A DNA stretch of 63,617 nucleotides from Planctomycetia bacterium (GTDB taxonomy: Bacteria > Planctomycetota > Planctomycetia > Pirellulales > JALHLM01). Both the position numbers and the translations under genes were made by a program. Shown piece by piece: positions 1 through 63,617 of this stretch; positions within the stretch are counted from its first letter, which is position 1, and each line of letters begins with the position of its first letter. Below the pieces are notes generated by a model, which had not been told where the DNA came from, did no database searches, and saw only the letters and a program-made list of their open reading frames with translations. The stretch lies in NCBI GenBank assembly GCA_034440135.1, contig JAWXBP010000280.1, positions 1 through 63,617 of the forward strand. The letters run 5' to 3'.

Positions 1-92
1 GCCATCTCAACAGCCCTCCGTGGCAAAAACGAAACTCAGCGACATCGTCGCCGGTTACGCATTGCACGGAAACCCCAGTTTTGAGACAAGGC

Positions 93-833
93 CTAGTGTG
101 AGGCTGCCGTCCAGAGGTCGTAGCCGATCCACATCAGGCCGGCGTCGATGACCAGGTGGCCGAGCCACGAGGCGTACAGGGCGCCGGCGCGTTGGTATTG
201 CCAGGCCCAGACAGCGCCGCCGATGGCGATGGCCGCCGAGAGTAGCCAAGTGGCGGCGCCGAAGCCGTGCAAGAAATGGCCGATGAGCAAGACGTGATGG
301 GCCATGAAGCCGAGGCTGGAAATCGCGACGGCCGCCGCGGTCGGCACGTAGCGGCGCAGGCCGCCGAACACGAACCAGCGCCAATAGTATTCCTCGAGCA
401 GCGAATGAGCTAAGGAATAGAACGTCGCCAAGGCCAGGAAGTGTCCGGCTGTGCGGATGCCGAAGCCTGAGAGTTTGCTCGTGAGTTCGCGCGGGGCGGC
501 GCCGAGCAGGGAACCTCCGCGGAGGAAGCCGTAGTAGATGGCCAGGCCGCCGAGCGTGACGGCGAGTCCGAAGGCGAGACCTTCCAGGAGATCGCGCGGG
601 CGCGGGCGAACGAGTTGAATGGGCCATTGGCCATTAGTCCACGTCAACCAAACGAGGGGGAGCGTGAATTGCAGCAGCTTGGAGATGGCGTAGGCGGGGC
701 GTGACGATGGATGGCCGCCGAGCCATGAGAAGTAGAGCCAGGTAGCGAAGCTGGGAAAGACGATCGCAGCGAACAATACGACCAGCTCGCAGGAACGGGA
801 GACTTTGTGCGGCGGATTCAGGGACGGTTCCAT
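93..833 (-). CDS. CPBP family intramembrane metalloprotease
   Basis: A 246-residue polytopic membrane protein. Seen: an EExxxR motif (Glu147, Glu148, Arg152) at the end of a hydrophobic segment, a later His pair (179-180) and His186, and about six to eight hydrophobic stretches. This set of Glu, Arg and His residues within membrane helices is the signature of the CPBP (CAAX protease and bacteriocin-processing, Abi) family of intramembrane metal-dependent peptidases. The length fits the family. Substrates of the bacterial members are mostly unknown, so no pathway is assigned. It is divergent from the small gene that begins about 100 bases beyond its start, and stands alone on its strand. The family call is firm; the start at the upstream ATG is likely but not proven. 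Confidence 0.85.
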   Translation of the reverse strand: MEPSLNPPHKVSRSCELVVLFAAIVFPSFATWLYFSWLGGHPSSRPAYAISKLLQFTLPLVWLTWTNGQWPIQLVRPRPRDLLEGLAFGLAVTLGGLAIYYGFLRGGSLLGAAPRELTSKLSGFGIRTAGHFLALATFYSLAHSLLEEYYWRWFVFGGLRRYVPTAAAVAISSLGFMAHHVLLIGHFLHGFGAATWLLSAAIAIGGAVWAWQYQRAGALYASWLGHLVIDAGLMWIGYDLWTAASH

Positions 834-934
834 TGACGATGACCCGCGGGCGGCATTATGGTCGAGATGTTCGGTCGCCGCATGCTCAGGCGGGAATGGG
901 GAATGGATATCACGCTCGAATGGGGAGAGCCGCT

Positions 935-1243
935 GTGAAACGATTCGGAGGATTCTTCCTGGGCGTGCTGACCGGCGCCGCGCTGATGTTCGGCTCGCTC
1001 AAGTACCACTTCTTGTACACGAAGGACGGCCTGAAGGCAGTCCCCAAACAGACCGCCACGTTCTCCGAGACGTTACTCGACGTCCGCGAATTTGGCCCCT
1101 CCGATTGGGTCGATCACCCCGCGGTGATGGCGGCGGTCGTGAAGGCGGACGAATCGGAATTGCTGGAAGCGGCGACGGTGGATTCGTTGCGCAACAGCGT
1201 GGACCGCTGGGTGGAGGAGTTCCGCGGGGAAGGGTCCAAGTAG
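935..1243 (+). CDS. Small membrane-anchored protein of unknown function
   Basis: A 102-residue protein if it starts at the GTG at 935. A GGGGAGAG ribosome-binding site lies at 922-929, five bases before this GTG, which makes it better than the ATG at 920 or those further upstream, which would run into the divergent CPBP gene. Seen: a basic N-terminus, one hydrophobic helix with small residues (about 6-22, FFLGVLTGAALMFGSL), then a soluble acidic tail ending EEFRGEGSK. This suggests a single-pass inner-membrane protein with a short soluble domain. I do not recognise a family. Its 3' end converges with the DUF2199 gene 31 bases away. Confidence 0.6.
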   Translation: MKRFGGFFLGVLTGAALMFGSLKYHFLYTKDGLKAVPKQTATFSETLLDVREFGPSDWVDHPAVMAAVVKADESELLEAATVDSLRNSVDRWVEEFRGEGSK

Positions 1244-1274
1244 GAGCTCGCTCACCGCGCTTTTTGACGCGGCT

Positions 1275-1775
1275 TTACCGGCCGTGTAGCAATTGGTGCG
1301 CAATGCTATGCCATCGCTCGACCGTGATTCCCTCTTGTTGTTCCTGGTAGATCGGATGGTCGACCGGCTGAATCTCAATAAGCGGAACCAGGTCATTATT
1401 GCGCGACCGCACGTTTGACTTGAGGTTCCAGGTTGTTGCCTCGTAGCACGGGAGTACTGTGCAAAGCCAGCCAAAGTACGTGTCGCCTGCTCGATCCGAA
1501 TCGTCCCAATGCTCATAAAGGTGGCGAAAACTGTCGTTGCTCAGCGAACACCAGACCGACCAAACAAATACGTCGTCCGTGCCGAGAATCGGCAGGCGGA
1601 TATGACCACGAACGAAGAAAAACTGACCGTCGACTACGCAAAGGCTTTTCTCGAGTAAGACACGCGCGTCAAATTCGTCGTCGCTCACGCCCATATTCCG
1701 CCACGGCGCTTCGCCGACAAAATCAAGCGGCAGACCATCAAAGCGCTGACCGCAACATTGACAGACGTACGACAT
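1275..1775 (-). CDS. DUF2199 domain protein
   Basis: A 166-residue soluble protein when started at the ATG at 1775, where a CxxCG zinc-ribbon-like motif (MSYVCQCCGQRF) begins at once. The open frame continues 42 codons upstream but that part is low-complexity and unlike the family. Seen in order: the N-terminal CQCCG, the piece VVDGQFFFVRGHIRLPI, the tryptophan-rich VWSVWCSLS, FGWLCTVLPCY, and a C-terminal HPIYQEQQEGIT. This order matches the DUF2199 family, whose function is unknown. Members are scattered among bacteria as single genes, and the neighbours here give no hint of a job. Confidence 0.8.
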   Translation of the reverse strand: MSYVCQCCGQRFDGLPLDFVGEAPWRNMGVSDDEFDARVLLEKSLCVVDGQFFFVRGHIRLPILGTDDVFVWSVWCSLSNDSFRHLYEHWDDSDRAGDTYFGWLCTVLPCYEATTWNLKSNVRSRNNDLVPLIEIQPVDHPIYQEQQEGITVERWHSIAHQLLHGR

Positions 1776-1901
1776 GGCTGTGCAACTCTCAGCTGACGAA
1801 GTCGATTGTACGGTGCTCGCGCTACACAAGGACCGGGCGCAATGAGTAAACTGAATGCGGCTAATATACAGTGCGCAACGCCGCAATTCGAGTGTTCCCA
1901 T

Positions 1902-2350
1902 TGGTCGATTTCTTCACCATCCGAGGTTACCTCGGAGGAGTCGCCCACACTGAGTTCATTGGCGGCGGGCCTTGGTTGTTCGATTCAAAGTGATTTGACT
2001 ATTGTCGTCGCGTTTCGATCGTCACGACGCCGAACTGGCTCAGGGTCCGCCCTACACGCCCTCTCCAACAGTCCGCTTCTCCCTCTGCTTCTCAGCGCCT
2101 CTGCGGTTCAGCCGGATGCGCCGTTCGTTCCGTTCTTAAGGCGTTTGATGCCTTGGTCGTGATTTTCGCTGTTTTGCGAAGAATACGGTTTCCGCGCAAA
2201 TTCGGTGCGCGTGTCACTGCGTCGTCAAAGAACGGCGGTTGCGCGGCGAGTCGGATGAAGTGCCAGTCGCCGGGTGATCGATACATGACCATGATGAGCG
2301 CGTGGCTCGCGCGCACGAATGGTCGTATGGAAACTGGCGAGGCGTACATC
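1902..2350. other. Intergenic stretch, no convincing gene
   Basis: Short open frames exist on both strands but none has a recognisable protein, a signal peptide or a good ribosome-binding site. Around 2077-2107 there is a fragment reading CTTCTCAGCGCCTCTGCGG, which resembles the dispersed repeat arms at about 42200 and 14500, so part of this gap is probably decayed repeat DNA. Confidence 0.5.
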
Positions 2351-2638
2351 ATGGAACTGAACCGCAACCATTACTTCGTGATCGGCGTGGTGTTGATTCT
2401 GATTGGCATACAGGTGCGAATGGTCGACACGTTTGTGTTGAACAAGGAAGCCAGCGATCGGCTGATTCCTCGGCCGGAGCGCACGCTGGCCAACGATCTG
2501 TCGTTGACCACCTTGGTGTCGAATACGACGGATGTGCGGAAGACCATCACGCCGGCGCCGTGGATCGGCTGGCTGGTACTGTCCGCCGGCGCGGTGCTGA
2601 CGTTGCACGCCTTGGCGATGCCCAAGGCTGGGGGCTGA
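2351..2638 (+). CDS. Small two-TM membrane protein, unknown function
   Basis: A 95-residue protein from the ATG at 2351 (MELNRNHYF). Seen: a first hydrophobic helix at about 9-22 (VIGVVLILIGIQV), a polar central part of about 45 residues with DTFVLNKEAS and TLVSNTT, and a second helix at about 75-90 (WIGWLVLSAGAVLTLHAL). The topology suggests two membrane spans with an extracytoplasmic loop. The frame is open upstream, but the preceding residues are not protein-like. It abuts the next gene as TGA-GTG with no gap, so the two are very likely co-transcribed and may act together. I cannot name a family. Confidence 0.6.
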   Translation: MELNRNHYFVIGVVLILIGIQVRMVDTFVLNKEASDRLIPRPERTLANDLSLTTLVSNTTDVRKTITPAPWIGWLVLSAGAVLTLHALAMPKAGG

Positions 2639-3181
2639 GTGACGTTCGCCACCAACCGTCCTACTCCACCCCCACGCCATCGAGCGGCAGAGGCAGAGTT
2701 CGCCGTGGCTTTTGCGAGCTTTCGATCCTCGAAGACCTGGCCGCGGCTGGCATTACTGCTGCTATTGGCCGCCGCCGGGGCGGGTTGGAGTTTCGCGCAG
2801 CCGGGGCCGCATACCCGCGATTCTTCAGAAACCTCGAATAGCGGCGCGGCTGCGAGTCCCGCCAACCCGGTCGATGCGGCGGCGGCTCGCGCGAGTCGCC
2901 GGGCGGCAAGTGCGCGGCTGAGAGAAGGCACGGAGATTCGCGAAGTCCTGGGCCAGTTCATTCAGGTGGACGGCCGCTTCGAGTTTGTCAGCAGCGATGG
3001 CATTTATCGCCTCCGCATGTTGGAAAACTTGGCGCTTGAGCGGGCGTCCCGCAAGGTTGACGAAAGCGCTCAGGGCGTGATGTGGAGCGTGTCCGGCATT
3101 GTTACGGAGTACCAGGGAGGGAATTACCTGCTGGTGAAACGCATTATCGTTGACTCCGGCGCGGCGCGTGGCAAGGAATAG
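2639..3181 (+). CDS. Membrane-anchored exported protein, unknown function
   Basis: A 180-residue protein starting with the GTG that directly follows the stop of the upstream two-TM gene, a sign of translational coupling. Seen: a cytoplasmic N-terminus of about 33 residues, one hydrophobic helix (about 35-53, RLALLLLLAAAGAGW), an Ala/Ser-rich linker, then a compact beta-rich domain (about 98-175) with GQFIQVDGRFEFVSSDGIYRL and VSGIVTEYQGGNYLLVKRI. The spacing of strands in the last part looks like a small beta-barrel (OB-like) fold; this is an inference. It precedes the flagellar locus but is separated from it by 500 bases that carry a promoter, so it is probably not part of that operon. Confidence 0.6.
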   Translation: MTFATNRPTPPPRHRAAEAEFAVAFASFRSSKTWPRLALLLLLAAAGAGWSFAQPGPHTRDSSETSNSGAAASPANPVDAAAARASRRAASARLREGTEIREVLGQFIQVDGRFEFVSSDGIYRLRMLENLALERASRKVDESAQGVMWSVSGIVTEYQGGNYLLVKRIIVDSGAARGKE

Positions 3182-3605
3182 GGGTTTGTCACCTGTCGTA
3201 TTTCGGTTGACCGCGCGGTTACATGGGCGTGATTCGGCTGCCCAGTTGGGGCTTCGATTCGCTAATTCCAGAATCGACGTGTGACGGTATGCTGGCTTCA
3301 ACGTTGTGCTACTCAGCACTTGTTTTTCTCCGGCGGGCCGCGATCAAATCATCGCATTGATGAGGCGAGTTGCGCCGATTTCTGGTTCCACGGAATTTTC
3401 TTGTTTGCCCTGGCCCGCCCTACGGTGTGTGATGGGCCTCTGCTCCGGCAGGAACTGCGCTTAGCGTCAATCGCCGATCGGCCCAATCTGCCGCTACCTG
3501 GCCGTCTGCGCGAATTTCGCTTTAGGTCGCCGGAAATAGCGCAACTCCTTTTCTATCAGCCGTTTCCGTGGTGCCGCAAGGCGTTTCTTTGCACCGGTAA
3601 GCCTG
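3182..3605. other. Intergenic stretch before the flagellar promoter
   Basis: No gene is supported. The frame of flgF stays open back to 3281, but the extra residues are not FlgF-like. At 3410-3425 there is a copy of the 16-base word CTGGCCCGCCCTACGG that recurs exactly at 23934-23949, so this gap holds part of a dispersed element. Confidence 0.5.
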
Positions 3606-3622
3606 TTGGCACGCGCGTTGCT
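3606..3622 (+). promoter_or_regulatory. Sigma-54 (-24/-12) promoter of the flagellar operon
   Basis: The sequence TTGGCACGCGCGTTGCT matches the sigma-54 consensus YTGGCACG-N4-TTGCW. The key GG (3608-3609) and GC (3620-3621) are exactly ten bases apart, as RpoN requires. Transcription would start near 3633, about 47 bases before the flgF start codon. Sigma-54 control of rod, ring and hook genes is well known in other bacteria and needs an enhancer-binding activator; no such activator is in the window. Confidence 0.8.
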
Positions 3623-3679
3623 AAACGACGGCCAGACGGTCTTGCATCGTTTCACTCCACGCAATCGATACCGCCAGCC

Positions 3680-4429
3680 ATGCCATACGGGCTGTACATC
3701 TCCGCCGAAGGGGCTCTCGTGCAGAGCCGACGCTTGGAAACGGTCGCCAATAACCTGGCGAACGTGAACACGGTGGGCTTTAAGCGCGATTTGGCCCTGT
3801 TTCAAGCACGCTATGCGGAGGAAATTGCCCAGGGGCAGGCCCAGCCCGGCGAACGTAGCTGGAACGATCTTGGCGGTGGCGTCGAAGTTCGGGAAACGCG
3901 GACGGACTACTCGCAGGGGCCGTTTAAGAACACTGAGATTCCGACAGACTTCGCAATCAAAGGGGACGGGTTCTTCGCGGTCCGTGCGCCGGACGGCGAC
4001 TACCTGACTCGCGCGGGCAACTTCGCGTTGCTGCCGACCGGCGAGTTGGTGACACAGCAAGGGCACGCGGTGCTGGACGATGGCGGAGCGCCGGCACGAA
4101 TCGAATCGTTCCCCTGGAAACTCACGCATGATGGCGGCATTCAACAGTCCGATGGCACGACCGTGCGACTTGGCATGCTGCAACCGGCGTCGCTGGGGGA
4201 TCTCGTGAAGGTGGGCGAAAACCTGTTTCGTCCGATGGGACCGACTTCGGCGGTTGAAGCTGGAAATCGCCACGTGGTCGGCGGACACCTGGAACTTGCC
4301 GGCGTGAGCGCCACGACGGAAATGATGAACATGATCGAGGCCTCGCGAGCCTTCGAAGCCAACGTGAACCTGATCCGCAACCAAGACCAGATGCTAGGCA
4401 CGATGCTGGGGCGGCTGTTGAAAGCTTAG
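3680..4429 (+). CDS. flgF: Flagellar proximal rod protein FlgF
   Basis: A 249-residue protein from the ATG at 3680 (MPYGLYISAEGAL). FlgF forms part of the proximal rod of the basal body, between the MS ring and the distal rod. Seen: the N-terminal rod motif NNLANVNTVGFKRD (about 24-37), a central DFAIKGDGFFAVRAPDGDYLTRAGNF segment shared by FlgE/F/G (about 92-120, given here in part), and the C-terminal helical motif ending NLIRNQDQMLGTMLGRLLKA. Length is normal for FlgF. It is first in the operon, downstream of the sigma-54 promoter, with flgG 100 bases later. FlgF and FlgG are close relatives; the shorter length, first position and the pairing with a clear FlgG support FlgF. Confidence 0.9.
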   Translation: MPYGLYISAEGALVQSRRLETVANNLANVNTVGFKRDLALFQARYAEEIAQGQAQPGERSWNDLGGGVEVRETRTDYSQGPFKNTEIPTDFAIKGDGFFAVRAPDGDYLTRAGNFALLPTGELVTQQGHAVLDDGGAPARIESFPWKLTHDGGIQQSDGTTVRLGMLQPASLGDLVKVGENLFRPMGPTSAVEAGNRHVVGGHLELAGVSATTEMMNMIEASRAFEANVNLIRNQDQMLGTMLGRLLKA

Positions 4430-4431
4430 GG

Positions 4432-4494
4432 AAATGATGAATGACGAATGATGAATGGCCAGAGAAGTAATTCATCATTCATCGTTCATCATTT
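4432..4494. repeat. 63-bp inverted-repeat element between flgF and flgG
   Basis: Two 25-base arms (4432-4456 and 4470-4494) built of ATGATGAATGA-type words are inverted copies with 23 of 25 positions matching, around a 13-base loop. The element starts two bases after the flgF stop. A related but longer element lies at 8846-8931. As RNA it would form a stem-loop inside the operon transcript. Confidence 0.8.
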
Positions 4495-4529
4495 AATACA
4501 CACCTCTCTTCACTCATCACGAATTCGCC

Positions 4530-5333
4530 ATGAGCGTTCAAACGCTGTATACCGCCGCGACCGGGATGGGCGCGATGGAGACCAAGCTCGATGTGATCGC
4601 CAATAATCTGGCGAACTTGAACACCACGGCGTTCAAGGCCGAACGGGCGAACTTCGAGGACTTGTTCTATCGCAACTACAAGCTGCCGGGCGCCTTGGAC
4701 CAACAGGGGAACTACACCGCTGTGGGCACCATGGTCGGCCTCGGTACGCGCGTCTCCAGCACGCAAACCAACTTCGGCCAAGGCGCCTTTGCCACGACGA
4801 ACAACCAACTCGACTGGGCGATCAGTGGCGACGGGTTCTTTCCGGTCATCGATACGAACGGCCAGACGGTCTACACGCGGGCCGGCAATTTTTCCATTAA
4901 CGCCGTCGGCAACATTGTGATGGGCTCCGCTGACGCCGGGCGCTTGCTCGACCCCACGATTACGATTCCCCCGGACGCGACGGATATTGTGGTTAGTGGC
5001 GACGGCAATGTTTCCGTGCGGCAGGTGAACCAGGCGCAGTTGACGCAAGTCGGCACTCTGCAACTCGCGAACTTTATCAATCCGGAAGGTTTGTTGAAGC
5101 TCGGCGAGAACTTGTATCAGGAAACGGATGCTTCGGGGCCGGCGACCACGGGTAACCCCAATCAGAACGGTCTCGGCATGGTGCGGCAAGGCGTGTTGGA
5201 ATTGTCTAACGTCGAGCCGGTCCGCGAGTTGATCGATCTGATCACGACGCAACGGGCGTTCGAGTTGAATTCGCAAGCGGTGCAGGCTGGCGACCAGGTG
5301 CTGCAGCTCGTGGCGAACTTGCGGCGGTTCTAG
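4530..5333 (+). CDS. flgG: Flagellar distal rod protein FlgG
   Basis: A 267-residue protein, the usual FlgG length. FlgG builds the distal rod, the drive shaft that passes through the P and L rings. Seen: MSVQTLYTAATGM at the N-terminus, the rod motif VIANNLANLNTTAFKAER (about 21-38), the central domain with WAISGDGFFPV and YTRAGNFSINAVGN, and the C-terminal SNVEPVRELIDLITTQRAFE with the final helix ending VLQLVANLRRF. The N- and C-terminal helices are the axial-protein parts that pack in the rod. It is followed by flgA after 42 bases, as in many flg operons. Confidence 0.95.
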   Translation: MSVQTLYTAATGMGAMETKLDVIANNLANLNTTAFKAERANFEDLFYRNYKLPGALDQQGNYTAVGTMVGLGTRVSSTQTNFGQGAFATTNNQLDWAISGDGFFPVIDTNGQTVYTRAGNFSINAVGNIVMGSADAGRLLDPTITIPPDATDIVVSGDGNVSVRQVNQAQLTQVGTLQLANFINPEGLLKLGENLYQETDASGPATTGNPNQNGLGMVRQGVLELSNVEPVRELIDLITTQRAFELNSQAVQAGDQVLQLVANLRRF

Positions 5334-5375
5334 TCGGGAAGCAATGTTCTACGCGCGAACGCAAGACGGAATCCC

Positions 5376-6509
5376 ATGGAACCAAGGATGGTTACTTATT
5401 TTCGCCGCACCTTGCTCGTCTGGCTCTGGCTGTGCGCGGCCGGGATCGCCGGCGAGATCAATTTGCGTGAAGCGTCGCAAGTGGACCACGCCGTCGTGCG
5501 GTTGGGCGATGTCGCTGAGATCTACGGTCTCGACGAGCAAGCCCGGGAGCGGTTGTTGGCGGTGGAGTTGTTGCCTTCGCCCGCCTCGGGGAAAGCGAAA
5601 AAGCTGACGGTTCGCGAGGTACAAGATGCGATCGCGCGCAGTGCGCCAGAGTTCGCGAGCTGGACTTTTGGCGGCAGCAGTGAAACCACGGTGACGCGCG
5701 CTGCGGCGTCGGAACCACGTAAGCCGAAGGCGCCGCGTAGTGCGTCGCTGTCGTCTGTCGCCCAGGATCGCGTCCGTGAGCGTATGGATGCGGCGATCTT
5801 GTCTTATGTACGCGAACGACTCGGCGATGAGACGTGGGACATCGAAGCTGAACTGAATGAAGAGCAATTGTCCTCGCTCTCCAGCGGTCAAAAAGTGAAC
5901 GTGACTGGGGGGCGTTACCTGGATGCGGAACGGGTGCAGTTTCGCGTCGAGGTGGGTGACGAGGCGTCGCAGGAAATCTGGAAGGTCACGGCCCGGGTTT
6001 CGCTGCCGCCGATGATCGTGGTGGCGCGGCGGGAATTGTCACGCGGCGAACTGATCTCGGAACAAGATGTCGAACTCGTCCGGCCGGAAGCGGTCAAGGG
6101 ATTGTTGAAGCCGCTGGAATCGCTGGACGAGGTTGTCGGCAAGGAAACCACTCGCGCGATTGCCGAGGGGCAGCCGATCACCGAACCGAGCTTGCGACCC
6201 GTGATGCTTGTGCAACGCGGCCAAGTAGTGACTGTGTATTCACGATGCGGCGGCGTGCAGATTCGCATCACAGGGCGGGCGAAGGAAAACGGCGCTCACG
6301 GCGACCTGGTGCCGGTGGAGTCGCTTACCTCGCGGGAGACCTTTCATGCCCGAGTGTCCGGTCCGCAGGAAGTTGAGATTTACGCGGGCTCGCCCATGAC
6401 TCCGGCGGTGGATGCAGCGCCGCGCGATCCATCCCCCTGGCTCGCAGCGCGCCGCGGTACGCAAAAGGCGTCCGCTCAAGCAAATTCCAAGACACGTTCA
6501 GCGAAGTAG
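5376..6509 (+). CDS. flgA: Flagellar P-ring assembly chaperone FlgA
   Basis: A 377-residue exported protein. FlgA is the periplasmic chaperone that helps FlgI assemble into the P ring. Seen: a hydrophobic signal segment (about 8-24, FRRTLLVWLWLCAAGIAG), a first domain beginning INLREASQVDHAVVRLGDVAEIYG, a middle domain, and a SAF-type C-terminal domain with VVARRELSRGELISEQDVELVRPE and EGQPITEPSLRPVMLVQRGQ (quoted in parts; about 215-280), ending near EVEIYAG. About 35 residues after that are a Pro/Ala/Ser/Thr-rich tail not usual for FlgA. It is longer than the enteric protein (about 220 residues) because of the extra N-terminal domain, as seen in other bacteria with long FlgA. flgH starts eight bases after its stop. 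Confidence 0.88.
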   Translation: MEPRMVTYFRRTLLVWLWLCAAGIAGEINLREASQVDHAVVRLGDVAEIYGLDEQARERLLAVELLPSPASGKAKKLTVREVQDAIARSAPEFASWTFGGSSETTVTRAAASEPRKPKAPRSASLSSVAQDRVRERMDAAILSYVRERLGDETWDIEAELNEEQLSSLSSGQKVNVTGGRYLDAERVQFRVEVGDEASQEIWKVTARVSLPPMIVVARRELSRGELISEQDVELVRPEAVKGLLKPLESLDEVVGKETTRAIAEGQPITEPSLRPVMLVQRGQVVTVYSRCGGVQIRITGRAKENGAHGDLVPVESLTSRETFHARVSGPQEVEIYAGSPMTPAVDAAPRDPSPWLAARRGTQKASAQANSKTRSAK

Positions 6510-6516
6510 GAACGCT

Positions 6517-7188
6517 ATGAAGATCAACTTGCGTCGTTCGATCATGCTGATTGCCTGCGGGTCCGCCTGTTGGACTTACACGGAAGTCGCCTCCGCGCAG
6601 AGTTCCAGCCTGTTCGGTGAACCGTCGCAACGGGCTTTGACGCTGGAGGACGCCTTTACCTTTGTGCCGACGCCGGAACCGCCGACGATTGGGTTGCATG
6701 ACATTGTGACGGTGGTGGTGAAGGACGCGTTTCAATACACGAACGAAGGCGAGTTGGTGCAACGCAAGTTGGCCAATCTTGAAGCCACGCTGGAAGACTG
6801 GATCGAGCTGGACGGGCTCAATATTCAGAAGGCGCCGCAGGATCAAGGCGATCCCGCGGTGTCCGGCGAATTGAACAGCCAGTACCGGGCGATCTCCGAG
6901 ATGGAAACCGTGGGCGGCGTGCAGTTCCGCATTACGGCACGTGTCGTCGATATCCGCCCGAACGGCAACATGTTGTTGGAAGCCCGCAAGGAAGTCGTTG
7001 ACAACGAAGAGGTGTGGGAACAGCGTCTGACCGGCGAAGTGCGCCCCGAAGACATTGCTCCGGACAACACGGTGTTTAGCGAGAAGCTCGCCGACTTGCG
7101 AATCGAAAAGCGTGAAACCGGCGCCGTCCGCGACGGCTACAAGCGCGGCTGGTTCAAGCGGATGTATGAACGCTTCAGTCCGTTTTGA
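6517..7188 (+). CDS. flgH: Flagellar L-ring protein FlgH
   Basis: A 223-residue protein from the ATG at 6517, eight bases after flgA. FlgH forms the L ring, the outer-membrane bushing for the rod. Seen: an N-terminal export segment, a DIVTVVVKDAFQYTNEGEL segment, a beta-rich core with VQFRITARVVDIRPNGNML and LLEARKEVVDNEEVW, and the C-terminal GWFKRMYERFSPF. The usual FlgH lipobox is not clear: a possible LIAC at residues 11-14 comes very early, and VASAQ at about 24-28 looks like a normal signal-peptidase I site. Whether this FlgH is lipidated is therefore open. Its presence together with flgI shows a two-membrane envelope. Confidence 0.88.
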   Translation: MKINLRRSIMLIACGSACWTYTEVASAQSSSLFGEPSQRALTLEDAFTFVPTPEPPTIGLHDIVTVVVKDAFQYTNEGELVQRKLANLEATLEDWIELDGLNIQKAPQDQGDPAVSGELNSQYRAISEMETVGGVQFRITARVVDIRPNGNMLLEARKEVVDNEEVWEQRLTGEVRPEDIAPDNTVFSEKLADLRIEKRETGAVRDGYKRGWFKRMYERFSPF

Positions 7189-7245
7189 GCAGGTAGAACG
7201 ATTCGGAATGAGACGAGGCCTCAGACGTTGGCAAAGGATTTAGCG

Positions 7246-8295
7246 ATGATCCGACGAGTTTGTGTACTACTTCTGCTCATGATGGCGACGACTGCCGCGC
7301 CGGCCTCTGCTGGAATGCGGTTGGAGGATATTTGTCGCATTAAGGGGCAGGAAGAGAACTCGTTGCATGGGTTGGGGATTGTCGTGGGCCTGAAAGGGAC
7401 TGGCGATGGCGGCGATTTCGCGCCGATGATTCGCAGTCTGGCGATGGCCATGCAGTTGATGGGTAACCCGATTGGACAAGGCGAGTTGAAGAACGCCCGG
7501 AATTGCGCGATCGTTACGGTATCGGCCACGATTCCGGCCGAAGGCGCCCGGCAAGGTGATCCGCTGGATTGCAAGGTGAGTTCGATCGGCAGCGCGAAGT
7601 CGCTGGCCGGCGGGCGGTTGTTTACCGCGCCGCTGCAAGGCCCGAATCCGGCCAGTGATCGGGTTTATGCCTTTGCTGAAGGGGCGATCATGATCGACGA
7701 TCCAGTGAATCCCCTGAACGGCACGATCAAGAACGGCTGCCGGCTGGAAGAAGATTTCTTCAATGTGTTCTCGAAGGGGGACAAGATCACCCTGGTGATC
7801 GACAAGAACCTGACCGGCTTTCAAGTTGCTCAGGAGATTGTGTTCTCGATTCAAGATCAGCTGCGGTTTCAATTAGGCGCGGAGTTCGGCCAGGACTATC
7901 AGTTCGTGCGGGCGATCAATCAAGGCAACGTCGAGGTGATGATTCCGCCGCAGTATCGCGATGATCCGGTCGATTGGATCGCCCAGGTGTTGGCGGTGGA
8001 AATTCGCGACGCGCCGGTCGACGCCCGCGTGGTGATTAATGCTAAGACGGGCGCCATCGCGGTCGACGGCGACGTGGAAATCGGCGCGGCCTTGGTCACC
8101 GTGCAAGGCATCGCGGTGCAAACGGGGGCGAACGTGCTGCCGAGTCCGTTCGCGGCGGTCGGGCCGAAGACCGCGAAGCTGGACGACCTGATCAAGGCGC
8201 TCAACGCAGTGCGGATCCCGCCGGCGGAAATTATCGAGATCATCCGCGTGCTGGAACGCAGCGGGAATTTGAAGGGGCGGGTGATTTTTGAGTAA
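7246..8295 (+). CDS. flgI: Flagellar P-ring protein FlgI
   Basis: A 349-residue exported protein from the ATG at 7246, preceded by AAAGGA at 7232-7237. A TTG at 7228 is in frame but lies before this ribosome-binding site and would add six unneeded residues. FlgI polymerises around the rod in the peptidoglycan layer to make the P ring. Seen: a signal peptide MIRRVCVLLLLMMATTAAPA with cleavage near ASAG, then MRLEDICRIKGQ, the family signature LHGLGIVVGLKGTGDGG (about 41-57), DPLDCKVSSIGSAKSL, and a C-terminal LDDLIKALNAVRIPPAEIIE and LKGRVIFE. Length and all landmarks are typical. It is separated from the flgJ-like gene by a repeat element. Confidence 0.95.
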   Translation: MIRRVCVLLLLMMATTAAPASAGMRLEDICRIKGQEENSLHGLGIVVGLKGTGDGGDFAPMIRSLAMAMQLMGNPIGQGELKNARNCAIVTVSATIPAEGARQGDPLDCKVSSIGSAKSLAGGRLFTAPLQGPNPASDRVYAFAEGAIMIDDPVNPLNGTIKNGCRLEEDFFNVFSKGDKITLVIDKNLTGFQVAQEIVFSIQDQLRFQLGAEFGQDYQFVRAINQGNVEVMIPPQYRDDPVDWIAQVLAVEIRDAPVDARVVINAKTGAIAVDGDVEIGAALVTVQGIAVQTGANVLPSPFAAVGPKTAKLDDLIKALNAVRIPPAEIIEIIRVLERSGNLKGRVIFE

Positions 8296-8314
8296 GAGAC
8301 TATTCAATTGGATT

Positions 8315-8508
8315 CACCACGGAGGCACGAAGAACACGGAGAGGGAAGAACTGTTGTGGCACGGTCTCCCGACCGTGCCACGGAAACCGTGCTGTTGCCC
8401 AGAATTGGAGAACGTCGGTCAGAACGGTGTCACGGTCGGGAGACCGTGCCACAACGAGTACGAAGTTCCAAAATCCTCCCTCTCCGTGTTCTCCGTGCCT
8501 CCGTGGTG
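8315..8508. repeat. Nested inverted-repeat element between flgI and flgJ
   Basis: Outer arms of 32 bases (8315-8346 and 8477-8508, beginning CACCACGGAGGCACG) are inverted copies with 31 of 32 matching. Inside are two 26-base palindromic units, 8356-8381 (GTGGCACGGT...ACCGTGCCAC) and 8427-8452, which are inverted copies of each other with one mismatch. A third, slightly shortened copy of the inner unit lies at 56002-56025. No coding capacity is seen. The arrangement resembles a small non-autonomous mobile or hairpin element. Confidence 0.8.
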
Positions 8509-8533
8509 AGTCCTCCGAGCAAGACTAAGGATC

Positions 8534-8851
8534 ATGTCGATGAACGCTGCACTTTCGCCTATCGCTTCGCATCCGGCGTTGAGCCAACTTACTGGGCCGC
8601 AGGCTAAGGTGCCGGAGAAGCCGGATGAGGCGCGCGAGACGTTTGATAAGTTCGTGGGCGAAGTGTTCTACGGGCAGTTGCTGAAGGCGATGCGTAGCAC
8701 GCAAGGCAAGCCAGCGTATTTTCACGGCGGACGCGGCGAAGAGGTGTTTCAGCAACAGTTCGATCAGATTCTGACCGAAGAACTGACCGAGAACGGCGCG
8801 GCACAGTTTACTGGCCCGATGTTCGAGCTGTTCAGCATGGGCAGGAAATGA
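8534..8851 (+). CDS. flgJ: Rod-binding protein, FlgJ N-terminal-type
   Basis: A 105-residue protein matching only the rod-binding (rod cap) domain of FlgJ. Seen: ETFDKFVGEVFYGQLLKAMR (about 35-54), a GGRGEEVFQQQFDQILTEEL segment and a C-terminal FELFSMGRK. In enteric bacteria FlgJ also has a C-terminal muramidase domain that opens peptidoglycan; that domain is absent here, as in many other phyla, and a separate hydrolase would have to do that step. Its position after flgI supports the call. The stop codon overlaps the start of the next repeat element. Confidence 0.82.
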   Translation: MSMNAALSPIASHPALSQLTGPQAKVPEKPDEARETFDKFVGEVFYGQLLKAMRSTQGKPAYFHGGRGEEVFQQQFDQILTEELTENGAAQFTGPMFELFSMGRK

Positions 8852-8931
8852 TGCATGCAGAATGATGAACGATGAATCACAGGTATTTCATCACTCATCA
8901 ATGGGCATTCATCAGTCATCATTCATCATTT
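8846..8931. repeat. ATGATGAAT-type inverted-repeat element
   Basis: A region rich in AATGATGAA words followed by its inverse (ATTCATCATTCATCATTT at the end). It is the same family as 4432-4494 but has a longer, less regular centre. It overlaps the last codons of the flgJ-like gene and fills the gap to flgN. Confidence 0.7.
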
Positions 8932-8952
8932 GATTTCGCTGGAACCATTCGC

Positions 8953-9438
8953 ATGGATGACGCTTGGACGGACGAGATCGCCGCGTACTTGACGGACCTT
9001 TCGTCCGTGCAGGACGACTTGCTCGCGACATTGGCGGACAAACGCGCGGCGCTACTGGCGGCGGACTCTGCGCGGTTAGCGGCCGTGAATGTGCGGGAAG
9101 TCCGGCTTGCGGCGCGCTTGCAGGATTGCCAGTCGCAACGGCAGGAGATGCTCGATCGCGCCGGGAGCGAGGGCGCGCCGCCCGATAACATTCGCATGTT
9201 GGCTTCCAGCTTACCAACTCAACATCGCTTGCGCATTGTGCCCAGCATCGACGCCGCGGAACATCGCACGCGGCTGTTGCAGCAGGAGTGTCTGACAAAC
9301 TGGGTTGTCGTGCAGCGAACGCTGCTACATCTTTCGCAGATGTTGGAGATTATCGCTACCGGCGGCCGGCAACGTCCGACATATGGAACTGGAGACTGCG
9401 TCCAGGCGCATGGAGTCTTGGTAGACCACGCAGTCTAG
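8953..9438 (+). CDS. flgN: FlgN-type chaperone for FlgK and FlgL
   Basis: A 161-residue, mostly helical protein from the ATG at 8953. Seen: an acidic N-terminus MDDAWTDEIAAYLTDLSSVQ, long heptad-like helices rich in Ala, Leu, Arg and Gln (about 10-75), and a second helical part ending QRTLLHLSQMLEIIATGG. FlgN proteins are small helical export chaperones for the hook-filament junction proteins FlgK and FlgL. Sequence conservation in this family is low; the call rests on helix pattern, size and the position directly before flgK and flgL, which is a classical order. The last 20 residues look unstructured. Confidence 0.7.
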   Translation: MDDAWTDEIAAYLTDLSSVQDDLLATLADKRAALLAADSARLAAVNVREVRLAARLQDCQSQRQEMLDRAGSEGAPPDNIRMLASSLPTQHRLRIVPSIDAAEHRTRLLQQECLTNWVVVQRTLLHLSQMLEIIATGGRQRPTYGTGDCVQAHGVLVDHAV

Positions 9439-9482
9439 CGATGCGGCGTAGCGCCGCGAGACTGCGCGGGGGCGCTTGACCG

Positions 9483-11180
9483 ATGTCGCTGTTCGGCTCG
9501 ATTCAGATGGCTAAGAACGCCTTGCGCGCCCAACAAATTGGGCTGCAAGTCGTCGGCCAAAATATCTCGAATGCCAACACACCCGGCTATATTCGCGAAG
9601 AAGTCATTGTCTCGCCTGCGCCGACGCAACGCATCGGCGGTCTTCTGCTCGGGCTTGGCGTGCAGGTCGACGCCGTTGTCCAGAAGATCGATAAGTTTCT
9701 CGAAGAACGCTTGCGCAACGCCAAAAGCGACCGGGTCAGCAACGAGACCAAGGAGCAGGCGTATTTAGAGTTGGAGAGCATTCTGGGCGAGCTCGGCGAC
9801 ACCGACCTCAGCACCGCGCTCAATAACTTCTTCGGCAGCATTCATGACGTGCTGAGCCAGCCGGAGGACATCGGCGTCCGCAATCTGGCGGTGCTGCAGG
9901 GGAAGACGCTCACGGCGGACATTCGCAATCTCTCGGAGCGGGTGCGCGAGGTCCGCAGCGACTTGAACGACAAGGTCAAGGACAACGTCTTCACGATCAA
10001 CAATCTGATCGAAGAGATTCGCACGCTCAATATCCGTATCACGGCCACCGAGGGTGGCGATACCACGGCCAGCGACGCCGTGGGCCTGCGCGATCAACGC
10101 AATTTGGCGCTCGGGAATCTCGCCGGGTTGATCGACATCAAGTCGATCGAGCAGCCCAACGGTTCGATCAACGTGTTCGCCGGCGGCGACTATTTGGTGT
10201 TCGAGAACTCCGCGCGGTTCGTGGAAGCGAAGCTCGATATCGACCGCGGCCTGGCGGTGGCGGATATTCGCATTATCGAGACCGATTCGGCGCTGACGGC
10301 CAATTCCGGCGAAATCGAAGGGCTCGTGTCGTCACGCGACGATGTGCTGGGCGGCTTTCTCGATCGGCTCGACGATTTCTCGCAGGCCTTCATTTTCGAA
10401 TTCAACAAGCTGTTTTCGTCGGGCCAGGGGCTGAAGGGGCATGCCGAGCTGACCAGCGAGTTCGCGACCAGCGACAGCACCGTGGCGCTCGACGAGGCGG
10501 GGCTGGAATTCACGCCAGAGAACGGCAGCTTTCAGGTGCTGGTCTACAACAAGCAGACCAAGCTCACTGAAACGACCAACATTCGTATTGATCTGAATGG
10601 GCTCGACGACGATACGTCGCTCGACGATCTGGCTTCGCAACTCAACTCTGTCAGCGGTCTGGCGGCGTCTGTGGATATCGACGGCCATCTGCAGATTTCG
10701 TCCGATTCCGTGGAATTGGAGTTTTCTTTCGCCAACGATTCCAGCGGTACGCTTGCGGCGCTTGGGTTGAATACGTTCTTCACGGGTTCGAACGCCCTCG
10801 ATATTGGCGTGAATGCGGTCGTCGCGGCCGATGCGGGGAAGTTCAACGCGTCGAAGTCGGGCATCGGGGCCGACACGAATACGGCCACCTTGCTGGCAGC
10901 TTTTCTCGATGCGCCGTTGGATTCCAAGAATGGCAGTAGCTTGAAAGTGCTGTATTCCAGCCTGACGGCCGAGGTCACGCAGGGCTCGAGCGTGGCCCGA
11001 GGGATCGCGGATGGGAGCCGGATCTTCGAGCAAACGCTGGTCGGCCAGCAACTTGCCACCAGCGGCGTGAGTCTCGACGAGGAAGCCGTCAAGATGATCT
11101 CGTACCAGCGAGCGCTGCAGGCCACGTCCAAGTACATCAAGGCGCTGGATGAGTTGTTGGAGATCCTGGTGAATCTGTGA
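9483..11180 (+). CDS. flgK: Flagellar hook-associated protein FlgK
   Basis: A 565-residue protein, the usual FlgK size. FlgK is the first hook-filament junction protein, laid on the hook tip before FlgL. Seen: MSLFGSIQMAKNALRAQQIG, the axial motif VVGQNISNANTPGYIREEV (about 21-39), a long helical N-terminal region (to about 190) with LFN-type spacing, a beta-rich middle with FEFNKLFSSGQGLKGHAELT, and a C-terminal helix with SGVSLDEEAVKMISYQRALQ and KYIKALDELLEILVNL. These N- and C-terminal parts are diagnostic. Unlike its neighbour FlgL it has no large insert. Confidence 0.95.
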   Translation: MSLFGSIQMAKNALRAQQIGLQVVGQNISNANTPGYIREEVIVSPAPTQRIGGLLLGLGVQVDAVVQKIDKFLEERLRNAKSDRVSNETKEQAYLELESILGELGDTDLSTALNNFFGSIHDVLSQPEDIGVRNLAVLQGKTLTADIRNLSERVREVRSDLNDKVKDNVFTINNLIEEIRTLNIRITATEGGDTTASDAVGLRDQRNLALGNLAGLIDIKSIEQPNGSINVFAGGDYLVFENSARFVEAKLDIDRGLAVADIRIIETDSALTANSGEIEGLVSSRDDVLGGFLDRLDDFSQAFIFEFNKLFSSGQGLKGHAELTSEFATSDSTVALDEAGLEFTPENGSFQVLVYNKQTKLTETTNIRIDLNGLDDDTSLDDLASQLNSVSGLAASVDIDGHLQISSDSVELEFSFANDSSGTLAALGLNTFFTGSNALDIGVNAVVAADAGKFNASKSGIGADTNTATLLAAFLDAPLDSKNGSSLKVLYSSLTAEVTQGSSVARGIADGSRIFEQTLVGQQLATSGVSLDEEAVKMISYQRALQATSKYIKALDELLEILVNL

Positions 11181-11188
11181 GGCAAGAA

Positions 11189-11311
11189 GGTGGAGTAGGG
11201 GGTAGGTGAAGTAGGCGAAGTAGTTGCAGATCGGTGGCGGCGATGTCGTTCGATGGTTGGGGATGACGCTTGATACTGAAAACTGAACACTGAAAACTTC
11301 AAACTGTCCCC
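11189..11311. repeat. Repeat-like spacer between flgK and flgL
   Basis: The spacer contains GTAGGTGAAGTAGGCGAAGT and further on the reiterated word ACTGAAAACTGAACACTGAA. The first word recurs in part at about 42090 (GTAAGTAGGCGAAG). It carries no gene and appears to be another dispersed low-complexity element. Confidence 0.55.
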
Positions 11312-14300
11312 ATGGCTATCATTCCCGTACCGACGACGCGTGTCAGCGACTTGCTGATTTCGCAGCGTTTGCTGTCGCAGATGCAATCGGATCAGCAGGC
11401 GATCTTTCGTTTGCAGAACCAGCTGACGACGGGTCGGCGGATCTCGTTGGCGAGTGAAGACGCGCCGGCCGCGCTGCGGGCTATTACGTTGCAATCGCTG
11501 ATTGAACGGAAGCAACAAGTCTCGGTCAACTTGCAGACAAATCAATCGTATCTGGGCGCGACCGACGTGGCCCTCTCGAACGTCTCGGCGCTGTTGGCCG
11601 ATATCCGCGGCGCGGCCATTTCCGTGGTGGGAACGACTTCCACCGATTCGCAACGCGAAGCGATCGCCTTGGAAGTCGACCGGGCCATTCAGCAGCTGGT
11701 CGACGTTGGCAACCAGCAATTCCGCGGTCGCTATCTGTTTGCGGGGGCGCGCACCAGCACACAGCCGTTTGTACAGTCCGGCGATCACATCGAATATCTA
11801 GGCGATGAAAAGTCATTGTCCGCGTATTCCGACATCGACGTGCTGTTCGAAACGAACATGCCGGGAAACCGCGTGTTTGGCGCGATTTCAGAACCGGTTC
11901 GTGGAACCACGAATCTCAATCCGGTGCTGACGGCCGAGACATCGCTGTCGGACTTGCGTGGCGGCCGCGGGGTTGTGCCGAGCAGCATTGAGATTTCGAC
12001 GGGCACGGTCAGTTCGATCGTTGACCTCAGTTCGGCGTCGACGGTCGGCGACATTGCGAAACTATTGGAAGCCAATGCTCCGCTCGGCAGAATCGTGACG
12101 GTGGAAATCACGGACGTCGGATTGAATGTCTCGTTGGATTCCGGCGGCGGCGGGTCGTTGATCATTCGCGAAGTCGGCGGCGGTACGACGGCCAACGAGC
12201 TGGGTATTCTGCACGAAGTCGGCGCCGGCACCGGGCCGGTGGTGGGGAGCGATCTCGATCCGCGATTGACACTGACCACGCGGTTGGAGAATTTGCTTGG
12301 CACCCGAGCGCGGGCTTCCTTGGCGTCCGCTGGGACGAGCAACAATCTCGATTTCATCGCGACGGCGAACGGCCCCGAGTTTAACGGCGTGACGATCAAG
12401 TATGTCGACGACGATTATCTGCGCGCAGGGCCGGGACTCACGGCGGGGAATGAGGTCGCCGAGTTTCACGAAGACGCGGTGGCGGCCCGGGCGTCGTTGA
12501 CGTTCGATACGAATGTGGCGGCGAACAATGACCTCCTGCTGACGGCGACTGTGCCTGGTACGTCGAACAACAGTATCACGGTTGACTTCGACGTTCGCGC
12601 GGCGGATGCGGGTGGCGTGCAAGTCAGCTTTTCGGGCAGCACGTATACCGTTTCTGTCGAGGCTGGCGTGCATTCGGCACAGGATGTTGCGAACGCGATC
12701 AACGCCAACGCGGCGCTGGGCGGCAAGTTCACGGCGGCGCTCGATACGACGGTCGACGGCACGAACAGCGGCGCGTATGTGTTCCAGTTGTCCGATGACG
12801 CGGCAACGGCCGGCGGTACGTACAACACGGGTTCGGACGCCAACACGTTGGTCGTGCGGATCGAAAGCGGCGTCACCTCGGCGAACCAAGTGCTGGCAGC
12901 CGTGAACGCGGAAGGGACTTTTAGCGCGGAGTTGAATCCGCGCGAGATTCTCAACGACGGCGCCGGCGCTGTCGTTGACACGTTTAATGAGCTGGCGGCC
13001 GTGGCTACGACGGCGGGGGGCACTGGCGAGGAGTTTGACTTTCTTTCCGGAGTGCGCATTGAGAACGGCGGCGAGAGTTTTAACATCAGCCTTGCTAGCG
13101 CGCAGACCGTGGAGGATATGCTCAACATCCTGAATGGCGCCGGCGCTGGCATTTTTGCCGAGATCAACGGGAAACAGACGGGAATCGATCTGCGATCGCG
13201 GTGGAGCGGGCAGGATTTTTCAGTCGGCGAGAACGGCGGCGATACCGCCTCGCAACTGGGCGTGCGCAGCTTGACGTCTGGTACGGAACTGGCCGATCTC
13301 AATCACGGCTTCGGCGTCCACGATACCGAGGGCGTCGATTTCGTGATTCGCCGCGCGGATGGGATTGAACTGGAGATCGACGTCGCCGGCGCGGTCACCG
13401 TGCAGGACGTGCTTGATCGGATCAATAATCATCCGGCGAATCTGGCCACGCCGACGCCGATCGTCGCGCAATTGGCCGCCAACGGCAATGGCATTGAATT
13501 GATTAATGACGGTCCGCCAGGCGGCGGCGCTTTGACCGTGGAGCGACGCAATCTGAGTCAAGCCGCCGAGGACTTGGGATTGTTGCCGTCCGGCGTTGGG
13601 ACGTTCACCGCTCAATCGCCCGGCGCCGCGCCCACCGCGACGCTCACTATGTCGGGCGCGAATAATGACCTTGTCATCCGTGGCATCGCGCCGGGCACCG
13701 GTCTGAACGAAGTTAACGTTTCCGTTGTGAACTCCGGATTGGGCCCGGGCAATGGCATCGTCACGTACAATCCTTCGACGCAGTCGCTGGTTTTTGATGT
13801 CGATCCGTCGACGACGGCGAACCAGATGATTGACATTCTGGCGAACACGCCGCTCGCCGGGACGTTTTTCTCGGCCACGCTAGCGCCGGGAGACGGCGCG
13901 CCGAATACCGGGGCCGGGACGGTTGATTTCACCGCGACGGCGACCTTGGCGGGAGGGGAGCCGCCGACGCTGACTGGGACGGATGTGAATCCACGTGAAG
14001 TCGAAGGCGTATTCACGGCGCTCGTACGCTTGCGCGATGCCCTGCGTTCGAACGATGTGCTGGGCATCGAGCGAGCGATCGAGATTCTCGACGACGGTTC
14101 GCAGGCGGTGAATTTCTCGCGTGCCGAACTCGGCGCCAGGCAAAAGTCTCTCGACGTGCTGCAGGCCCGGCTCGAGGCCGAAGAAGTGGACCTGCAAGCC
14201 AGCCTGTCTTTGGAAATCGACGTCGACATTACCGAAGCGATTTCGAACTTCACAGCCCGCCAGGCGTCGTACCAGGCGTCGCTTCAGACGGCGGCACAGA

Positions 14301-14332
14301 GTCTGAAGATTTCGCTATTGGACTATCTGTAG
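11312..14332 (+). CDS. flgL: Oversized flagellar hook-filament junction protein FlgL
   Basis: A 1006-residue FlgL, about three times the usual 300-350 residues. FlgL is the second junction protein, linking FlgK to the flagellin filament. Seen: N-terminal flagellin-like helix region with RVSDLLISQRLLSQMQSDQQ, LQNQLTTGRRISLASEDAPA and QFRGRYLFAGARTSTQPF (to about 153), and a C-terminal helix region (about 890-1006) with FSRAELGARQKSLDVLQARL and ISNFTARQASYQASLQTAAQ. Between them lie about 730 residues of beta-rich repeats: flagellin_IN-like blocks (LRGGRGV and similar, with DVLDRINNH) and blocks with NNDLLLTATVPGTSNNSITV. Some blocks match blocks of the flagellin in this locus, notably around residues 342-382 (GTSNN...YVDDD...LTAGNE). 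The repeats would form surface domains. Confidence 0.9.
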   Translation: MAIIPVPTTRVSDLLISQRLLSQMQSDQQAIFRLQNQLTTGRRISLASEDAPAALRAITLQSLIERKQQVSVNLQTNQSYLGATDVALSNVSALLADIRGAAISVVGTTSTDSQREAIALEVDRAIQQLVDVGNQQFRGRYLFAGARTSTQPFVQSGDHIEYLGDEKSLSAYSDIDVLFETNMPGNRVFGAISEPVRGTTNLNPVLTAETSLSDLRGGRGVVPSSIEISTGTVSSIVDLSSASTVGDIAKLLEANAPLGRIVTVEITDVGLNVSLDSGGGGSLIIREVGGGTTANELGILHEVGAGTGPVVGSDLDPRLTLTTRLENLLGTRARASLASAGTSNNLDFIATANGPEFNGVTIKYVDDDYLRAGPGLTAGNEVAEFHEDAVAARASLTFDTNVAANNDLLLTATVPGTSNNSITVDFDVRAADAGGVQVSFSGSTYTVSVEAGVHSAQDVANAINANAALGGKFTAALDTTVDGTNSGAYVFQLSDDAATAGGTYNTGSDANTLVVRIESGVTSANQVLAAVNAEGTFSAELNPREILNDGAGAVVDTFNELAAVATTAGGTGEEFDFLSGVRIENGGESFNISLASAQTVEDMLNILNGAGAGIFAEINGKQTGIDLRSRWSGQDFSVGENGGDTASQLGVRSLTSGTELADLNHGFGVHDTEGVDFVIRRADGIELEIDVAGAVTVQDVLDRINNHPANLATPTPIVAQLAANGNGIELINDGPPGGGALTVERRNLSQAAEDLGLLPSGVGTFTAQSPGAAPTATLTMSGANNDLVIRGIAPGTGLNEVNVSVVNSGLGPGNGIVTYNPSTQSLVFDVDPSTTANQMIDILANTPLAGTFFSATLAPGDGAPNTGAGTVDFTATATLAGGEPPTLTGTDVNPREVEGVFTALVRLRDALRSNDVLGIERAIEILDDGSQAVNFSRAELGARQKSLDVLQARLEAEEVDLQASLSLEIDVDITEAISNFTARQASYQASLQTAAQSLKISLLDYL

Positions 14333-14350
14333 TCCGACGTGTTCGTGTGG

Positions 14351-14538
14351 ATTCCACACGGAGTCACGGAGGAGAGGATTTAACCGCGAAACACGCGAAA
14401 CACACGAAAAAGGACAGAGACAAGAGTAGCGCGAAGTACGCACTCTCCGTCCGAAACCTTTCGCGTCAATTTGCGCTTTTCGCGGTTGCAAACTTGCTTC
14501 TCTCTCCTTCTCCGTAAATCTGTGCCTCTGTGGTGAAT
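14351..14538. repeat. Imperfect inverted-repeat element between flgL and fliW
   Basis: The left part has ATTCCACACGGAGTCACGGA then CCGCGAAACACGCGAAACAC; the right part is an imperfect inverse (TTTCGCG, TTTTCGCGGTT, CTCCTTCTCCG, CTCTGTGGTGAAT). It resembles the outer arms of the 8315-8508 element and the decayed copies near 2090, 42040-42270 and 58150. The 195 bases after it, up to fliW, show no gene. Confidence 0.65.
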
Positions 14539-14734
14539 GGTCCGGGGTAGCCCGCGTCGGGACCGAAGTCTTTTCGGCTTGGCGGTCTTGTCCGATTGTT
14601 ACGGCTGCGTTGCATCGCGCGGTTCGATCGAACCCTCCTCTGGTGGCTTTTTTGTGGCGGGCATTGCGACTGCTGGCCGAATTACCCCATATGCGCCAGG
14701 GACAGCCACGACCTCGATCCAAGGGTCTGCACGG

Positions 14735-15178
14735 ATGCAACTCAAGACCACGCGATTTGGGCTCGTCGAGATTCAAGCCGACGATGTCATTCATTTTCCC
14801 GCCGGCTTGATCGGACTCGAGCACTGCCGCCAATGGGTGTTGCTGGCTGATTCCGCCAACGATGCCTTGGCTTGGATGCAATGCGTCACCGAACCCGAGG
14901 TGGCCCTCGCCGTGGTGAGCCCTGGGCGCTTCGTGCCTGGCTACCAGGTGCGGGTCTATCGCGCCGAGCTTGCTCCGCTGAACCTGACGAACGTGCGCAA
15001 CGCGCAGGTTCTGGCGGTGGTGGGGAAAGGGGACGGCGCCTTGACGCTCAACCTGAAAGCACCGCTGGTGATCAACTTGGAACGCCGCGCCGGGCGACAG
15101 GTGGTCGTCAACAGCGACGAACCGACTCAATACACGCTGCAGCCCTCGGGACCGACGGTCCTTCGGAAAAGCGCATAG
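14735..15178 (+). CDS. fliW: Flagellar assembly factor FliW
   Basis: A 147-residue protein from the ATG at 14735 (MQLKTTRFGLVEIQADDVIHF). FliW is an antagonist of CsrA and also a binding partner of flagellin. Seen: the family signature VIHFPAGLIGLEHCRQWVLL (about 19-38), VTEPEVALAVVSPGRFVPGY, and NLKAPLVINLERRAGRQVVV near the C-terminus. Length is normal. In the known circuit (worked out in Bacillus), FliW is held by unsecreted flagellin; when flagellin leaves the cell, FliW frees itself and sequesters CsrA so that flagellin mRNA is translated. csrA follows within 150 bases and flagellin is the next gene, so the whole circuit is local. Confidence 0.93.
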   Translation: MQLKTTRFGLVEIQADDVIHFPAGLIGLEHCRQWVLLADSANDALAWMQCVTEPEVALAVVSPGRFVPGYQVRVYRAELAPLNLTNVRNAQVLAVVGKGDGALTLNLKAPLVINLERRAGRQVVVNSDEPTQYTLQPSGPTVLRKSA

Positions 15179-15325
15179 CCTGCCTGATTGCACTCCCAGC
15201 GAGCAAACCGCGGCGAACGCCCCGTCGAAGCGGCCCAGCTCGTTCGAAACACACTCAATATAAACAGCACCGTTCACGCGCACGGCGACCCGCATCGCCG
15301 TAGTCGCGTTTCAAAGGAGTCAGCG

Positions 15326-15583
15326 ATGCTCGTCCTGTCGAGACAGCGCGATGAAAGCATCATGATCGGCGATCACATCGTGGTCACGATCGTGGATATT
15401 CGAGGTGACAAGGTCCGCCTCGGCATCAACGCGCCCACCGAAGTGCCCGTGCATCGCCAGGAAGTGTACGAAGCGATTCAACGCGAGAACCTCCGCGCCA
15501 GCCGGCTGGAACCGCAAGACACGGAATCGCTTGGCAAGCCCGCGCCGGGGCCGGGTCCGGGCGGCAAAGGCCGCATGCGCTAA
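15326..15583 (+). CDS. csrA: Carbon storage regulator CsrA
   Basis: An 85-residue RNA-binding protein with an AAAGGAG ribosome-binding site at 15313-15319. Seen: the invariant start MLVLSRQRDESIMIGD, IVVTIVDIRGDKVRLGI, and NAPTEVPVHRQEVYEAIQRE, which carry the strands and the Arg (VHRQEVY) that bind GGA in RNA. The last 25 residues are a Pro/Gly-rich tail (GKPAPGPGPGGKGRMR), longer than in the enteric protein (61 residues). CsrA dimers repress translation by binding GGA motifs near ribosome-binding sites. Placement between fliW and flagellin suggests the flagellin leader as the main target. Confidence 0.95.
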   Translation: MLVLSRQRDESIMIGDHIVVTIVDIRGDKVRLGINAPTEVPVHRQEVYEAIQRENLRASRLEPQDTESLGKPAPGPGPGGKGRMR

Positions 15584-15636
15584 CGCGGAGCGCGAATTGA
15601 GATCGAAAACGTGCGAAGAATCCGGTTCGGCCGAAG

Positions 15637-15664
15637 AAAAGACGCGTAGTGAAGCTGCCGATAA
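15637..15664 (+). promoter_or_regulatory. Possible second sigma-28-like promoter
   Basis: A perfect sigma-28 -10 element GCCGATAA lies at 15657-15664. The -35 region AAAAGACG at 15637-15644 has only AAA of the TAAA core, but its spacing to the -10 is 12 bases, the same as in the better candidate at 15820-15847. It may act in tandem with it. Confidence 0.35.
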
Positions 15665-15752
15665 ACTGCGTGCCAACCTGGCGCGGAATTTCGTTGGCGT
15701 TCGCGTCGTGACGGCCGCATCGCTTCGCGCGGGCGTGCAATCCTTCTGATCC

Positions 15753-15773
15753 CGCCGGCCTTCATAACCGGCG
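15753..15773 (+). terminator. Hairpin after csrA, weak terminator candidate
   Basis: CGCCGG and CCGGCG arms enclose a 9-base loop. No run of T follows, so it may be only a pause or processing site between the csrA transcript and the flagellin promoter. Confidence 0.3.
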
Positions 15774-15819
15774 CAAGTAGTCCGAATAGATAAGGACTAC
15801 GGGGGCCAATGCCTTTGCC

Positions 15820-15847
15820 TAAAGTGCTCATCTTCGCTAGTCGATAA
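15820..15847 (+). promoter_or_regulatory. Sigma-28 (FliA)-type promoter of flagellin
   Basis: TAAAGTGC at 15820-15827 and GTCGATAA at 15840-15847 are separated by 12 bases. The sigma-28 consensus is TAAAGTTT-N11-GCCGATAA, so 6 of 8 and 7 of 8 positions match with one extra spacer base. Transcription would begin near 15855, giving a leader of about 240 bases. Late flagellar genes such as flagellin are the classical sigma-28 targets. Confidence 0.65.
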
Positions 15848-15854
15848 GGCGTGT

Positions 15855-16092
15855 AGGCGCTCCAACCTGGGGCGTGATTGCGCGGGAAGGGAGTTCCAGC
15901 GACGGTCACATTTCAGGAACCAACCGGTCGGCGTCGAAACGAAAACAACAGCCAGAAGTTTTTTGTGCGTGGTTGCGAGCCAGCGTGGAGCCGCTCCCCG
16001 GCGCACACGCAAACAAGTTGGAACGGAGTCGTATCCTTCCCGCAATCTGTTCCGCTTGAAACATCGTCCTCCTTTATTCGAAGGTGCCCGGA
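15855..16092 (+). promoter_or_regulatory. Flagellin mRNA leader with GGA motifs, probable CsrA target
   Basis: If transcription starts at the sigma-28-like promoter, the leader is about 240 bases and contains seven GGA triplets (15885, 15890, 15916, 15987, 16020, 16025 and 16090). The last one touches the ATG at 16093, and the ribosome-binding site AAGG (16081-16084) can pair with CCTT just upstream around a TTCG-containing loop. CsrA binds GGA in such positions; with fliW and csrA immediately upstream this is the likely control element. The binding itself is inferred. Confidence 0.5.
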
Positions 16093-19000
16093 ATGACCCG
16101 CATCAACACGAACGTCAGTTCGCTCAACGCTCAAAAGACTTTGGCCCGTTCCAATGTTCAATTGCAAGAAGCTCTCACCCGGTTGAGCACGGGTTTGCGC
16201 ATCAATAAGGGTAAGGACGACCCGGCCGGCTTGATCGCCAGCGAAGTTTTGCGGAGCGACATCATCAGCACGCAGCGCGCCGTGACGAACAGCGAGCGCG
16301 CGAATCAATTGATCGCCACGGCCGACAGCGCCTTGGGGCAGGTCAGCGCGTTGTTGAACGACATTCGCGGTTTGGTGTCGGAAGCCGCCAACGAAGGCGC
16401 CTTGAGCACGGATCAAATCGCCGCCAACCAGTTGCAGATCGACTCGTCCTTGGAAGCCATCGACCGGATCGCCCAGATCACGTCGTTCCAAGGCAAGCGT
16501 CTCCTGGACGGCAGCTTGGACTTCATCACCACCGGCGTCGACGTGACGCAGATCCAAGGCCTGAAGATTGACCAGGCCAACTTCGGCACGCAGAACTCGA
16601 TCGGCGTGACGGTGCAAGTTGTGCAGCAAGCCGCCCGCGGCTCGTTGAACTTCAACTTCGGCGCCATCTCGACGGACGTGTCGTTGCAAATCGGCGGTAA
16701 GAACGGCGCGGAAGCGTTCAACTTCGCCCAAGGCAGCACCATCGAGGAAATCGCCACCGCGGTGAACCTTGTCTCGGACGCGACGGGCGTGCAGGCCACG
16801 GTCGAACAAGAAGCCACGCAAGGCGCCATCACCGCTTCGAGCTTCGGCACCGACAACGACGTGCTGATTCAAGCGGACACCGCCGGTGAGGAAGAAGGCG
16901 ACATCCGCGTCAAATACAGCAAAGGCGATTCGACTGGCACGGTCGCCGTGTACACCGCCGCCACGGGCAATTCGCCGGCCACGTTAGACGTGCAGTTGCA
17001 GACGCGTGCGTACGAATCCGCCGTCGCCACGGTGAACGACTCGGACTCGGCTCCGACCGACGCCGTGTACCGCTTGGTGCAAGCGGGTGCCAACAACGAC
17101 CTCGACTTGACCATCACGAGTGACGGCAGCATCGGCGCCGGCATCACGGTCAGCTTGAACAACGCGGCCACGTTGGCCGCCGGCACGAACTACAACGCCA
17201 CGACCAAGACGTTGACGATCGGCACGTCGGACCAGGCCAGCGCCACCGCTTTGGCCGCCAATGCTCCGGCCGTGATCAATGCCCTGACCGGTATTGAAAT
17301 CCAGGTCAGCCTGGCCGTGGCTTCCACGGATACGACGGGCGGCACGAACTCGGGTGCTGGCGCCAATGCGACGGCCACGAATATCGGCTATGCAACGACC
17401 GAAGGTCGCGGCACCTCGGACAACGCTTTGACCTACACGGCTACGATTAAGGGCGCCCAGTTCAACAACGCGACAGTCAACTACGTCAACGACGCGTTGC
17501 TGGACAACGGCGTGGCGCTGACCGCCGGCAACGAGCGGATCACGTACAATCACGACGCCCAGAAGTCATCGGCCTCGATCAATACGTCGATCGCCAACAC
17601 GGACTTGATTATCACGGCCGACCAGGCGGGGGCTGCTTACAACAACGTGCAGGTGTTGTTCACCGACAGCGGCGCCGTCACGGGCAACGCGGCCACGGCG
17701 ACCTACAACGCCTCGGCCAAGACGTTGACGCTGGATATCGACGGCGGCACGACGGACGCCAATGCGGTGTTGGCGGCCATCAACACGGAAGGCACGTTTG
17801 CCGCCACGTTGGATACGACCGCGGGCGCCAATACGGGCGCTGGCGTGCTGACGGCTGCTGAAATCGCCGCCCGCGGCGGACGCTTCGGCAACACCGGCTA
17901 CTCCGGCGGCGACGCCGGTACGCTGTACGTCTATGTACAGGAAGGCCGGTCGACGGCCAACAACATCATCACGTCGCTCGGCGCCGTGGGAAATGCCGCC
18001 GCTGGCGAGTTGTTCTCGGTCGCACGCACGGTCGACAACGACGGCTCGGGCGTGGTGGCCAGCGGCACGTTCTCCAACGTGTTCCAAGACGGCGTGACCG
18101 GTGGCGACGTGATCGCCACGGCCAACGACGTGGTTGACGCCATCAACGATAACGCCACCGCGGCGGCGCTGTTGACCGCACAGAAGAGCGCCGAAGACAC
18201 TGGATTCGGCACGGTGTCCGAGTTCGTCGAGTCGAGCTACTACGGCACGGCATCGGCCAACAATCGCCTCCAGTTCCTCGGTCCCGAGGATTCCCGGAAT
18301 ATTCGCTTCGTGGCAAATTCCGGTCAGGCCTTGGGAGTCGATCTGATTACCGATCCGCAAGTCACGGCTCAGTCGAAGACCACCCTGACTTCAGCCAACG
18401 CGAATGCCAGCCTGGTGTTCTCCGCCGTGGCCGCTGGCAAGTCCTTCGACGACTACGCGATTCGCTTCCGCGCCGCCGCCACGGGCGCCCAGGATCGGGT
18501 CACGTACGACGAAGAGACGACGGCCGCGACGGCCGACTTGAACCTCACGGGCACGAATAACAACCTGCGGATCACGTCGACGGAGCGCGGCGAGGACTTC
18601 AACGACGTAAATGTCGTGCTGACGGCCTCGCTGACGACCGGCACGGCCACGGCGGCTTACGACGCCAGCTCCAAGACGCTGACGTTGAATATCCGCTCGG
18701 ACAACTCGACGACCGGTGCGCAGCTCCAAGCGGCCATCAACACGGAAGGCACCTTCTCGGCTGCGGCCAACTACGCCAACCGCACCGGCGACACGGAAGC
18801 CGCGAACACGTTGGCCGGCACGATCGCGGCCACGAACGCCTCGGCGACGTTGGCCGACACGGGCAGCACCGGCGGACACAACGGCAGCCTGACGTTTTAT
18901 GTCGCGAACGGCACGACTGCTGAACAAGTTCGCTCGTTGTTGCAGAACGACGCTTATGCGAACAAGACCTTCTTCGCCACGCACTACCAGGGGAGCACCG

Positions 19001-20373
19001 GGGCCGGCACGATTGACTTCGCGACCGACAACAATAAGCTCTACACCTCGGGCGGCATCGCGTCGGAAGGAACATTGATCGTCAACTTGGAGACGAACGC
19101 CAATGGCGTCGTCCAGACGACGGCCAACGACCTGATCGAGTACTTCGATGACGCCGCCAATAGTGCGACGCTCGCTTCGCTGGGCATCAGCATCAGCAAC
19201 GCCGAAGGCAGCAACGGCACCGGCAAGTTGGCCGCCACGCTCGAGGACGCGGATCTGGAATTCGCGACCACGGGCACCGAGACGATTAATAGCAATGCCA
19301 GCCTGACCACCAGTGCCGTGAACGGACTGGCGGCCAGCATCACGCTGACTGCGGTCCTGCAAGGCGAGGCGTACAACGGCGTCACGGTCGCCTTCAACAA
19401 CAATCCGCTGTTGACTGGCGGCGGCGACGAAGGGGTCAGCTATGACGCGCTGAGCAAGGTGCTCACCGTTGATGTCAAAGCCGGCGTCTCGACGGCCCAG
19501 CATGTCATCGACGCCATCAACGCCGACACGGAAGTGAGCGAGTTGTTCACCGCCGCGGCGGCCGGGGCAGGCACGGGCTTCGTCACCATCTTCGACACGG
19601 GCACGTCCTCGGGTGGCACGACGACCGACGGCGAACCCGCCGGCACGGCACTGCTCGGAAACTCGGATCTGTCCGACACCGGTTTGACCTTCCAGTCCAC
19701 GACCTACGGATCTGACGCGTTCGTGTCCGTGAAGGCCTTGGGATCGAATCCGTTTGTCCTGACGGACGCGGACGGCGAAGTCGCCGAACGTTCCGTCGGA
19801 ACCGACATCTTGGCCCGTATCAACGGTATCCAGGCTGTCGGCCAGGGCTTGAAGGCGTCCATCAACACCTCGTCGTTGGACATCTCCTTCAACATCGCGG
19901 ACACGGTTGAGAACGACACGACGATTCAGTTCGAGATCACCGGCGGCGGCGCCCAGTTCCAGTTAGGCCCGGACGTGGTTTCCAACCAGCAAGTGCGGTT
20001 GGGCATCGCCGGCGTCAACACGGCGACGATCGGCGGCGTCAACGGCAAGTTGTTCGAGCTTCGCTCCGGTGGCGCGAAGTCGCTGGGCAACAACGTGAAC
20101 GGTGCGGCCGCCGTTATCGACGAAGTGATCACCGCGATCACCAGCCTTCGCGGTCGGTTGGGCGCCTTCCAGAAGACGACGCTCGAAACCAACATCATCA
20201 CGTTGAACGACACGTTGGAAGCCCTCACCGAGGCCGAAAGCTCGATCCGCGACGCTGACTTCGCCGCGGAAAGTGCTCGCCTCACGCGGGCTCAGATTCT
20301 GGTGCAATCCGGCACGGCGGTGTTGTCGATCGCCAACCAGAATCCGCAAAACGCTTTGTCCCTGCTGCGGTAA
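16093..20373 (+). CDS. fliC: Giant flagellin
   Basis: A 1426-residue flagellin from the ATG at 16093, eight bases after AAGG; the GTG at 16084 overlaps that site and is unlikely. Flagellin polymerises into the filament. Seen: the N-terminal D0/D1 region MTRINTNVSSLNAQKTLARS, LSTGLRINKGKDDPAGLIAS and ITSFQGKRLLDGSLDF (to about 142), and the C-terminal region (about 1330-1426) with LGAFQKTTLETNIITLNDTL, SSIRDADFAAESARLTRAQI and NQNPQNALSLLR. These ends are typical. The about 1150 residues between are Thr/Ala/Asn/Gly-rich repeats of about 90-100 residues, each with an NTEGTF- or TAGNE-type landmark. Ordinary flagellins are 300-550 residues. Followed by a strong terminator, so it is its own transcript. 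Confidence 0.95.
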   Translation: MTRINTNVSSLNAQKTLARSNVQLQEALTRLSTGLRINKGKDDPAGLIASEVLRSDIISTQRAVTNSERANQLIATADSALGQVSALLNDIRGLVSEAANEGALSTDQIAANQLQIDSSLEAIDRIAQITSFQGKRLLDGSLDFITTGVDVTQIQGLKIDQANFGTQNSIGVTVQVVQQAARGSLNFNFGAISTDVSLQIGGKNGAEAFNFAQGSTIEEIATAVNLVSDATGVQATVEQEATQGAITASSFGTDNDVLIQADTAGEEEGDIRVKYSKGDSTGTVAVYTAATGNSPATLDVQLQTRAYESAVATVNDSDSAPTDAVYRLVQAGANNDLDLTITSDGSIGAGITVSLNNAATLAAGTNYNATTKTLTIGTSDQASATALAANAPAVINALTGIEIQVSLAVASTDTTGGTNSGAGANATATNIGYATTEGRGTSDNALTYTATIKGAQFNNATVNYVNDALLDNGVALTAGNERITYNHDAQKSSASINTSIANTDLIITADQAGAAYNNVQVLFTDSGAVTGNAATATYNASAKTLTLDIDGGTTDANAVLAAINTEGTFAATLDTTAGANTGAGVLTAAEIAARGGRFGNTGYSGGDAGTLYVYVQEGRSTANNIITSLGAVGNAAAGELFSVARTVDNDGSGVVASGTFSNVFQDGVTGGDVIATANDVVDAINDNATAAALLTAQKSAEDTGFGTVSEFVESSYYGTASANNRLQFLGPEDSRNIRFVANSGQALGVDLITDPQVTAQSKTTLTSANANASLVFSAVAAGKSFDDYAIRFRAAATGAQDRVTYDEETTAATADLNLTGTNNNLRITSTERGEDFNDVNVVLTASLTTGTATAAYDASSKTLTLNIRSDNSTTGAQLQAAINTEGTFSAAANYANRTGDTEAANTLAGTIAATNASATLADTGSTGGHNGSLTFYVANGTTAEQVRSLLQNDAYANKTFFATHYQGSTGAGTIDFATDNNKLYTSGGIASEGTLIVNLETNANGVVQTTANDLIEYFDDAANSATLASLGISISNAEGSNGTGKLAATLEDADLEFATTGTETINSNASLTTSAVNGLAASITLTAVLQGEAYNGVTVAFNNNPLLTGGGDEGVSYDALSKVLTVDVKAGVSTAQHVIDAINADTEVSELFTAAAAGAGTGFVTIFDTGTSSGGTTTDGEPAGTALLGNSDLSDTGLTFQSTTYGSDAFVSVKALGSNPFVLTDADGEVAERSVGTDILARINGIQAVGQGLKASINTSSLDISFNIADTVENDTTIQFEITGGGAQFQLGPDVVSNQQVRLGIAGVNTATIGGVNGKLFELRSGGAKSLGNNVNGAAAVIDEVITAITSLRGRLGAFQKTTLETNIITLNDTLEALTEAESSIRDADFAAESARLTRAQILVQSGTAVLSIANQNPQNALSLLR

Positions 20374-20410
20374 GCGTTCTCGTAACGCCCCGCGAAGGGT
20401 TGCTATAGGG

Positions 20411-20452
20411 GCCGCCGATCTCGAACCTAGTTCGAGGTCGGCGGCTTTTTTT
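20411..20452 (+). terminator. Strong intrinsic terminator of flagellin
   Basis: GCCGCCGATCTCGAA and TTCGAGGTCGGCGGC form a stem of about 15 pairs with one mismatch around a CCTAG loop, followed by seven T. It ends 79 bases after the flagellin stop. Confidence 0.92.
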
Positions 20453-20478
20453 AATTGAGTCCCCACTTCCGGTGATAC
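20452..20478 (+). promoter_or_regulatory. Weak sigma-28-like promoter candidate before fliD
   Basis: TAATTGAG at 20452-20459 and GGTGATAC at 20471-20478 lie 11 bases apart, the standard sigma-28 spacing, but match the consensus only at 3 of 4 core -35 and 5 of 8 -10 positions. Since flagellin ends in a strong terminator, fliD and fliS need a promoter in this gap, and no better one is seen. Confidence 0.3.
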
Positions 20479-20580
20479 GTTCCGGAAAGCCGGCAGACTT
20501 TCGCTCAATTACCCCGGCGTTCGCGACCGAATTCATCCGAAGAGGACGCATTCTTTTGCGGACCCGCGGGCTTGCGCTTC

Positions 20581-23343
20581 ATGGGCAGAATCAATTCCAA
20601 CGTCGGCCTGATCACGGGCATCAGTATCACGGACACGGTCAATCAGCTCCTTGCGCTGGCGGCCAAGCCCCGGGATATGGTGCAAGCCCGTACCGATAAG
20701 TTCAAGGCCGAACAAGTCGCCGTGACGCAGCTCACGGCGCTGCTGCTCAGCACGCAGGTGAACGCCAAGAAGCTCGGCGACGCGGCGCTCTACGACCAGA
20801 AAACGGTGCAGAGCCTCGACGCGGCGACGCTCAAGGTGACGGCGAACGGCGAGCCTTCGCTCGGCACGTACCAGTTCACGCCGCTCCAACAGGTGCAGGC
20901 GCAGCAACTGCTCAGTGACGGCGTTGCCAGCGATACCGCGCCGCTGGGCGAAGGCAAGGTCACGTTCCGTTTCGGCGGCTTTATTAACGCGGATAGCAGC
21001 TTGGCGTTGCTCAACGGCGGCGAGGGCCTGGCTCGCGGCAAGATTCGCATCACCGATCGCTCAGGGGTTTCCACCGAGATCGATTTGCGTTACGCGCAAA
21101 CGGTTGATGACGTATTGAATGCGATCAATAGCACGTCGACGATCAATGTTCGCGCGCAAGTGAGTGGCGATGCCATTCAACTCGTCGATCAAACGGGACA
21201 GACGACGTCGAATCTTAAGGTGCAGGAAATCGGCAGCGGCAAGACTGCCGCGTCGCTGGGGATCGCCGCGATCGATTCGAGCACAGGAACCGCGACCGGT
21301 TCGGACGTGCTTAAGCTGTTCGGCAAGGTGTCGCTCGACCGGCTGAATGGGCCGAACGGCGTTCGGTTTGACGAAGTACTGCCTGATATCGAAGTCAAGT
21401 TTCGCGACGGCAGCACGTCGCATATCGACTTCAAGCACTTGCCGCGCTCGAACGACGAAGAAGACAAGCCGGCGAATGAGCAAACGCTGGAAGACGTGCT
21501 CGCGACCATCAACGCCGTTGCGCCGGACAAGTTACGCGCGGAGATCGCGCCGGATGGCGATCGGTTGCTGCTGACGGATTTAACCGAGGGCGGGCATGCG
21601 TTCAAGCTCTCTTCGGAATTCAACTCGAAGGCCATCGCCGATTTGGGGCTTGATGGCGCGTCGGACGCCGGCGTGATTACGGGCCGACGATTGCTCGGCG
21701 GGTTGAAGTCGACGTTGCTCAGTACGCTCGACGGCGGGCGCGGCGTGGGCGAGTTGGGCGCCGTGAATCTGACGGATCGCTCCGGCGCGCAGGCCACGGT
21801 GAATCTCGCCGGCGCTGAAAGCGTGGATGATGTAATCGCTCGCATCAACGCGGCGGGCGTCGGTATCCAAGCCAGCGTGAATGCGGCGCGGAATGGCATT
21901 CAACTCAGCGATACGACGGGGCTCACCGCCGGCAAATTGATTGTGGCCAGCGGAGACGACAAGGGAACGGCCGAAAAATTGAAGCTGGCGATCGACGCGG
22001 AAGCGTCGCAGCGCAATTCCGGCAGTCTCAGTGCGCAAACACTTGGCGCCGCGACGAGGCTCTCGTCGTTGAACGGCGGCAAGGGAGTGGCCGACGGTTT
22101 GATTCGCATTACCGACGCCCGGGGCGGCACGCGCACCGTGGGTATCGCGAGCGCGACGATCCAAACGGTTGGCGATTTGATCGAGACGATCAACAACCAG
22201 GGACTGGATATCGAGGCGCGCCTCAACGACGCGGGGGACGGCGTGCTGCTGGTCTCCACCAATGCGTCGAACGGCAGCATTCGCGTGCAGGATTTGAACT
22301 CCACGGCGGCGGCCGATTTGCATATCGCCGGACAGTCGGCGGTGACGACCATCGGCACCGTGGAAAAGCAGGCCATCAACGGTACGACGACGTTCGAGAT
22401 TGCGCTCAATCAGGAAATGTCATTGGCCGACCTGGTCGATGAAATCAACACCAAGAAGGTCGGCGTCGCGGCCGGCAAGTTCAACGACGGCGGCGCGCTG
22501 AATCCTTTTCATCTGACGCTGCTCAGTCAACGCCCCGGCCGCGCCGGCGAGTTGATGATCGACACGTCGGAACTGGGGCTGCGATTCGAGGAATCGTCGG
22601 CGGCGCAAGACGCGAAGCTGCTATTGGGCGCGCCGAGCGCCACCGGCGTGGGCCCGATCGTCACCGGCACGTCGAATGTGTTCAAAGACGTGGTGCCAGG
22701 TTTGACCCTGGAGGCGCTCAACACCTCGGACACGGCGGTGACCGTCACCGTCAATGGCACGAACGAGCCGATCATCGCGGCCGCGCAGGCGTTCGTTGAC
22801 TCGTACAACGCCTTGCACAAGAAGCTGAAGGAAGTCACCGCCTACAACACCGAAACACAAAAAGGCGGCATTCTGCTGGGCGACAGCTCAGCGTTGCACA
22901 TTGATACTGACTTTGCGTCGCTGTTGAGCGGCCGCGTGTTCGGCGTGGGTGATATCCAGTCGCTCGAGGAAGTCGGCCTGGAGTTGAAAGACGACGGCAC
23001 GCTCTCACTCGACAAAGACAAGCTGCGCGCGCGCCAAACTGAGTCGCCCGAAGGCGTTCAGGCGTTCTTTCAGACGAAGGACTTGGGGCTGGCCGCGAAG
23101 ATCGACAAGTTGATCGAAGGTTTGGCCGGAGAAGACGACTCGATCCTCGTCAACCGCGCGGCGGCGCTGGAACGCAAGATTCAGGTCAACGATCAGCGCG
23201 TGAAGTTTTTCAACGAGTTTTTGACGCGCAAGCGAGACGTGTTGTTGAATCAGTTCTACACGTTGGAATCGACGATTGCCAAGATTCAAGCGAATACGAA
23301 TGCACTGGGGGCGCTCAATGCCCTCGCCAATCCCACGGCATGA
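20581..23343 (+). CDS. fliD: Large flagellar filament cap protein FliD
   Basis: A 920-residue FliD from the ATG at 20581 (MGRINSNVGLITGISITDTV); a TTG at 20572 would add only three residues. FliD caps the filament and folds incoming flagellin. Seen: the N-terminal cap domain with NQLLALAAKPRDMVQARTDK (about 22-41), then at least three flagellin_IN-type modules, each opened by a GG-G-G-I/V-ITDRSG phrase (about 150, 390 and 505) with a DDVIARIN-type helix, and a C-terminal domain with VTVTVNGTNEPIIAAAQAFV, DSYNALHKKLKEVTAYNTET and VKFFNEFLTRKRDVLLNQFY. Usual FliD is 450-700 residues. The size matches the enlarged flagellin and FlgL. Confidence 0.93.
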   Translation: MGRINSNVGLITGISITDTVNQLLALAAKPRDMVQARTDKFKAEQVAVTQLTALLLSTQVNAKKLGDAALYDQKTVQSLDAATLKVTANGEPSLGTYQFTPLQQVQAQQLLSDGVASDTAPLGEGKVTFRFGGFINADSSLALLNGGEGLARGKIRITDRSGVSTEIDLRYAQTVDDVLNAINSTSTINVRAQVSGDAIQLVDQTGQTTSNLKVQEIGSGKTAASLGIAAIDSSTGTATGSDVLKLFGKVSLDRLNGPNGVRFDEVLPDIEVKFRDGSTSHIDFKHLPRSNDEEDKPANEQTLEDVLATINAVAPDKLRAEIAPDGDRLLLTDLTEGGHAFKLSSEFNSKAIADLGLDGASDAGVITGRRLLGGLKSTLLSTLDGGRGVGELGAVNLTDRSGAQATVNLAGAESVDDVIARINAAGVGIQASVNAARNGIQLSDTTGLTAGKLIVASGDDKGTAEKLKLAIDAEASQRNSGSLSAQTLGAATRLSSLNGGKGVADGLIRITDARGGTRTVGIASATIQTVGDLIETINNQGLDIEARLNDAGDGVLLVSTNASNGSIRVQDLNSTAAADLHIAGQSAVTTIGTVEKQAINGTTTFEIALNQEMSLADLVDEINTKKVGVAAGKFNDGGALNPFHLTLLSQRPGRAGELMIDTSELGLRFEESSAAQDAKLLLGAPSATGVGPIVTGTSNVFKDVVPGLTLEALNTSDTAVTVTVNGTNEPIIAAAQAFVDSYNALHKKLKEVTAYNTETQKGGILLGDSSALHIDTDFASLLSGRVFGVGDIQSLEEVGLELKDDGTLSLDKDKLRARQTESPEGVQAFFQTKDLGLAAKIDKLIEGLAGEDDSILVNRAAALERKIQVNDQRVKFFNEFLTRKRDVLLNQFYTLESTIAKIQANTNALGALNALANPTA

Positions 23344-23381
23344 CGCCGCCCCTAACGTAGATTCATGGAGAGAAGTTGCAG

Positions 23382-23822
23382 ATGCAAGCCAACGCGCGCG
23401 AAAACTATCTGGCCACGGAAGTCATGACCGCCCCGCCGCAGAAGCTGCAATTGCTCCTGATCGAAGGGGCGATGCGTTTTTGCAACCTGGCGCTGGCCCG
23501 TTGGGAGCAAGGAGATCAGGAAGCGGCGGGCGAAGCGCTGACCCGCGCGCAAGGCGTGATCACGGAATTGATCGCCGGCGTGCGTCCAGAGCACAATCGC
23601 GAGCTGGCGCGCAAGGCGACGAGCATCTATCTCTACTTGTTCCGCACGCTGGTTGACGCGCATATGCGGCACGATGCGCAAATGGTGCAAGACGCCATGC
23701 GCGTGCTGGAGATTGAACGCGGCACCTGGCAGGAAGTCTGCCGCCGTCTGGCCGGCACAACGCCGCCGCCGGTGGAAATGCCTGCCGAGGACTATACGCC
23801 GCTGGGCGATTTGTCGGCGTAG
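23382..23822 (+). CDS. fliS: Flagellin export chaperone FliS
   Basis: A 146-residue helical protein from the ATG at 23382; a purine-rich GGAGAGAAG stretch ends a few bases before. FliS binds the C-terminal D0 part of flagellin in the cytoplasm and prevents early polymerisation. Seen: ENYLATEVMTAPPQKLQLLLIEGAM (in parts; family signature Y-x3-V-x-TA-P-x-L--LYDGA), a central four-helix pattern, NRELARKATSIYLYLFRTLV, and a C-terminal Pro-rich tail of about 25 residues. Slightly longer than enteric FliS (136). It sits 38 bases after fliD as in most genomes and ends the flagellar run. Confidence 0.92.
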   Translation: MQANARENYLATEVMTAPPQKLQLLLIEGAMRFCNLALARWEQGDQEAAGEALTRAQGVITELIAGVRPEHNRELARKATSIYLYLFRTLVDAHMRHDAQMVQDAMRVLEIERGTWQEVCRRLAGTTPPPVEMPAEDYTPLGDLSA

Positions 23823-23850
23823 GGACGAGACGCGAGTGCATTGGGTTGTG

Positions 23851-23953
23851 CGACGGCGGGCCGGCACCGTCATGCATGCGCAAGTGTGCGTCTGTAGGTC
23901 GTGCTCGAAACGAACAGGTTGTATGCCATTGCGCTGGCCCGCCCTACGGCGTC
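23851..23953. repeat. Dispersed element between convergent genes
   Basis: GGCGGGCC at 23855-23862 and GGCCCGCC at about 23936-23943 are inverted arms. The right end includes CTGGCCCGCCCTACGG, identical to 3410-3425. The element fills the gap between the 3' ends of fliS and the next, opposite gene. Confidence 0.6.
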
Positions 23954-23956
23954 GCG

Positions 23957-26326
23957 CTATTCCGACATGCGCCGCGATACTTGAACTTCGGCGCTGTACA
24001 TCGACGCCGGGTCGCCGCGTTCGGCCAGTGTTTCGTGGAGCGTAGCGATTGTGCGCGGCGCAAGCTCGGCAGAGACTTCGGCGTCGCCGAATTGGATTTT
24101 CACTGGTTCGTCCAGGTTGACCAACTCATCGTTCAAGCGCACGGTGATGCGGCGCACGTCGTCGGCTTTAATGCGCACGGATTGGCCGTCGATGTCGGCG
24201 GTGATCTCCGCGCCGCCTTTCGCCTGGCCGTCGCGCAAGGCTAGCCAAAAGAAGCGGTCGTGCGTGACGTCGTCTTGCTTCCAGACGACGCGTTTTGGGA
24301 ACGGATTGCGCGTGAACTTGGCCATCCATGGTAGCGCCATCGCGTCTTCGCCGTCCATCCAGTGGCCTTTGCCGGCGTAGATCTTCACGAGATGTTCGTA
24401 GCCGGACGGGTCGGCCGTGCGCAGATCGGCGAGTTTCTTTTCCCACTCGGCGGCGACTTGATTGCGATTGTAAGCAGCGTCGTCGCCGCCCATTTGCAGG
24501 ATGAACGGCAGATTGCGAAGCCCCAGGGGCGAGGTCTCATTGGGATGTCCCGCCATCATTGCGGCCGCCGCGAGTCGATCAGCCATCCGCGGCGCGAGCT
24601 GAAACACGCCGTCGCCGCCGGCGGAATAGCCGAGGATGTAGACGCGATTCGGGTCGACGTCGGCGAACACGATCAGGTTTTCGATCAGGCGATCGAAAAT
24701 GCGATCGATGTGTTCCTCGTGCCAAAGGTTCCACGTGTTCGTCGGCGCGCGGGGCGCGAGATATACGCCCTCTTCAATCTTGTAGAGCTTCTTCTGGTTT
24801 TCCCACTGCCGATCGTTGACGCGTGGCGGAGCGTTCCCACCGCCATGCATCGAGATATAGAGGCTGCGGCCGTTTGCAGGCTTGTCGCCGAACGTCTCAT
24901 AGAAGAACGGCATCTTCAATTCGCCGTCTGGCAGTTCGCGCTTGTCCATTTCCTCGGCGCGGGTCTTGAGAATCCATTGGCGATGGTCCTCACGCAGCAA
25001 CTCAGCGGCGGCTTCAGCGCCGGCCTTCGTCAGCGGCGCTTTGGCGAACGGTTGTTCTTCGAGCTTGGGGCGCATCGCGCGATCTTGTTTCAAAAAGGCT
25101 TCGAGCAATTGCACCGCGCCGCTCGATGCGGCCTCGCTGAGCTCGTTCGCAGCCGGGGGATTTTCTTCGATCAACAGCGTGACGAGTTGATCGGCCTTTT
25201 CGGCGGTCACTTCGTCGCTGCCGCACAGGTTCCCGGCCACCGCTGCGACCTTGAGCCGCGTTCCCAATGCCACGGGCATGGCGATGTGATCGTTGGCGTC
25301 GAATCGCTCGTCGTTCGAACCGCCGACGAATAGCGTTGCGCCAGCTGCGTTTGTGATTCGCAAAGTCGTCGCGACGCGCGCGTTTGTCGACTTATTCACC
25401 GCGCGGAACAACAGCCGGACCATGCCTTCGGGCAGCGGCGCTCCTTTGTCCGTGTAGCGGTCGGTGACGTTGACGGCCGAGACGTAGTCTGCGCCGCGCG
25501 CCCAGATCAACGGGAACTTCTGATCAGTGCGCCGATAACTTACGGCGTAGATGGCGTGCAGCGGATCGTCCCGCAAGGCTTGCGATGCGCGATCGATGAA
25601 CCACGACTTGTTCAGGTCATCGCCGTTCGCCTCGCAGGCGCCGGTGAAGTGCCAGCCGTTGTCCCAGATCTCGACCCAGGTGTGATTGCCGCTGTTGTCG
25701 GTCCAACGCGGCGTGCCGACGACGCGGGCCGGGATGGCCAGCGCGCGGCAGGCGTCGACCAACAGTACCGACAATCCTGTGCAAGAGGCTTTGCCGGATT
25801 CGATCGACTCGTAGGGACTCTGATCCGCTTTCCGCCGCGCGGTGCTGTATTGCACCTTCACGAGCGGAAACACCTGCTGGTTCAGCGTTGCCGCCGCTTT
25901 GCCGGGCGACTCGATGCCGGCGATCAGCGGCTTGAATCGCTCATAGAAGTCTTTGCGCCAATCGTCGCGGCGCTCGTTGATGTTCGCATACGGCAGAATC
26001 TCGTTGAAGAACACGTCGTCCGGCAGTCGGTCCTTCCAGGGAGCTTCGTCGCGGGCTTGATAGGCATAGCGCACGTTCGAGGTCAAGAATTCCGCCGTGA
26101 GGCTCGTAAGATCGCGCTCTGGCATGTGCGCGACGAGGAAACGCATGCCCGGTTGCTGGTCCGTCGGGACTCCAGCCAACGCTTGCTCGATCTGGCTGCG
26201 GTTTTCGCCGGCGCGTTCGAGGGCCGTGTCGATCAGAGGTTGCAGTGCGTCCTCGGCGACGGACGTTTGCACCAGGCACAACGCGCAGACCATCCACGCG
26301 GCGAGTACACGAATCAAGGCAGGCAT
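23957..26326 (-). CDS. Exported transglutaminase-like and alpha/beta-hydrolase fusion
   Basis: A 789-residue exported protein with a signal peptide (cleavage near residue 24, TSVA-ED). Seen: an N-terminal transglutaminase-like domain with catalytic Cys182 in GKASCTGLSVLLVDACRALA and His215 in GNHTWVEIWDNGW; a middle beta-rich part (about 290-390); and a C-terminal alpha/beta-hydrolase of the esterase/PHB-depolymerase type with SLYISMHGGGNAPP (oxyanion region), the nucleophile elbow GYSAGGDG (Ser near 565), LQMGGDDAAYN and a late GKGHWMDGED histidine. The last 100 residues are another beta part. The cell-surface substrate is unknown; peptide- or ester-linked material is a guess. It converges with fliS and shares its strand with ftsH, about 90 bases upstream. 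Confidence 0.78.
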   Translation of the reverse strand: MPALIRVLAAWMVCALCLVQTSVAEDALQPLIDTALERAGENRSQIEQALAGVPTDQQPGMRFLVAHMPERDLTSLTAEFLTSNVRYAYQARDEAPWKDRLPDDVFFNEILPYANINERRDDWRKDFYERFKPLIAGIESPGKAAATLNQQVFPLVKVQYSTARRKADQSPYESIESGKASCTGLSVLLVDACRALAIPARVVGTPRWTDNSGNHTWVEIWDNGWHFTGACEANGDDLNKSWFIDRASQALRDDPLHAIYAVSYRRTDQKFPLIWARGADYVSAVNVTDRYTDKGAPLPEGMVRLLFRAVNKSTNARVATTLRITNAAGATLFVGGSNDERFDANDHIAMPVALGTRLKVAAVAGNLCGSDEVTAEKADQLVTLLIEENPPAANELSEAASSGAVQLLEAFLKQDRAMRPKLEEQPFAKAPLTKAGAEAAAELLREDHRQWILKTRAEEMDKRELPDGELKMPFFYETFGDKPANGRSLYISMHGGGNAPPRVNDRQWENQKKLYKIEEGVYLAPRAPTNTWNLWHEEHIDRIFDRLIENLIVFADVDPNRVYILGYSAGGDGVFQLAPRMADRLAAAAMMAGHPNETSPLGLRNLPFILQMGGDDAAYNRNQVAAEWEKKLADLRTADPSGYEHLVKIYAGKGHWMDGEDAMALPWMAKFTRNPFPKRVVWKQDDVTHDRFFWLALRDGQAKGGAEITADIDGQSVRIKADDVRRITVRLNDELVNLDEPVKIQFGDAEVSAELAPRTIATLHETLAERGDPASMYSAEVQVSRRMSE

Positions 26327-26418
26327 GGCGGGACCTCGGGCAGGGAGTGGCGTAGCCGGATCGCCACATTGTAACGCGGCGGGCGACGGCGGCGAACTCC
26401 CTCGTCGAGGTGATGCGG

Positions 26419-28551
26419 CTAGCTGGCCGCTTCGGGGGCGATCACGTCGATCACCGGATTTGCCTTCCGCTCCGTTGCGGCGGGGAAGCGGCGGCCGCCG
26501 GTGCCGGGCACCAGCATCGGGCTGGGCGAGTTCTGTTCGATGATTTCCCGAAGTTCCGTGGCGTCGATGACTTCCTTTTCGATCAATCGCGCCGCCAATC
26601 CATCCAGGGCCGGGCGACGGACTTCGAGGATATTGCGCACGCGTTCGATTGCTTCGTCGATGATCCGCTTCACTTCCTCGTCGATTTCGCGGGCGGTGCG
26701 TTCGCTGTGACTACGTTCGCGGGGGCCGTCGGAACCGCTCAGGAATGCGGATCGCCCGCTTTCTCGGTAGTTTACGCGGCCCAGCCGGCTCATGCCGAAG
26801 TCCATCACCATGCTGCGGGCCAGTTCACTGGCGCGTTCCAGATCGTTCTGCGCACCGGTGGAGACGTCGCTAAAGACGATTTCCTCGGCAATGGTTCCGG
26901 CCAGCAAGACTTGGATACGGCTTTCCAATTCGCCTTGGGTCATCAAGTAGCGATCTCCTTCGGGCCGCTGCAGCATATACCCGAGCGCCGCCAGGCCGCG
27001 AGGAATGATTGAGACCTTATGTACGGGATCCGTGTTCGGCAGGCTGTAGGCCACGAGGGCATGGCCGCTCTCGTGATGCGCGACGCGCTGCTTTTCGTGT
27101 TCGTGGATGATCCGCTGTTTCTTTTCGAGTCCGGCGGTGACGCGTTCCACGCCTTCGTTGAATTCGTCCATACCGACGGCGCTCTTGCTTTTGCGGGCCG
27201 CCAGCAGCGCTGCTTCGTTGACGAGGTTCGCCAAATCCGCGCCGACGAAGCCGGAAGTGATCGCGGCGACTTCGCGCAGTTTGACCGTCGAGTCGAGTTT
27301 CACGTTCTGCACATGCACTTCGAGAATCTTTTCGCGCCCGCGGACGTCGGGGCGATCGACGAGGACGTGCCGATCGAAGCGGCCTGGTCGCAATAGTGCC
27401 GGATCGAGCGTTTCGGGGCGATTCGTGGCCGCCATTACGATCACGCCGCTGTTCGTGTCGAAGCCGTCCATTTGTACGAGCAAGGCATTGAGCGTTTGTT
27501 CCCGCTCGTCATGGCCGCCCACGACGCCGGAGCCGCGTGTTTTGCCGAGGGCGTCTAATTCGTCGATGAAAATGATGCAGGGCGCCTTCGCTTCCGCTTG
27601 TTGGAACATGTCGCGCACGCGGGCGGCGCCCACGCCGACGAACATCTCGACGAAGTCCGAACCGGACAAACTGAAGAAGGGGACGCCTGCTTCGCCGGCG
27701 ATTGCCTTGGCGAGCAACGTCTTGCCGGTGCCTGGAGGGCCGACCAGGAGGATGCCCTTAGGAATGCGTCCGCCGAGCACCTGGTACTTTTCCGGCGTGC
27801 GGAGGAATTCTACGACTTCGCGGAGTTCCTCGACCGCTTCGTCGATGCCGGCCACGTCCTCGAACGAGATGCCGATGTCTTCCTGGGCGTACATCTTGCC
27901 ACGGCTGCGTCCGAAGGCCATCGGCGAGCCGGCGCCTCCGAGCTTGCGCATCAGCAGGTAGACCATCAGGCAGATGATGCCGCACAGCACCAACAGATTG
28001 AGCGGTCCGCGCCAGACCGGGGGATCTCCTTCGGCGTTAAAGACGAAGTTCTTTTCTCTCAAGAGCGTGATCAACTTGCCGTCATCGTCAGCCAGTCCAC
28101 GGCGGTTAGACTTGAATGTGACCGCTGAGTCGCGTTTGATGGTGCCGTCGGGCTTGGCGGGGCGGAGTTGGTCTCGATCGATAACTCCGGTGACTTCCCC
28201 TTCGCCGATCATCAGCTCGCGCAGATTGCTGTAGCGATAGGTGTGCTCTCCCGCTGCATCGGTGACCACGATATACGGCATGTCCGCCGGCAATGGCGTT
28301 TCAGGCGTCGCGACCGCGGCCGGGGTGGCCGCCGGCGCCGTCGTTTTTTCCGCGACTTTTTCTGGCGGCGGTCCTTGTTCGATCAGTCGCCAGAGATCGC
28401 TGTACTGGATTTCCGCGTGCTGGCGGCTGTTCAGCAGGGTGACCGCGACGGTCATCGTGATGCCGACGGCCAGCAGGTACCAAACCACGTTCCCGTTGAC
28501 GTTGTTGTTCTTGCGTTCACTCTGCTTGCCGGAATTGCCGTTTTCTTTCAT
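26419..28551 (-). CDS. ftsH: ATP-dependent zinc metalloprotease FtsH
   Basis: A 710-residue membrane protease. FtsH extracts and degrades membrane and some soluble proteins. Seen: a first TM helix (about 23-40, [19 protein letters not shown]), a periplasmic domain with an unusual Ala/Pro/Thr stretch (about 65-88), a second TM helix (about 185-203), the AAA domain with Walker A GPPGTGKT (about 269-276), Walker [11 protein letters not shown], the second-region-of-homology arginines in RPGRFDRHV, and the zinc site HESGH (about 490-494). The C-terminal 60 residues are longer than in E. coli (644 residues total). A 275-base divergent gap separates it from dxr and must hold promoters for both. Confidence 0.95.
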
Positions 28552-28826
28552 GGAACCACAAAGTTGCTAAGTTCGAACGGGGCGAGGCGAACCTCCACAT
28601 TTCGGAGTTCGCCGGGCGGTTAGAATTGCGGTAACTCCTATCGTAGGGACGCATCTTCGCTCGAACAACAATCGAGTTCCCGCATTCCCCCCTTAGTGCC
28701 TGTCGCGCAAGGAGTTGGATTGTCGGGATTGACGGATATTCTTAGAATGCAGGGCGTGGCTGAGTGTCTGTCCCCTGTTCCTGTTGGCCGGCCGTAATGA
28801 TGTTGCGCGCCGCGACGACGTGTTGA

Positions 28827-29990
28827 ATGCCTGAGTCCCCTCAGCGAATCGCGATTCTCGGCGCCACGGGCAGCATCGGCGGCAGCGCGCTGGAAGTTGT
28901 CGCCGCGTCGCAGGGTCGACTCCAGGTCGCTGGGTTGACGGCTCATTCGCGATTGACGTTCCTGCTGGAACAAGCTCAGCGTTTTCGCCCAGCGTGGATC
29001 ATCGGGACCGACGAAACGGTTGCTCAATCGTTCGACTGGACGGGCGCCCCCCCCGCTTGTGTGGTCAAGCGAGGGATGGACGCGGTGATCGAGGCCGTGG
29101 CTTCGCCGGACGTGGATGTAGTTCTCGCAGCCATGGTCGGAAGTGCTGGACTGCACGCGACTTGGGCGGCGCTGGCCGCCGGTAAAACGGTCGCCTTGGC
29201 GAACAAAGAGACGCTGGTGATGGCCGGCGGGTTGGTGACGGCCTTGGCCCGGCGGACTGGGGCGACCATTGTGCCTGTGGACAGCGAGCATAGTGCGGTG
29301 TGGCAGGCGTTACAGGCCGGACGCCGGGCAGAAGTGCGACGGATTGTCCTGACCGCCAGCGGCGGACCGTTCCTGCGGCATTCTTGCGAACAATTATCGA
29401 ATGTGACGGTCGAAGAAGCATTGGCCCATCCCACATGGACGATGGGGCGTAAGATTACGGTGGACTCGGCGACCATGATGAACAAGGCGCTGGAGATCAT
29501 CGAAGCCCGGTGGCTGTTCGACCTCGACGTGGACCAAATTGGCGTGGTGATCCATCCACAATCATTGATTCATGGGCTGGTGGAGTTCGTGGACGGCTCG
29601 ATCGTCGCGCAAATGAGTTGCCCGGATATGCGATTGCCGATCCAATACGCGCTCAACTATCCCGAGCGACGCGAGCAGGTTTCCACGCCGTTCGATTGGT
29701 CTCGAGCGACCAGTTTGACGTTGGAACCGCCGGACGAGGAGCGTTTCCCGGCGTTGCGGCTGGGGCGCGAGGCGGCCCGAGTCGGAGGCACGGCGGGCGC
29801 GGTGTTGAACGCCGCGAACGAGGCCGCCGTAGCCGGGTTTTTGGAAGGCGAATTACGTTTCAACGAAATTGTGCCGGCGTGCGAACGCGTGCTCGGCCAT
29901 CACGACTTTGATCCCAATCCGACGCTGGACGATTTGATCCGGCTGGACCGTTGGGCTCGCGAGGAGGTAGTCCGTTGGGCATGTGCATGA
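28827..29990 (+). CDS. dxr: 1-deoxy-D-xylulose 5-phosphate reductoisomerase
   Basis: A 387-residue enzyme that converts DXP to 2-C-methyl-D-erythritol 4-phosphate with NADPH, the committed step of the MEP isoprenoid pathway. Seen: the dinucleotide-binding ILGATGSIGGSALEVV (about 8-23), ANKETLVMAGG, PVDSEHSAVWQAL with the metal and substrate residues, LTASGGPFL, and the family piece KITVDSATMMNKALEIIEAR. Length is standard. The stop overlaps the start of rseP (ATGTGCATGA), which signals translational coupling; dxr next to rseP is a widely conserved order, although uppS and cdsA, often before it, are absent here. Confidence 0.96.
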   Translation: MPESPQRIAILGATGSIGGSALEVVAASQGRLQVAGLTAHSRLTFLLEQAQRFRPAWIIGTDETVAQSFDWTGAPPACVVKRGMDAVIEAVASPDVDVVLAAMVGSAGLHATWAALAAGKTVALANKETLVMAGGLVTALARRTGATIVPVDSEHSAVWQALQAGRRAEVRRIVLTASGGPFLRHSCEQLSNVTVEEALAHPTWTMGRKITVDSATMMNKALEIIEARWLFDLDVDQIGVVIHPQSLIHGLVEFVDGSIVAQMSCPDMRLPIQYALNYPERREQVSTPFDWSRATSLTLEPPDEERFPALRLGREAARVGGTAGAVLNAANEAAVAGFLEGELRFNEIVPACERVLGHHDFDPNPTLDDLIRLDRWAREEVVRWACA

Positions 29991-32119
29991 ACTTGTTGCT
30001 GGCGCAAACGTCGTCGGGCATTGACTGGGCGGCGTGGGGCGCGAATATCGGCTACGCCGTGTTGGCGGCGCTCGGCGTCGGCGCGGTGATTTTCATCCAC
30101 GAACTGGGGCACTTCGCCGTCGCCAAGTGGTGCGGCGTGAAGTGCGAGAAGTTCTACATCGGCTTCGGTAAGCCGCTGGTGAAATTCCAGTGGGGCGAAA
30201 CCGAGTACGGCATCGGCATGATCCCGCTGGGCGGTTATGTGAAGATGCTGGGCCAGGATGACAATCCCAGTTCGGCGGCCGCGGAAATTGAGCGCGCGCG
30301 CCTTGATCAAGGAGGCGGCGCGGAACTGCCGACCTACGACCCGCGCAGCTATATGGCCAAAACGGTGCCGCAGCGGATGGCGATCATTTCGGCCGGCGTG
30401 ATCATGAATTTGATCTTCGCCGTCGTGGTGGCCTCGGTCGCTTACGGCATTGGCGTCGAAGATTCGCCGTGCAAGGTCGGCGGCACGGTCCCGGGCGGCG
30501 GCGCGTGGAAGGCAAACCTGCTGCCGGGCGACACGATCGTGGCGATCAACGGCGAACCGGTGAAGCGTTTCGACGATTTGAAGAGCAAGATTGCGCTGGG
30601 CGAACATGACGGCGGCGCGCGGATTCACTTCATCCGTGCCGGCGAGAAAGACGTGCGCGAAGCGATCGTCCAGCCGAACACCAAAGACATCATGCCGATG
30701 ATCGGCGTGATGATGGCTTTCGAAAACCAATTGCACGAAAAAGAACCGTTTGTTCCGGGATCACCGGCTGCGAATGCAACTCCGCCGTTCGAAAAGGGGG
30801 ACAAGATCGTCCGGATCGGCGATACGCAAATCAACAGCTACGCCGACGTGCAACGCATTTTGGCTGACGAAGCTTCGAAATCACTGCAAGTCACCGTGCA
30901 ACGCAAGAAGGCGGTTTCCGAGACCGTCGAAGAGATCACGACGTCGGTTGATCCCGCGCCGCTGCGGACGCTGGGCGTTCAGATGCGACTGGGACCAGTT
31001 CGCGCCGTGCAGGACGATTCCCCGGCGGCGGAGGTGGATGTGGTCACGAAGGCCCCGGCGGGCGATCAGCATGTAGGCGCTGCGATCTCCGCACGCGGGC
31101 TGCGCGCCGGCGACTTGATCGTTTCAGTCAATGGCCTGGACAACATCGACCCGATGAAACTGCCGGAAATGATGCGGCAATTGGCCGGCATGCCCGTCAT
31201 GCTCAAGGTGCAGCGGGACGGCGAAAAATTGGACGTGGAGATTACGCCACGTGCCCACACTGCCTTCGAAGGCGCTCAATCGTTTTCTGAGAAAGGCATC
31301 TCCGTGCCGGCGTTGGGGATTGTTTGCGAGGTGGTCAATAACATCCAGGCGATCGAGCCGGACAGTAGCGCGGCAAAAGCTGGCTTAAAGCTCAATGACA
31401 AGATCGAATGGGTCGAAGCGGTGCCGGCCGATGAGGACGCAGAGGAATCGAATCGACCAGCGGCCACGAACCAAGACGAGGAATACGAGCCGTCCGTCGC
31501 CGCTCAACGGCTCAAGAAGGCGCATCGTTTCGGCGAGGGCATCGAGGAACTGGATTGGCCGCTCTTGATGACGTTTGTTCAAGACTTGCGCGACGGAGAG
31601 AAGCTGCGCATCAAGGTGGCGAATCGTGAACCGGTCGTGATCGAGCCGTACATTTCCACCGATGAGTTTTACCCGGAGCGTGGCTTCGTCTTTACTAGCG
31701 AGAAGTTCACCATTCAGGCGACGTCGTTCCAAGAGGCTTTGGGTTTTGGACTGACGGAAACCTGGAAGCAGTCGACGCGCGTCTACAGCTTTATCAAAGG
31801 TTTGATTTACCAGCGCGTGTCGGTGAAAGGCGCGGGCGGGCCCATCACGATCGCCCAAGGCGCGTTCTACCTGGCCGGCAAGGGTTGGAGTCCGTTCTTG
31901 ATTTTTCTGGTGGCGCTGAGCGCCAACCTGGCGGTCATTAACTTCCTGCCGATTCCGGTGCTCGATGGCGGGCATTTTGTGTTCTTGACGTTGGAAGGCC
32001 TGCGCGGCAAGCCGGTCAGCGAGAAGGTGTTTATCGGCTTCACTTATGCCGGACTCGCGTTCCTGTTGATGGTGATGGGCTTTGTGCTTTGGCTCGACGT
32101 CTCGCGCATGGTTTCCTGA
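29981..32119 (+). CDS. rseP: Site-2 zinc metalloprotease RseP with extra PDZ domains
   Basis: A 712-residue polytopic protease from the ATG at 29981; the ATG at 29987 is also possible. It overlaps the end of dxr. RseP cleaves anti-sigma factors and leftover signal peptides in the membrane. Seen: the zinc site HELGH (40-44) in the first helix, KFYIGFGKPLVKFQWGETEY, an RMAIISAGVIMNLIFAVVVA helix, then PDZ-like units at about 160-215, 260-310, 360-415 and 440-480 (each with a LLPGDTIV/KGDKIV/RAGDLIV/LNDKIE core), and the C-terminal third zinc ligand in NFLPIPVLDGGH followed by a last helix. E. coli RseP has two PDZ domains and 450 residues; this one has about four. Confidence 0.93.
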   Translation: MCMNLLLAQTSSGIDWAAWGANIGYAVLAALGVGAVIFIHELGHFAVAKWCGVKCEKFYIGFGKPLVKFQWGETEYGIGMIPLGGYVKMLGQDDNPSSAAAEIERARLDQGGGAELPTYDPRSYMAKTVPQRMAIISAGVIMNLIFAVVVASVAYGIGVEDSPCKVGGTVPGGGAWKANLLPGDTIVAINGEPVKRFDDLKSKIALGEHDGGARIHFIRAGEKDVREAIVQPNTKDIMPMIGVMMAFENQLHEKEPFVPGSPAANATPPFEKGDKIVRIGDTQINSYADVQRILADEASKSLQVTVQRKKAVSETVEEITTSVDPAPLRTLGVQMRLGPVRAVQDDSPAAEVDVVTKAPAGDQHVGAAISARGLRAGDLIVSVNGLDNIDPMKLPEMMRQLAGMPVMLKVQRDGEKLDVEITPRAHTAFEGAQSFSEKGISVPALGIVCEVVNNIQAIEPDSSAAKAGLKLNDKIEWVEAVPADEDAEESNRPAATNQDEEYEPSVAAQRLKKAHRFGEGIEELDWPLLMTFVQDLRDGEKLRIKVANREPVVIEPYISTDEFYPERGFVFTSEKFTIQATSFQEALGFGLTETWKQSTRVYSFIKGLIYQRVSVKGAGGPITIAQGAFYLAGKGWSPFLIFLVALSANLAVINFLPIPVLDGGHFVFLTLEGLRGKPVSEKVFIGFTYAGLAFLLMVMGFVLWLDVSRMVS

Positions 32120-32808
32120 TGCGTTGGCGGGAGTTACTTGGCCCGGCGGCGGAAAACGTCCGGGCCGTTTTGTTCGACGCCGTCGGCACCTTAATCACGC
32201 CGACCACGTCGGTCGCCGAGGTTTATTTCGACTTCGGCCAACGGCGCGGTTCACGGCTTGAGACGAAGGAAATCGCGGCTCGCTTTCCGGCCGCCCTGCG
32301 CGCTGCGGAGGTCTGCCAAGGACGCAGCGACGAGCGCATCGAGCTCGACCGCTGGCGGGCTGTCGTCCGGCATGTGTTTGACGATCTGCCCGAAACCGAG
32401 CCGCTCTTTCGCGAGCTATGGGCCCATTTCGCCGAGCCGCATAGTTGGCGGCTTGTTCCCCGGGCCGTCGAATTACTGGAAGGTCTGATCGCGGAGAATT
32501 ACCTGGTCGGCGTCGCTTCCAATTTTGACGCGCGGTTGAGGACAGTGCTGAGTGGTCCGAATCGCGTGCCTGCGGCAGTGAATCTTTTCATTTCGTCCGA
32601 CTTGGGCTGGCAGAAGCCTCACACTGGCTACTTCCGCGGCGTGGAACGGGCGCTGGGATTGTCCCCGCAGGAACTATTGCTGATCGGCGATGATTGGGAC
32701 AACGACGTCTGCGGCGGCCGAAGCGCTGGGTGGCAGACGATCTGGGTCGCGCCCACGACCTCGGCAGACAGCCCGAGCGTCGCCTCGTTGGCGGAGCTTT
32801 GCGACTGA
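32119..32808 (+). CDS. HAD-superfamily hydrolase (HDHD3/dehalogenase-like)
   Basis: A 229-residue protein whose ATG overlaps the rseP stop (TGATG), so it is translationally coupled. Seen: motif I VLFDAVGTLITP (about 27-38) with the nucleophile Asp but Val in place of the second Asp, a helical cap, motif II region LVGVASNFDAR, motif III Lys in LGWQKPHTGYF, and motif IV LLIGDDWDNDVCGG. The replacement of the second Asp is seen in 2-haloacid dehalogenases and in HDHD3-like proteins, so simple phosphatase activity should not be assumed. Substrate unknown. Its place after dxr-rseP may be only transcriptional convenience. Confidence 0.85.
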   Translation: MRWRELLGPAAENVRAVLFDAVGTLITPTTSVAEVYFDFGQRRGSRLETKEIAARFPAALRAAEVCQGRSDERIELDRWRAVVRHVFDDLPETEPLFRELWAHFAEPHSWRLVPRAVELLEGLIAENYLVGVASNFDARLRTVLSGPNRVPAAVNLFISSDLGWQKPHTGYFRGVERALGLSPQELLLIGDDWDNDVCGGRSAGWQTIWVAPTTSADSPSVASLAELCD

Positions 32809-32942
32809 TCTTGACCCGTTGCCGGGCATTCAGGAGACTTTTGCCGCCTGGGGGAACCATGCGCGCCCGTGGATGGGTTCTCCGAATCAACACAATCGGC
32901 CGCCAAGGATGGCGGAGACCGTTCAGCAACAGGAGTATTGCG

Positions 32943-33617
32943 ATGTCCCAGCGTTATTGGCTGGCCGTGAGTCTGATGTGCACCGCGGCGTTGTTTGGCT
33001 GCGGCGATTCGACTGCGCCGACGACCGAGGCGGCCGACTCGTCTGCGATCGAGGCCGAAGGAGCCGTCGAGGCCTCGTCCGGCGATGCAACGACCGGGCC
33101 GAAACAGGCGCTGAACGATTTTCTCCGCGCCGTCAAAGCTGGCGACGACGAAGGGGCCGCGGCAATGCTGACCACGGTCGCGCGGCAGAAGACATCCGAA
33201 ATGGGATTGAACGTCGCCCCGCCGGGAAGCGATACCGCCACGTTCAAGATCAACCAGGTGGAAATGAAGGGGAGCAACGGCGCCTATGTGGCCTGCGCTT
33301 GGACCGAGACCGACGCCGAAGGGAATCAATCCACGGACGAAGTCGTGTGGGTGATGGCTCGCGAAGAAGCCGGCTGGCGGATTGCCGGCATGGTGGCCAA
33401 GGTGTTTCCTGACATGGCCGCGATCGTCTTCAATTTCGAAAACCCGGAAGACATGATTCGAAAGCAGGAGTCGGCCCAGCAAGAAATGGAGCGCCGAGCC
33501 GCCGCAGCGCTCGGAGAATTGACCGGAAATCCCCCCGAAGGTGGCGGTCAAAATGCTGCCGAAACTCCACCTGTTAGCGAAGAAACAGCGACTTCCGCTG
33601 GCCGGCCGCGCCGCTAG
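32943..33617 (+). CDS. Lipoprotein of unknown function
   Basis: A 224-residue protein from the ATG at 32943, with AGGAG at 32931-32935. Seen: a lipoprotein signal peptide with a lipobox ending FGC (Cys20 in AALFGCGDS), an acidic Ala/Ser/Glu-rich linker (about 22-50), a domain with ALNDFLRAVKAGDDEGAAAM and a helix-then-sheet order ending EAGWRIAGMVAKVFPD (about 52-155), and a C-terminal Glu/Gln/Pro-rich tail. The folded part resembles NTF2-like or DUF4878-type domains (short helix, then strands with a WRI strand); this is a tentative inference. It is followed by a terminator, so it ends the transcript. Confidence 0.7.
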   Translation: MSQRYWLAVSLMCTAALFGCGDSTAPTTEAADSSAIEAEGAVEASSGDATTGPKQALNDFLRAVKAGDDEGAAAMLTTVARQKTSEMGLNVAPPGSDTATFKINQVEMKGSNGAYVACAWTETDAEGNQSTDEVVWVMAREEAGWRIAGMVAKVFPDMAAIVFNFENPEDMIRKQESAQQEMERRAAAALGELTGNPPEGGGQNAAETPPVSEETATSAGRPRR

Positions 33618-33681
33618 CGATCGACGCAAATGGTTACTCAGCGAGTAGTTGCGTACTGTTGATAACCAGCCGAAGTTGCCA

Positions 33682-33712
33682 AGAGACCTCGTCCCACGGG
33701 GTCTCTTTTTTT
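33682..33712 (+). terminator. Intrinsic terminator after the lipoprotein gene
   Basis: AGAGACC and GGTCTCT arms enclose an 11-base loop and are followed by a run of T. Confidence 0.85.
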
Positions 33713-34070
33713 GTGCGCATTTTTTTCACCACACGTGTTGATTGTGTCCTACAGTTGAGCGAAGAGTCGTTGCAGTAAACCCAGAATGCCTGGTCGACCC
33801 AGAGGTCACACGTTACCAGGCGGGCGGTTGACAGCATGACTCGAAATGCTAACCTAGCGACCTAGCCTGTGCAGTCGTTACGTCTTGCTTAACCCTCAAG
33901 GGCCATGCCTTGGAGGGTCGGTGAGATCGCGGCGGCGGCATCGGCTCGAGGTGGACTCTCCCAGTTTGTGTTGGTCGTCCGGATACGGGGGAGCGGAAAG
34001 CATCTCGGACGGCCGACGCGTTTCCAATACCCCTTCGGTACGGTACCTGTTGTTTTTGGAGGATTCGAGG
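33713..34070. other. Intergenic stretch before the RCHG-repeat gene
   Basis: No gene is supported. A short palindrome GGTACGGTACC lies just before the ribosome-binding site of the following gene, at about 34037-34047. A promoter must be here, but no clear -35/-10 pair stands out. Confidence 0.45.
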
Positions 34071-34532
34071 ATGAATCGTGCATTGGTTCTTGGCATCGCG
34101 ATTTTTTGCGCGGTGGTGGGCCTGACCCTCGTGGGCGGGACCAGCAAAGCGGTCGCCGGTCACGGCTGTGGTTGCTCGTGCGACGGCGGATGCAGCGCCT
34201 GTGATGGCGGCTGCAGCAGCTCGTGTGACGGTGGCTGCCACAGCAGCTGCCACGGCGGTCTGTTCTCCGGTCGTTGCCACGGCCGTTGCCATGGTCGTTG
34301 CCATGGTCGTTGCCATGGTCGTTGCCACGGCCGCTGCCATGGTCGTTGCCATGGTCGTTGCCACGGCGGTTGCAATGGTGGCTGCAACGGCGGAAGCTGC
34401 AGCGGCGGTTGCGATGGCGGTTGCCACGGTGGCGAAGTGATCGAAGAAGCCGCTCCGGCGGAAGAAGCCGCTCCGGCTGCCCCGACGGATGCTCGCGTGC
34501 GCGGCCTGCGCAGCGGCGCGTTCCGTAGCTAA
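34071..34532 (+). CDS. Exported Cys/His/Gly-rich protein with RCHG repeats
   Basis: A 153-residue protein from the ATG at 34071; GGAGGA at 34058-34063 is a good ribosome-binding site. Seen: a signal peptide (about 1-30, LGIAIFCAVVGLTLVGG, cleavage near AVAG), then a Cys-rich region with CDGGC units, eight tandem RCHG tetrapeptides (DNA 34272-34367, 12-base units with CAC/CAT and GGC/GGT variation), then GCNGGC and CDGGCHGG units, and a Glu/Ala/Pro tail. More than twenty Cys and about ten His in about 85 residues suggest metal binding or disulfide cross-linking outside the cytoplasm. I do not recognise a family. A terminator follows, so it is a single-gene transcript. Confidence 0.75.
   Translation: MNRALVLGIAIFCAVVGLTLVGGTSKAVAGHGCGCSCDGGCSACDGGCSSSCDGGCHSSCHGGLFSGRCHGRCHGRCHGRCHGRCHGRCHGRCHGRCHGGCNGGCNGGSCSGGCDGGCHGGEVIEEAAPAEEAAPAAPTDARVRGLRSGAFRS
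34272..34367 (+). repeat. Eight tandem 12-bp units coding RCHG
   Basis: Units of the form CGT-TGC-CAY-GGY in one reading frame. Third-position variation between units (CAC GGC versus CAT GGT) falls in a pattern that suggests duplication of multi-unit blocks. Confidence 0.9.
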
Positions 34533-34596
34533 CTTCTCGAACCGATCAACCGGCCTTCCCCGCGAACGGCCGGCAAATATCGGAACTCGCATAAAG

Positions 34597-34629
34597 AGCC
34601 GGGCCCTGTCAAAGGGGCCCGGCTTTTTT
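34597..34629 (+). terminator. Strong intrinsic terminator
   Basis: AGCCGGGCCC and GGGCCCGGCT arms with a short loop are followed by a T run. It ends the transcript of the RCHG-repeat gene. Confidence 0.92.
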
Positions 34630-34678
34630 GTTGCGCCCCTGGTTGGCGGTGCGGCGCGGAGGAGTAGGCGGGGGTGGG

Positions 34679-34822
34679 AATGACGAATTTCTAAATCTGA
34701 ATGTCGAATGAATGACGAATGTTCAAATGTCGAATGGTCCAGAGCGGTAGCCGGGCCTCGAAGAAAATTCGACATTCGTCATTCGGACTTGATTCGACAT
34801 TCAGATTTAGAAATTCGTCATT
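34679..34822. repeat. 144-bp element with perfect 31-bp terminal inverted repeats
   Basis: The 31 bases at 34679-34709 (beginning AATGACGAATTTCTAAATCT) and the 31 bases at 34792-34822 are perfect inverse copies. The centre has further ATGTCGAAT words. A rearranged relative lies at 47932-48084 between groES and groEL. No coding capacity. Confidence 0.9.
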
Positions 34823-34980
34823 CATGACTGCGCTTTATAGCGTTGCTGTGCGTTAGCGCGACGGGGCGGCATTTCATGAAACGGCCCGTGTCGCAGCGTC
34901 GATGCTAGCAAGGTCGCATCCGGCTTGCCGCAACCTCTCGCTCGGCATGCGCGTGGCGCGATTCCTCCGCTGGCTTGCAT

Positions 34981-35751
34981 ATGCCTGACTCCCCGCAGCC
35001 TGCCGTTCGGACGTTGTCCGACAACGCGCGAACAACGATCAGCTTCCTGCTGTTTGTGCATCTGTTCGCGCTCGGCGTGGCGATTCTGTCGAATACCAGC
35101 CCGCTGCCAGAACCGGGCGAGGCCGCCCTGCCGGATCTCAAACGGCAGCTGCGACAGGTGCCGGGCGTGGTGCCGTATTTGCTGGCGCTGAACATGGATT
35201 ACGGCTACATCGGCGGTGATCGCTACCAGGGGGCCGACTACCATCTGACGCACTATACGCCGTGGGACTTGCCGTATCGCATTGAGTTGACGCTCAACCT
35301 TCCGGATGGCGGCGGCGAAACGACGGTCGTGATTCCGAATGAAACGCTGCAGCCTCGCCTGCGACGTTTGCGCTACCAGATGCTGGCTTCGCGGACGGCG
35401 CGGCTGGAGGGCTTCGACGGGCCGGACGTGCAGATTCCCCATGCCGTCGCGACTCACTATGTGAATCTGTTCCAGGCGACCGGGGGACGGCTGCGTTGCC
35501 TCGCGGAGTTCGAGCGGCCGATGTTGGAATTGAACAATTTCAATCCTTCCATGGCGCAAGAGCTTCCGGCGCTTCCGACGAATACAGTGCTTGATCTTTA
35601 TGTGCTCGTCGCGAATGGTAAAGTCTCGCTGTTGAATGCGGAGTCGGCCCGCGACGCGGCGGCGCCTTCCACGACATCCAACGGGGCGGAGGGTGAAGGT
35701 ACAACGCCGCCCGCGGCGCCTGACATGACCGTGCGGCCCGACGTCCAATAG
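34981..35751 (+). CDS. Single-pass membrane protein paired with an HTTM gene
   Basis: A 256-residue protein from the ATG at 34981; the frame is open a little further but only to a TTG. Seen: a short cytoplasmic N-terminus, one TM helix (about 21-38, TISFLLFVHLFALGVAIL), then an extracytoplasmic domain of about 170 residues with VPYLLALNMDYGYIGGDRYQ, RIELTLNLPDGGGETTVVIP and an HAVATHYVNLFQATGGRLRC segment, and a Pro/Thr/Ser tail. I do not recognise a named family. It ends 20 bases before the HTTM-family gene on the same strand, so the two are probably one unit and may work together. Confidence 0.65.
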   Translation: MPDSPQPAVRTLSDNARTTISFLLFVHLFALGVAILSNTSPLPEPGEAALPDLKRQLRQVPGVVPYLLALNMDYGYIGGDRYQGADYHLTHYTPWDLPYRIELTLNLPDGGGETTVVIPNETLQPRLRRLRYQMLASRTARLEGFDGPDVQIPHAVATHYVNLFQATGGRLRCLAEFERPMLELNNFNPSMAQELPALPTNTVLDLYVLVANGKVSLLNAESARDAAAPSTTSNGAEGEGTTPPAAPDMTVRPDVQ

Positions 35752-35771
35752 TCCATGGAGCTGAGGGCGCG

Positions 35772-36770
35772 ATGCGCAACGCCATTTTAGAATACTTCCA
35801 CCAATTTCTGTCCGGCGAGGCCTGGAATCAGTTCTGGTACGAAGCCCGGGACGCGCGAGTGATTTCGCTGATGCGGATCGGCGTTGGCGCGATCGCGTTA
35901 TTCGCGCTGCTCTGCTACACGCCGGACTTGATCAAGTTCTTCGGGCCATCGGGTTTGTTGCCGGCGAATACCGTTCGCGCGGTGATGTTCGCCGAAGAGG
36001 CGACGCCGGACAAGCCGTCGTTCTTGTACGGCAGCTTCCTGATGTCGTTCAATTACCTCGCCTGGTTCGAAAACGAACCGGCGATGTTATGGGGCGCTCA
36101 CGGAGTCGGTATCGCCATCTTGCTCGCGTTTGTCGTGGGGCTCAAAACCCGCGTGACGTCGGTGTTGGCGCTGATCGTCACGTTGACTTATATCCACCGC
36201 GGGCAGGTGCTCAATGCGCAGTTGGAACCCATCGTCTCGATGGTAATGGCTTATCTGTGCCTGGGGCCCTGCGGCGCGTATTACTCTGTCGACCGCTGTC
36301 TGCAGTTGCGAAAGCAACCACTCGCCAAGGTTGAACCGAGCATCGGCGCGAACATCGCCACGCGGCTCCTGCAGATTCACTTGTCGGCGATCTACGTGAT
36401 GATGGCGTTCGGCAAGTTGGTTCGATTGGGCGTGGCCGACGGCGCGGTCTGGTGGTCGGGCGACGCCGTGTGGTGGTTGATCGCCAAGCCGGGCGGGAGC
36501 CTGGTCGACTTGACGTGGTTGCACTCGCATCCTTATATGATCGACGCCTGGACGCAGGCGATCGTGTTCTTCGAGCTGGGCTTTGGGATCTTCGTCTGGA
36601 AGCGCTGGGCGCGCCCGGCGTTGCTCGTGTTGGCCGTGCCAATGTGGCTGAGCCTGGCGGTGCTGACAGGGTTGATCCCGTGGTGTCTGATGATGCTCGT
36701 GGCGAACCTGGCGTTCGTGCGGCCGGATGATTGTTGTGGCGCTGGGCACGCGCCGCGGCCGGCGCTGTGA
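35772..36770 (+). CDS. HTTM-domain membrane protein (vitamin K gamma-carboxylase-like)
   Basis: A 332-residue polytopic protein. Seen: LMRIGVGAIALFALLCYTPD at the start of the first span, FFGPSGLLPANTVR, at least six further hydrophobic segments, LGPCGAYYSVDRCLQLRKQP, a His-containing IHRGQVLNAQLE loop and a LQIHLSAIYVMMAFGKLVRL segment. These are landmarks of the HTTM (horizontally transferred transmembrane) family, related to the membrane part of vitamin K-dependent gamma-carboxylase. Planctomycetes carry many such genes. The reaction is unknown for nearly all bacterial members; gamma-carboxylation should not be assumed. The 3' end faces the phosphatase gene across a repeat element. Confidence 0.82.
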   Translation: MRNAILEYFHQFLSGEAWNQFWYEARDARVISLMRIGVGAIALFALLCYTPDLIKFFGPSGLLPANTVRAVMFAEEATPDKPSFLYGSFLMSFNYLAWFENEPAMLWGAHGVGIAILLAFVVGLKTRVTSVLALIVTLTYIHRGQVLNAQLEPIVSMVMAYLCLGPCGAYYSVDRCLQLRKQPLAKVEPSIGANIATRLLQIHLSAIYVMMAFGKLVRLGVADGAVWWSGDAVWWLIAKPGGSLVDLTWLHSHPYMIDAWTQAIVFFELGFGIFVWKRWARPALLVLAVPMWLSLAVLTGLIPWCLMMLVANLAFVRPDDCCGAGHAPRPAL

Positions 36771-36904
36771 ATGAACGCAGAGCGCGGGTGAGGTAGCTGT
36801 TGAGAGTTTGGTCCGCAATTTGTATCGCGGCGTCCACTCTCCCTCGCTGGCGCTATGGGCTGGTGATTCGTCACGCTTCGATTTTTTGAATAGTTGAGAA
36901 CGGC

Positions 36905-37047
36905 GGGTGCCTGGGGCTGCGGCGTGCGAATGCCGCGGCCAAGCCGTATCAACGGGGGCATCGTTTCGACTTGTTGATCAACTCAACGATGCCCAACAAA
37001 GATGGACCATTGTGAACGTGATGTTAGTGCCCCTGCCCCAGGCACCC
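36905..37047. repeat. 143-bp nested inverted-repeat element, copy 1
   Basis: GGGTGCCTGGGGCTG at 36905-36919 and CTGCCCCAGGCACCC at 37033-37047 are inverted arms with 14 of 15 matching. A second hairpin lies inside (GGGGCATCGTT with AACGATGCCC). A copy of the same length lies at 50294-50436. Both copies separate convergent genes. Confidence 0.85.
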
Positions 37048-37065
37048 AAGCTTTTCGGCTGTTGA

Positions 37066-38319
37066 TTAATCGCGGCGGTCGGCGTGCTTGCTCGTGGTTG
37101 TACAGGTGTCGGCGACGCGGCCGGTGGAGTCGATGGCGACGTGGAAGCGGTCGTCACCTTCCAGGCGATGTACCGTCATGTGGTACGCCTCGCTGACGGC
37201 GGCCAGGTAGGGGCGTTCTTCCGGCGTTTTCGGCGTGCGCAGTTGCCCCCAGGAGCCGTCGCCGAGGTAGAGCACGCCGTTTTTGTCTTTGAGACCCCCG
37301 GCCATGCGGTGGGTGCGTTTGAAGGTGTGATCGTGGTGCTCCAGCACCAGGTCGACGTTGTATCGCTCAAACAGCGGCGACCAGTATTTGCGGTTTTCCT
37401 CGCCGGTGCCGTACTCGCCGTTTTCTCCTTCCGGCGCGCGATACGACGGATAAGCCGGCACGTGATTGGCGACGATCAGGTGTTGTTTGTCCTGACGCGC
37501 GGCGAGCGTTTGCTCCAGCCACGAGGTTTGTTCACCGCCGATGGGGGCGATGTGGCCTGAGTCCAAGAGGACGAAGCTCAGGTAGTCGCCGATATCGAGC
37601 ACGCCGTACGGCCTGTCGCCGAAGAAGCCATCGAACACGCTCAGATAATGTGGTGCGCGTACGTTGGCGGGCCCTTGCTTGTCATTGCATTCGTGGTTGC
37701 TGATGCAGGAGATCATCGGAATCAAGCGTCCCGTCGGGTCGATCATCTGCCGGCTGTAGTTGCGCAGGAACGTGAGAAACGTTTCGGGCGAATCGCCGTT
37801 GTCGTACGCGAGGTCGCCGCCGAGCAGAGCAAAGTACGGTTCCTGTTTTGCGGCCAGGGCGTTCGTCGCGACCGCGTGTTCATTGGTGCCGCAATCGCCG
37901 CCGGAGACGAATTGGATGGTGTTCGTCGACGTCGCCGGCATGGTGCGGAAGCGATAGGTCGCGCTGCCGCCGTTAATGCGGAATTGGTACTCGCTGCCGG
38001 GCGCCAGGCCAGACAATTCGCAGCGATGCACTTTGAGATCGGTATCGGGAAACGGACGCAGTTCCGTGGGTTGCGACTGGAAGTTGTCGGAGTTCAACGC
38101 GCTGAACGAGATCTGATCGGCGCCAGAGTCGGGGCCGATCCATTGGATGGCCATCGTCGTCGTGGGATCGCGCTGCCAGGTGAGGAACAGCCCATCCGGC
38201 GCGGCGGTCGAGTCGATGGCGGGCGCTTCCTGGCCGACAGCTCGTTGACCCAAAGTGAGGGCGGCTGCCATGCCTCCCAGCGACGCGCCGAGGAAACTTC
38301 TGCGATCCAATCCGGACAT
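37066..38319 (-). CDS. Tat-exported purple acid phosphatase-type metallophosphoesterase
   Basis: A 417-residue protein. Seen: a twin-arginine signal (DRRSFLGASLGGMAAALTL), an N-terminal fibronectin-like domain (about 35-125) with LTWQRDPTTTMAIQW, then a calcineurin-like metal centre in order: SGGDCGTN (about 139-146), LLGGDLAYDNGD, SCISNHECND, VANHVPAYPS and LEHHDHTFKRT. This is the two-metal site of the purple acid phosphatase family; the lone Tyr ligand typical of Fe(III) is plausibly in DLAYDNGD. It would act outside the cytoplasm, perhaps on phosphate esters. It lies upstream in transcription order of nothing on its strand; the thioredoxin-like gene precedes it by 39 bases, so they may be co-transcribed. 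Confidence 0.85.
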   Translation of the reverse strand: MSGLDRRSFLGASLGGMAAALTLGQRAVGQEAPAIDSTAAPDGLFLTWQRDPTTTMAIQWIGPDSGADQISFSALNSDNFQSQPTELRPFPDTDLKVHRCELSGLAPGSEYQFRINGGSATYRFRTMPATSTNTIQFVSGGDCGTNEHAVATNALAAKQEPYFALLGGDLAYDNGDSPETFLTFLRNYSRQMIDPTGRLIPMISCISNHECNDKQGPANVRAPHYLSVFDGFFGDRPYGVLDIGDYLSFVLLDSGHIAPIGGEQTSWLEQTLAARQDKQHLIVANHVPAYPSYRAPEGENGEYGTGEENRKYWSPLFERYNVDLVLEHHDHTFKRTHRMAGGLKDKNGVLYLGDGSWGQLRTPKTPEERPYLAAVSEAYHMTVHRLEGDDRFHVAIDSTGRVADTCTTTSKHADRRD

Positions 38320-38358
38320 GGCGGGAACCTGGAGAGAACTGCTGGCGGGCGGGGATGT

Positions 38359-38955
38359 TCAGCGTTTACGCTCGCGGGCGAAGCGAATGCGGCACCCTTG
38401 GGCGTAGGTTTCGGCGGTCTCGGGCGTCTTGCCTTGGAGGACAGCCTGGAAGGCGTCTTCGAGGTAGTGCTTCGTGACCATCGCCGGATCGTCATTATCG
38501 TCCATGCCGCCCAGGTAAGCTAGTTGGCGCTCCTTGTTCAGCAGGAAAAACTCCGGTGTGCCCGTGGCGCCGAAGTCTTTGGCGATTTGCTGCGTGTCAT
38601 CGTAGAGGTACGCAAAGGGGAATTTCTCTTGTTCCGCCCGTTCTTTCATTTTCGGCAGGCTGTCCTCGGCGACACGATTGACGTTGATCGCCACGACCAC
38701 GACGTCGTCCGCGTGGGTGCGGGCGAAGTCCGCGATGCGGCCTTCGTATTTCACCGCCACGGGACAACTGTTGCAGGTGAAGACGACGAGGACCAGCTTG
38801 TCCTCCGGCAGATCTGCCAGGGCGTGTTCTTTGTCGTCGACGCCAGGCAGATTCTTCCAGGCCGGCGCGGCGTCGCCGACGCTGAGAACTTTGTTGAATT
38901 CGCCGGCGTGGGCGGTGGAGGCGAACAGCGCGAGAACTAGGAAGAGCTTGCGCAT
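38359..38955 (-). CDS. Exported thioredoxin-like (peroxiredoxin-type) protein
   Basis: A 198-residue protein from the ATG at 38955 (MRKLFLVLALFASTAHA, signal peptide cut near residue 17). Seen: a thioredoxin fold with a CNSCP motif in VFTCNSCPVAVKYEGRIADF (about 70-88), YLYDDTQQIAKDFGATGTPE with the cis-proline TP, and a FFLLNKERQLAYLGGMDD strand. The CxxCP site and order match the TlpA/AhpC-TSA-like redoxins common in planctomycetes. It would act in the periplasm in thiol redox work. Longer open frame upstream (to 39009) crosses a repeat element and is rejected. It may be co-transcribed with the phosphatase downstream. Confidence 0.82.
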   Translation of the reverse strand: MRKLFLVLALFASTAHAGEFNKVLSVGDAAPAWKNLPGVDDKEHALADLPEDKLVLVVFTCNSCPVAVKYEGRIADFARTHADDVVVVAINVNRVAEDSLPKMKERAEQEKFPFAYLYDDTQQIAKDFGATGTPEFFLLNKERQLAYLGGMDDNDDPAMVTKHYLEDAFQAVLQGKTPETAETYAQGCRIRFARERKR

Positions 38956-38990
38956 AGTGCGATCTCGGCGGAGGTTGGATGTAGTTCGTG

Positions 38991-39080
38991 TCGCCCCATT
39001 GGGGCTCAATCAATACTATGCCGCACGCTTTCCAGGGGTTTGCACCCCTGGCTATTGTCGGTCGCCCCTTTGGGGCTTTT
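38991..39080. repeat. Cluster of three short hairpins
   Basis: GCCCCATTGGGGC (about 38993-39005), CCAGGGG-TTTGCA-CCCCTGG (39032-39051) and GCCCC-TTT-GGGGC followed by TTTT (39064-39080) occur in a row. The spacing and shared GCCCC words suggest one dispersed element rather than three separate signals. Confidence 0.65.
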
Positions 39081-39096
39081 CTTGCTTCGGACGCAA

Positions 39097-39128
39097 AATC
39101 GGGGCGCGGTTCTTGCCGCGCCCCGATT
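39097..39128 (-). terminator. Intrinsic terminator, minus strand
   Basis: A perfect 13-base-pair stem (AATCGGGGCGCGG with its inverse) and a 6-base loop; on the - strand it is followed by a T run. It lies just past the stop of the exported propeller-like gene. Confidence 0.85.
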
Positions 39129-39155
39129 GTTTGCGGACCAGTTCAATATCGTACG

Positions 39156-40253
39156 TTACGGCAGGTCGATGGTTTGGAGATCGACGCCGGCGTCGGTTTT
39201 GATGAGGACGACGGCGCGCTTGGCGTCGAGCTTGTCGAGTTGTTCGACGCCTTTCAATTCGGCGATCGTCTCGAACGGTTGGCCGGCGGTGTTGCCATCC
39301 GGCACCGGTTCGTCGAGTCCCGCGTTTTCTTGCAGTTTCTCCGTGCTGATCTTCATCACGCCGCGAGCGCTGTTGGACATCAGGACGAAAGTCTTGCCGT
39401 CCTGCTCGTAGACGATCATGTCGAGCGGGCGGTTCTGGTTGCCCAGTTCAGCGACGGTGGTGCCGCGGACTTTCTCGCCCGACGCGATGTCGTTCAACGG
39501 GAACTTGACCAGCGGCGTGCAGGTGAAGCCGGCCAAGAGGACCGGTTCGCCGTCGATCATCAGCGGGGCGAACGCCCGCACGACGGCGTCGTCTTCCACG
39601 CGGCCGTGGGCGGCGTGATAGATTTCGACGTTCGTGCCCTTTTCCTTATCCGCGAACGGGAAGAACAGTTCGCGGACCGTTGACGACGCTTCGTTACTCG
39701 TCAGACCGGAGATGTAGAGCTTGCCTTCGGCGAACGTCAGGTCGGTGATCGAGTCGTCGCGGGGATCGCCGCGGCGGCCTTGAGCGCTCGCCGGAGCACC
39801 GGCCAAATCGACGCGGGAGTGGCGGACGTTCGTCAGCGGGAACACGGTGATGGCGCCCTTCGTGTCGATGCGCATCAGGACCGGCTGGGCTGGTTCGCCG
39901 ACGGCGACGTTCAGGTAGGCGTTGCCGCTGGCGGGGTTGATCGCCAGATCGGCGATGCGGAACTTGGACGGGTCCGCGCCGAGTTCCTCGGCCAGTTTCA
40001 TGTTGGCGTTCGGTAAATCGAAGGTCGCTTGCGTCGGATCGCCTGCTTCGTCATCGGTGGCGATGGCCACGACGGCGGCGGCTTTGGGATCGCCGATGAA
40101 CAGAATGCCGTTGGGGCCGAACACCATTGGTCCAGCCGAAGTGAGCGTCACGGCGCCTTCTTTGAGACCCCAGGGATCGGCGGCAAGGGACGATTGTGCC
40201 GCGCTGAGGATCAACCCCAGGGCGGCCAGTCCGGTCAAACAGATTTTTCGCAT
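39156..40253 (-). CDS. Exported beta-propeller-like protein, unknown function
   Basis: A 365-residue exported protein with a signal peptide (MRKICLTGLAALGLILSAAQ, cleavage near SSLA-AD) and an AAAGGAA ribosome-binding site. Seen: repeated strand patterns with GPNGILFIGDPKAAAVVAI, FRIADLAINPASGNAYLNVA, SITDLTFAEGKLYISGL and LIDGEPVLLAGF-type phrases, as in beta-propellers of the NHL or YVTN kind. No catalytic residues can be named. It stands between a terminator and a divergent gap of 230 bases, so it is probably transcribed alone. Confidence 0.65.
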   Translation of the reverse strand: MRKICLTGLAALGLILSAAQSSLAADPWGLKEGAVTLTSAGPMVFGPNGILFIGDPKAAAVVAIATDDEAGDPTQATFDLPNANMKLAEELGADPSKFRIADLAINPASGNAYLNVAVGEPAQPVLMRIDTKGAITVFPLTNVRHSRVDLAGAPASAQGRRGDPRDDSITDLTFAEGKLYISGLTSNEASSTVRELFFPFADKEKGTNVEIYHAAHGRVEDDAVVRAFAPLMIDGEPVLLAGFTCTPLVKFPLNDIASGEKVRGTTVAELGNQNRPLDMIVYEQDGKTFVLMSNSARGVMKISTEKLQENAGLDEPVPDGNTAGQPFETIAELKGVEQLDKLDAKRAVVLIKTDAGVDLQTIDLP

Positions 40254-40486
40254 GGCAGGTTTCCTTTCGTGGGCCGGATCGGAATGAAACGCGGACGACG
40301 GCGAGTGTTCACGGCTGAGCGGCCGAAGTGGTTTGGTCCCGGTAGTGTACCCGATTCAATGCTGGGGGAAACTTGTTTCGGGATGACTTCCTGTACGCGT
40401 CAATTTGCGTACTTGATCGCGCCGCGTCTCGGAGCCGAGAATGGCGGTTTGGCGACCAGTTCCCTTGCCACGAGGTCAGCGCGCGG

Positions 40487-41452
40487 ATGTCCCCACTCGC
40501 AGTCGACCCGCTCAGCCTGATTCAACCCCGGCGCAAGGTCGAAGGTATCTCGGCAATTTTGCTGCCGTTCGATTCCGGCGGCGCGATCGACTGGCCGGCG
40601 TTTCGCGCCCATGCCGAACGCACCTGGGCGGCGGGACTGACGCCGGCCGTGAATATGGACACCGGTTATGTGAACTTGCTCGCGCCAGCGGAACGGCTGC
40701 GGGTGTTGGAGGAAGCGCGATCCGTCGCCGCAGGACGATTATTTGTGGCGGGGGCGTTTGTGGGCGATCAATCGGGTGCGCCGTTCGACCGCGATGCCTA
40801 CGGCCAGGCGATGGACGCCATCACTCGTCACGGCGGGACGCCGGTCGTTTTTCAATCGTTCGGGCTTACGCAACAGGGCGACGACGCACTGATCGAAAGC
40901 TATGAATCGCTTGGCAAGCTTTGCGACCGCTGGATCGGCTTCGAATTAGGGACCATGTTCGCGCCGTTCGGGCGGATTTATTCACTCGACGTGTATCGGC
41001 GGCTGATGGAGATTCCATCCTGCGCCGGCGCGAAGCATTCTTCGTTAAGCCGGGAGTTGGAATGGCAGCGTCTGGTGTTGCGAAACCAAGTGCGGCCGGA
41101 GTTTCGCGTCTATACCGGGAACGATCTCGCCATCGACATGATCATGTACGGCAGCGACTACCTGCTGGGGTTGAGTACGTTCGCGCCGGACTTGTTCGCG
41201 CGGCGGGACGCCTTTTGGGCGGCGGGCGATCTTGCGTTCTACGAGTTGAACGACACGCTGCAATACCTTGGCAACTTGACGTTCCGCGTGCCGACGCCGG
41301 CGTACAAACACTCGGCGGCGATGTTCCTGCACTTGCGCGGTTGGGTTGCATCCGATCGCACCCATGCGGGGAGCGCCATCCGGCCGGCGAGCGATCGAGC
41401 GATCTTGGCTGAGATTGGCGCCCGCCTCGGCATCGAAATTGCCGACGCATAG
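40487..41452 (+). CDS. Dihydrodipicolinate synthase-family (DapA-like) enzyme
   Basis: A 321-residue TIM-barrel protein from the ATG at 40487 ([20 protein letters not shown]). Seen: [40 protein letters not shown] (position of the GTTGE-type motif of the family, here changed), an [10 protein letters not shown] strand and the Schiff-base lysine in [15 protein letters not shown] (about 180). The family includes aldolases and lyases acting on 2-keto acids; this branch is distant from true DapA, so the substrate is unknown. The frame is open further upstream but without family similarity. It is followed by sixA after 80 bases. Confidence 0.72.
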
Positions 41453-41532
41453 GGTGCGCGAAAACTGTGTCGGCGACGTGCATCGTGGATTCCGCCCGAT
41501 TATGATGAGCGAGGGGAAATCAGGGAGGACCG

Positions 41533-42021
41533 ATGCTGTATTTGATTCGCCACGCCTGGGCCGGCCAACACGGCGATCCGCGCTGGCCGGATGACAATCT
41601 GCGCCCGCTCACGAAGGATGGCAAGAAACGCTTCAAGGCGGTCGTTGAACGGCTGCTGGCCGCGGGCTTTGCGCCGGAGTTAATCGCGACGAGCCCGTTG
41701 GTGCGCGCGCGGGAAACCGCGGATGTCATCGTCCGTGTGCTGCCGGAGGAGCCGGAGTTGATTGAGCTGGAGGAACTTGCGCCGGGCTCGCAGCTCGATC
41801 GGCTGATCGCCTGGACGAATCAGCAATCCCGGGGACGCGACGTGGCCTGGGTGGGGCACGCGCCGGATATCAGTATGTGGGCCGGCGGGTTACTGGGCGC
41901 GGCGCCGAGCGCAATCGCCTTCGGCAAGGGCGCGGTGGCGGCGCTGGAATTTGGAGACCGCATCGAACGCGCGAATGGCGAACTCTGCTGGCTGGCAACG
42001 GCGAAGCTGCTGGGGGAATAG
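41533..42021 (+). CDS. sixA: Phosphohistidine phosphatase SixA family
   Basis: A 162-residue protein of the histidine-phosphatase (phosphoglycerate mutase-like) fold, preceded by GGGAGGA. Seen: the catalytic LIRHAWAG (about 4-11) with the RH pair, PLTKDGKKRF, IATSPLVRARETADVI (the second Arg) and the late VGHAPDIS histidine. SixA removes phosphate from histidine in phosphorelay or PTS proteins. The assignment is to the family; the partner is not visible here. Confidence 0.87.
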   Translation: MLYLIRHAWAGQHGDPRWPDDNLRPLTKDGKKRFKAVVERLLAAGFAPELIATSPLVRARETADVIVRVLPEEPELIELEELAPGSQLDRLIAWTNQQSRGRDVAWVGHAPDISMWAGGLLGAAPSAIAFGKGAVAALEFGDRIERANGELCWLATAKLLGE

Positions 42022-42414
42022 TTCTCTTGCTCGGCAACGGTGAGTGTGGAGAGTCACTTCGGAAGGCACGGAGGGAGTATGGTTGTAGGCAAGTGAGGTA
42101 AGTAAGTAGGCGAAGCCCCTGGTCGCCTGCAGTCGCTAATGCGACGCACGCACCATCCCCCCTCATGCGTTCCCTTCCTCTTTTCCACAATGCGTCTCCG
42201 CGCCTCAGCGGTTCAAGGGTTTTTGCCCTCACTTCTCCCCGTATCCTCCGTGCTGTGGTGAACTCTCGCAAGAGTCTCTTTTCAGCTTCTGGCGTATGAA
42301 TGCGTGCGCGCCCTCATCTGACAAGGCGCGAACCTTGGTGCGCCCCTAGGCGTCCGTAGCGTCACGCCGCACAATGGGAGGTTTGCATTGCTTCCCCGGG
42401 GATGACGCGCGACG
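42022..42414. repeat. Gap with decayed dispersed repeat before hisD
   Basis: From about 42033 to 42270 the sequence has GAGTGTGGAGAGTCACTTCG and, at the far end, CTCCGTGCTGTGGTGAAC, an imperfect inverse. The middle carries GTAAGTAGGCGAAG, shared with the flgK-flgL gap, and CCGCGCCTCAGCGGTTCA, shared with about 2090. No gene is seen; the hisD promoter should be in the last 140 bases. Confidence 0.6.
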
Positions 42415-43779
42415 ATGGCTGAACTGAAGATTACTCGGATTGACGCCGGAACTGCGAATTGGCGCGTTCAACTAGCGGAACTGCGCGCCCGGCTCAGTCC
42501 GGCCGGCAACGTGGTCAGCGAGGCTGGTCGCCAGCGGACGATCGATGTCTTTGGCGAGCCGCTTTCGCCGACGCAGGTGGTCGAAAAGATCTGCGGCGAT
42601 GTCCAATCCCAAGGGCTGCCGGCGGTGCTGGATTATTCGCGGCGCATCGATCGCGCAACGACGACTGCCGAGACGTTGCGCGTGCCGGCCGCGGAACTGG
42701 CCGCGGCGCATCGAAGTGTAGCCACAGCGTTCCTGGATTCGGTGCGCCGCATTCGCGAGAATATTCGTGCGTTTCAATCAGCGATTTTGCATGTGGATGT
42801 TCGCGTTGAGCGACCGCATGGCGGGTATCTGCGACAGCGCTATTTGCCGCTTTCTCGAGTGGGCTTATGCGTGCCCGGCGGGGCGGCGGCGTATCCGTCG
42901 ACAGTCTTGATGACCGCCGTGCCGGCGCAGGTGGCCGGGGTGAAGGAGTTGGCGGTCATTGCGCCGCCGACGCCCTTCGGCGCGTTCAATCGGGAACTGC
43001 TGGCGACCTGTCATGAGTTGGGCATCACCGAGGTCTATCGCCTCGGCGGCGCGCAAGGCGTCGCGGCGCTGGCGTATGGCGTGGATGGCATTCCGCGCGT
43101 GGACAAAATCGTCGGGCCCGGCAATTTGTTTGTCGCGCTGGCCAAGCGGCATGTGTATGGCACGGTGGATATTGATTCCATTGCCGGGCCGAGCGAAGTG
43201 GTGGTGCTGGCGGATGAATCGACGCGGCCGGATTTCACCGCCGCCGATATGCTCGCGCAGGCGGAACACGCGCCGGGGTCGAGCATTCTGATTACCTGGA
43301 GCGCGCAGGTGCTCGAAGCCACGGCGATGGAATTGTTGCGGCAGACGCAGCAGCTTTCGCGCGGCGATTTGGCGTTGCAGAGCCTGAACGATTTCGGCGC
43401 GTTGATCCTCGTCAAGAGCTCCGACGAGGCGTGCCAACTGGCGGACGAGATCGCGCCGGAGCATCTGCATATCGCCACCGATAACGCCGAGGCGTTGCTG
43501 GAAAAAATCCCGCACGCCGGCGCGGCGTTTTTGGGGAATCACACGCCCGTGGCGTTGGGCGACTACGTCGCCGGGCCTTCGCACGTCTTGCCGACCGGCG
43601 GGACGGCGCGCTTCGCCAGCGGCTTGTGTGCGAATGATTTTCTGCGCCGCACGAGCGTAATTCACTACACCGCCGCGGGACTCGCGGCCGCGGCGGACGA
43701 TGTGCGGATGTTGGCCGATACCGAGGGACTGACCGCGCATCGCGCGAGCGTTGATATTCGCACCGCGGTAGAACCGTAG
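42415..43779 (+). CDS. hisD: Histidinol dehydrogenase
   Basis: A 454-residue enzyme that oxidises L-histidinol twice with NAD to give L-histidine, the last step of the pathway. Seen: a helical N-terminal part, PGGAAAYPSTVLMTAVPAQV, KIVGPGNLFVALAKRHVYG, IDSIAGPSEVVVLADEST with the zinc and NAD residues, DLLAQAEHAPGSS-type piece, EHLHIAT and GDYVAGPSHVLPTGGTARF. All conserved blocks are present and length is normal. No other his gene is adjacent. Confidence 0.96.
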   Translation: MAELKITRIDAGTANWRVQLAELRARLSPAGNVVSEAGRQRTIDVFGEPLSPTQVVEKICGDVQSQGLPAVLDYSRRIDRATTTAETLRVPAAELAAAHRSVATAFLDSVRRIRENIRAFQSAILHVDVRVERPHGGYLRQRYLPLSRVGLCVPGGAAAYPSTVLMTAVPAQVAGVKELAVIAPPTPFGAFNRELLATCHELGITEVYRLGGAQGVAALAYGVDGIPRVDKIVGPGNLFVALAKRHVYGTVDIDSIAGPSEVVVLADESTRPDFTAADMLAQAEHAPGSSILITWSAQVLEATAMELLRQTQQLSRGDLALQSLNDFGALILVKSSDEACQLADEIAPEHLHIATDNAEALLEKIPHAGAAFLGNHTPVALGDYVAGPSHVLPTGGTARFASGLCANDFLRRTSVIHYTAAGLAAAADDVRMLADTEGLTAHRASVDIRTAVEP

Positions 43780-43808
43780 GCATCATCTCCGAGCTTCGTG
43801 GGGAAAAA

Positions 43809-43870
43809 AGCCCAGGGCAGGCACTCGGAGTCGATCCATGAGGTCCGACTTTGGCGGCCTGCCCTGGGCT
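43809..43870 (-). terminator. Long hairpin with T-run on the minus strand
   Basis: Perfect 14-base arms (AGCCCAGGGCAGGC and its inverse) enclose about 34 bases with a further AGTCG...CGACT pair. On the - strand the stem is followed by six T, which makes it look like an intrinsic terminator opposite to the flanking genes, both on the + strand. It may instead be a dispersed element. Confidence 0.5.
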
Positions 43871-43905
43871 TGGACAGCGCGGGACGAATTGCTGACAATG
43901 ATGGG

Positions 43906-45405
43906 ATGAACTCCGACGCAAAAGCACCGGCGTTGTTAAGCGGCTTAATGCGTCCCACGGCGTTTGCGCATCCTGTCGGCGAGCTGCGGTTGTTGGAAAC
44001 GCACATCTCGTGGGTCGTGCTGACTGGCGAATTCGCTTACAAAATCAAGAAGCCGGTACGGTTCAATTTCGTCGATTACTCGACGTTGGAGTTGCGCCGT
44101 GCATGTTGCGAGGAAGAGTTAAGGCTCAATCGCCGCCTGGCGCCGGAGCTGTACCTCGACGTCGTGCCGATCGTCGGGCCTCCGGAGCGATGTACGGTCG
44201 GCCGAGATGGCGAGCCGATCGAGTATGCGGTGCGAATGCGGGAGTTCGATCAGCGATCGCTGCTGGCGGACGCAATGCTGGCTGGCAAGACCTCCGCACG
44301 TCATTTCCGCGACTTCGGCCGGCAATTAGCGGAGTTCCATGAATCACTGCGGATTGCCGCCCCGCCGGCTGGATTGGGCACACCGGGACAAATTGCGAAA
44401 AACGTCGGCGATGTGTTCGAACTGCTGCGCGCGCATGCGCCTGCTTCGCAATCCAAAACCGTCGCGGAACTCGACACGTGGCGACGCGAGCAAGAACAGA
44501 CTTTGGCCGAGACCTTCTGCGATCGTCTGAAAAGCGGCTTCGTGCGCGAGTGCCATGGCGACTTGCATCTGGGGAATTTGCTACTGTGGAATGATCGGAT
44601 CACGGCCTTCGACGGGATTGAGTTCAATCCGTCGCTGCGGTGGATCGACGTGCTCAGCGAGGCGGCGTTTTTGTTCATGGACCTGGAAGCGGAACGGCGC
44701 CGCGACGTCGCCTATGAATTCCTGAACACTTATTTGGAAGTTACCGGCGACTACGCGGGAATGGCCCTGTTGCCGTACTACATTGCCTACCGCGCAGCGG
44801 TGCGCGCGGCGGTGACGCTGCTGCGCGGCGGACAAGTGACGGACGCAGGGGAACTCGCCGCGCTGCGCGGTACGGCGGAGCGCTATCTCGGAGAAGCAAG
44901 ACGCTGGCGCGAACGGCCGACGCCGTGGCTGTGGATCATGCACGGCGTTTCAGGCAGTGGAAAGACGGCAGTGTCGTCCGAACTTGCTGGCAAACACGGC
45001 GCGATTCGTATTCGTTCCGATGTGGAACGGAAACGCTTGTTCGGCGTGCGCGGCGAGGCGCCGGCGGAGGCTTATGCCGAATCGGCCTCGCAGGCGACGT
45101 ATTGCCGGCTGGAGGCGCTGGCGGAGACGTTGCTCGCGGCGGGCTTCGCGGTCATCGTCGACGCCACTTTCCTGCGGCGCGCTGAGCGCCGGCGTTTCCA
45201 GGACTTGGTCGAGCGGATGGCTGTGTCATTCAAGATTTGGGCATGCCGCGCGCCGCGTGACGAATTGGTACGTCGGATCGAGGCCCGGCGGAACGATGCG
45301 TCGGACGCCACGCTCGAAGTTCTCGATGCGCAACTGCGCACAATCGAGCCGCTGGATGAGGAAGAGGCGGCACTGAGCGTGACTTGTTGGTCGACAGGAT
45401 CGTGA
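43906..45405 (+). CDS. Aminoglycoside phosphotransferase-like kinase fused to P-loop ATPase
   Basis: A 499-residue protein from the ATG at 43906, after a long hairpin. Seen: an N-terminal kinase-like domain with TGEFAYKIKKPVRFNFVDYS (lysine for ATP), the catalytic HGDLHLGNLL (about 217-226) and FDGIEFNPSLRW in place of the DFG-type motif; then a C-terminal P-loop kinase domain with GVSGSGKTAVSSELA (about 347-361), a DVERKRL piece and an AEVIVDATFLRR-type segment. This two-domain arrangement is widespread in bacteria (COG2187 plus COG0645) and of unknown substrate. Antibiotic phosphorylation should not be assumed. Confidence 0.82.
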   Translation: MNSDAKAPALLSGLMRPTAFAHPVGELRLLETHISWVVLTGEFAYKIKKPVRFNFVDYSTLELRRACCEEELRLNRRLAPELYLDVVPIVGPPERCTVGRDGEPIEYAVRMREFDQRSLLADAMLAGKTSARHFRDFGRQLAEFHESLRIAAPPAGLGTPGQIAKNVGDVFELLRAHAPASQSKTVAELDTWRREQEQTLAETFCDRLKSGFVRECHGDLHLGNLLLWNDRITAFDGIEFNPSLRWIDVLSEAAFLFMDLEAERRRDVAYEFLNTYLEVTGDYAGMALLPYYIAYRAAVRAAVTLLRGGQVTDAGELAALRGTAERYLGEARRWRERPTPWLWIMHGVSGSGKTAVSSELAGKHGAIRIRSDVERKRLFGVRGEAPAEAYAESASQATYCRLEALAETLLAAGFAVIVDATFLRRAERRRFQDLVERMAVSFKIWACRAPRDELVRRIEARRNDASDATLEVLDAQLRTIEPLDEEEAALSVTCWSTGS

Positions 45406-45415
45406 CAGACGACAA

Positions 45416-45811
45416 TTACTCGGCCGTCAGCTTGTACACAAACAGGCCGCCGACGGTGAAGACGAGACCTGCGCCCATCAGCACCCAGCGAGTGACTTCC
45501 GTGCGGGATCGAGCGGATTCTACTGCGGCCTTATGTTCTTCGTATTTCTGACGTTGCGCTGCCAATTCCTCGGCGGAAACGAGCGCCTTCTTCTGGTTGC
45601 CCGTCGGCCTGGTCTGGAACGCCATGTCATGCAGTTTGGCGGCGTTATCCAGATATTCCTTGGCCTCTTCGTCGGAGTAAGTCATGGGGGGCGCGTCGGC
45701 GGTAGCGCCCCAGTACATCGAAATGCCGAGGAGCGCCAATCCGAGGACGACACTCGCCAGCGACAGTCCGCCCGAAGGAGTCGAGCCAGCGTTTCTGGAT
45801 TTCTTGTTCAA
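45416..45811 (-). CDS. Small two-TM membrane protein
   Basis: A 131-residue protein that probably starts with a TTG at 45811, since no ATG or GTG lies in a better place. Seen: a TM helix at about 18-35 (ASVVLGLALLGISMYWG), a polar region with TYSDEEAKEYLDNAAKLHDM and a helical AAQRQKYEEHKAAVESARSR part, then a second helix (about 107-127, VLMGAGLVFTVGGLFVYKL). It follows the DUF1559 gene by 18 bases on the same strand, so they are one unit. I do not recognise a family. Confidence 0.6.
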   Translation of the reverse strand: MNKKSRNAGSTPSGGLSLASVVLGLALLGISMYWGATADAPPMTYSDEEAKEYLDNAAKLHDMAFQTRPTGNQKKALVSAEELAAQRQKYEEHKAAVESARSRTEVTRWVLMGAGLVFTVGGLFVYKLTAE

Positions 45812-45829
45812 GCGTCGCCCCGCCTCGCT

Positions 45830-46909
45830 TCACTCGTCGATGGAAACCGGCTTGCCGTCGTCGATCGAGACCAAGTAGGCGAATTCGGTACGGTCAACGT
45901 TGTCATTCATAAAAGTGACGCGGCCGTCGCACCATGATACATTCACGCCGCCAGGATGGAGACTTCGTGGTGCGGCCGACCAGTACGAGGCTTCACGGAA
46001 CGCGCGGCAAGGCATATTCGAGAACACCGCATCCGCTTCATTGTTGCAGGTGCCGATGACATCCAAGTTTGGTCCAGGATTGTTTGGCGGTTGCGCCGAA
46101 TCCAAAACAAATGCCGGATCGACCAAGTAGCGACCTTGGCGGCGATAATTGCGAAAGTTCTCTAGTTCCTCTTTGGGCGCCAAGTGGTGGGCATCGTAGG
46201 CCAACAGCGATGCCCCACACCAGGGAAGCGCCCAAACACCACGTTCGTCGACCGGATTATTGCGGGTCCGAACCTCGGACAGCATAATGGTCGTCGAAAA
46301 TCCATCGCGAAAGCGACGACGCGTCTGCGGGACGTGCGCGATCAGTGCCCCCGGAAAAAAGTTCTGGTACTCGACGTGAAACGGACTGCAAAACGCGGCG
46401 TAGTTCCCCTTGGCGAAAACTTTGCGGCGCGTGGCCGCTAGGTCTGAAAAGATTCGCCCCACGGCGCTATCAGAGGGGCAGCCAAGCGTGGAAATGTACG
46501 TGGATTGCGGCTCGATATCCCGCTGATCCAGGACGGATTTGCTGAAGTTGAACTGCTTGTGCAGCGCCTGCTGCTCGAAGAACGGCAGCGTCAGCACGAC
46601 CCAACTGAACATCCGCCCTGAGTTTTGCGTGTAATAGACGTATCCGTTCTTGCGAACGGAGCCATCGATTTCCTTGGGTTCGCCGGTCGGGCGATCGACG
46701 ATGCCCGATGGCGGAAACACCCTGAACGTTTGCTCGTAGTTGATGACCGCCAGGGTCAATTGCTTCAAATTGTTGGTGCAAGTTCCTTTTCGCGCGGCTT
46801 CGCGAGCGACCTGGAGCGCGGGAAGCAAGAGGGAAATCAAGACGCCGATAATGGCGATCACCACCAGCAGCTCCACTAGCGTGAAGCCGGCAACACGACT
46901 GCGACGCAC
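45830..46909 (-). CDS. DUF1559 prepilin-like protein
   Basis: A 359-residue protein starting with the GTG at 46909. The start is set by an exceptional ribosome-binding site: the 12 bases GGATCACCTCCT on the + strand (46911-46922) mean the mRNA reads AGGAGGTGATCC, the whole complement of the 16S 3' end. Seen: a type IV pilin-like N-terminus [20 protein letters not shown] with prepilin cleavage before Phe, [20 protein letters not shown], a large extracytoplasmic part, and the C-terminal H-x9-DG motif [19 protein letters not shown]1559 proteins are a planctomycete hallmark with dozens of copies per genome; their role is unknown. Confidence 0.93.
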
Positions 46910-47582
46910 AGGATCACCTCCTTGATGCGTGGAACTGCCCTCGATGACTGGCACGCGCGACGAGGTCGAGCCTCTTCGCCAACGACAGAGCCCCAAGGCA
47001 ACGAATTCGGACGTTTGCGGAGTCTGCGGGACAAGCGATCGGCCGAGACGCAATCGTACCGCTCGACCCATGGGGAGGCCGCCACCGGGGTCTGCTTCCC
47101 GAAGTAACGAGAACCGACCCAAGGACCGACGCCTGTGAATCGGCCGCCGCACAACGGGCGCAAGTTGTTTTGGCGAGACGATTTGAGACAGCGGAACGGA
47201 TTTCGCGCACGCGACGCCTGTATTCTGCCCTTCTCCCGGCGGCTTGGCAACCAAATGGCGCGACATTTTTTTCGCTCGAGGTTGAGTTCGTTTCGGTGGT
47301 GCCAGTTTGGCAGGCTGAGCCTGGCTGGCGGACGAAATTCGCCGGAATTGTCGGGCCAGGGCGGTTGGTCATAACGCGGTCGTTGCATCACAAACCGATG
47401 CCGTATAGACGTTTGTGACGCCGTGTTGGATTTGGTCCGGGAGTTGCTTTCCCAACGCATGCGTGCGCTGCGACTGCGCATGTCTGGCAGGTTTCCGGCG
47501 GCCTTTGAGCCCGCTCGGCCGCTGACCGCGGCCTGCCTTAACCGTTCAAGTGTCCATTCCATTCGTGGAGGCGAATCCGACT
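46910..47582. other. Divergent gap between DUF1559 and groES
   Basis: About 670 bases without a supported gene; small open frames on both strands overlap each other and have no protein features. At 47388-47418 there is an inverted repeat, TCACAAAC and GTTTGTGA around 15 bases, about 165 bases before groES. It contains TATAGA and is preceded by TTGCAT, so it could overlap a promoter. No CIRCE (TTAGCACTC-N9-GAGTGCTAA) is seen. Confidence 0.5.
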
Positions 47583-47915
47583 ATGTCGATTGCGACGAAG
47601 GCCAAGAGCAAGAAATCATCCGGCGACATCAAGCTGCAACCGTTGGGCGACCGCGTGGTCGTGGAGCGCGAAGCGTCCGAAGAGCGGACCGCCGGCGGCA
47701 TCGTCCTGCCGGATTCGGCCAAGAACAAGCCGGCCCGCGGCACCGTGGTCAGCATCGGCAACGGCCGCCTGCTGGACGACGGTACTCGCGGCAAGATGCA
47801 GGTCAAGCCGGGCGACCGCGTCCTGTTCACCTCGTACGCCGGCGAGACCTTCAAGATCGGCGACGACGAACTGTTGCTGATGCGCGAAGACGACATTTTA
47901 GCCGTGCTGGAGTAA
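47583..47915 (+). CDS. groES: Co-chaperonin GroES
   Basis: A 110-residue protein from the ATG at 47583 (MSIATKAKSKKSSGDIKLQP), with GGAGG about 11 bases upstream. GroES closes the GroEL cavity. Seen: KLQPLGDRVVVEREASEERT, the mobile loop TAGGIVLPDSAKNKPARGTV, GNGRLLDDGTRG and KPGDRVLFTSYAGETFKIGD. It is about 12 residues longer at the N-terminus than the standard 97 residues, a Lys/Ser-rich extension. groEL follows after 240 bases, an unusually long gap filled by a repeat element. Confidence 0.95.
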   Translation: MSIATKAKSKKSSGDIKLQPLGDRVVVEREASEERTAGGIVLPDSAKNKPARGTVVSIGNGRLLDDGTRGKMQVKPGDRVLFTSYAGETFKIGDDELLLMREDDILAVLE

Positions 47916-47931
47916 GGCCATGCGGGGCGGG

Positions 47932-49784
<1,853 letters not shown>

Positions 49785-49850
49785 TCGGCTCGGAGGCCGA
49801 AACTACCGGTTGATTCGCGCTCCGTTGGCGAATCGCCGTTTTTCATCAGC

Positions 49851-49891
49851 AGCCCGTCGGATTTCGCAAGAAGTCCGGCGGGCTTTTTTTT
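49851..49891 (+). terminator. Intrinsic terminator after groEL
   Basis: AGCCCGTCGGA and TCCGGCGGGCT arms around a 12-base loop are followed by eight T. A smaller hairpin, GGCG-AAT-CGCC with five T, lies just before it (about 49826-49843). Confidence 0.85.
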
Positions 49892-49970
49892 GTTTTGACA
49901 ATGGTTCTTCCCAATCGTCCATGCATGGGACATTCTGTAGTGGCGAGGGATTCATCTGCGATAGAAAGAT

Positions 49971-50264
49971 ATGCTGCGATCTCAATTCAATTTGCGATCA
50001 CTTTTCTGGCTGGTGTCGTGCATCGCCGTCGGTGTTTGGTGGATGATTCAGCAGCCGCTGATCTTGCAAATGCACAACTCTTTCGTGGCGAGACTCACAG
50101 CCATGGGCAGGACTCACTACGAAACATTTGCTCCGGATCGCACCTTACTTTATTGGGGACTCACCAGCGTGTTTAGGGTGCTGGTCATCGTGGGCATCTA
50201 CCTCGCACCACGGATCGCCAGGTCGTTGGCCGCGAGAGTCACCGTCGCCAAGCGAAACGACTGA
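49971..50264 (+). CDS. Small two-TM membrane protein
   Basis: A 97-residue protein from the ATG at 49971 (MLRSQFNLRSLFWLVSCIAV). Seen: an Arg/Phe-rich N-terminus followed by a TM helix (about 11-30), a polar loop with HYETFAPDRTLLYWGL, and a second helix (about 66-82, VFRVLVIVGIYLAPRI), then a basic tail. Short proteins with a FNLRSLFWL-type start are common in planctomycetes and have no known role. No clear ribosome-binding site is seen, so the start is tentative. Confidence 0.5.
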   Translation: MLRSQFNLRSLFWLVSCIAVGVWWMIQQPLILQMHNSFVARLTAMGRTHYETFAPDRTLLYWGLTSVFRVLVIVGIYLAPRIARSLAARVTVAKRND

Positions 50265-50293
50265 GCTGCATTTCTGTTCTCAGAGTTAAGCGC

Positions 50294-50436
50294 GGGTGCC
50301 TGGGGCTGAGGCGCCACCGAAACGGCCCCCAACTTTAACCGGCTGGGGCATCGTGCCGATTGGTTATCACGTTGGATGAAGCCCCAGCCAGTTGGACGTC
50401 GCAATACTCGGATGGAATGCCGCTGCCCCAGGCACC
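50294..50436. repeat. 143-bp nested inverted-repeat element, copy 2
   Basis: GGGTGCCTGGGGCTG at 50294-50308 and CTGCCCCAGGCACC at 50423-50436 are the outer arms, as in copy 1 at 36905-37047, and the total length is the same. The inner hairpin is GCTGGGGCATC with GATGAAGCCCCAGC, different in sequence from copy 1 but again paired. It too lies between convergent genes. Confidence 0.85.
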
Positions 50437-50449
50437 TATCGCTTGTTGC

Positions 50450-51271
50450 TCAGTCAGCCACGCGTCGGGCCACGATCGTGTACCGCTTCGCCGTTGTGTT
50501 CATCCTGGCGTAGCGGTAGTTGGCCGTGGTGACTCGCTCGATTTCGAAGCCGAGCATGCCGAGGATTTCTCGGTACGTGCCGATGGAGTAGGTCCACCAG
50601 GTGAAATCTTGATCTGGGTTGTTGGCGCGCGGTTCGAAGCGGGCGAGGCGTTCTTCGCTGTCGATCAGGTCGGTGGCGATGACCATGGTCTCGCCAGTGA
50701 CGCGAGAGATCGAGGCCAGGGCTGAGATCTGATCGTTGACGTGTTCCAGCACCGCGCCGACGATCACCACGTCGAAGCGGCCCAGGGACGGCGGCAATTG
50801 ATGAATGTCGCCGTAATGCACGCGGGCCTGGGACTTGAACAATCGGTGGCAAAGCCAGTAGGCGTTTTTCCAGGCGTCGAAATGGTCGGAGCGCGCTTCG
50901 GCCCAACGGGCGTGGTCGCGGTAATAAAGCTTCTGGTGAAACGGCAGCAACTTTTGCTGGCCGCCGTGGCCGATGTCGAACGAGACGACGTCCGCGCCGC
51001 GGCGCTCCGCTTCGAACGTCAGGAAGCCGGTGGCGACGCCGATATCCAGCACGCGACGATTCCGCACGTGTACATGCCCGACGTAGTCGTCGAACATGTC
51101 GCGCAGGTCCCAGTGCCCGGGTACGAGGCCGAACTCCGGCAATTCCATCGTGTGATAGAAGTAGCAGTCTTCCAACGACTCGACGTGCCGGGGCAGTTCG
51201 TAGGGAGCGCCTTGCTCGTGGCGATCGATTGGCTTGGTAACGACCTCCGAAGCAGCTAGCTGGGCGATCAC
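50450..51271 (-). CDS. SAM-dependent methyltransferase
   Basis: A 273-residue class I methyltransferase starting with the GTG at 51271, six bases after AAGGAG. The frame is open to 51991, but that part lies opposite the start of the CotH gene and is not protein-like. Seen: RRVLDIGVATGFLTFEAERR (motif I, SAM binding, about 76-95), GADVVSFDIG, RVHYGDIHQLPPSLGRFDVV (motif II-III region) and VGAVLEHVNDQISALASISR. The N-terminus has HVESLEDCYFYHTMELPEFG, seen in families that methylate small molecules or sugars. Substrate unknown. It is divergent from the CotH gene. Confidence 0.78.
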   Translation of the reverse strand: MIAQLAASEVVTKPIDRHEQGAPYELPRHVESLEDCYFYHTMELPEFGLVPGHWDLRDMFDDYVGHVHVRNRRVLDIGVATGFLTFEAERRGADVVSFDIGHGGQQKLLPFHQKLYYRDHARWAEARSDHFDAWKNAYWLCHRLFKSQARVHYGDIHQLPPSLGRFDVVIVGAVLEHVNDQISALASISRVTGETMVIATDLIDSEERLARFEPRANNPDQDFTWWTYSIGTYREILGMLGFEIERVTTANYRYARMNTTAKRYTIVARRVAD

Positions 51272-51556
51272 GCGCGGCTCCTTTTTTGGGCAAACTGGCC
51301 GCGTTAGGGAAACGGCGGGGGGCAATTTATCGTCTATATCACGGGCAAACAACCTCAGTCGCTCGAGCCGACACGGCCACAGCCGGCCTGATTCAAGGGT
51401 TTTTTCCGTGCTTTTTACGTAAGGTTCTTGTAAGATTGGCATTTGCATCGGCACGACCGAGGGCGCTATGGCTGCGCCTCCTGGTGCCTCGCGCGACCTT
51501 GCCGACTCCGAAGCGATCCACGCCGGGGGCGGCCCCACCAAGTTCGGAACGGGCAG

Positions 51557-54500
51557 ATGAACAGAGAGCGTCCAGGCGGGCGGACACGTCGTAACGTGCC
51601 CCTGAGGTTCGAGTCGTTGGAACACCGCCAGTTGCTGGCCGTGGGCCCGGTCATCACGGAGTTCATGGCGGACAACGCCAACACGCTCCAGGATGAAGAC
51701 GGAGCGTATTCCGACTGGATCGAGGTCTATAACCCGACCGACGAGCCGTTGAGCCTCGCGGGCTACCATCTGACGGACGATGACGACGTCCTCGATATGT
51801 GGACGTTCCCGGACGTCACGCTGCCCGCGCGCGGATTTCTGGTGGTGTTCGCCTCGGGGAACGACCGCGTCGACGCCGGGGAGTTGCACACAAACTTCCG
51901 GCTGTCGTTGGACGGCGAGTATCTGGCGTTGGTGGCGCCCGACGCCGCGACGATTCAGACGGAGTTTTTTCCGGCATATCCCGCGCAGCACGAGGACGTT
52001 TCCTACGGCGTAGAGCAGGGAACGAACGGCGTCACGTTGCTGGGCCCGGAAACGGTGGGTCGGGCGTTAGTGCCGACTGCGGCGAACGGCCCAGGGCTCG
52101 GGCTCACCTGGACGTCGCGGACTTTTAACGATGCCAGTTGGCGCAGCGGAGCGACGGGCTGGGGCTACGACCAGGCTTCCACCTATCGCTCGTTGATTGA
52201 GACCGACCTGTTCGCCGAGATGTACAACACCACTACGACCGCCTATCTGCGCGTGCCGTTCGAAGTGGACGATCCGTTGTCGATCAACACGCTGATGTTG
52301 CGAATGAAGTACGACGACGGGTTCGTCGCCTATCTCAACGGACAGCGCGTGGAAGACATCCATGCTCCGGTGGAGGCCGCTTGGGACGACAACGCCAGTG
52401 ACGTGAATCCGGACAGTCTCGCCGTCGTGTACGAGGAGTTCGACATTACGGACTTCAAAGGCGCGTTGGTCGCCGGTACGAATGTCCTCGCGATCCAAGG
52501 GTTGAACGTATCGAGCGGCAGCAGTGATTTTCTGATCCTGCCGGAGATCACGGCCACGGTGGCCGGCGAAGTGGAGCCCAAGCTCGGTTTCTTCAAGACG
52601 CCGACGCCCGGCGCGGCAAACGAGACCCCGCCGACGGACGGCTTCATTGCGGATGTGCAATTCAGCGTGGATCACGGGTACTACGACGCTCCCTTCGACG
52701 TGACGATCACGACGGCCACGGCTGACGCGACGATTCGCTATACGACCGACGGCACCGAGCCCACGCCGGCCAATGGCATCACCTATAGCGGTCCAATTCA
52801 TGTCACGGCCACGACGGTGCTCCGCGCCGCGGCCTTCAAGCCGGACTTCGAGCCGAGCGATCCTGGGTCGCGGACGTACCTGTTTCTCAATGATGTGATT
52901 CGTCAATCGCCCAACGGCGCGCCGCCGCCGGGCTGGCCGTCGAATTGGGGCGGCAACGTCGTCAACTACGGGATGGATCAGGGTGTCGTCAACGCCAATC
53001 TCGGCACCATCATCAACGACATGAAGGCGATTCCGTCGATGTCGATCGTGATGGATCTTGACGACCTATTCGGTCCCGATGGGATCTATGCAAATCCCGG
53101 CGGCGAGGGGAGCAATTGGGAAAAAGAGACGTCGCTGGAACTCATCAACCCAGACGGCAGCGAGGGCTTTCAGGTCAACGCCGGACTTCGCATCCGCGGA
53201 GGATTCAGTCGTTCGGAATCGAATCCGAAGCACGCGTTCCGTTTATTTTTCCGCCGCGAGTACGGCGACGGCAAGTTGAACTACCCGCTGTTCGGGGATG
53301 AAGGCGCGGATGAATTCGACAGTGTCGATCTGCGCACGGATCAGAATTACTCCTGGTCGTTCGGCAACGACTCGCGGCACACTGCGATCCGGGATGTCTT
53401 CTCGCGCGATACGCAGCGCGACATGGGGCAACCGTATACGCGCAGCCGTTACTACCACCTGTACATCAACGGCCAATACTGGGGCATGTATCAGTCGCAG
53501 GAGCGAGCGGAGGCCTCGTACGGCGAGACGTATCTCGGCGGGGAAAAAGACAATTACGACGTGGTCAAGGCGGAAGCTGGGCCGTATCAAACTCAGGCGA
53601 CCGACGGGAATCTGGACGCGTTTTTCCGCTTCTGGCAAGGCGCGAACGCCATCGCTGCGACGCCGACGGAAGCGGGGCGCGCCGCACTTTATCAGCAATT
53701 GCTCGGCAACAACCCGGACGGCACGCGCAATCCCAACTACGAGGTGCTGCTCGACGCCGAGAATTTGATCGATTACATGCTGGTGATCGTCTACGGCGGC
53801 AATTTGGATGCGCCCATTTCTAACTTTCTGGGCAATACGGCCGTCAACAATTGGTTTGGCATGCGCGAACGGACTGGCGCCAGTGGTGGCTGGAAGTTCT
53901 TTGCGCATGACAGCGAGCACACGTTGCTGAATGTCGCCGAGAACCGGATGGGGCCGTATTCCGCAGGGTCGTCGTTTGCGTACGCAAATCCACAGTGGAT
54001 CTGGCAACAGCTTTGGACCTCGGAGGATTTTCGATTGGCGGTGGCGGATCGCGTGCAGGAGCACTTTTTCAACGGCGGCGCCTTGACGCGGGAAGCGGCG
54101 ACGGCCCGATTCCAGTCGCGCGCCGCCGAGATCGATCGCGCGATTGTGGGCGAGGCTGCGCGCTGGGGAAACTCGGGACTCAACCGGCAGACCTGGCTCA
54201 ACGCCGTTCAGTTCGTGACCAACAACATTTTCCCCACGCGCGGGAATGTGGTGCTGGATCAACTGAACTCGAAGGGCCTGGTTTCCACCTTGCCCCCACC
54301 GTCGTTGACGAGCTACGGCGGTGATGTGGACCCGGGGTTCGAATTGGGTATCACGTCGCAGACCGACGCCTACTATACGACCGACGGCAGCGATCCACGG
54401 CTCCCCGACGGTAGCGTGAATCCTGCCGCCACGTTGATCCCCAGCGGCAGCGACATTTTGCTCTACGACGCCCTGCACCCGGCGAAGTATTTCGTGCCCA

Positions 54501-55975
54501 CCGGTTCCAACGGCGGCTCGTCGCTCGGCACGACCTGGACGACGATTCCGTTCAACGATGCTGCGTGGACGTCGGGCACGGTCGGCGTGGGCTATGACTT
54601 ATTGGGCGACTACGACGGCGTCTATGCCACGGATCTTGAGCAAGCGATGCTGAACGTGAACGCGAGCGTCTACTTGCGCACGGAGTTCAACGTCGCGAAT
54701 CCGGTAGACTTGAACGGCCTGAACCTGCGCGTGAAATACGATGACGGATTTATCGTGTTTCTGAACGGTCAGCGCGTGGCCTCGCGGAATGCGCCGCCGT
54801 TGCGTTTTGGCTACAACTCGCTGGCCACGGCGGAGCATCCCGACGCGGAGGCGCTCGAATTCGAGTCGCTGAGTCTGAGCAATTTCAAGCATCTTCTCGT
54901 GCCGGGAAAGAATGTGCTGGCGTTTCAACCGATGAATCGCGCGGTGAACAACGACGACTTCCTGTTTGTGCCCGAGTTGTTCACGTTCGGGTCGCCGGGC
55001 GCGGCGGAACTGACATTGCATGAAAGCACGATCGTCCGGGCACGAGCCGCCATTGGCAATCAATGGAGTGCCGAAGTGATCGGTGATTTCCGGCTACCGT
55101 CCGCGCTGCGGGTGACGGAGATCATGTACAATCCGCCCGCGCCGCCGGCGGGCAGTCCGTTCGTGGGCAGCGACTTTGAATTCATCGAGCTGCAGAATAT
55201 CGGTACGACGACACTCGACCTCGCCGGATACAATCTGGGAGGCGGCATCGAATTTGAGTTCGGCGACATCTCCGTGGCGCCGGGCGCGTATGTAGTGGTG
55301 GTGAACAACCAGGCGGCGTTCGAGTCGCGCTACGGCGCGAATCTTCCGGTGGCCGGAGAGTTTGTTGGCAACCTGAGCAACAATGGCGAGTCGGTGTTCC
55401 TCAACGCCACGCTGACGGCGCTGGTGCAAGATTTTGCGTACTCCAATACCTGGTATGCAACCACCGATGGCGAAGGCCTGTCGTTGACCGTTGTGAACCC
55501 GGCCGGGCCGCTCGAAAACTGGGATGTGGCCGCCGGATGGAAGGTCAGCAGCCGCGCGGGAGGCACGCCTGGCGCCTCGGATGCGCCGATTGTCGTCGGA
55601 GATACGAACGGCGACGGGGAAGTGAACGTGGTGGACTTGAACAACGTTCGCAATAACTTCGGCGCTTCTGGGCCAGGTGTCGTGGGCGACACGAATGGCG
55701 ACGGCGAGGTGAGCGTCGTCGATTTGAACAATGTCCGCAATAACTTCGGAGCCTCGGCGCCGGCGCCGTTGATTGAACGTCGCGTCACTCGCGCGCAAGT
55801 GTTGGATAGTGCGCTTGAGTCATGGGCGTCAGGCGAGGAGCGCGTCGCGCTTCCGGCCGCGCAATCCAGCGGTTTGGCAGACGATTCGCTGCGCGTATGG
55901 GACGAACTGCTCTGGCAATTCGTCGTTCGTGACGATCGCTCCGCGACGCAACTCAAGGGGCGCGGCAAGCGCTGA
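51557..55975 (+). CDS. Giant CotH/lamin-tail surface protein with dockerin repeats
   Basis: A 1472-residue protein from the ATG at 51557. Seen in order: an LEPR-XLL-type N-terminus (RFESLEHRQLLAV, 17-29) that marks planctomycete surface proteins; a lamin-tail domain (about 30-150); a jelly-roll-like domain (about 175-340); a chitobiase/hexosaminidase C-terminal-like domain (about 368-440) with TIRYTTDGTEPT; a CotH kinase-like domain (about 490-885) with LRIRGGFSRS and YINGQYWGMYQSQERAE; a second TTDGSDP module (about 928); a second jelly-roll-like domain that resembles the first; a second lamin-tail domain (about 1178-1310); and two dockerin-type GDTNGDGEV-VVDLNNVRNNFGAS units (about 1348-1402). 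It is probably exported and calcium binding. CotH proteins can phosphorylate surface proteins; activity here is not proven. Confidence 0.88.
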   Translation: MNRERPGGRTRRNVPLRFESLEHRQLLAVGPVITEFMADNANTLQDEDGAYSDWIEVYNPTDEPLSLAGYHLTDDDDVLDMWTFPDVTLPARGFLVVFASGNDRVDAGELHTNFRLSLDGEYLALVAPDAATIQTEFFPAYPAQHEDVSYGVEQGTNGVTLLGPETVGRALVPTAANGPGLGLTWTSRTFNDASWRSGATGWGYDQASTYRSLIETDLFAEMYNTTTTAYLRVPFEVDDPLSINTLMLRMKYDDGFVAYLNGQRVEDIHAPVEAAWDDNASDVNPDSLAVVYEEFDITDFKGALVAGTNVLAIQGLNVSSGSSDFLILPEITATVAGEVEPKLGFFKTPTPGAANETPPTDGFIADVQFSVDHGYYDAPFDVTITTATADATIRYTTDGTEPTPANGITYSGPIHVTATTVLRAAAFKPDFEPSDPGSRTYLFLNDVIRQSPNGAPPPGWPSNWGGNVVNYGMDQGVVNANLGTIINDMKAIPSMSIVMDLDDLFGPDGIYANPGGEGSNWEKETSLELINPDGSEGFQVNAGLRIRGGFSRSESNPKHAFRLFFRREYGDGKLNYPLFGDEGADEFDSVDLRTDQNYSWSFGNDSRHTAIRDVFSRDTQRDMGQPYTRSRYYHLYINGQYWGMYQSQERAEASYGETYLGGEKDNYDVVKAEAGPYQTQATDGNLDAFFRFWQGANAIAATPTEAGRAALYQQLLGNNPDGTRNPNYEVLLDAENLIDYMLVIVYGGNLDAPISNFLGNTAVNNWFGMRERTGASGGWKFFAHDSEHTLLNVAENRMGPYSAGSSFAYANPQWIWQQLWTSEDFRLAVADRVQEHFFNGGALTREAATARFQSRAAEIDRAIVGEAARWGNSGLNRQTWLNAVQFVTNNIFPTRGNVVLDQLNSKGLVSTLPPPSLTSYGGDVDPGFELGITSQTDAYYTTDGSDPRLPDGSVNPAATLIPSGSDILLYDALHPAKYFVPTGSNGGSSLGTTWTTIPFNDAAWTSGTVGVGYDLLGDYDGVYATDLEQAMLNVNASVYLRTEFNVANPVDLNGLNLRVKYDDGFIVFLNGQRVASRNAPPLRFGYNSLATAEHPDAEALEFESLSLSNFKHLLVPGKNVLAFQPMNRAVNNDDFLFVPELFTFGSPGAAELTLHESTIVRARAAIGNQWSAEVIGDFRLPSALRVTEIMYNPPAPPAGSPFVGSDFEFIELQNIGTTTLDLAGYNLGGGIEFEFGDISVAPGAYVVVVNNQAAFESRYGANLPVAGEFVGNLSNNGESVFLNATLTALVQDFAYSNTWYATTDGEGLSLTVVNPAGPLENWDVAAGWKVSSRAGGTPGASDAPIVVGDTNGDGEVNVVDLNNVRNNFGASGPGVVGDTNGDGEVSVVDLNNVRNNFGASAPAPLIERRVTRAQVLDSALESWASGEERVALPAAQSSGLADDSLRVWDELLWQFVVRDDRSATQLKGRGKR

Positions 55976-56001
55976 TCTGACGAGCGTCTTACCCTATGCC
56001 G

Positions 56002-56025
56002 GTGGTACGGTCGGGAGACCGGCCA
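56002..56025. repeat. Third copy of the GTGGCACGGT palindromic unit
   Basis: GTGGTACGGTCGGGAGACCG followed by GCCAC matches the inner unit of the 8315-8508 element but lacks one base. It lies 26 bases after the CotH gene, between convergent genes. Confidence 0.7.
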
Positions 56026-56047
56026 CAACAACGCGGCGCTGATCCGG

Positions 56048-56854
56048 TTAAAACGATTCCTCGATCACCGGATTTGTGAGCTGGCCGATTTGATCGATCT
56101 CGATCGTGACCTTGTCGCCGGGTTGCAGGAAGACCGGCGGTTTTCGCACGAAGCCGACGCCGTGGGGCGTGCCTGTGAGAATAACGGTGCCAGGAACCAA
56201 TTTGGTGCTGCCACTGAGGAATTCGATCAGCGTCGGCACGTTGAAAATCATGTCACTGGTATTCCAATCCTGCATCACTTGGCCATTGAGAATGGTGCGA
56301 ATGCCGAGCGCATTCGGGTTCGGGATGTCATCGGGCGTCACGAGGTAAGGGCCGAGCGGGCAGAAAGTGGCAAAGGTCTTGCCGCGGCACCATTGGCCGC
56401 CGCCCCACTTGGATTGCCAGTCCCGGGCGCTGACGTCGTTGGCGCAGGTGTAACCTAACACGTACTTCAAGGCGTCGGCCTGGGCGACGTTGTAGCATTC
56501 GCGGCCGATCACCACGGCCAGTTCGCATTCGTAGTCGACGGAGTCGCTGCGCAACTTCCGCGGCAGGATGATCGGCCCGCCTGGATCCTGCACGGCGCCG
56601 ACGTTCTTCATGAACACCACCGGCTGTTCCGGGATCGGCTTGCCTCCTTCTTCGGCGTGCTTGCGGTAGTTGAGGCCGATGCAGATGATGTCGCGCGGCT
56701 CGACGGGGGCGAGTGCCGCGGCAACTTGGGCCGACTCGCCGGTGTCGCGGTATTCTCCGTAGATGTCGCCCTCGATGCGGGTCACGCGGCCGTCGTTGTG
56801 GCGGCGACCGAAATGAATACCTCCGGATGCGTCGCGGTAGCGGAAAATTTTCAT
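56048..56854 (-). CDS. Fumarylacetoacetate hydrolase-family protein
   Basis: A 268-residue protein. Seen: the N-terminal [20 protein letters not shown], then the FAH fold core with [43 protein letters not shown] (metal Glu residues), [35 protein letters not shown] and [15 protein letters not shown]. The family includes fumarylpyruvate hydrolase, oxaloacetate decarboxylase and catechol-pathway isomerases, all needing a divalent metal. The exact substrate cannot be read from sequence. It is convergent with the CotH gene and divergent from tgt. Confidence 0.88.
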
Positions 56855-56985
56855 GGGGGAACTCTCGAGAACTTGGCGGCGATCGTAGCACTCGACATTG
56901 TGACCAAGATTGCTCGATTCTCAAGGCGTATGGCGCTGCCTGGGCTCGGTATCATTTTGGCGCGGCGTCTAGTATTCTGCGAACC

Positions 56986-58122
56986 ATGAAACGCGATGGA
57001 TTCTCGTTCGCCTTGAAGCACGTCGACGCGTCGACGGGCGCCCGTCGGGGCGTCTTTCATACGCCGCGCGGAGCGGTCGAACTGCCGGCGTTCATGCCTG
57101 TGGGAACGGTCGGCACTGTTAAGGGTTTGACCATTGACGCGGTGCGCGCGACCGGCGCGCAGATGATTCTGGCGAATACGTATCACCTGGCACTGCGGCC
57201 CGGCGAGGAGATTGTGCGCGAACTCGGCGGACTGCATCGCTTTATGGGCTGGGATGGGCCGATTCTGACGGACAGTGGCGGGTTTCAGGTTTTCAGCCTG
57301 GCGCAGATGACCAAGGTTACCGAAGACCGGGCCACATTCCGCTCGCACATCGACGGCAGTCTCGTCGAACTCTCTCCGGAACGCGCCGTGGCAATTCAAG
57401 AGGCGCTCGGCAGCGACGTGGCGATGGTGCTCGATCACGTCGTCGGCCTGCCGAACACGTTCGAAGTACTGGCCGACGCCGTGACTCGCACGACGCGCTG
57501 GGCGGCGCGCGCGCTGCAAGTCGCGCAGCGGCCTGACCAGGTATTGTTCGGCATCGTGCAAGGCGGGCTGTTTCCAGAGTTGCGCATTGAGAGTGCGCGA
57601 CAGCTCGTGGAATTGGATTTTCCGGGCTATGCAGTCGGTGGGCTCAGCGTGGGTGAGACGCCCGCGGAGATGTACGCGATGCTGGATGTGACCGTGCCAG
57701 CGTTGCCGGCGGATCGACCGCGCTACTTGATGGGAGTCGGCACGCCGCGCGATCTGCTCGAAGCGATTCGTCGTGGCATCGATCTCTTTGACTGCGTGAT
57801 GCCGACGCGCAACGGCCGCAATGCGCTGGCGTTCACGGACCAAGGGACGCGGCGGATGAGGAACTTGAAATATGCGCGCGACGATGCACCGTTGGACGAA
57901 CATTGCCCGTGCCCCGCTTGTCGTCACAGCCGGGGGTACATCAGGCACTTATTCATGGCTGGCGAGATGCTCGGGCCGATTCTGCTTTCAGCTCATAACC
58001 TGACGTACTACCAACGGCTAATGGCCGGCGCCCGCGCGGCGATCGAGGCGGATCGCTTTGACAGCTTCTATCAGGGAAAGCTTTCTGGCTGGCAGGGGAC
58101 GGCGCAGGCGGCCGAAGGGTGA
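56986..58122 (+). CDS. tgt: Queuine tRNA-ribosyltransferase
   Basis: A 378-residue enzyme from the ATG at 56986 ([20 protein letters not shown]). It swaps guanine-34 for preQ1 in tRNAs with GUN anticodons. Seen: [35 protein letters not shown], the catalytic Asp in [58 protein letters not shown], and the zinc site [17 protein letters not shown]. All landmarks are present and the length is standard. No other queuosine gene is adjacent. Confidence 0.97.
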
Positions 58123-58381
58123 GCGGCTCGTTGCTCTACACAGCTTTTTCCGGGCATTCGGAGGCAACCACGGAAGGCACGAAAAGCACGAACCTCTGGC
58201 GGGGAATCGGGTCACGTCGCGTGTGCCAACTGAGGGCCGGCTCGACTGCTGGACATGAGCTCGACCCAGTTTCGCCGCTCCGTGTCACGAGCCGGGACGG
58301 CGACGGTTACTAATGCTTGTAACTCGTCACGGTTAACCTATATTTGCTGACGCAAACCAGCCTCCTTCAAGGACCACGAAA
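58123..58381. other. Intergenic stretch with a repeat fragment
   Basis: Around 58150-58200 there is CCACGGAAGGCACGAAAAGC, a fragment like the outer arm of the 8315-8508 element. No gene is seen. The next gene has no strong promoter in view. Confidence 0.5.
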
Positions 58382-60004
58382 ATGACGCGCAAGTGCAATT
58401 CAATTCGGTGGATCGGCATTGCCTGCTGCGTTGCCATTTTTGCATCTCTCGAAACAGCTGGACGAGCGCAAGAAGTGCCGGCCTCGATTGTTACACCGGA
58501 CAGGATCGAATTGAGGACGACCACGCTTGAATTCAATGACGGGGTGCCGAGCGAGGCGACCGTCAAAACCATCTATGACAATCTCGATTTCACATACGCG
58601 TTCCGCGCGTTTATGGACAATTTGCGTGGTGTTAGCATTCATGCGCTGCACAAGGGTTTGCACAGTATCGGCGCCAAGGACAACGAAGTCGTGGTTTTCT
58701 CCGAGTTGATGGACTCGAAGTCGTTGTTTCTTACCGCCAATGCGGACACCATCTATGTCATGGGTACTTTGGATCTCTCTAAGGGCCCGATCGTGCTGGA
58801 AACGCCCCCCAGATTTTTGGGTGCTGTTCAAGACGCCTGGTTCCGCTGGGTCATCGACTTGGGGATGCCCGGACCGGATCGTGGCGAAGGCGGAAAGTAC
58901 TTGATCGTTCCTCCCAGATATGCGGGCGAACTGCCCGACGGCGGCTTCTACCTTGCGCACTCGCAGACAAATAGCATCGTTTGGTTTGGGCGGTCGTTTC
59001 TGGAGAATCACACCGACCCCAAGCCGGTCGTCGAGTCGATCAAGAAGTCGACAAAAGTATATCCGTATGAGGCGGGCGGCGTTGGCACTCCGATTGCTGA
59101 ATTCCTCGCTGGTAAGGCAAGTCTCGGTCGAGTCGCGTTGCCTCCGCCGACCGTCTTCCACGAAGGAAGCGGAAAGGTGATGAATACCATTCCGCCCAAC
59201 GACTGGACGTTCTATGAGATGCTCGACGAGATTGTGCAACACGAGCCTGCAACTTCGCTCGACGCCGAACTGATGGGGCCAATCGCCGCCATCGGCATTG
59301 TTAAGGGCGAGCCATTTAAACCTGACGCACGCATGAAGAAGATCATGAACGATGCATTGGCAATGGCCAACGCAAGTTCTCGCACGCTATTTATGAGCCC
59401 GCGTGATCCGAGTTGGTACTATTATCCCGATTCTGCTTGGTTCAACTACTTGTTCGTGACCGGCTACGAGTTCGAAACGCCGATCCCCGAAATCACGAAG
59501 GAAGGCGTGAAGCTGTTCCCAAAAACCGGTTACCGCACCATGGATGCGCGCACCAACTTTTTCTATGGCGTAACAGGGATTACTCCCGCAATGGCCATGC
59601 GCCTCCCCGGGATCGGATCACAATACTTGCTAGCGTTGGTCGACGCAGATGGCAAGCATTTTGACGGCTCCAAAGCGTACCAAGTGACTCTTCCCAATGG
59701 CATCCCGGCGGCCAATTTTTGGTCGTTCACTGTTTACGACAACATGACGCGATCGATGCTCGACACGCCTCAGCGTTTTCCACGCGCAGGCAGCCAGAGC
59801 TATCCATCGCCTGCCGCCGAATCCAACGCCGACGGCGCCACGACGGTGTATTTCGGCCCGAAAGAACCGCAGGGAGTCAAGCGTGGCAATTGGATTCAAA
59901 CCGTCCCCGGCAAAGGGTGGTTCTTAATCCTCCGCCTCTATAGCCCGCTCGAATCGTTCTTCGACAAAAGCTGGCGGCCGAGCGAAGTCGAGTTGATCGA
60001 GTAG
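58382..60004 (+). CDS. Exported DUF1254/DUF1214 protein
   Basis: A 540-residue protein with a signal peptide (about 1-29, WIGIACCVAIFASLETAGRA). Seen: an N-terminal DUF1254 part with YDNLDFTYAFRAFMDNLRGV and NADTIYVMGTLDLSKGPIVL, FRWVIDLGMPGPDRGEGGKY, and a C-terminal DUF1214 part with PNGIPAANFWSFTVYDNMTR, PKEPQGVKRGNWIQTVPGKG and WFLILRLYSPLESFFDKSWR. This domain order is conserved in many proteobacteria and planctomycetes and its function is unknown. No operon partner is seen; 380 bases and a promoter separate it from the sulfur operon. Confidence 0.9.
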   Translation: MTRKCNSIRWIGIACCVAIFASLETAGRAQEVPASIVTPDRIELRTTTLEFNDGVPSEATVKTIYDNLDFTYAFRAFMDNLRGVSIHALHKGLHSIGAKDNEVVVFSELMDSKSLFLTANADTIYVMGTLDLSKGPIVLETPPRFLGAVQDAWFRWVIDLGMPGPDRGEGGKYLIVPPRYAGELPDGGFYLAHSQTNSIVWFGRSFLENHTDPKPVVESIKKSTKVYPYEAGGVGTPIAEFLAGKASLGRVALPPPTVFHEGSGKVMNTIPPNDWTFYEMLDEIVQHEPATSLDAELMGPIAAIGIVKGEPFKPDARMKKIMNDALAMANASSRTLFMSPRDPSWYYYPDSAWFNYLFVTGYEFETPIPEITKEGVKLFPKTGYRTMDARTNFFYGVTGITPAMAMRLPGIGSQYLLALVDADGKHFDGSKAYQVTLPNGIPAANFWSFTVYDNMTRSMLDTPQRFPRAGSQSYPSPAAESNADGATTVYFGPKEPQGVKRGNWIQTVPGKGWFLILRLYSPLESFFDKSWRPSEVELIE

Positions 60005-60330
60005 CTTCACGTCTATCCAATCCAGTTGCCCAGAAGCCCTCGGCACGACCTCGGCTACATCGCGCGTTCCACGCGACGCAGTGCTTCTTGGACCTGGCCG
60101 AGGCGGTCATCGAGGGTGCGCGCGGCCGGGCTGCCTTGGCCAATCGCCTCGCGCTTCCGGGGCTGTCCCGAAAACCCCAAGCACCTCATGGAATGCCGTA
60201 GCGTTACCAAGCGTCTCCATCGTCCGTGCTTCTCGTCGTTCCTGCTGATATGGGTAGTGCACCTATAGGGGTGAGCAGGTCGGTTTACGGATTTCATCCG
60301 CCGCCAAACAGAAGTCGCGGGAATTACTAC
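60005..60330. other. Intergenic stretch, possible gene remnant
   Basis: On the - strand, from about 60190 to 60055, the frame reads RTLDDRLGQVQEALRRVERA followed by a stop, which looks like a real coiled C-terminus, but the upstream part of the frame is not protein-like. This could be the end of a decayed gene. Nothing else is seen. Confidence 0.4.
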
Positions 60331-60358
60331 TTGACAGGTCGTAACATTCCGATATATT
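60331..60358 (+). promoter_or_regulatory. Sigma-70-type promoter of the sulfur operon
   Basis: TTGACA at 60331-60336 and TATATT at 60353-60358 are separated by 16 bases. The spacer and -10 contain ATTCCGATATA (from about 60347), and ATTCCGACATA recurs between the first two genes of the operon (about 60736), so this could be an operator for the ArsR-family product. Confidence 0.6.
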
Positions 60359-60382
60359 TGAAGGTAGTCGGGAGCAAGCAAC

Positions 60383-60700
60383 ATGGCCGCGGCAAAACTT
60401 CGATTGACGGACCTTGACGCGCTGGGGCAGGCGGCGGAGTGCCTGCGGACGTTGGCCCATCCGCACCGGTTGCGGATGGTACAGATGTTGCTCCAAGGAG
60501 AGTTCACCGTCGGCGAACTGGCCGAGGCCTGCGAGTTGCCGAGCGCGATGGCGTCGGAGCATTTGCGGCTGATGCAGCGCTGCGGCTTTTTGGCCAGCGA
60601 GAAAGACGGCCGCAAAGTTTTTTACCGAGTGGCGGAACCGCACTTGAAAAACATCCTGAAATGCGTCGAGGAGCGTTTCGGCGTGGGCTCGGCGCGATGA
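60383..60700 (+). CDS. ArsR-family transcriptional regulator
   Basis: A 105-residue winged-helix protein, with GGAG eight bases before the ATG. Seen: AAECLRTLAHPHRLRMVQML (first helices), the helix-turn-helix FTVGELAEACELPSAMASEH with the recognition helix, and the wing LASEKDGRKVFYRVAEPH. Cys residues are at 20, 50, 67 and 94. ArsR-family regulators of sulfur genes (SqrR, BigR) sense persulfides through a Cys pair; the positions here differ, so sensing by Cys50 and Cys94 is only a guess. It heads an operon of rhodanese-type genes and likely represses it. Confidence 0.88.
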   Translation: MAAAKLRLTDLDALGQAAECLRTLAHPHRLRMVQMLLQGEFTVGELAEACELPSAMASEHLRLMQRCGFLASEKDGRKVFYRVAEPHLKNILKCVEERFGVGSAR

Positions 60701-60787
60701 GTCCCAGCCCCGTTTTTTTCGTCTGACATATCGACAGATTCCGACATAACAACCAAAGGCAACGGCCAATTCATTGAGGAGAATGCC

Positions 60788-61813
60788 ATGAGCGTGACCA
60801 GTATTTCCCCGCAGCAACTGTCGCAAGCAGTGCAAAGCGGCCGGAAGGTCGACTTGATTGACGTGCGCACGCCGGTCGAATTCCGCGAGGTGCATGTCGA
60901 GTTCGCCCGCAACCTGCCGCTTGATCAGCTTGATGCGGCGAAAATCGCCGCCGGGCGCAACGGCGCGGCGGAGCCGCTGTACGTGATTTGTCGGTCCGGA
61001 AACCGCGCTCAGCAGGCCTGTGAAAAGTTGATCGCCGCGGGGCATGGCAATGTGGTCAACGTCGAGGGAGGCACCCAGGCCTGGGACCAGGCGGGGCTGC
61101 CGGTTGTGCGCGGGCAGAAGGTGATTTCGCTGGAACGCCAGGTGCGGATCGCGGCGGGTTCGCTGGTGCTGGTAGGCGCGCTGCTGGGCTATTTCGCTCA
61201 TCCCTACTGGATCGGGCTCTCGGCGTTCGTCGGCGCCGGCCTGGTGTTCGCGGGCATCACGGATACTTGCGGAATGGGCCTGTTATTGGCGCGGATGCCG
61301 TGGAATCGCGTGCCGACGCCAGTTTCGGCCGCGAGCAAGACGTGCGATGCGAACTCCGTGGGCGCTTCCTGCTGCCGTCAATTCAGAAAGGGGCAAGGCA
61401 ATGTTACTCAAATATTTTTACGACCCTGCGCTGGCGCACGCGTCGTATCTTGTCGGTTGTCAGAAAACGGGCGAGGCGATCGTGATCGATCCTGCGCGCG
61501 ACGTCGAGCCGTACCTGGACGCCGCCGCCGCGGAAGGGTTGCGAATCGTGGGCGCCGCCGAAACGCATATTCACGCCGACTTCGTCTCCGGTTCCCGGGA
61601 ATTGGCGGACCGCGTCGGCGCGACGCTCTATTTGTCCGACGAGGGACCCGCCGATTGGAAGTACCAGTTCGCGGATCGGCACACCTCGCTGCTGCTCAAG
61701 AACGGCGATTACTTCTATGCCGGCAAGGTTCGGCTGGGGGTCCTGCACACGCCGGGGCACACGCCGGAGAGCATTTCGTTCGTGTTGACGGACGAAGGAG
61801 GCGGCGCGAATGA
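60788..61813 (+). CDS. Rhodanese-membrane protein with abnormal C-terminal extension
   Basis: A 341-codon frame of which only about the first 190 residues are protein-like. Seen: a rhodanese domain with LIDVRTPVEFREVHVEFARN, the active Cys in LYVICRSGNRAQQACEKLIA (about 70-89), GGTQAWDQAGLPVV, then two TM helices of the DUF2892 type (about 118-155) with GFVGAGLVFAGITDTCGMG-like sequence and ARMPWNRVPTP. The frame has no stop where homologous proteins end and runs 413 bases into the next gene in another frame, giving an Arg-rich tail. One change at 61379-61381 (CAA from TAA) would explain this. The true product probably ends near 61380. Confidence 0.7.
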   Translation: MSVTSISPQQLSQAVQSGRKVDLIDVRTPVEFREVHVEFARNLPLDQLDAAKIAAGRNGAAEPLYVICRSGNRAQQACEKLIAAGHGNVVNVEGGTQAWDQAGLPVVRGQKVISLERQVRIAAGSLVLVGALLGYFAHPYWIGLSAFVGAGLVFAGITDTCGMGLLLARMPWNRVPTPVSAASKTCDANSVGASCCRQFRKGQGNVTQIFLRPCAGARVVSCRLSENGRGDRDRSCARRRAVPGRRRRGRVANRGRRRNAYSRRLRLRFPGIGGPRRRDALFVRRGTRRLEVPVRGSAHLAAAQERRLLLCRQGSAGGPAHAGAHAGEHFVRVDGRRRRRE

Positions 61814-62804
61814 GCCGATGGGGATTTTCACGGGGGACTTCGTGTTCGTGGGGTCGATCGGCCGACCGGACCTGTTGGAGACGGCCGCGGGTGTAACAGG
61901 CAGCGCGGTCATCGGCGCCAAACAGCTTTATCACTCGATGCGCCGTTTTCGCGAGCTGCCGGAGCACCTGCAAGTGTGGCCGGCGCATGGCGCTGGCAGC
62001 GCTTGCGGCAAGGGGCTGGGAGCGATCCCGTCCACCACGGTCGGCTACGAGAATCGCTTCAATCCTTCACTACAGTTTCAAGACGAGCAGAAGTTCGTCG
62101 ACTACATTCTGGACGATCAGCCGGAGACGCCGTTCTATTTCGCGGTGATAAAGCGAGTGAACAAGGTCGGGCCGGAATTGCTGCGGAACTTGCCAGCGCC
62201 GGTGTTGCTGTCGCCGAACGAGTTGGCGCACGTCGCGTCCAATCATCTGGTGATTGACGCTTCCGCGGCCGCGGATTTCGCCCAGGCGCATGTTCCGCGG
62301 ACGATCAACATTCCGGCGGCTTTGCTCGTGCAGTGGGCGGGTTTCCTGGTGAACTACGACCAACCGACTTACGTGCTGTCGGAAGCGAGCGACTTGCACG
62401 GAATTTTGCGGAACCTACGTTCCATCGGAATTGACCAGGTCGGTGGTTATTTCGACATCACCGCCGCGGGCCGGGCAGGCTTGCGCACGGAATCGTACCA
62501 TTCGGCGACTCCGCGCGAGTTGCGCACGAAGATCGAACAAGGCGCGGTGACGTTGCTGGACGTGCGGAGCGCCGTGGAGTTCCAGGAAGGCCACATCGCA
62601 GGCGCTCGTCATCAGTTTCTGGGCCGGTTGCCGTGGGACTTAGACCAAGTGGATCGTGAAAGGCCGGTCGTCGTGCAGTGCCAGAGCGGCGGCCGCTCCG
62701 CCATCGCGACGAGCGTACTGCAGCGCGCCGGATATGAAGCCACGAATATGCAGGGAGGATATCGCGCCTGGACGGAGGCGGGCTTGCCGACTGTGGCAGG
62801 TTGA
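61401..62804 (+). CDS. Metallo-beta-lactamase-fold hydrolase with rhodanese domains
   Basis: A 467-residue protein from the ATG at 61401, after AAAGGGG. Seen: the MBL metal site AAETHIHADFVSGSRELADR (about 54-73; Phe where many relatives have His), LHTPGHTPESISFVL, FTGDFVFVGSIGRPDLLE and VWPAHGAGSACGKGLG; then a degenerate rhodanese domain (about 275-365, no active Cys, VIDASAAADFAQAHVPRTIN); then an active-looking rhodanese with LLDVRSAVEFQEGHIAGARH and the Cys in VVVQCQSGGRSAIATSVLQR. This fusion is typical of persulfide dioxygenase-rhodanese proteins (CstB/ETHE1-like) that oxidise glutathione- or protein persulfides to sulfite. It is followed by a sulfite-type exporter. Confidence 0.88.
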   Translation: MLLKYFYDPALAHASYLVGCQKTGEAIVIDPARDVEPYLDAAAAEGLRIVGAAETHIHADFVSGSRELADRVGATLYLSDEGPADWKYQFADRHTSLLLKNGDYFYAGKVRLGVLHTPGHTPESISFVLTDEGGGANEPMGIFTGDFVFVGSIGRPDLLETAAGVTGSAVIGAKQLYHSMRRFRELPEHLQVWPAHGAGSACGKGLGAIPSTTVGYENRFNPSLQFQDEQKFVDYILDDQPETPFYFAVIKRVNKVGPELLRNLPAPVLLSPNELAHVASNHLVIDASAAADFAQAHVPRTINIPAALLVQWAGFLVNYDQPTYVLSEASDLHGILRNLRSIGIDQVGGYFDITAAGRAGLRTESYHSATPRELRTKIEQGAVTLLDVRSAVEFQEGHIAGARHQFLGRLPWDLDQVDRERPVVVQCQSGGRSAIATSVLQRAGYEATNMQGGYRAWTEAGLPTVAG

Positions 62805-62863
62805 GCGAAGTAAGTATTCGTTGCGCCAGATTGCCGACGCCGAACACCGGAGCGAGATCGCAA

Positions 62864-63617
62864 ATGACAGGACTGGCATTGGTCTTCGGAGCGGTGGTAG
62901 GGCTCTCGCTGGGTCTGACCGGCGGCGGCGGCGCGATCTTCGCGGTGCCGCTCCTGGTCTTCGGCATGGCCGTACCGGCCCGCGAGGCGGTGGGCGTATC
63001 GTTGGCGGCGGTGGGCACAACGGCGTTTGTAGGTTTTCTGCATCGCCTCCGCCTGTGCGAGGTGGAACTGCGCACGGGGATGCTATTCGCGGTCGCAGGC
63101 ATGCTCGGGGCTCCACTCGGCGCGCAACTGTCCGAATTCATCCCAGACGCCTTGCTAATGTCGTTGTTCGCCGGACTGATGGGAATCGTCGCCGCGCGGC
63201 TGTGGCGACAGGCTGGCGCCTCGGCGCGCGGCGTCCGCGATTACGAAACGACGGATCAAGCTTCCGGTCCCACGTGCGAGCGCGACGAAGCGGGCGCGTT
63301 AGTGCTGACGTCGCGGTGCGCTGTCCTACTTGTTCTGGTGGGCGTGGCTACTGGGCTGTTGTCTGGCCTGTTCGGCGTTGGGGGCGGGTTCGTCATCGTG
63401 CCGGCCCTCGTATTGTTCAGTGGCATGTCAATTCATCGCGCGGTGGGCACATCGCTGATGGTGATCACGTTGGTTAGCGCTGCGGGGTTGGCGACGCACG
63501 TTTGGTCCGAGCGCGACGTCCCGGTGGCAGTGACCGCGCTCTTCGTCGTCGGCGGCGTGGCGGGGATGTTCGCCGGGCAGTCGCTAGGGCGACGCTTGTC
63601 CGCCCTCAGGTTGCAAC
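62864..63617 (+). CDS. TauE/SafE-family sulfite or anion exporter (partial)
   Basis: A frame of 251 codons that runs off the window, so the C-terminus is missing. Seen: MTGLALVFGAVVGLSLGLTG with the family's Gly-rich TGGGGAIFAVPLLVFG (repeat 1), AVGVSLAAVGTTAFVGFLHR, a charged cytoplasmic loop (about 120-145), and the second repeat GLLSGLFGVGGGFVIVPALV with AVGTSLMVITLVSAAG. The twofold Gly-rich repeat and eight or so TM helices define the family, which moves sulfite, sulfoacetate and related anions out. Position after the persulfide dioxygenase-type gene supports sulfite export. Confidence 0.85.
   Translation, partial: MTGLALVFGAVVGLSLGLTGGGGAIFAVPLLVFGMAVPAREAVGVSLAAVGTTAFVGFLHRLRLCEVELRTGMLFAVAGMLGAPLGAQLSEFIPDALLMSLFAGLMGIVAARLWRQAGASARGVRDYETTDQASGPTCERDEAGALVLTSRCAVLLVLVGVATGLLSGLFGVGGGFVIVPALVLFSGMSIHRAVGTSLMVITLVSAAGLATHVWSERDVPVAVTALFVVGGVAGMFAGQSLGRRLSALRLQ

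Follow-up and report, generated by a model that had tools for sequence, protein, structure and literature searches.

The window, the whole 63,617-nucleotide stretch of planctomycete DNA analysed here, holds at 34,071-34,532 a reading frame for a small protein with tandem Cys-containing repeats, and the question it raises is whether this frame is a gene, what its product might do and how its expression is set. Disulfide-linked protein has long been described as abundant in planctomycete envelopes, yet few of the proteins concerned are known.

Protein sequence and predicted structure

The frame and its parts are:
34,071-34,532, + strand: predicted Cys-rich exported protein, 153 aa, ATG start, no internal stop
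34,071-34,157, + strand: signal/anchor helix MNRALVLGIAIFCAVVGLTLVGGTSKAVA, residues 1-29, AxA|G site; predicted helix, best-conserved part
34,272-34,367, + strand: eight RCHG units in tandem

The preliminary description, made from the letters of the DNA, had reported an exported protein in which a signal peptide is followed by CDGGC units and eight tandem RCHG tetrapeptides, with more than twenty Cys and about ten His outside the membrane. These elements were all seen in the translation of 34,071-34,532, MNRALVLGIAIFCAVVGLTLVGGTSKAVAG-HGCGCSCDGGCSACDGGCSSSCDGGCHSSCHGGLFSG-(RCHG)x8-GCNGGCNGGSCSGGCDGGCHGG-...-RGLRSGAFRS, which has four CDGGC units and carries 22 Cys and 12 His beyond residue 29 and the AxA|G site. 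AlphaFold2 predicted one helix at residues 3-21 (pLDDT ~91), in agreement with export, which we infer from the N-terminal head. Residues 35-121, the Cys part, were modelled without a confident fold, which is weak evidence as it is expected for any low-complexity protein, and a search of solved structures with the window protein gave no match. Conservation of the signal region exceeds what is usual for signal peptides, so that it could be an anchor that stays uncleaved or could serve some other purpose.

Gene status and selection

Across the first 97 codons, the window and its congener (G001) differed by 12 synonymous codon changes and no non-synonymous one, and the eight RCHG units varied among themselves at third codon positions only; because of these two patterns the protein frame is considered to be under selection, and 34,071-34,532 is a real gene under purifying selection. 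We give next to no credence to the view that the frame is a by-product of DNA repeat slippage without a functional protein: the repeats are of low complexity and the other reading frames are likewise open, but the codon pattern already refutes slippage, and orthologues across the order share the head, the promoter, the ribosome-binding site and the synteny. Homologues with an open frame were found in other planctomycetes, and not the missing homologues or broken frames that the preliminary description had named as grounds for giving it up.

Family distribution and conserved features

A single-protein search gave a match in 40 of 57 genomes (the window's own included), most with one match, and a profile search gave a match in 71 of 297 genomes of the class. 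Every match better than E 1e-14 fell within the same order, Pirellulales. Where contigs with matches are named, the name is Pirellulales, Pirellula, Pirellulaceae or Planctomycetaceae, and in a few cases a broader or another planctomycete one. Most examined members of the order thus carry the Cys-rich exported protein, usually in single copy; the family was absent or undetected in all the f7 genomes listed and in part of f15 and f17, so that it is not universally required. The weaker protein matches outside the order were, where read, proteins of another kind; of the six read, four (L120-L123) were Cys-rich proteins in which, by eye, a TIGR03000-like stretch follows.

In the protein alignment (A1), a near-invariant head, MNRxLxFGIAIFFAVVGIALVGGexxAxAGHGC, is followed by a Cys-rich stretch of free order and length and then by an Ala/Pro-rich part, and many members end in FRxVxFRR. 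The Cys-rich slot is filled by lineage, with RCHG in the window and CHGC, CCAPEPT, CCGRDR or CSGS in relatives, and repeat units and Cys spacing vary between lineages. RCHG is only the local version and was rejected as a defining motif, since orthologues retain Cys and swap RCHG for quite different Cys units. Among 45 members the Cys count was steady (mean 18.3, CV 0.20), the His count was unsteady (mean 8.0, range 1-21, CV 0.49), and the Cys number was odd in 25. The family is a clear case in which selection keeps amino-acid composition, not sequence. A reading of FRxVxFRR as a general C-terminal sorting tag was rejected, the pattern retrieving the Cys-rich family and scattered single matches per genome.

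Promoter and leader RNA

The upstream elements are:
33,828-33,855, + strand: promoter TTGACA-N13-TGC-TAACCT (extended -10), the same 28-base box across family loci
33,862-34,070, + strand: 5′ leader of ~209 nt, with a start predicted from the promoter (alignment A3 of 31 leaders)
33,956-34,013, + strand: H-type pseudoknot, window version, from family covariation; window copy diverged
33,956-33,962 and 33,987-33,993, + strand: window stem 1, CTCTCCC/GGGGGAG, with internal loop
33,974-33,979 and 34,008-34,013, + strand: window stem 2, GTCGTC/GACGGC, with one U-G pair
34,058-34,063, + strand: ribosome-binding site GGAGGA, from sequence, conserved in the family

Both the conserved promoter and the leader RNA had gone unnoticed in the preliminary description, and the fixed-spacing promoter followed by a ~200-nt leader with an H-type pseudoknot is what is new here. 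The box TTGACA-N13-TGN-TAAC(C/T)T was found in 37 of 48 family loci, mostly 227-267 bases upstream of the start codon, as against 0.2% of shuffled leaders. The first 70 nt of the leader carry a conserved CCTAGCCT...GCAAYCGGYAAAGCTTACA block in relatives; in the window this block (33,862-33,935) is decayed, and part of it differs sharply from G001 while the remainder is near-identical.

Whole-leader minimum-energy folding gave z from -1.6 to +1.2, with signal only in the aligned pseudoknot block. In family leaders, GCCGTC-N20-30-GACGGC sits ~50 nt before the start codon, and these hexamers, which form stem 2, pair in 215 of 216 cells; stem 2 is little variable, so that its support rests on few replacements (ACCGTC/GACGGT, GCCGTT/AGCGGC and GCCGCC/GGCGGC, giving A-U, U-A and C-G pairs). 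The bases flanking GCCGTC form stem 1, a crossing stem of ~7-12 pairs with a different sequence in almost every lineage (for example CCTTCGGTC/GACCGAAGG, CGCTCGGC/GCCGAGCG, TGCGTTCGC/GCGAACGCA and CTCCGAT/ATCGGAG). RNAalifold on the MAFFT alignment of all leaders returned the GCCGTC/GACGGC stem only, and stem 1 emerged only after alignment on the GCCGTC core. In 25 sequences, whose alignment was anchored to the hexamers rather than to stem 1, two-sided changes occurred at 10 of 10 stem-1 pairs, and covariation was 0.343 against 0.207 for shuffled sequences (0 of 500 reaching the observed value) and at most 0.259 when the partner was slid, in statistics that ignore relatedness and concern a stem noticed on the same sequences. 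Every other measure likewise had 0 of 500 shuffles reaching the observed value except "further pair types" (4 of 500), and sliding the partner lowered the paired cells from 83% to at most 58%. The hexamer pair is also kept in further leaders that were read afterwards (L074, L081, L082, L090, L098, L099 and L102), and in L102 and L074 stem-1 sequences that lie outside the model pair too. With a loop that pairs with a downstream strand and compensatory changes in both stems, a conserved, covarying H-type pseudoknot precedes the Cys-rich gene in the family. An Rfam covariance-model search of 32,000-37,000 of the window and of 12 homologous loci placed the leader in no family; the miRNA and isrG matches it returned lay within repeats and below gathering scores, and were set aside as chance.

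A model of the leader (R1) gave 21 hits at E<0.08 in the 57 genomes, all of them, by coordinates or by reading, just before a family start codon; most genomes with hits had also supplied model sequences, the ones that had not being G032, G025, G035 and G054, and G032 and G025 were hit despite giving no match in the single-protein search. Hits above E 0.09, where read, were unrelated sequence or lay upstream of the Cys-rich gene, and in the wider class sample a single hit (G114, E 0.019) fell outside the order, near chance expectation. The leader RNA is thus specific to the Cys-rich gene. The window's own leader was not reported by R1 in a search of its own genome; stem 2 is kept there with its U-G pair and stem 1 is interrupted or weak, and a pseudoknot in the window species is presumed from position and stem 2, not from score.

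Gene neighbourhood and 3′ end

Around the gene lie:
32,943-33,617, + strand: lipoprotein with NTF2-like fold, upstream neighbour, syntenic with the Cys-rich gene in most loci
33,681-33,707: terminator-like site between lipoprotein and Cys-rich gene, from consensus scan
34,543-34,585, + strand: 3′ UTR hairpin, with CCCTG loop in many relatives
34,597-34,629, + strand: intrinsic terminator, stem 34,597-34,606/34,615-34,624 plus T-run, from sequence and fold

The strong terminator and the gene's own ribosome-binding site had both been proposed before and are both present; the former was found by folding and missed by the consensus scan. The lipoprotein has no Pfam match above cut-off, and its predicted structure (pLDDT 78.6) matched ketosteroid-isomerase-like and CaMKII-hub structures. 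The conserved order is NTF2-like lipoprotein, Cys-rich gene and then two genes without Pfam match, one clearly a membrane protein, and the lipoprotein still adjoins the Cys-rich gene in several loci where the downstream genes were not seen.

Many relatives have the CCCTG-loop hairpin between stop codon and terminator together with CAGGG in the leader. CCCTG was present in 19 of 20 loci with CAGGG and in 3 of 18 without (Fisher 1e-6, relatedness not removed), and complementarity of the flanks was no better within loci than between loci (p 0.32); because flank covariation is not significant, a long-range CAGGG:CCCTG contact is treated as a lead only.

Just past the terminator, at 34,681-34,832, GAATGACGAATTTCTAAATCTGAATGTCGAAT is followed ~100 bases further on by its complement, and a 36-base part of this inverted repeat has ten genome copies within 3 mismatches, two of them in the window (34,686 and 47,940). 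The repeat is a dispersed palindromic element.

Proposed function and alternatives

The best reading, to which we give about even chances, is that of a disordered, disulfide-forming and possibly metal-binding envelope protein, monocistronic and tuned through its leader. The gene product would be small, Sec-exported and intrinsically disordered, and past the signal/anchor selection would act mainly on a high density of Cys along a flexible chain rich in Gly, Ala and Pro. Once beyond the cytoplasmic membrane, these Cys would most likely be joined in disulfides, both intra- and intermolecular, which could make the planctomycete cell envelope tougher; a role of this kind has been proposed for other Cys-rich wall proteins of planctomycetes. 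For the cross-linking we reason from a putative extracytoplasmic place, from conservation of composition only and from analogy to the known Cys-rich wall proteins (PMC8567305; PMC10632474); signal sequence and Cys richness, the marks of disulfide-linked planctomycete wall proteins, are both found by sequence and helix prediction, and a location in the envelope is likewise proposed.

The earlier suggestion of a cross-linked mat or metal binding stays plausible, and metal binding is the main rival. It would make the protein an extracytoplasmic metallothionein-like buffer or scavenger of Zn, Cu, Ag or similar, with a leader that senses metal or redox state, and we consider it unlikely. The Cys and His density of the window protein and the CxxC pairs in most members speak for it, as does the pseudoknot, a kind of element able to bind a ligand; but conservation extends neither to His number nor to Cys spacing, the CCAPEPT repeats of several lineages come with few His, the recurrent neighbours of the family loci include no metal transporter or metal regulator, and neither the window protein nor the A1 members matched a metallothionein profile in Pfam. 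Since Cys is steady, His unsteady, units and spacing varied and Cys numbers often odd, loose and partly intermolecular cross-linking fits better than one fixed metal site. A conserved N-terminus before a variable Cys core would also suit a RiPP-like precursor of a modified peptide, with conserved leader and hypervariable core, which we regard as very improbable. The window protein shares a four-residue Cys repeat with TIGR04117 (Cys-Xaa-Xaa-Xaa repeat radical SAM target) and is weakly similar to it (E 0.011, 15.8 bits), but this is far under the cut-off of 50 bits, and only 1 of 34 members reached E<0.01. The conserved N-terminus is moreover a membrane helix, none of the window frames above 200 aa has the radical SAM motif CxxxCx[FYWHM]C, and no radical SAM or other modifying enzyme was recognised among recurrent neighbours of family loci.

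For the envelope protein, the conserved pseudoknot suggests that its gene is carefully regulated. Lying ~50 nt upstream of the start codon, the RNA probably adjusts how well this one gene is translated or how stable its mRNA is; because it occurs at one gene only, autoregulation or mRNA stability is favoured over a metabolite riboswitch with a wide regulon. That it represents a new class of gene-specific cis-regulatory RNA (riboswitch or autogenous control), adjusting a cross-linking envelope protein and perhaps acting with the CAGGG-CCCTG contact between 5′ and 3′ UTRs, is put forward tentatively and with some doubt. The protein is a compact, usually single-copy, order-wide envelope candidate open to deletion and tagging, and its covarying leader gives direct access to the way in which a cell controls the level of such a protein.

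Comparison with known systems

The icaR mRNA of Staphylococcus aureus (PMC3868564) is a model for the possible contact between leader CAGGG and 3′ UTR CCCTG; it differs in that the family flanks lack significant covariation and the leader site is not the ribosome-binding site.

Pfam and NCBIfam searches with the window protein (P0001), 34 members and the A1 members gave no fitting family, in line with the earlier remark that no named family has this pattern. Cell-wall proteins with the YTV domain (PF07639) are likewise planctomycete-specific, exported and Cys-rich, with a proposed role in wall rigidity; Cys-rich YTV proteins are present in planctomycete cell-wall preparations (PMC8567305), and the essential genes of P. 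limnophila include one YTV protein (PMC10632474). The window protein differs from them in having no YTV repeat and no sequence match (Pfam cut-off 21 bits, P0001 and A1 members), and the same genome carries separate YTV and TIGR03000 genes.

Among known kinds, the Cys-rich part of planctomycete TIGR03000 (plancto_dom_1) proteins comes closest; these proteins have a Cys-rich GCHGCYGC-like stretch behind an N-terminal hydrophobic segment. The TIGR03000 domain itself (cut-off 43.1 bits) is missing from the window protein; NCBIfam searches gave no match to it in P0001 or in the 34 members. No leader RNA was detected at the TIGR03000 paralogues of G021 and G022. Two paralogues from the same order, L058 (scored) and L127 (by eye), share even the MNR-type head and have this head and the Cys stretch fused to a TIGR03000-type region; by their sequences, these fusions suggest how the family and the TIGR03000 proteins are related.
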